Of a stretch of 11,950 bases of DNA, positions 1-11,950 are shown in pieces (positions within the stretch are counted from its first letter, which is position 1; every line of letters begins with the position of its first letter). A program made the position numbers and the translations under genes. Under the pieces are notes generated by a model. That model saw only the letters and a program-made list of their open reading frames with translations. It was not told where the DNA came from and ran no database searches. The DNA is from Proteiniphilum sp. (GTDB taxonomy: Bacteria > Bacteroidota > Bacteroidia > Bacteroidales > Dysgonomonadaceae): positions 1-11,950 of the forward strand of contig JAAYFB010000367.1 of assembly GCA_012728465.1 (NCBI GenBank), written 5' to 3'.

Positions 1-713
1 AAATCTCCATCCATCATCCAAGCATAATAACCAGGCTCATCCATTAACACTTGAGATACCGGCCTACCTTTATGTTTGCCAAAATTAAATAACTCCACTC
101 CATTAGCATCATAAATCATACGTCCAGCAAAATCAACATTGTCGTTGAAGCTTGAATACTCTTTAGATAACACATTTACATCATTTGCTAAATCAGGATA
201 CTTTACTAGTTGTTGTTTAAGAACTTCATATGTAGCCTTTGTATCTGCTTCAGCAGAGTGTGCATTATCTAAATCTTTATTGCAATAATATTTGTAAGCC
301 GCTTCAAGTGTTCGAGGCTCTTTTCTGTGGAATATAATTTGAACATCAATAAACTTACGTTTGCTCATATCAAAATCTATACCGGCTCTAAGAAACTCCT
401 CAGATAACATAGGCACATCAAATCTACTCGAATTGAATCCAGCCAAGTCGCATCCTTCTAAAATTTCGACCAACGACTTTGCTACTTGTTTAAAAGTAGG
501 ACTGTCCTTTACATCTTCGTCGGTTATTCCATGTATAGCAGTTGACTCTGCAGGTATTGGCATTTCAGGATTAATGAGCCTAGTCTTAATCTCCTCCTTA
601 CCATTAGGGTAAACCTTAAGTAATGATATCTCTACTATTTTATCCTTCGATATATTTATACCCGTAGTCTCTAAATCAAAAAAGATTAGTGGGTTCTTTA
701 AATTTAATTGCAT
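1..713 (-). CDS. DnaQ-like DEDDh 3'-5' exonuclease with ExoX-like C-terminal motif (3' end cut by window edge)
   Basis: This is a 3'-5' exonuclease of the DnaQ/epsilon superfamily, expected to remove nucleotides from DNA ends in repair or proofreading. 237 residues are visible from the ATG at 711-713, and the reading frame runs off the left edge. All five DEDDh residues are present: D13 and E15 in FFDLETTG, D99 in the motif FNSSRFDVPML, and H152 and D157 in HSAEAD. A second motif near the end (residues 211-216, FGKHKG, then YYAWMM at 229-234) matches the C-terminal domain seen in ExoX-type exonucleases, so only a short tail should be missing. It starts 20 bp after the dnaN stop and is probably co-transcribed with it. 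There is no Shine-Dalgarno sequence, only an A-rich AATAAAA before the ATG. It may be annotated as DNA polymerase III epsilon, but whether it is the replicative proofreader or a repair nuclease cannot be decided from the sequence. Confidence 0.9.
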   Translation of the reverse strand, partial: MQLNLKNPLIFFDLETTGINISKDKIVEISLLKVYPNGKEEIKTRLINPEMPIPAESTAIHGITDEDVKDSPTFKQVAKSLVEILEGCDLAGFNSSRFDVPMLSEEFLRAGIDFDMSKRKFIDVQIIFHRKEPRTLEAAYKYYCNKDLDNAHSAEADTKATYEVLKQQLVKYPDLANDVNVLSKEYSSFNDNVDFAGRMIYDANGVELFNFGKHKGRPVSQVLMDEPGYYAWMMDGD

Positions 714-733
714 TTTTATTCTCTCTATTAATC

Positions 734-1858
734 TTAGTCATTCAACATCATTGGCATCAATAAAGATAGCATATCTTCATTTTCTTCATTCTCTACTGGA
801 ATAACAATTCCAGCTCTAGAAGGATCTGATAATTCAAGTGTAACATCAGACGATGGTATGTTATTAAGAATATCAATTAAAAAGACTGCTTTAAAGCCTA
901 TATTCATTACGCTTCCATTATACTGACATGGTATAACCTCCTCTGCAGAAGTAAGAAAATCTATATCTTGTGCTGAAACTACAATCTTATCTTCCGACAT
1001 CTCTAGTTTCACTAAACTGCTTGCTGGATTTGAAAACACATTAACACGTTTCAAGGCATTAAGAAAGTCCAATCTATCTAATGTAACATTGTTTGGATTG
1101 TTTTGAGGGATAACCGAGTTGTAGTTTGGAAAGCGTCCCTCTACAAATCTGCATATCAATAATGTGTTAGACATTTTTATAAACGCATTGTTTTCATCAA
1201 ACTTAATTTCCACTTCACCAGTTTCCTTCGGCAACAAACTCCTAAGGAGCATTGATGCCTTTTTGGGTAAAATAAATGATGCCCTACCGTCACCTTTAAC
1301 AGATGAATTTATTATTCGAACTAACTTGTGTCCATCAGATGCAACAAACGTTATATTCTCATCTGTAATGTCAAAGTATATGCCATTCATCACAGGACGC
1401 AACTCATCTTCGGCTGTTGCATAAATAGTTCTATTAATACCATTGAAAAGAACCTCTGTAGGCAACACCAAACTCATAGCTGAATCTTTTAAAGCTCTTG
1501 GAATTGGGAATTCATCAGACTTTTGTCCTACAAAATTATATTTACCATTATGGTAATATATATATACCTCTAGAGTTTCAGTATTTATATTAATGCGTAA
1601 AGGTTGATCTGATAACTCTCTTAATGGTTCTAATAAATTTTTAGCATTAATGGCTAAACTCCCTGGCTGCGTAAGTTCACTAACATTGAGTTTAGTTTCT
1701 AACCTAGTTTCAGAATCTGCTGCGGTAATAGTTAATACATCATCAGCCAATTCCAAAAGAAAACAATCAAGAATTGGTATAGTATTCTTAGGATTAATAA
1801 CTCTACTGATTGCTTGCAAGTGACTTAATAGTGCTGAACTAGATACTATAAATTCCAT
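734..1858 (-). CDS. dnaN: DNA polymerase III subunit beta (sliding clamp)
   Basis: This is the ring-shaped beta clamp that holds DNA polymerase III and many repair proteins on DNA. At 374 residues it has the normal length for three clamp folds (roughly 1-120, 125-250 and 253-374). Recognisable family motifs are SDGHKLVR (174-181), EGRFPNYNSVIP (240-251) and the C-terminal LMPMMLND, which corresponds to the YVVMPMRL ending of the E. coli clamp and helps form the peptide-binding pocket. The ATG at 1856-1858 gives the usual MEFIVSSSALLSHL beginning. The gene is separated from xerD by 115 bp that hold a good -7 box, so it can probably be transcribed alone. The exonuclease follows after 20 bp. Its separation from dnaA is usual in Bacteroidetes. 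Nothing in the protein looks truncated or altered. Confidence 0.97.
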   Translation of the reverse strand: MEFIVSSSALLSHLQAISRVINPKNTIPILDCFLLELADDVLTITAADSETRLETKLNVSELTQPGSLAINAKNLLEPLRELSDQPLRININTETLEVYIYYHNGKYNFVGQKSDEFPIPRALKDSAMSLVLPTEVLFNGINRTIYATAEDELRPVMNGIYFDITDENITFVASDGHKLVRIINSSVKGDGRASFILPKKASMLLRSLLPKETGEVEIKFDENNAFIKMSNTLLICRFVEGRFPNYNSVIPQNNPNNVTLDRLDFLNALKRVNVFSNPASSLVKLEMSEDKIVVSAQDIDFLTSAEEVIPCQYNGSVMNIGFKAVFLIDILNNIPSSDVTLELSDPSRAGIVIPVENEENEDMLSLLMPMMLND

Positions 1859-1904
1859 AGGGCATTATTTTAATTATTTGTATGTCTTATTTCTTATTAA
1901 TTAG

Positions 1905-1912
1905 CAAATATA
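1905..1912 (-). promoter_or_regulatory. Probable dnaN promoter, Bacteroidetes -7 box
   Basis: Read on the minus strand this is TATATTTG, a full match to the Bacteroidetes -7 consensus TAnnTTTG. It lies about 46 bp before the dnaN ATG, which would give a leader of roughly 40 nt. No well-spaced -33 TTG is visible: the nearest is 24 bp upstream, longer than usual. The match and position support a promoter inside the xerD-dnaN gap, but it is untested. Confidence 0.55.
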
Positions 1913-1973
1913 CAAAAATCTATTCTCTTTGAGATACAAGATACTCTTTTTTTGAAATTAAGAATAGTCATAA

Positions 1974-2876
1974 TTAATTTCCACCTCTATTTCTTGGGTG
2001 ATGTTCAATTATCTCCTGTCTCAAAAACTGAGTGTCTAAATGTGTATATATTTCTGTAGTTGATATTTTTTCATGTCCCATCATCTCTTGAATTACTCTT
2101 ATATTGGCCCCTCTTTCTAATAGATGAGTGGCAAATGAGTGCCTCAACACATGAGGACTTATTTCTTTTTCTATTCCTGCTTCTTCGCTATACTTTCTTA
2201 CGTAGTGAAAGATAGTGATCCTTGATATTGCTGTTCCTCTTGCACTTAAAAACAAAACATCTTCATTCCCCTTTTTTACATTTATTTTTGCACGATAATG
2301 AAGATAGTTCTCTATCTTTTGAATTGCAATTTCCGAAATTGGAACTAAACGCTGTTTATTACCTTTACCCCTAACTCGTATAAATCCTTCCTTGAAAAAT
2401 AAGTCGCTAAATTTCAGATTGACTAGTTCTGAAACTCTTAAACCGCAGCTATATAATGTTTCGATAACAGCATAATTCCTAGTACCTTCGGGAGTAGATA
2501 CATCTATTACTTCAAGTATTGAGTCAATCTCTTCGATTGATAATGTAACGGGCAGCTTTAATCCAACTTGTGGAGAGTCTATCAATGCTGTCGGATTAAT
2601 ATCAATGTAACCATCTAGCTCCAGATAATTAAAAAATGATTTCAGACCTGACAATATTCGAGCAATAGACCGTGCTACTATCTTTTGATCATAAAGATCA
2701 GCTAAAAGATTCTCTATGTGTTCAGTTTTAATATCTTTAAGTGCAAGATTATTTTTTTCAAGATAAATAGAAAGCTTTTTCAAATCTCGCATATACGCAT
2801 CTATAGTATTTGCAGATAAACCTCTCTCCATCAACAAATATTGCTTATACTTATATATTGGAGAATCTAACTTCAT
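1974..2876 (-). CDS. xerD: Tyrosine site-specific recombinase XerD
   Basis: XerD acts with a partner Xer recombinase at the dif site to resolve chromosome dimers at division. The 300-residue protein has an N-terminal SAM-like core-binding domain (about 6-90) and a catalytic domain (about 108-290). The catalytic set is complete: R147 in GLRVSEL, K171 in GKGNKQR, H242 and R245 in PHVLRHSFATH, H268 in MMGHEK and nucleophile Y277 in IYTHL. The C-terminal RQEIIEHHPR resembles the HHPRA end of E. coli XerD, which favours XerD over XerC or an integron or phage integrase; there are no phage genes nearby. Its start codon overlaps the stop of the upstream kinase as ATGA, so translation is probably coupled to the kinase. 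The downstream gene, dnaN, seems to have its own promoter. Confidence 0.93.
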   Translation of the reverse strand: MKLDSPIYKYKQYLLMERGLSANTIDAYMRDLKKLSIYLEKNNLALKDIKTEHIENLLADLYDQKIVARSIARILSGLKSFFNYLELDGYIDINPTALIDSPQVGLKLPVTLSIEEIDSILEVIDVSTPEGTRNYAVIETLYSCGLRVSELVNLKFSDLFFKEGFIRVRGKGNKQRLVPISEIAIQKIENYLHYRAKINVKKGNEDVLFLSARGTAISRITIFHYVRKYSEEAGIEKEISPHVLRHSFATHLLERGANIRVIQEMMGHEKISTTEIYTHLDTQFLRQEIIEHHPRNRGGN

Positions 2877-5371
2877 ATTTCATCCCTAAATATCTGGTCA
2901 GACAGATTGTCTGATTGTTCTATATAAAAATTTATTTTATTTATCATACTACTCAATTGTTCTTTTGTAATCTCTCCCCTTTTTTCTAAAACAATCAAGG
3001 AAGAAACGACATCATTATCTCCAATCATTTTAAAGAGAGGCAACATTTTATGTGCTAAATTAGAAGTGATTTTTACATCTGAAATGTTATCTCCTTTAAG
3101 ATATTCATTCATAGATCTGCATTCTTTTGAGAATGATTGTAAGATAGCCTTTGAACTCTCTTTATCATCCTTTACATATGAGATTAGAGACTCCACACCT
3201 TTTGGTTTATCTAGCTGATTTAGCGATGATTGGTTATTATATTGAATATATTTTTCTATTGTATCAAACAACTCACTAGATGTAAAAGGTTTATTTAATA
3301 ATCCAGAAAATCCGGATAATTTATACTCATGCAATTCTATTTCGGATGTGGCCGTTAGAGCAATTATTGGCGTCGGCTTGTGTTTAAGAACACCAGAATC
3401 AATTATATTCTTTATTAGAGCAAAACCATTAATTTCTGGCATCTGTATATCTAAAAATATTAAATCAAATGACTCTTTCTTAAGAATATCAACAACTTTG
3501 TTTGGATTAGTCTCAGAAATCACACTAATACCTTGTGCCTTAATCATCTCAGAAACCATTAATTGCTGTATAGCGTCATCATCCACTAATAGGATAGTTA
3601 TTTTTTTATTTCTACAAATGCCTTTGTCTATTTCGATAGATGATTCTTTTGGTAATACAGTATCCGAATAGTGCATAGGCAATTCTACAAAAAACTCAGT
3701 TCCAACACCCTTTTCAGAAACAAAACTAATTTTACCACCTAATTGCTCTACCAATCCTTTAGTGATAGCCATTCCTAATCCTGTTCCATCTTCATGATGT
3801 TCTATTTTATCCATCTTTATTCGCTCAAATTCTTCAAAAACAAGTCCTTTATCTTCATCAGAAATTCCTACTCCCGTGTCTTTTACTGATAATTTAAGCG
3901 TTTTATCCATTGTATCAAAATCAACACTAACAACCACTTCACCATCAAATGTATATTTTATGGCATTAGATATTACGTTAGAATATATTTCTCTAATCAT
4001 CAATGGATCACCCAAAGCTAACACACCTTCGGGTACTTTATTAATAACATTATACCCTAGTTCTTTTTTATATGCTAATGGCTCGAAGCTCTCTGTTGTG
4101 TTATCTATAAGTTCTCTAAGAGATATCTGCATATCATTTTTCCTCCAAGTTCCCGATTCAATTCTTTGATAATCTAACAAGTTGGAAACAAGTTGCAAAA
4201 CATGTTCGCTTGACTTCTTCATATTTATCAGATATGTATCATGAGAGTCTTTATTTAAGCCTGACTGTATCAACTCAATATATCCCAAAATAGAACTCAT
4301 TGGTGCTTTAATGTCATGTGATATTGACAACATTAATTTTTCTCTTGACTGTAATAGTTTTTTAATCCTTGTATTTGACTCTTCTAGCTTTCGCTTATAG
4401 CTCTGGCTTCTGTTTATATCTAAAACAAATAAAAATCCAAACAAAACAGCAATACTAACAGCAATTATTGATACCCAAAACACGGTATCATATGATCTAC
4501 TCAAGGTAGTCTCTTTTTCTTCAACCAATTTCAAAGCCTTCTCACTCTCCTCCAGCTCAATAAACTTCAACAGCTCATCCACCCTCTTTGTTAATGTCTC
4601 ATTTGTTTTACTCATAATGGACTGCCTTTCATATAGTGCTGCTTGAAATTTGCGTTGATTCTCTAGATTCAATCGCTCTGTTTGTCTAACCATATTTACA
4701 ATCGTGTCAACTACAAGATTATATTCTTTTTCCATAGCTGACGATTGACGCTTCTCTACAATAACAGTAGAGTCCTGCTTACCGGTAAAAGCATCGCCTA
4801 ATCTTCGTAATAAGCCTTTCTTTTCTCTCTTTATTACTGTAGTGTCGGCATTAGCAGATTTACCGCCATCTGTCACACCATCTTTAATGTATTTTGATGC
4901 ATTTGCAGTTTTAGGAGTATAGGTACTACTTGTCTCACGAACAATGGAGGGTGACTGCCGCAACGAGTCCATCAACTCAAACACATGTATTAAATTATCT
5001 TCTTTTCTATCCAGTAATACATCTATTGTGTCAAGTTGAGAAATACGAGCTGTATCCCCAGCAAGCAGTTTTAAACTATCAAGCCTAAGGGTAACACTCG
5101 ATCTGATGTTGTGAAATGAATTAATATACTTCTCTGTGCTTTCAAAAGTCAATAAATTATTTGAAGCTTCTACCTCATATAATTGATTAATAATATTACT
5201 CACAATCAACAACTCTTGCCTATCCTCACTCCTTATTCTCTTCTCGGAGAAATCTACAAGATTTTTATATATTGCGAATAACCCAATCAGCATAATCACA
5301 ACCAGTAGCACATATCCACCGATTACAATTTGCTTTCCCACTGATTTGGACTCTATATTTTTTATATTCAT
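2873..5371 (-). CDS. Hybrid sensor histidine kinase with receiver and C-terminal Hpt domains
   Basis: An 832-residue inner-membrane phosphorelay kinase. Visible in order: transmembrane helix about 14-36; an extracytoplasmic region about 38-296 ending in a predicted coiled coil (225-292); a second transmembrane helix about 297-317; HisKA with H352 in SISHDIKAP; HATPase with the N box (N465 and N469), G1 box KDTGVGIS (497-504) and G2 box DGTGLGM (528-534); a receiver domain (about 591-707) with acidic D597/D598, phospho-acceptor D641 in FLDIQMP, T673 and K694; and an Hpt-like domain (about 720-820) with H774 in NLAHKMLPLF. No HAMP domain is seen. The order is BarA-like, so phosphate should pass H352 to D641 to H774, then to D52 of the response regulator encoded 27 bp upstream. 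The signal is unknown. Residues 140-215 form a Ser/Thr- and Lys-rich stretch that may be disordered. The stop overlaps the xerD start. Confidence 0.93.
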   Translation of the reverse strand: MNIKNIESKSVGKQIVIGGYVLLVVIMLIGLFAIYKNLVDFSEKRIRSEDRQELLIVSNIINQLYEVEASNNLLTFESTEKYINSFHNIRSSVTLRLDSLKLLAGDTARISQLDTIDVLLDRKEDNLIHVFELMDSLRQSPSIVRETSSTYTPKTANASKYIKDGVTDGGKSANADTTVIKREKKGLLRRLGDAFTGKQDSTVIVEKRQSSAMEKEYNLVVDTIVNMVRQTERLNLENQRKFQAALYERQSIMSKTNETLTKRVDELLKFIELEESEKALKLVEEKETTLSRSYDTVFWVSIIAVSIAVLFGFLFVLDINRSQSYKRKLEESNTRIKKLLQSREKLMLSISHDIKAPMSSILGYIELIQSGLNKDSHDTYLINMKKSSEHVLQLVSNLLDYQRIESGTWRKNDMQISLRELIDNTTESFEPLAYKKELGYNVINKVPEGVLALGDPLMIREIYSNVISNAIKYTFDGEVVVSVDFDTMDKTLKLSVKDTGVGISDEDKGLVFEEFERIKMDKIEHHEDGTGLGMAITKGLVEQLGGKISFVSEKGVGTEFFVELPMHYSDTVLPKESSIEIDKGICRNKKITILLVDDDAIQQLMVSEMIKAQGISVISETNPNKVVDILKKESFDLIFLDIQMPEINGFALIKNIIDSGVLKHKPTPIIALTATSEIELHEYKLSGFSGLLNKPFTSSELFDTIEKYIQYNNQSSLNQLDKPKGVESLISYVKDDKESSKAILQSFSKECRSMNEYLKGDNISDVKITSNLAHKMLPLFKMIGDNDVVSSLIVLEKRGEITKEQLSSMINKINFYIEQSDNLSDQIFRDEI

Positions 5372-5398
5372 ACTTTAAGCGTTAAATAAAGGCTTTGA

Positions 5399-6682
5399 CT
5401 ATTGTATTTCATATAGTCTAATCTTATTATAAAGTGTTTTTCTATCAATATTTAACAATGAAGCTGCTAATGTTTTATTTCCCTTAGATATTTGCAATGC
5501 TTCAGCAATTTTCTTTCTCTCAAAATTTTCTTTTCTAAAGCTGTCCAATGATTCTTCTTCTCCTGTTGAATTTAAATTTATCTCAACAAGGGCCTCCTCG
5601 CTAACAATATAGGGGATTATATCTTTAGAAATAATATCTTTTTCAGACAAAATAACCATTTTGAAAACAAGGTTTTTTAGTTCTTGTATATTGCCCTTCC
5701 AACTTTGTTCAAACAACACCTCATATACCTCAGGCTCTATCTTAGAAATATTTTTATTCAATTCTTTATTTGCCATTTTTAAAAAGAACTCAGTATAAGA
5801 AACTATTTCATCCCTTTTGCCTTCAAGGTTTGGAAGTTCTATAAAAGACTGCAAAAGTATCTCCGAAAGCTTAGGAATAAAGCTTTCTTTTATCTGCTCT
5901 TGTGTATAAGTAGTAGCAATTACTATTTGAGTATAATCGTCATTCTTACTTTGCTTTGTTAATGCACGTATTAATGATGTTTGAAAATTAATATCTATTT
6001 TTCTAAAACCTTTGATATACAATACTCCACCTTTTGCACTATCCATATAGTTAGAAAACAGAATATCCTCATCATCTCCCATTTTGGAATTATCCACACC
6101 ATTTTGATTCAAATCAAAAACAACAAAGGGGGCCCTTCCATGAGTTCGTTTAATATAGATAAACTTTGCCGCAGTGGTCTTACCAGTCCCTTCATTACCA
6201 ATAACGAGCAGATGAGAATTATCTCTAATAACATCTATTATTTTTTCGTGAATGCTCTCATTCTCTGAAAATCTTGAACTTATATAGTATTGTTGCAAGT
6301 CTCGTGACTGCTTCTCTATCTTTCTCTCTCTAAAAGCAGCATCTAATTTCTGAAAAAGCATTTCAGCATCTATGGGTTTAGATATATAATCTACGGCACC
6401 CATCTTCATTGCTTCAACTGCAGACTCAATATCAGCAAAACTAGTCATCATCATAACCTGAATGTCACTATCATACTTCTGTATCCATGATAAAAGCGAA
6501 AAACCATCAACCTCGGGCATAACAATATCCGATAGAATTAAGTCGTATGCATCATCCTTCACTTTCTTGATAGCTTCTGAAACACTAGATGCTGTGTCAA
6601 CATCATAGTTATTCTTTATAAGCCACGACTTCAACATCAAGCAGATGGTTACATTATCATCAACAACTAATATCTTCTTCAT
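5399..6682 (-). CDS. NtrC-family response regulator with degenerate AAA+ domain (probably sigma-54 independent)
   Basis: A 427-residue cytoplasmic transcription regulator with three domains. The receiver (1-120) is complete: D8, D9, phospho-acceptor D52 in LSDIVMP, T80 and K102. The C-terminal Fis-type helix-turn-helix (about 380-427, GNKTLAASLLNIDRKTLYNK) looks intact. The central domain (about 135-360) is clearly derived from sigma-54 activators and keeps Walker A GNEGTGKT (162-169). However, the GAFTGA loop is deleted, the Walker B LFLDE position reads LYIKG (221-225), the arginine-finger segment FRxDLYYRL reads FIPKLSEILL, and GNVREL reads GNIQEL (Q333 for the sensor II Arg). It can probably bind a nucleotide but not hydrolyse it or open a sigma-54 complex. 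It likely acts as a phosphorylation-controlled DNA-binding protein paired with the kinase that follows 27 bp later. Automatic annotation would probably call it a sigma-54-dependent regulator. Confidence 0.9.
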   Translation of the reverse strand: MKKILVVDDNVTICLMLKSWLIKNNYDVDTASSVSEAIKKVKDDAYDLILSDIVMPEVDGFSLLSWIQKYDSDIQVMMMTSFADIESAVEAMKMGAVDYISKPIDAEMLFQKLDAAFRERKIEKQSRDLQQYYISSRFSENESIHEKIIDVIRDNSHLLVIGNEGTGKTTAAKFIYIKRTHGRAPFVVFDLNQNGVDNSKMGDDEDILFSNYMDSAKGGVLYIKGFRKIDINFQTSLIRALTKQSKNDDYTQIVIATTYTQEQIKESFIPKLSEILLQSFIELPNLEGKRDEIVSYTEFFLKMANKELNKNISKIEPEVYEVLFEQSWKGNIQELKNLVFKMVILSEKDIISKDIIPYIVSEEALVEINLNSTGEEESLDSFRKENFERKKIAEALQISKGNKTLAASLLNIDRKTLYNKIRLYEIQ

Positions 6683-6709
6683 AATTACTAAAATAAGCTT
6701 AGATTAAAT

Positions 6710-7054
6710 CTATTCCTTAATCCCCTCCTTCTTCAACTCTTTAGATATAAATATTGAAGCATATAACAATAGTATAGTTCCAATAAACATAGCTAATGCC
6801 CACAAATTATTGAAAGTGAACATAAAATAGGCCGCTACAATAATAAATATACACGACATTATCTGCATATTAAACAACCGCTTTCCTCGAATGCTATTTC
6901 CGGGATAGGGAGTTGCCAATGTGATACCTGTAAATATTGCCACGGATACAATCATAATCCAAGACGATATTTTAGGTTCAGACAAATACAGGACTGCTGA
7001 AGCTAAAATTAGCATTGCTGATACTTTATAAAACTTATCTTTTAGTTTGCGCAT
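6710..7054 (-). CDS. Small four-helix membrane protein of unknown function
   Basis: I do not recognise a named family. The 114-residue protein has four hydrophobic stretches (about 10-25, 31-47, 62-80 and 83-103), separated by a polar loop at 48-61 containing PYPGNSIRGKRLFN. It starts with basic residues (MRKLKDKFYK) and ends with a charged tail (KELKKEGIKE), so both termini are probably cytoplasmic. No catalytic motif or signal peptide is visible. It lies 74 bp after the DivIC-like gene and 27 bp before the response regulator on the same strand, so it is probably in the same operon. A role as a division accessory or as a partner of the sensor kinase is only inference from position. Codon use and composition resemble the neighbours. 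Confidence 0.75.
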   Translation of the reverse strand: MRKLKDKFYKVSAMLILASAVLYLSEPKISSWIMIVSVAIFTGITLATPYPGNSIRGKRLFNMQIMSCIFIIVAAYFMFTFNNLWALAMFIGTILLLYASIFISKELKKEGIKE

Positions 7055-7128
7055 TGATACAATATACTATTTGGCATTAAAATATAAAAACAAAACCTTA
7101 GCTCTAAATAAATTTGAAAAAAGAAATA

Positions 7129-7437
7129 CTATTCAATGATAAATACTTCTTCATTTTTTCTTTTCATCAAATAATTTTCTCTAGCGTATTTCTCTAAATT
7201 ATCAAGGCTAGACTGCAATTCATCTAACTTAGCTTTATCAAGCTCTGTTTGATTGCGATAATATTCGATTTGAGTTTTCAAATCTTTTATTTCTCTCGAA
7301 TACTTCATCCTTTTGAATAGACTACTATCGCTAAAAAAAAACAGCATAGCAATAAGGGCTAATAGCACCGTTATCTGATAAACAGAAAGCCCCATGTAGC
7401 GTCGCTTAAATCTATTTCTTAAGTTGATAAATCGCAT
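7129..7437 (-). CDS. DivIC/FtsB-family septum formation initiator
   Basis: A small bitopic division protein of the FtsB/DivIC family, which joins FtsL- and FtsQ/DivIB-type proteins in the divisome. The 102 residues show a short basic cytoplasmic end (1-15), one transmembrane helix (about 19-36), an extracytoplasmic coiled coil (about 43-82) and the conserved tail LEKYARENYLMKRKNEEVF (81-99). This tail is the diagnostic part of the DivIC/septum initiator family. Length is normal. It is the first gene of the leftward cluster and has a good Bacteroidetes promoter 23-53 bp before its ATG. The following genes are a small membrane protein, then the two-component pair and xerD. FtsL-like proteins have a similar layout, but the tail motif favours FtsB/DivIC. 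Confidence 0.88.
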   Translation of the reverse strand: MRFINLRNRFKRRYMGLSVYQITVLLALIAMLFFFSDSSLFKRMKYSREIKDLKTQIEYYRNQTELDKAKLDELQSSLDNLEKYARENYLMKRKNEEVFIIE

Positions 7438-7459
7438 AAATACTGTTGATTTTAAATCA

Positions 7460-7490
7460 CAAATTTAATCTAAATTTCATTGTCAATCAA
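7460..7490 (-). promoter_or_regulatory. Probable promoter of the division/two-component/xerD operon
   Basis: On the minus strand, TAAATTTG (7460-7467) fully matches the Bacteroidetes -7 box TAnnTTTG. A TTG (7488-7490) lies 20 bp upstream, a suitable place for the -33 element. The predicted transcript starts about 15 nt before the DivIC-like ATG. This is the best-formed promoter in the window and probably drives the genes down to xerD. Confidence 0.6.
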
Positions 7491-7531
7491 GATACTCATC
7501 AAATAATATAGATAAATATACAAAGGCATTA

Positions 7532-7561
7532 TTGTAAATCATATTATTAAAACTATCTTTA
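7532..7561 (+). promoter_or_regulatory. Possible promoter of the C69 dipeptidase gene
   Basis: TATCTTTA (7554-7561) matches seven of eight positions of the Bacteroidetes -7 box (final G replaced by A). A TTG (7532-7534) lies 19 bp upstream. Transcription would start about 15 nt before the ATG at 7584. Together with the opposite promoter at 7460-7490 it makes the 146-bp gap a divergent promoter region. Confidence 0.4.
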
Positions 7562-7583
7562 TGCTTTATAAACTTTTAATTTA

Positions 7584-9233
7584 ATGAATAAAATGATAAG
7601 AACATTTATTATTACATTGACTCTATTACTTACTGTTTCTTTAGCACATCCTTGCACCAATTTTCTTATTGGAAAGAAAGCTACGACGGATGGCTCCACA
7701 CTCATCTCCTACTCGGCCGACTCATACAATCTGTATGGCGAACTATACCACTGGCCCGCAGCCACACATCAGCCTGGCACGATGTTGAAAATTTATGAAT
7801 GGGATTCGGGCAAGTACCTTGGTGAAATTCCTCAAGCTACGCAAACATACAATGTGATTGGCAACATGAATGAACACCAACTAGCCATTGGTGAAACCAC
7901 CTTTGGCGGGCGACCTGAACTGCAAGACACAAATGGCATTATGGACTATGGAAGCCTAATTTACACAACACTTCAAAGAGCCAAAAATGCTCGTGAAGCA
8001 ATACATACAATGACTAGCTTAGTAGCAGAGCATGGATACTACAGTAGTGGTGAATCATTCTCTATTGCCGACCCTAATGAAGTGTGGGTAATGGAAATGA
8101 TAGGAAAAGGGGTAGGAAATAAAGGTGCTGTGTGGGTAGCAGTACGTATCCCTGACGATTGTGTGTCGGCTCATGCCAATCAAGCAAGAATACAACAATT
8201 TCCACTTAACGACCCAGATAATTGCATATATTCACCTGACGTAATATCCTTTGCAAAAGAAAAAGGCTACTACAAAGGAAAAGATAAAGACTTTAGTTTT
8301 GCTCAAGCATATGCACCACTCGACTTTGGAGCACTTCGCTTTTGCGAAGCACGCGTGTGGTCGTTTTTCAATCGTGTAAATAGTAACATGGGACAATATG
8401 TAACATATGCACAAGGCAAAACCACAGAACCCATGCCTCTATATATTAAACCCGACAAAAAGCTGAGCACAAGAGATATACAACACCTCATGCGCGACCA
8501 CTATGAGGACACAGAACTAGATTGGAGATATGACCTTGGTGCTGGACCATTTAATTCACCATACCGCTGGTCGCCACTTACTTATGAAGTAGATTCTGTA
8601 GCTTACTGCAACGAACGCCCAATAGCCACACAACAAACAGCTTTCTCGTTTGTAGCTCAAATGCGCTCTTGGCTCCCCAATGCCGTGGGAGGTATATTAT
8701 GGTTTGGAATTGATGACGCAGCACATACTGTTTACTACCCATTTTATTGCGGACACACACAAGTGCCACACGAAATGGAAGTAGGCAATGGTGACTTACT
8801 TACATACTCGGAAACTTCTGCATTTTGGACACATAACATAGTCTCTAATATGGTTTACAACAGATATAGCGATAAAGTAAAAGACGTGATAAAGGTTCAA
8901 AAAGAAATTGAGGACAGTATCGAGGTTGCAATACCTGAGGTTGAAGAATTTGCACTTGATATTTTTAAAGCCTCCGAAGAGGATGCAATAAAATATCTAA
9001 CCAATGTTACAAACAAATTAGTGGAAGTGGGAATGAAGGAATGGAAAAAACTTGGACAATATCTACTAGTGAAATATGTAGATGGCGTAGTGAAACCCGA
9101 AGAAAATGGACAGTTTAAGCGAAATGATCACGGACAACCTGCTTCCCCAATCAGAACAGGTTACTCTAACGAGTTTTACAAAAAAGTGATCGAACAAACG
9201 GGCGACAAATACAAAGTATTACCTGTTGAATAA
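7584..9233 (+). CDS. Secreted C69-family dipeptidase (Ntn hydrolase)
   Basis: A 549-residue peptidase of family C69, which hydrolyses dipeptides with an N-terminal nucleophilic cysteine. The first 20 residues are a signal-like hydrophobic segment (MNKMIRTFIITLTLLLTVSL), followed by AHPC; C24 opens the family's conserved CTNFLIGKKATTDGSTLIS motif and is the expected nucleophile after processing. The sequence before C24 (AHPC) is a poor lipobox because of the Pro, so it is probably not a lipoprotein. The protein should act in the periplasm or outside the cell in peptide nutrition. Length is normal for the Bacteroidetes members. A second ATG at 7593 (residue 4) is possible. The gene stands alone, with promoter-like sequence upstream and a 151-bp gap behind it. 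Its early part is richer in GC than the flanking genes. The exact substrate cannot be read from the sequence. Confidence 0.9.
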   Translation: MNKMIRTFIITLTLLLTVSLAHPCTNFLIGKKATTDGSTLISYSADSYNLYGELYHWPAATHQPGTMLKIYEWDSGKYLGEIPQATQTYNVIGNMNEHQLAIGETTFGGRPELQDTNGIMDYGSLIYTTLQRAKNAREAIHTMTSLVAEHGYYSSGESFSIADPNEVWVMEMIGKGVGNKGAVWVAVRIPDDCVSAHANQARIQQFPLNDPDNCIYSPDVISFAKEKGYYKGKDKDFSFAQAYAPLDFGALRFCEARVWSFFNRVNSNMGQYVTYAQGKTTEPMPLYIKPDKKLSTRDIQHLMRDHYEDTELDWRYDLGAGPFNSPYRWSPLTYEVDSVAYCNERPIATQQTAFSFVAQMRSWLPNAVGGILWFGIDDAAHTVYYPFYCGHTQVPHEMEVGNGDLLTYSETSAFWTHNIVSNMVYNRYSDKVKDVIKVQKEIEDSIEVAIPEVEEFALDIFKASEEDAIKYLTNVTNKLVEVGMKEWKKLGQYLLVKYVDGVVKPEENGQFKRNDHGQPASPIRTGYSNEFYKKVIEQTGDKYKVLPVE

Positions 9234-9253
9234 TTAATGATAGATTTTTGTTG

Positions 9254-9261
9254 TATTTTTG
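9254..9261 (+). promoter_or_regulatory. Possible promoter of the phosphohexomutase-mgsA operon
   Basis: TATTTTTG matches the Bacteroidetes -7 box TAnnTTTG, but no TTG lies at the usual -33 distance (the nearest is 25 bp upstream), and it starts only 20 bp after the dipeptidase stop. A leader of about 115 nt would result. The rest of the gap (9234-9384) shows no recognised riboswitch or strong terminator. Confidence 0.35.
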
Positions 9262-9384
9262 AGTCCATTTTATAACAAAATAGCACCAAAGCATTAAAAA
9301 ATAAACGTAAAACATTATAATACAAATGATTGTTGTTTTAATGCCAGATGCTTAGTAGTAAAAATAACAAAACATATATATCTT

Positions 9385-11136
9385 ATGGATAACGAAACAT
9401 TGCTAAATCAAGTAACTAACAAAGCCAAAGCATGGCTAGAAGGAAGTTACAACGAAGAGACTAAAAATGAAGTTAGAGCTATGCTCAACAACGAAGACAA
9501 AAGTCAACTTATTGATGCCTTCTACAAAGACTTAGAGTTTGGCACAGGTGGACTTAGAGGCATAATGGGTGCTGGAAGCAATAGAATGAATATTTATACT
9601 GTTGGTGCGGCTACTCAGGGATTATCTAACTATCTATTAGAAGAGTTTGCAGATCTTGAACAAATAAAAGTAGTAATTGGTCACGACTGTCGTAATAATA
9701 GCAGAATGTTTGCTAACATATCAGCTGATATATTTTCAGCCAATGGCATAAAAGTATATCTTTTTGAAGACCTGCGTCCTACTCCTGAAGTATCTTATGC
9801 CATTCGCAAACTTGGTTGTCAAAGTGGTATTATGATTACTGCATCTCACAATCCCAAGGAGTACAACGGTTACAAAGCATATTGGGACGATGGTGCACAA
9901 GTATTGGGACCACACGATAAAAATATTATTGCTGAAGTAAATAGAGTTTCTTCAATAGATGATATCAAATTTGAAGGGAATAAGGATTTAATCGAAATAA
10001 TTGGTAGCGATCTAGACAAGGCTTTTATCAAAGAAGTGGAAAGTTTTGTTTTAGCTCCCGAATCTATCGCAAATCAACATGATCTTAAGATTGTTTATAC
10101 CCCAATTCATGGCACGGGTATTAAGATTATACCTGATACATTACGTAAAATAGGTTTTACTAATATAATAGACGTACCAGAGCAAAACGTGATTAGTGGA
10201 AATTTTCCAACTGTAGTATCGCCCAATCCAGAAGAACCTGCAGCACTAGACTTAGCCATCAAAAAGGCAATCGAAACAGATGCAGACATAGTATTGGCTA
10301 CTGACCCTGATGCTGATAGAATTGGAGCTGCTATTCGTGACGATAATGGAGAATTTTTCCTTCTTAATGGTAATCAAATAATGCTTGTGCTTACTTACTA
10401 CTTGATTACACAACGAAAGGCTAAAGGATTACTAACAGGAAAAGAATATGTTGTAAAAACTATTGTTACCACAGAGCTAATCAAGGACATTGCCGACAAA
10501 AATGGTGTAGAAATGTTTGACTGCTACACTGGATTTAAATGGATTGCACAGATTATTCGTAATAATGAAGGCAAAAAGAAATACATTGGAGGAGGTGAAG
10601 AGAGCTTTGGATTCTTAGCTTCCGACTTTGTTAGAGATAAAGACTCTGTATCGGCTTGCACCCTATTTGCAGAAATAGCTGCTTGGGCTAAAGATAATGG
10701 CAAAACAGTTTATCAAGTTCTGCAAGACATTTATATTGAATATGGATTCTCGAAAGAAGTTAATATCTCACTTGTACGCAAAGGAAAAGATGGTGCTGAT
10801 GAAATTGAAGCTATGATGAAAAATTTCAGAACTAACCCTGTAAAAGAACTAGCTGGTTCACCAGTTGTTCTATCAAAGGACTTTGCAAAACTTGAGAGCT
10901 ACGATTTCAACACAAATGAAGTGGTAACTCTAGAGATGCCTACAACATCTAACGTATTACAATACTTTACCGAAGATGGCACTAAAGTATCTATACGTCC
11001 TTCGGGAACAGAGCCAAAAATTAAGTTCTACATCGAAGTAAGAGGCTCTAAAGTGTCGTCGGCAGAAGAAATTGCAAAGAACGAAGCAGAGGTGGATGTA
11101 AAAGTAAGTGCAATAAAAAAATATTTTGGACTATAA
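9385..11136 (+). CDS. Phospho-sugar mutase (phosphoglucomutase/phosphomannomutase family)
   Basis: A 583-residue cytoplasmic alpha-D-phosphohexomutase that moves a phosphate between C1 and C6 of a hexose, most likely glucose 1-phosphate and glucose 6-phosphate. All four family sites are present in order: the active-site serine S154 in TASHNPKEYNGYK; the metal-binding loop TDPDADR with D307, D309 and D311; the sugar-binding loop GGGEESFG (402-409); and the phosphate-binding loop RPSGTEPKIK (538-547). FGTGGLRG (52-59) is the usual N-terminal arginine motif. The length fits the long bacterial class (about 580 residues, as in B. subtilis PgcA), rather than the roughly 450-residue AlgC/GlmM types. 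Glucose versus mannose preference cannot be settled by these motifs. mgsA follows after 6 bp, so they are probably co-transcribed. Confidence 0.93.
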   Translation: MDNETLLNQVTNKAKAWLEGSYNEETKNEVRAMLNNEDKSQLIDAFYKDLEFGTGGLRGIMGAGSNRMNIYTVGAATQGLSNYLLEEFADLEQIKVVIGHDCRNNSRMFANISADIFSANGIKVYLFEDLRPTPEVSYAIRKLGCQSGIMITASHNPKEYNGYKAYWDDGAQVLGPHDKNIIAEVNRVSSIDDIKFEGNKDLIEIIGSDLDKAFIKEVESFVLAPESIANQHDLKIVYTPIHGTGIKIIPDTLRKIGFTNIIDVPEQNVISGNFPTVVSPNPEEPAALDLAIKKAIETDADIVLATDPDADRIGAAIRDDNGEFFLLNGNQIMLVLTYYLITQRKAKGLLTGKEYVVKTIVTTELIKDIADKNGVEMFDCYTGFKWIAQIIRNNEGKKKYIGGGEESFGFLASDFVRDKDSVSACTLFAEIAAWAKDNGKTVYQVLQDIYIEYGFSKEVNISLVRKGKDGADEIEAMMKNFRTNPVKELAGSPVVLSKDFAKLESYDFNTNEVVTLEMPTTSNVLQYFTEDGTKVSIRPSGTEPKIKFYIEVRGSKVSSAEEIAKNEAEVDVKVSAIKKYFGL

Positions 11137-11142
11137 TAGATT

Positions 11143-11601
11143 ATGTATTCAATGAATAAAAAACTAACAATTGCTCTCGTGGCTCACGATCACAGAAAGG
11201 TCGATATGGTAGATTGGGTTATTTATAACTCCGACTTTCTAGCTGAACACCACCTTGTTTGCACAGGCACAACTGGTGGATTGGTCCGTGCAGCTCTTCA
11301 AGAAGAAGGAGTCAATCCCGACATCACATGCATGAACTCGGGACCTATGGGTGGAGATGCAGAAATTGCAGCAATGGTGGTTCGTAAAGAGATTGACCTT
11401 GCCGTGTTCTTAATTGACGACCTCAACCCTCAACCACACGAGGCCGACATTATGATGCTTTTGCGACAATGCAGAGTGCACAATGTGCCAATTGCATGCA
11501 ATAGATATAGTGCTGATTTGATGATCACTAGCAACTTGTGGTATAATGAGGAATATACTCCAATGAAACCTCTTTACTCAAAGTTTGATAGAGAGGAATA
11601 A
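11143..11601 (+). CDS. mgsA: Methylglyoxal synthase
   Basis: This enzyme converts dihydroxyacetone phosphate to methylglyoxal and phosphate, an overflow bypass of lower glycolysis that frees phosphate when sugar phosphates accumulate. The 152-residue protein contains the expected sites: H15 and D16 in LVAHDH, the phosphate-binding TGTTG (41-45), catalytic D72 in SGPMGGD, D92 in LIDDLNPQ, and H99 and D102 in PHEADI. E. coli MgsA is also 152 residues and is colinear at these positions. Two starts are possible: the ATG at 11143 or the ATG at 11152 (MNKKLTIALVAHD). The second matches the shorter B. subtilis form, and neither has a clear ribosome-binding site. It is the second gene of a pair with the phosphohexomutase and ends 30 bp before a strong terminator. 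Confidence 0.95.
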   Translation: MYSMNKKLTIALVAHDHRKVDMVDWVIYNSDFLAEHHLVCTGTTGGLVRAALQEEGVNPDITCMNSGPMGGDAEIAAMVVRKEIDLAVFLIDDLNPQPHEADIMMLLRQCRVHNVPIACNRYSADLMITSNLWYNEEYTPMKPLYSKFDREE

Positions 11602-11631
11602 TAGAAGACATCAGGTAATATATACTTAAAG

Positions 11632-11666
11632 AGCACTTAAGGAGAAATTCCTTTGGTGCTTTTTTT
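11632..11666 (+). terminator. Intrinsic terminator after mgsA
   Basis: A 12-bp stem (11632-11643 with 11649-11660) encloses the 5-nt loop GAAAT. It has one T-T mismatch and one G-U pair, and is followed directly by a T run (11660-11666). It starts 30 bp after the mgsA stop and should end the phosphohexomutase-mgsA transcript. Confidence 0.9.
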
Positions 11667-11812
11667 GTGTGTATTACAATCGAGAATATTGATAATACAG
11701 AAATAAGCAGTGTTCATGTTTTAATAACCCTAGTATCTATATCTAATTTAACATTCAAACCCCTACCCTCAATAACACTGTTAACCAAATTAACAACAGC
11801 AAAAACAGCCAT

Positions 11813-11826
11813 GTTAAAATTTTAAC
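11813..11826. repeat. 14-bp perfect palindrome GTTAAAATTTTAAC
   Basis: The two arms GTTAAAA and TTTTAAC meet without a spacer. It is flanked by further TTAAC/GTTAA copies, so it may be the strongest site in a cluster of binding motifs. With only A/T in the core, chance is a real alternative in AT-rich DNA. Confidence 0.5.
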
Positions 11827-11912
11827 CAAAAATAGAGCCCAAAAAGAATCAACTACCACATAATCAACAACAAACCATTTTACCAATTGTAAAGCTTACC
11901 TAAACTTACAGC

Positions 11913-11930
11913 AATCCCAACGTTGGGATT
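11913..11930. repeat. 18-bp perfect palindrome AATCCCAACGTTGGGATT
   Basis: Nine-base arms AATCCCAAC and GTTGGGATT join without a spacer. The GC-containing arms make it less likely to arise by chance than the nearby AT palindrome. No T run follows directly on either strand, so it is not a typical terminator. It could be an operator for a dimeric regulator or one copy of a dispersed palindromic repeat. Confidence 0.7.
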
Positions 11931-11950
11931 AGTACTTTCAAAAAAAATCA

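Follow-up and report, generated by a model that had tools for sequence, protein, structure and literature searches.

The window, the whole 11,950-nucleotide stretch of Proteiniphilum DNA analysed here, encodes on its minus strand a response regulator (5399..6682) that is probably a sigma-54-independent, phosphorelay-controlled transcription factor, working at ordinary promoters with an AAA+ core that does not hydrolyse ATP and may bind nucleotide and assemble. The reading frame, Pfam and the alignment give a protein of 427 residues with a receiver (REC), a degenerate AAA+ domain (pseudo-ATPase), a lid and a Fis-type helix-turn-helix (HTH). A plain phosphorylation-controlled DNA-binding switch is its most likely function, because the burning and polymerase-contact parts are lost, whereas the input, the P-loop and the DNA-binding tip are kept. 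Since the defining features of a sigma-54 activator were tested and found absent, we do not file it as one, and the label 'sigma-54-dependent transcriptional regulator' on several copies of its clade among the best 120 of 1842 database matches is probably wrong.

The regulator keeps its P-loop and lacks the sigma-54 activation motifs

The frame at 5399-6682 runs without interruption, and all features below lie on the same minus strand. By Pfam the protein has the REC, AAA+ and Fis-type HTH architecture of sigma-54 activators (bEBPs), with matches to REC (101.9 bits), AAA_lid_14 and HTH_8. The matches to the sigma-54-activator families are weak or partial: Sigma54_activ_2 scores 44.7 bits and PF00158 covers residues 141-191 only. 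The AlphaFold2 model has a mean pLDDT of 84.7.

For residue-by-residue counts we used 49 genome orthologues, 119 database proteins and 51 canonical homologues. The database search scored 7996 candidates, 1842 of them at E < 0.001, and all database counts refer to the best 120 of these 1842; ten of the 119 proteins are near-identical to genome rows. The canonical set consists of distinct, fetched, weaker-scoring homologues from the family and order; duplicates were removed first, and the 49 degenerate and 51 canonical rows were split at a phmmer score of 225 bits (above and below, respectively). Within the 49-set, one row (L017, genome G006) is cut to 287 residues by the start-codon rule, three (L025, L138, L139) are incomplete, and gaps fall in one row at the arginine fingers and in two rows at sensor II.

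The receiver (residues 4-113; 6344..6673; Pfam and alignment) keeps D8, D9, the phospho-acceptor D52, T80 and K102 in the orthologue alignment. D52 and K102 occur in 48/49 orthologues (one gap, in the shortened row) and T80 in 47/49, and all three in 119/119 database proteins. At the other end, the HTH (residues 385-422; 5417..5530; Pfam and alignment) carries the motif IDRKTLYNK, found in 46/49 orthologues and 41/51 canonical homologues. Walker A, the P-loop GNEGTGKT, lies at residues 162-169 (6176..6199; translation and alignment), and its lysine K168 is present in all 49 orthologues, all 119 database proteins and all 51 canonical homologues. G162 and G167 are each found in 49/49 orthologues, and in 119/119 and 118/119 database proteins, respectively.

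In contrast to the canonical homologues, 50 of 51 of which contain a GAFTGA-like string, none was found in the 49 orthologues or the 119 database proteins. The loop-1 region (residues 190-219; 6026..6115; alignment) is shortened accordingly, with a D190..G219 span of 30 residues in the window protein versus 39 in 51/51 canonical homologues, and its length ranges from 25 to 36 residues across the degenerate group. The loop-2 region (residues 234-252; 5927..5983; alignment) is shortened as well, to 19 residues versus 27. In the former Walker B, GGVLYIKGF (residues 218-226; 6005..6031; translation and alignment), Asp-Glu is replaced by Lys224-Gly225. The Asp was found in 0/49 orthologues and 0/119 database proteins versus 51/51 canonical homologues, and residue 224 is mostly Arg or Lys instead (R 31 and K 14 in the 49 orthologues, R 55 and K 52 in the 119 database proteins). 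At the Glu site, 225, Glu is present in 51/51 canonical homologues, and an acid occurs in 10/49 orthologues and 31/119 database proteins; this minority counts against the reading proposed above, though it lacks the Asp.

Residues 266-283 of the window protein (5887-5834) contain no arginine. Where the canonical first finger reads FRxDL, the window protein has IPKL (residues 269-272; 5867..5878; alignment). The first finger Arg (269) was found in 0/49 orthologues, 0/119 database proteins and 51/51 canonical homologues, while P270 with K271 is present in 48/49 orthologues (one gap) and 119/119 database proteins. At position 275, the site of the second finger, the window protein has Ile, and the finger Arg occurs in 0/49, 1/119 and 51/51 of the three sets. 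Thr258 replaces the sensor I Asn (0/49, 3/119 and 51/51), and Gln333, in GNIQEL (5684..5686; translation and alignment), stands at the site of the sensor II Arg (0/49, 1/119 and 51/51), where the orthologues have Q in 42 rows, K in five and gaps in two. Walker B Asp, fingers, sensor I Asn and sensor II Arg are all missing from 114 of the 119 database proteins, and the other five retain one such residue each. Each of the 51 canonical homologues, by comparison, holds the Walker A Lys, Walker B Asp-Glu, both fingers, the sensor I Asn and the sensor II Arg. A sequence-only reading of this DNA had proposed an intact Walker A, receiver and HTH beside a deleted GAFTGA segment, a Lys-Gly at Walker B, a finger segment without arginine and a Gln at sensor II. 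Each of these points held; the list of losses was incomplete, having missed the shortening of loop 2 and the loss of sensor I.

The same counts bear on a second explanation, in which the P-loop is a structural relic and the AAA+ core serves just to link dimers, without binding nucleotide, so that the protein would behave as an ordinary REC-HTH regulator. Loss of the P-loop's catalytic partners and the variable length of loop 1 fit this view; residue 169, the next after GK, varies freely in the degenerate group (Glu in 50/51 canonical homologues), which leaves room for a purely structural P-loop. Yet G162, G167 and K168 persist in a group that has no Walker B Asp and almost never a finger Arg, the K168 lysine should be needless in a pure linker, and Ser170 is a new feature of the degenerate group (46/49 orthologues, 94/119 database proteins). 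We regard the relic explanation as rather improbable.

The degenerate regulators form one clade, and sigma-54 regulation persists in the window's genome

Among the best 120 of 1842 database matches, the nearest non-identical protein shares 65% identity, and the organism names (Proteiniphilum, Fermentimonas, Petrimonas, Lascolabacillus) point to Dysgonomonadaceae. In 101 genomes of the window's family, 49 strong orthologues (E < 1e-69) were found, including the window's own; the others are 41-52% identical to the window protein, followed by a sharp drop to homologues of 30-36%. Across 393 genomes of the order, no match besides the own copy was better than 3.8e-65. A separate orthologue search with back-translated patterns in genome contigs returned three loci with only a 25-30% match and was of no use.

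In a tree on the full alignment the degenerate proteins form one clade (44 rows versus 59; rows below 421 aa were omitted, and an outgroup row and three identical pairs are counted among the 59 'canonical' rows). Without the AAA+ columns the group is again one clade (48 versus 51, support 100/96). One run used 93 of 121 proteins, with P0002 and 27 others omitted, the 27 to thin the set. The motif loss first seen in the window copy therefore recurs across a clade, but in one lineage only: degenerate regulators occur in genera g1, g2, g10, g11 and g12 of the window's family; in the rest of the order, every homologue inspected is canonical and stands at another locus.

The window's genome (G000) contains one match to a sigma-54 gene and three strong PF00158 activator domains, the two that were read both having Walker A and Walker B; sigma-54 regulation has thus not been lost there, and the regulator left the sigma-54 system while that system stayed in use. 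A canonical sister regulator was found at E <= 1e-100 in 40 of the 49 carriers. At this threshold it was not found in the other nine, of which G088, G089, G105 and G106 are listed as 99% complete; G000 (89% complete), with no match at E <= 1e-100, is one of the nine.

The sister raises the question of an anti-activator, which would share the sister's sites or enter its rings as a dead subunit and so damp sigma-54 transcription. Its presence in most carriers fits this idea, as does the IDRKTLYNK motif, common to the degenerate and canonical groups and not shared by L001 and L002, two further activators encoded in the window's genome. However, nine carriers, four of them 99% complete, have no sister at the threshold, and the between-subunit residues of the fingers are gone. 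We therefore consider an anti-activator unlikely.

Promoter and operator candidates

Sigma-54 promoters are of the -24/-12 type, and the Bacteroidota-type -7 consensus is TAnnTTTG. A scan of the window for the former, with up to two mismatches, gave six matches versus 6.4 by chance. Matches to the -7 type number 19 in the window versus a chance mean of 16.8, so the candidate -7 element TAAATTTG upstream of DivIC (7460..7467, minus strand; motif scan) is a weak one. A dyad count in 40 carrier loci produced no convincing shared operator, only A/T-rich dyads and core-promoter-like elements; the latter resemble C69 or DivIC promoters, and inspection by eye shows one at L160, an empty-site locus, too.

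In the gap before o114, the small membrane-protein gene described below, inspection by eye of loci L095, L099, L126, L129, L130, L134, L137, L139 and L144 showed TATATTTG or a close variant, resembling a promoter, and after it an element around CCGGTTTTGGTTGATATTTT. This pair occurs in a number of g11 genomes as a candidate autoregulation site, and no such pair is apparent in the window. At L105-L108, the region upstream of the canonical sister has a conserved block, AAAACTTAATC-N~12-AAATGTTAGGTTTCATAAAT, which adjoins a divergent M24 peptidase gene and may be a regulatory element of the canonical system.

A conserved gene row with a hybrid kinase

The usual gene order is DivIC, membrane protein (o114), response regulator, histidine kinase, XerD. 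In the window, all on the minus strand, a DivIC/FtsB-type septum protein (7129..7437; Pfam) is gene 1 of the row; o114, a hydrophobic protein of 114 residues with no Pfam match (6710..7054), forms the upstream edge of the regulator-kinase pair, and an XerD-type tyrosine recombinase (1974..2876; Pfam), whose start overlaps the kinase stop, forms the downstream edge. On the other side, the DivIC row is divergent from C69 peptidase, phosphoglucomutase and MGS-domain protein genes (7129-11601 in all), an order common to most carrier loci with enough flank and to several empty-site loci. The o114 family, conserved and unnamed, occurs in 95 of the 101 family genomes and adjoins DivIC at nearly all loci read.

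Between these edges lies a hybrid histidine kinase of 832 residues (2873..5371; Pfam and alignment) with HisKA (H352), HATPase, REC (D641) and an Hpt-like tail (H774); no Pfam match to an Hpt domain was found in the tail at E up to 1. The phospho-His, receiver Asp and Hpt-like His are present in 33/33 carrier rows above 700 aa and in 19/19 rows from canonical pairs, the latter counting one gene twice, as L120 and L148.

In 39 of the 49 carriers o114 and xerD share a strand and are separated by 3.0-5.2 kb, a space that fits regulator plus kinase; the gap is below 1.5 kb in two, the genes are on different contigs in seven and one gene is missing in one. Among 40 carrier loci with flanks, the kinase comes next after the regulator in 35 (contig ends cut two of them, and one is split), the contig ends before the kinase in three (L090, L138, L139), and no kinase was found next to the regulator in two (G098, G089). 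At contig edges outside the 49, G103 has the kinase without the regulator and G113 a regulator fragment without the kinase. At L133 (G098), L136 (G089) and L163 (G113), regulator sequence stands directly before xerD and the kinase is absent. The kinase is thus not indispensable, given that G089, G098 and the contig-edge fragment of G113 have no orthologous kinase before xerD, and regulators kept after kinase loss are worth following. In G089, with no kinase match at E <= 1e-40, the receiver is changed (T80 to Pro, D9 to Glu), but G098 has lost the kinase at the locus and keeps both residues, so a link from kinase loss to receiver change is a hint and not a rule.

Of the 52 genomes that lack a strong orthologue, 12 show an empty site with o114 directly before xerD (genera g3, g4, g5, g8, g9), and in 29 o114 and xerD are on opposite strands; in the remaining 11 they are 5.9 kb apart (one), on different contigs (two) or one is missing (eight). 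At L171-L178 (genera g6, g7, g13, g14, g15) DivIC-o114 is on the strand opposite to xerD, a rearrangement at the same junction. As a test of a single insertion of the pair, an XerD tree did not resolve carriers from empty-site genera and gave two changes for the carriers. Of the 392 other genomes searched in the order, 18 have a relative of the kinase at E <= 1e-90; these 18 nearest kinases outside the window's genome are 29-34% identical and spread over several other families. An NtrC-type regulator lies within about 4 kb in 17 of the 18 regions; the exception, G356, has none within its 14 kb. The pair therefore probably descends from a sigma-54-type two-component system.

Purifying selection on the degenerate form

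For nine chosen pairs, dN/dS (Nei-Gojobori) is 0.06-0.21 over the whole regulator, and 0.07-0.36 in the AAA+ part, 0.01-0.37 in the receiver and 0-0.10 in the HTH where computable; some pairs have dS > 1 (synonymous saturation) and the G008 pair is a partial frame. The clade is under purifying selection, and its new invariant residues speak for changed rather than lost function. Ordinary decay, as a pseudogene or draft-assembly artefact, is barely credible: regulator and kinase frames are both split at L092 (G008), by local decay or draft error, and the G089 receiver has changed without a matching kinase, but the window frame is uninterrupted, 0/49 orthologues have intact motifs, the losses are common to one clade with dN/dS well below 1 and new invariant residues, and gene order is conserved. 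The earlier proposal of a repurposed regulator, rather than decay of this copy alone, agrees with these results.

Proposed mechanism

For the phosphorelay-controlled switch that we favour, the ancestor would have been a canonical sigma-54 activator. The hybrid kinase, by its His-Asp-His layout, very likely hands phosphate to receiver Asp52; phosphorylation would then alter the assembly state, presumably by oligomerisation, through the receiver and AAA+ core, and the Fis-type HTH would bind dyad sites. The core is expected to make no sigma-54 contact, because the GAFTGA loop is gone and loop 2 is shortened, and to hydrolyse no ATP, because the Walker B Asp, the arginine fingers and sensors I and II are gone. 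The retained P-loop probably still binds nucleotide or phosphate and serves as a scaffold, the residue at the Walker B Asp site, basic in most copies, perhaps substitutes for magnesium, and the regulator would activate or repress putative target promoters of the housekeeping polymerase. A bolder version, which we hold to be doubtful, makes the P-loop, the mostly basic residue 224 and the invariant Pro-Lys at the old first finger a hydrolysis-free nucleotide clamp, in which receiver phosphorylation would lock oligomers carrying nucleotide onto ordinary promoters; the regulator, placed between a septum gene and xerD, would then couple the kinase signal to both cell division and chromosome resolution.

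The clade is a natural experiment that separates the parts of an AAA+ activator, with sigma-54 contact and hydrolysis gone and the P-loop and new residues under selection; it would show the use of an AAA+ core in transcription without hydrolysis.

Comparison with known systems

TyrR is a family precedent that lacks GAFTGA and works with sigma-70. The window clade has the traits of such NtrC relatives, GAFTGA being absent and receiver and HTH kept, and the regulator probably works like those acting with sigma-70. Canonical NtrC/ZraR-type bEBPs such as A. aeolicus NtrC1 (1ny5, 4l4u) have the GAFTGA loop that is absent here; compared with them, loop 2 is shortened and the Walker B Asp, arginine fingers and sensors I and II are lost. 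The top Foldseek match, Brucella abortus NtrX (5m7n/o/p), shares the REC-AAA+-HTH layout, likewise lacks GAFTGA in the aligned sequence and was solved with ATP and ADP according to the PDB titles. Unlike the window clade, it retains Walker B Asp-Glu, FREDLFHRL fingers and the sensor II Arg in the alignment.

The loop-1 deletion is common to Rhodobacter capsulatus and Caulobacter NtrC, which have GAFTGA deleted and act at sigma-70 promoters. According to passages of PMC10274813, ATP binding rather than hydrolysis is needed by R. capsulatus NtrC, and conserved Walker A and Walker B residues are required in vivo by Caulobacter NtrC. The window clade has neither Walker B Asp nor fingers. By the alignment with NtrX and the published passages on Caulobacter NtrC, both of which have Walker B, its regulator goes further in loss than either. 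Vibrio cholerae VpsR, also GAFTGA-less and acting at sigma-70 promoters, does not need ATP (passages of PMC10274813). VpsR (7v2b) is a fold match and binds c-di-GMP by its PDB title; its best profile match begins at residue 97, with most of the receiver missing. The non-degenerate sequences that came closest are canonical regulators from the same order, which suggests that GAFTGA was lost here independently of R. capsulatus NtrC, Caulobacter NtrC and VpsR. A literature search over titles, abstract openings and passages of PMC12316311, PMC10274813 and PMC7175178 returned no such Bacteroidales protein. GAFTGA-less relatives acting with sigma-70 are thus already known, and what is new is a far-going loss, with the P-loop retained, fixed in a Bacteroidales clade.
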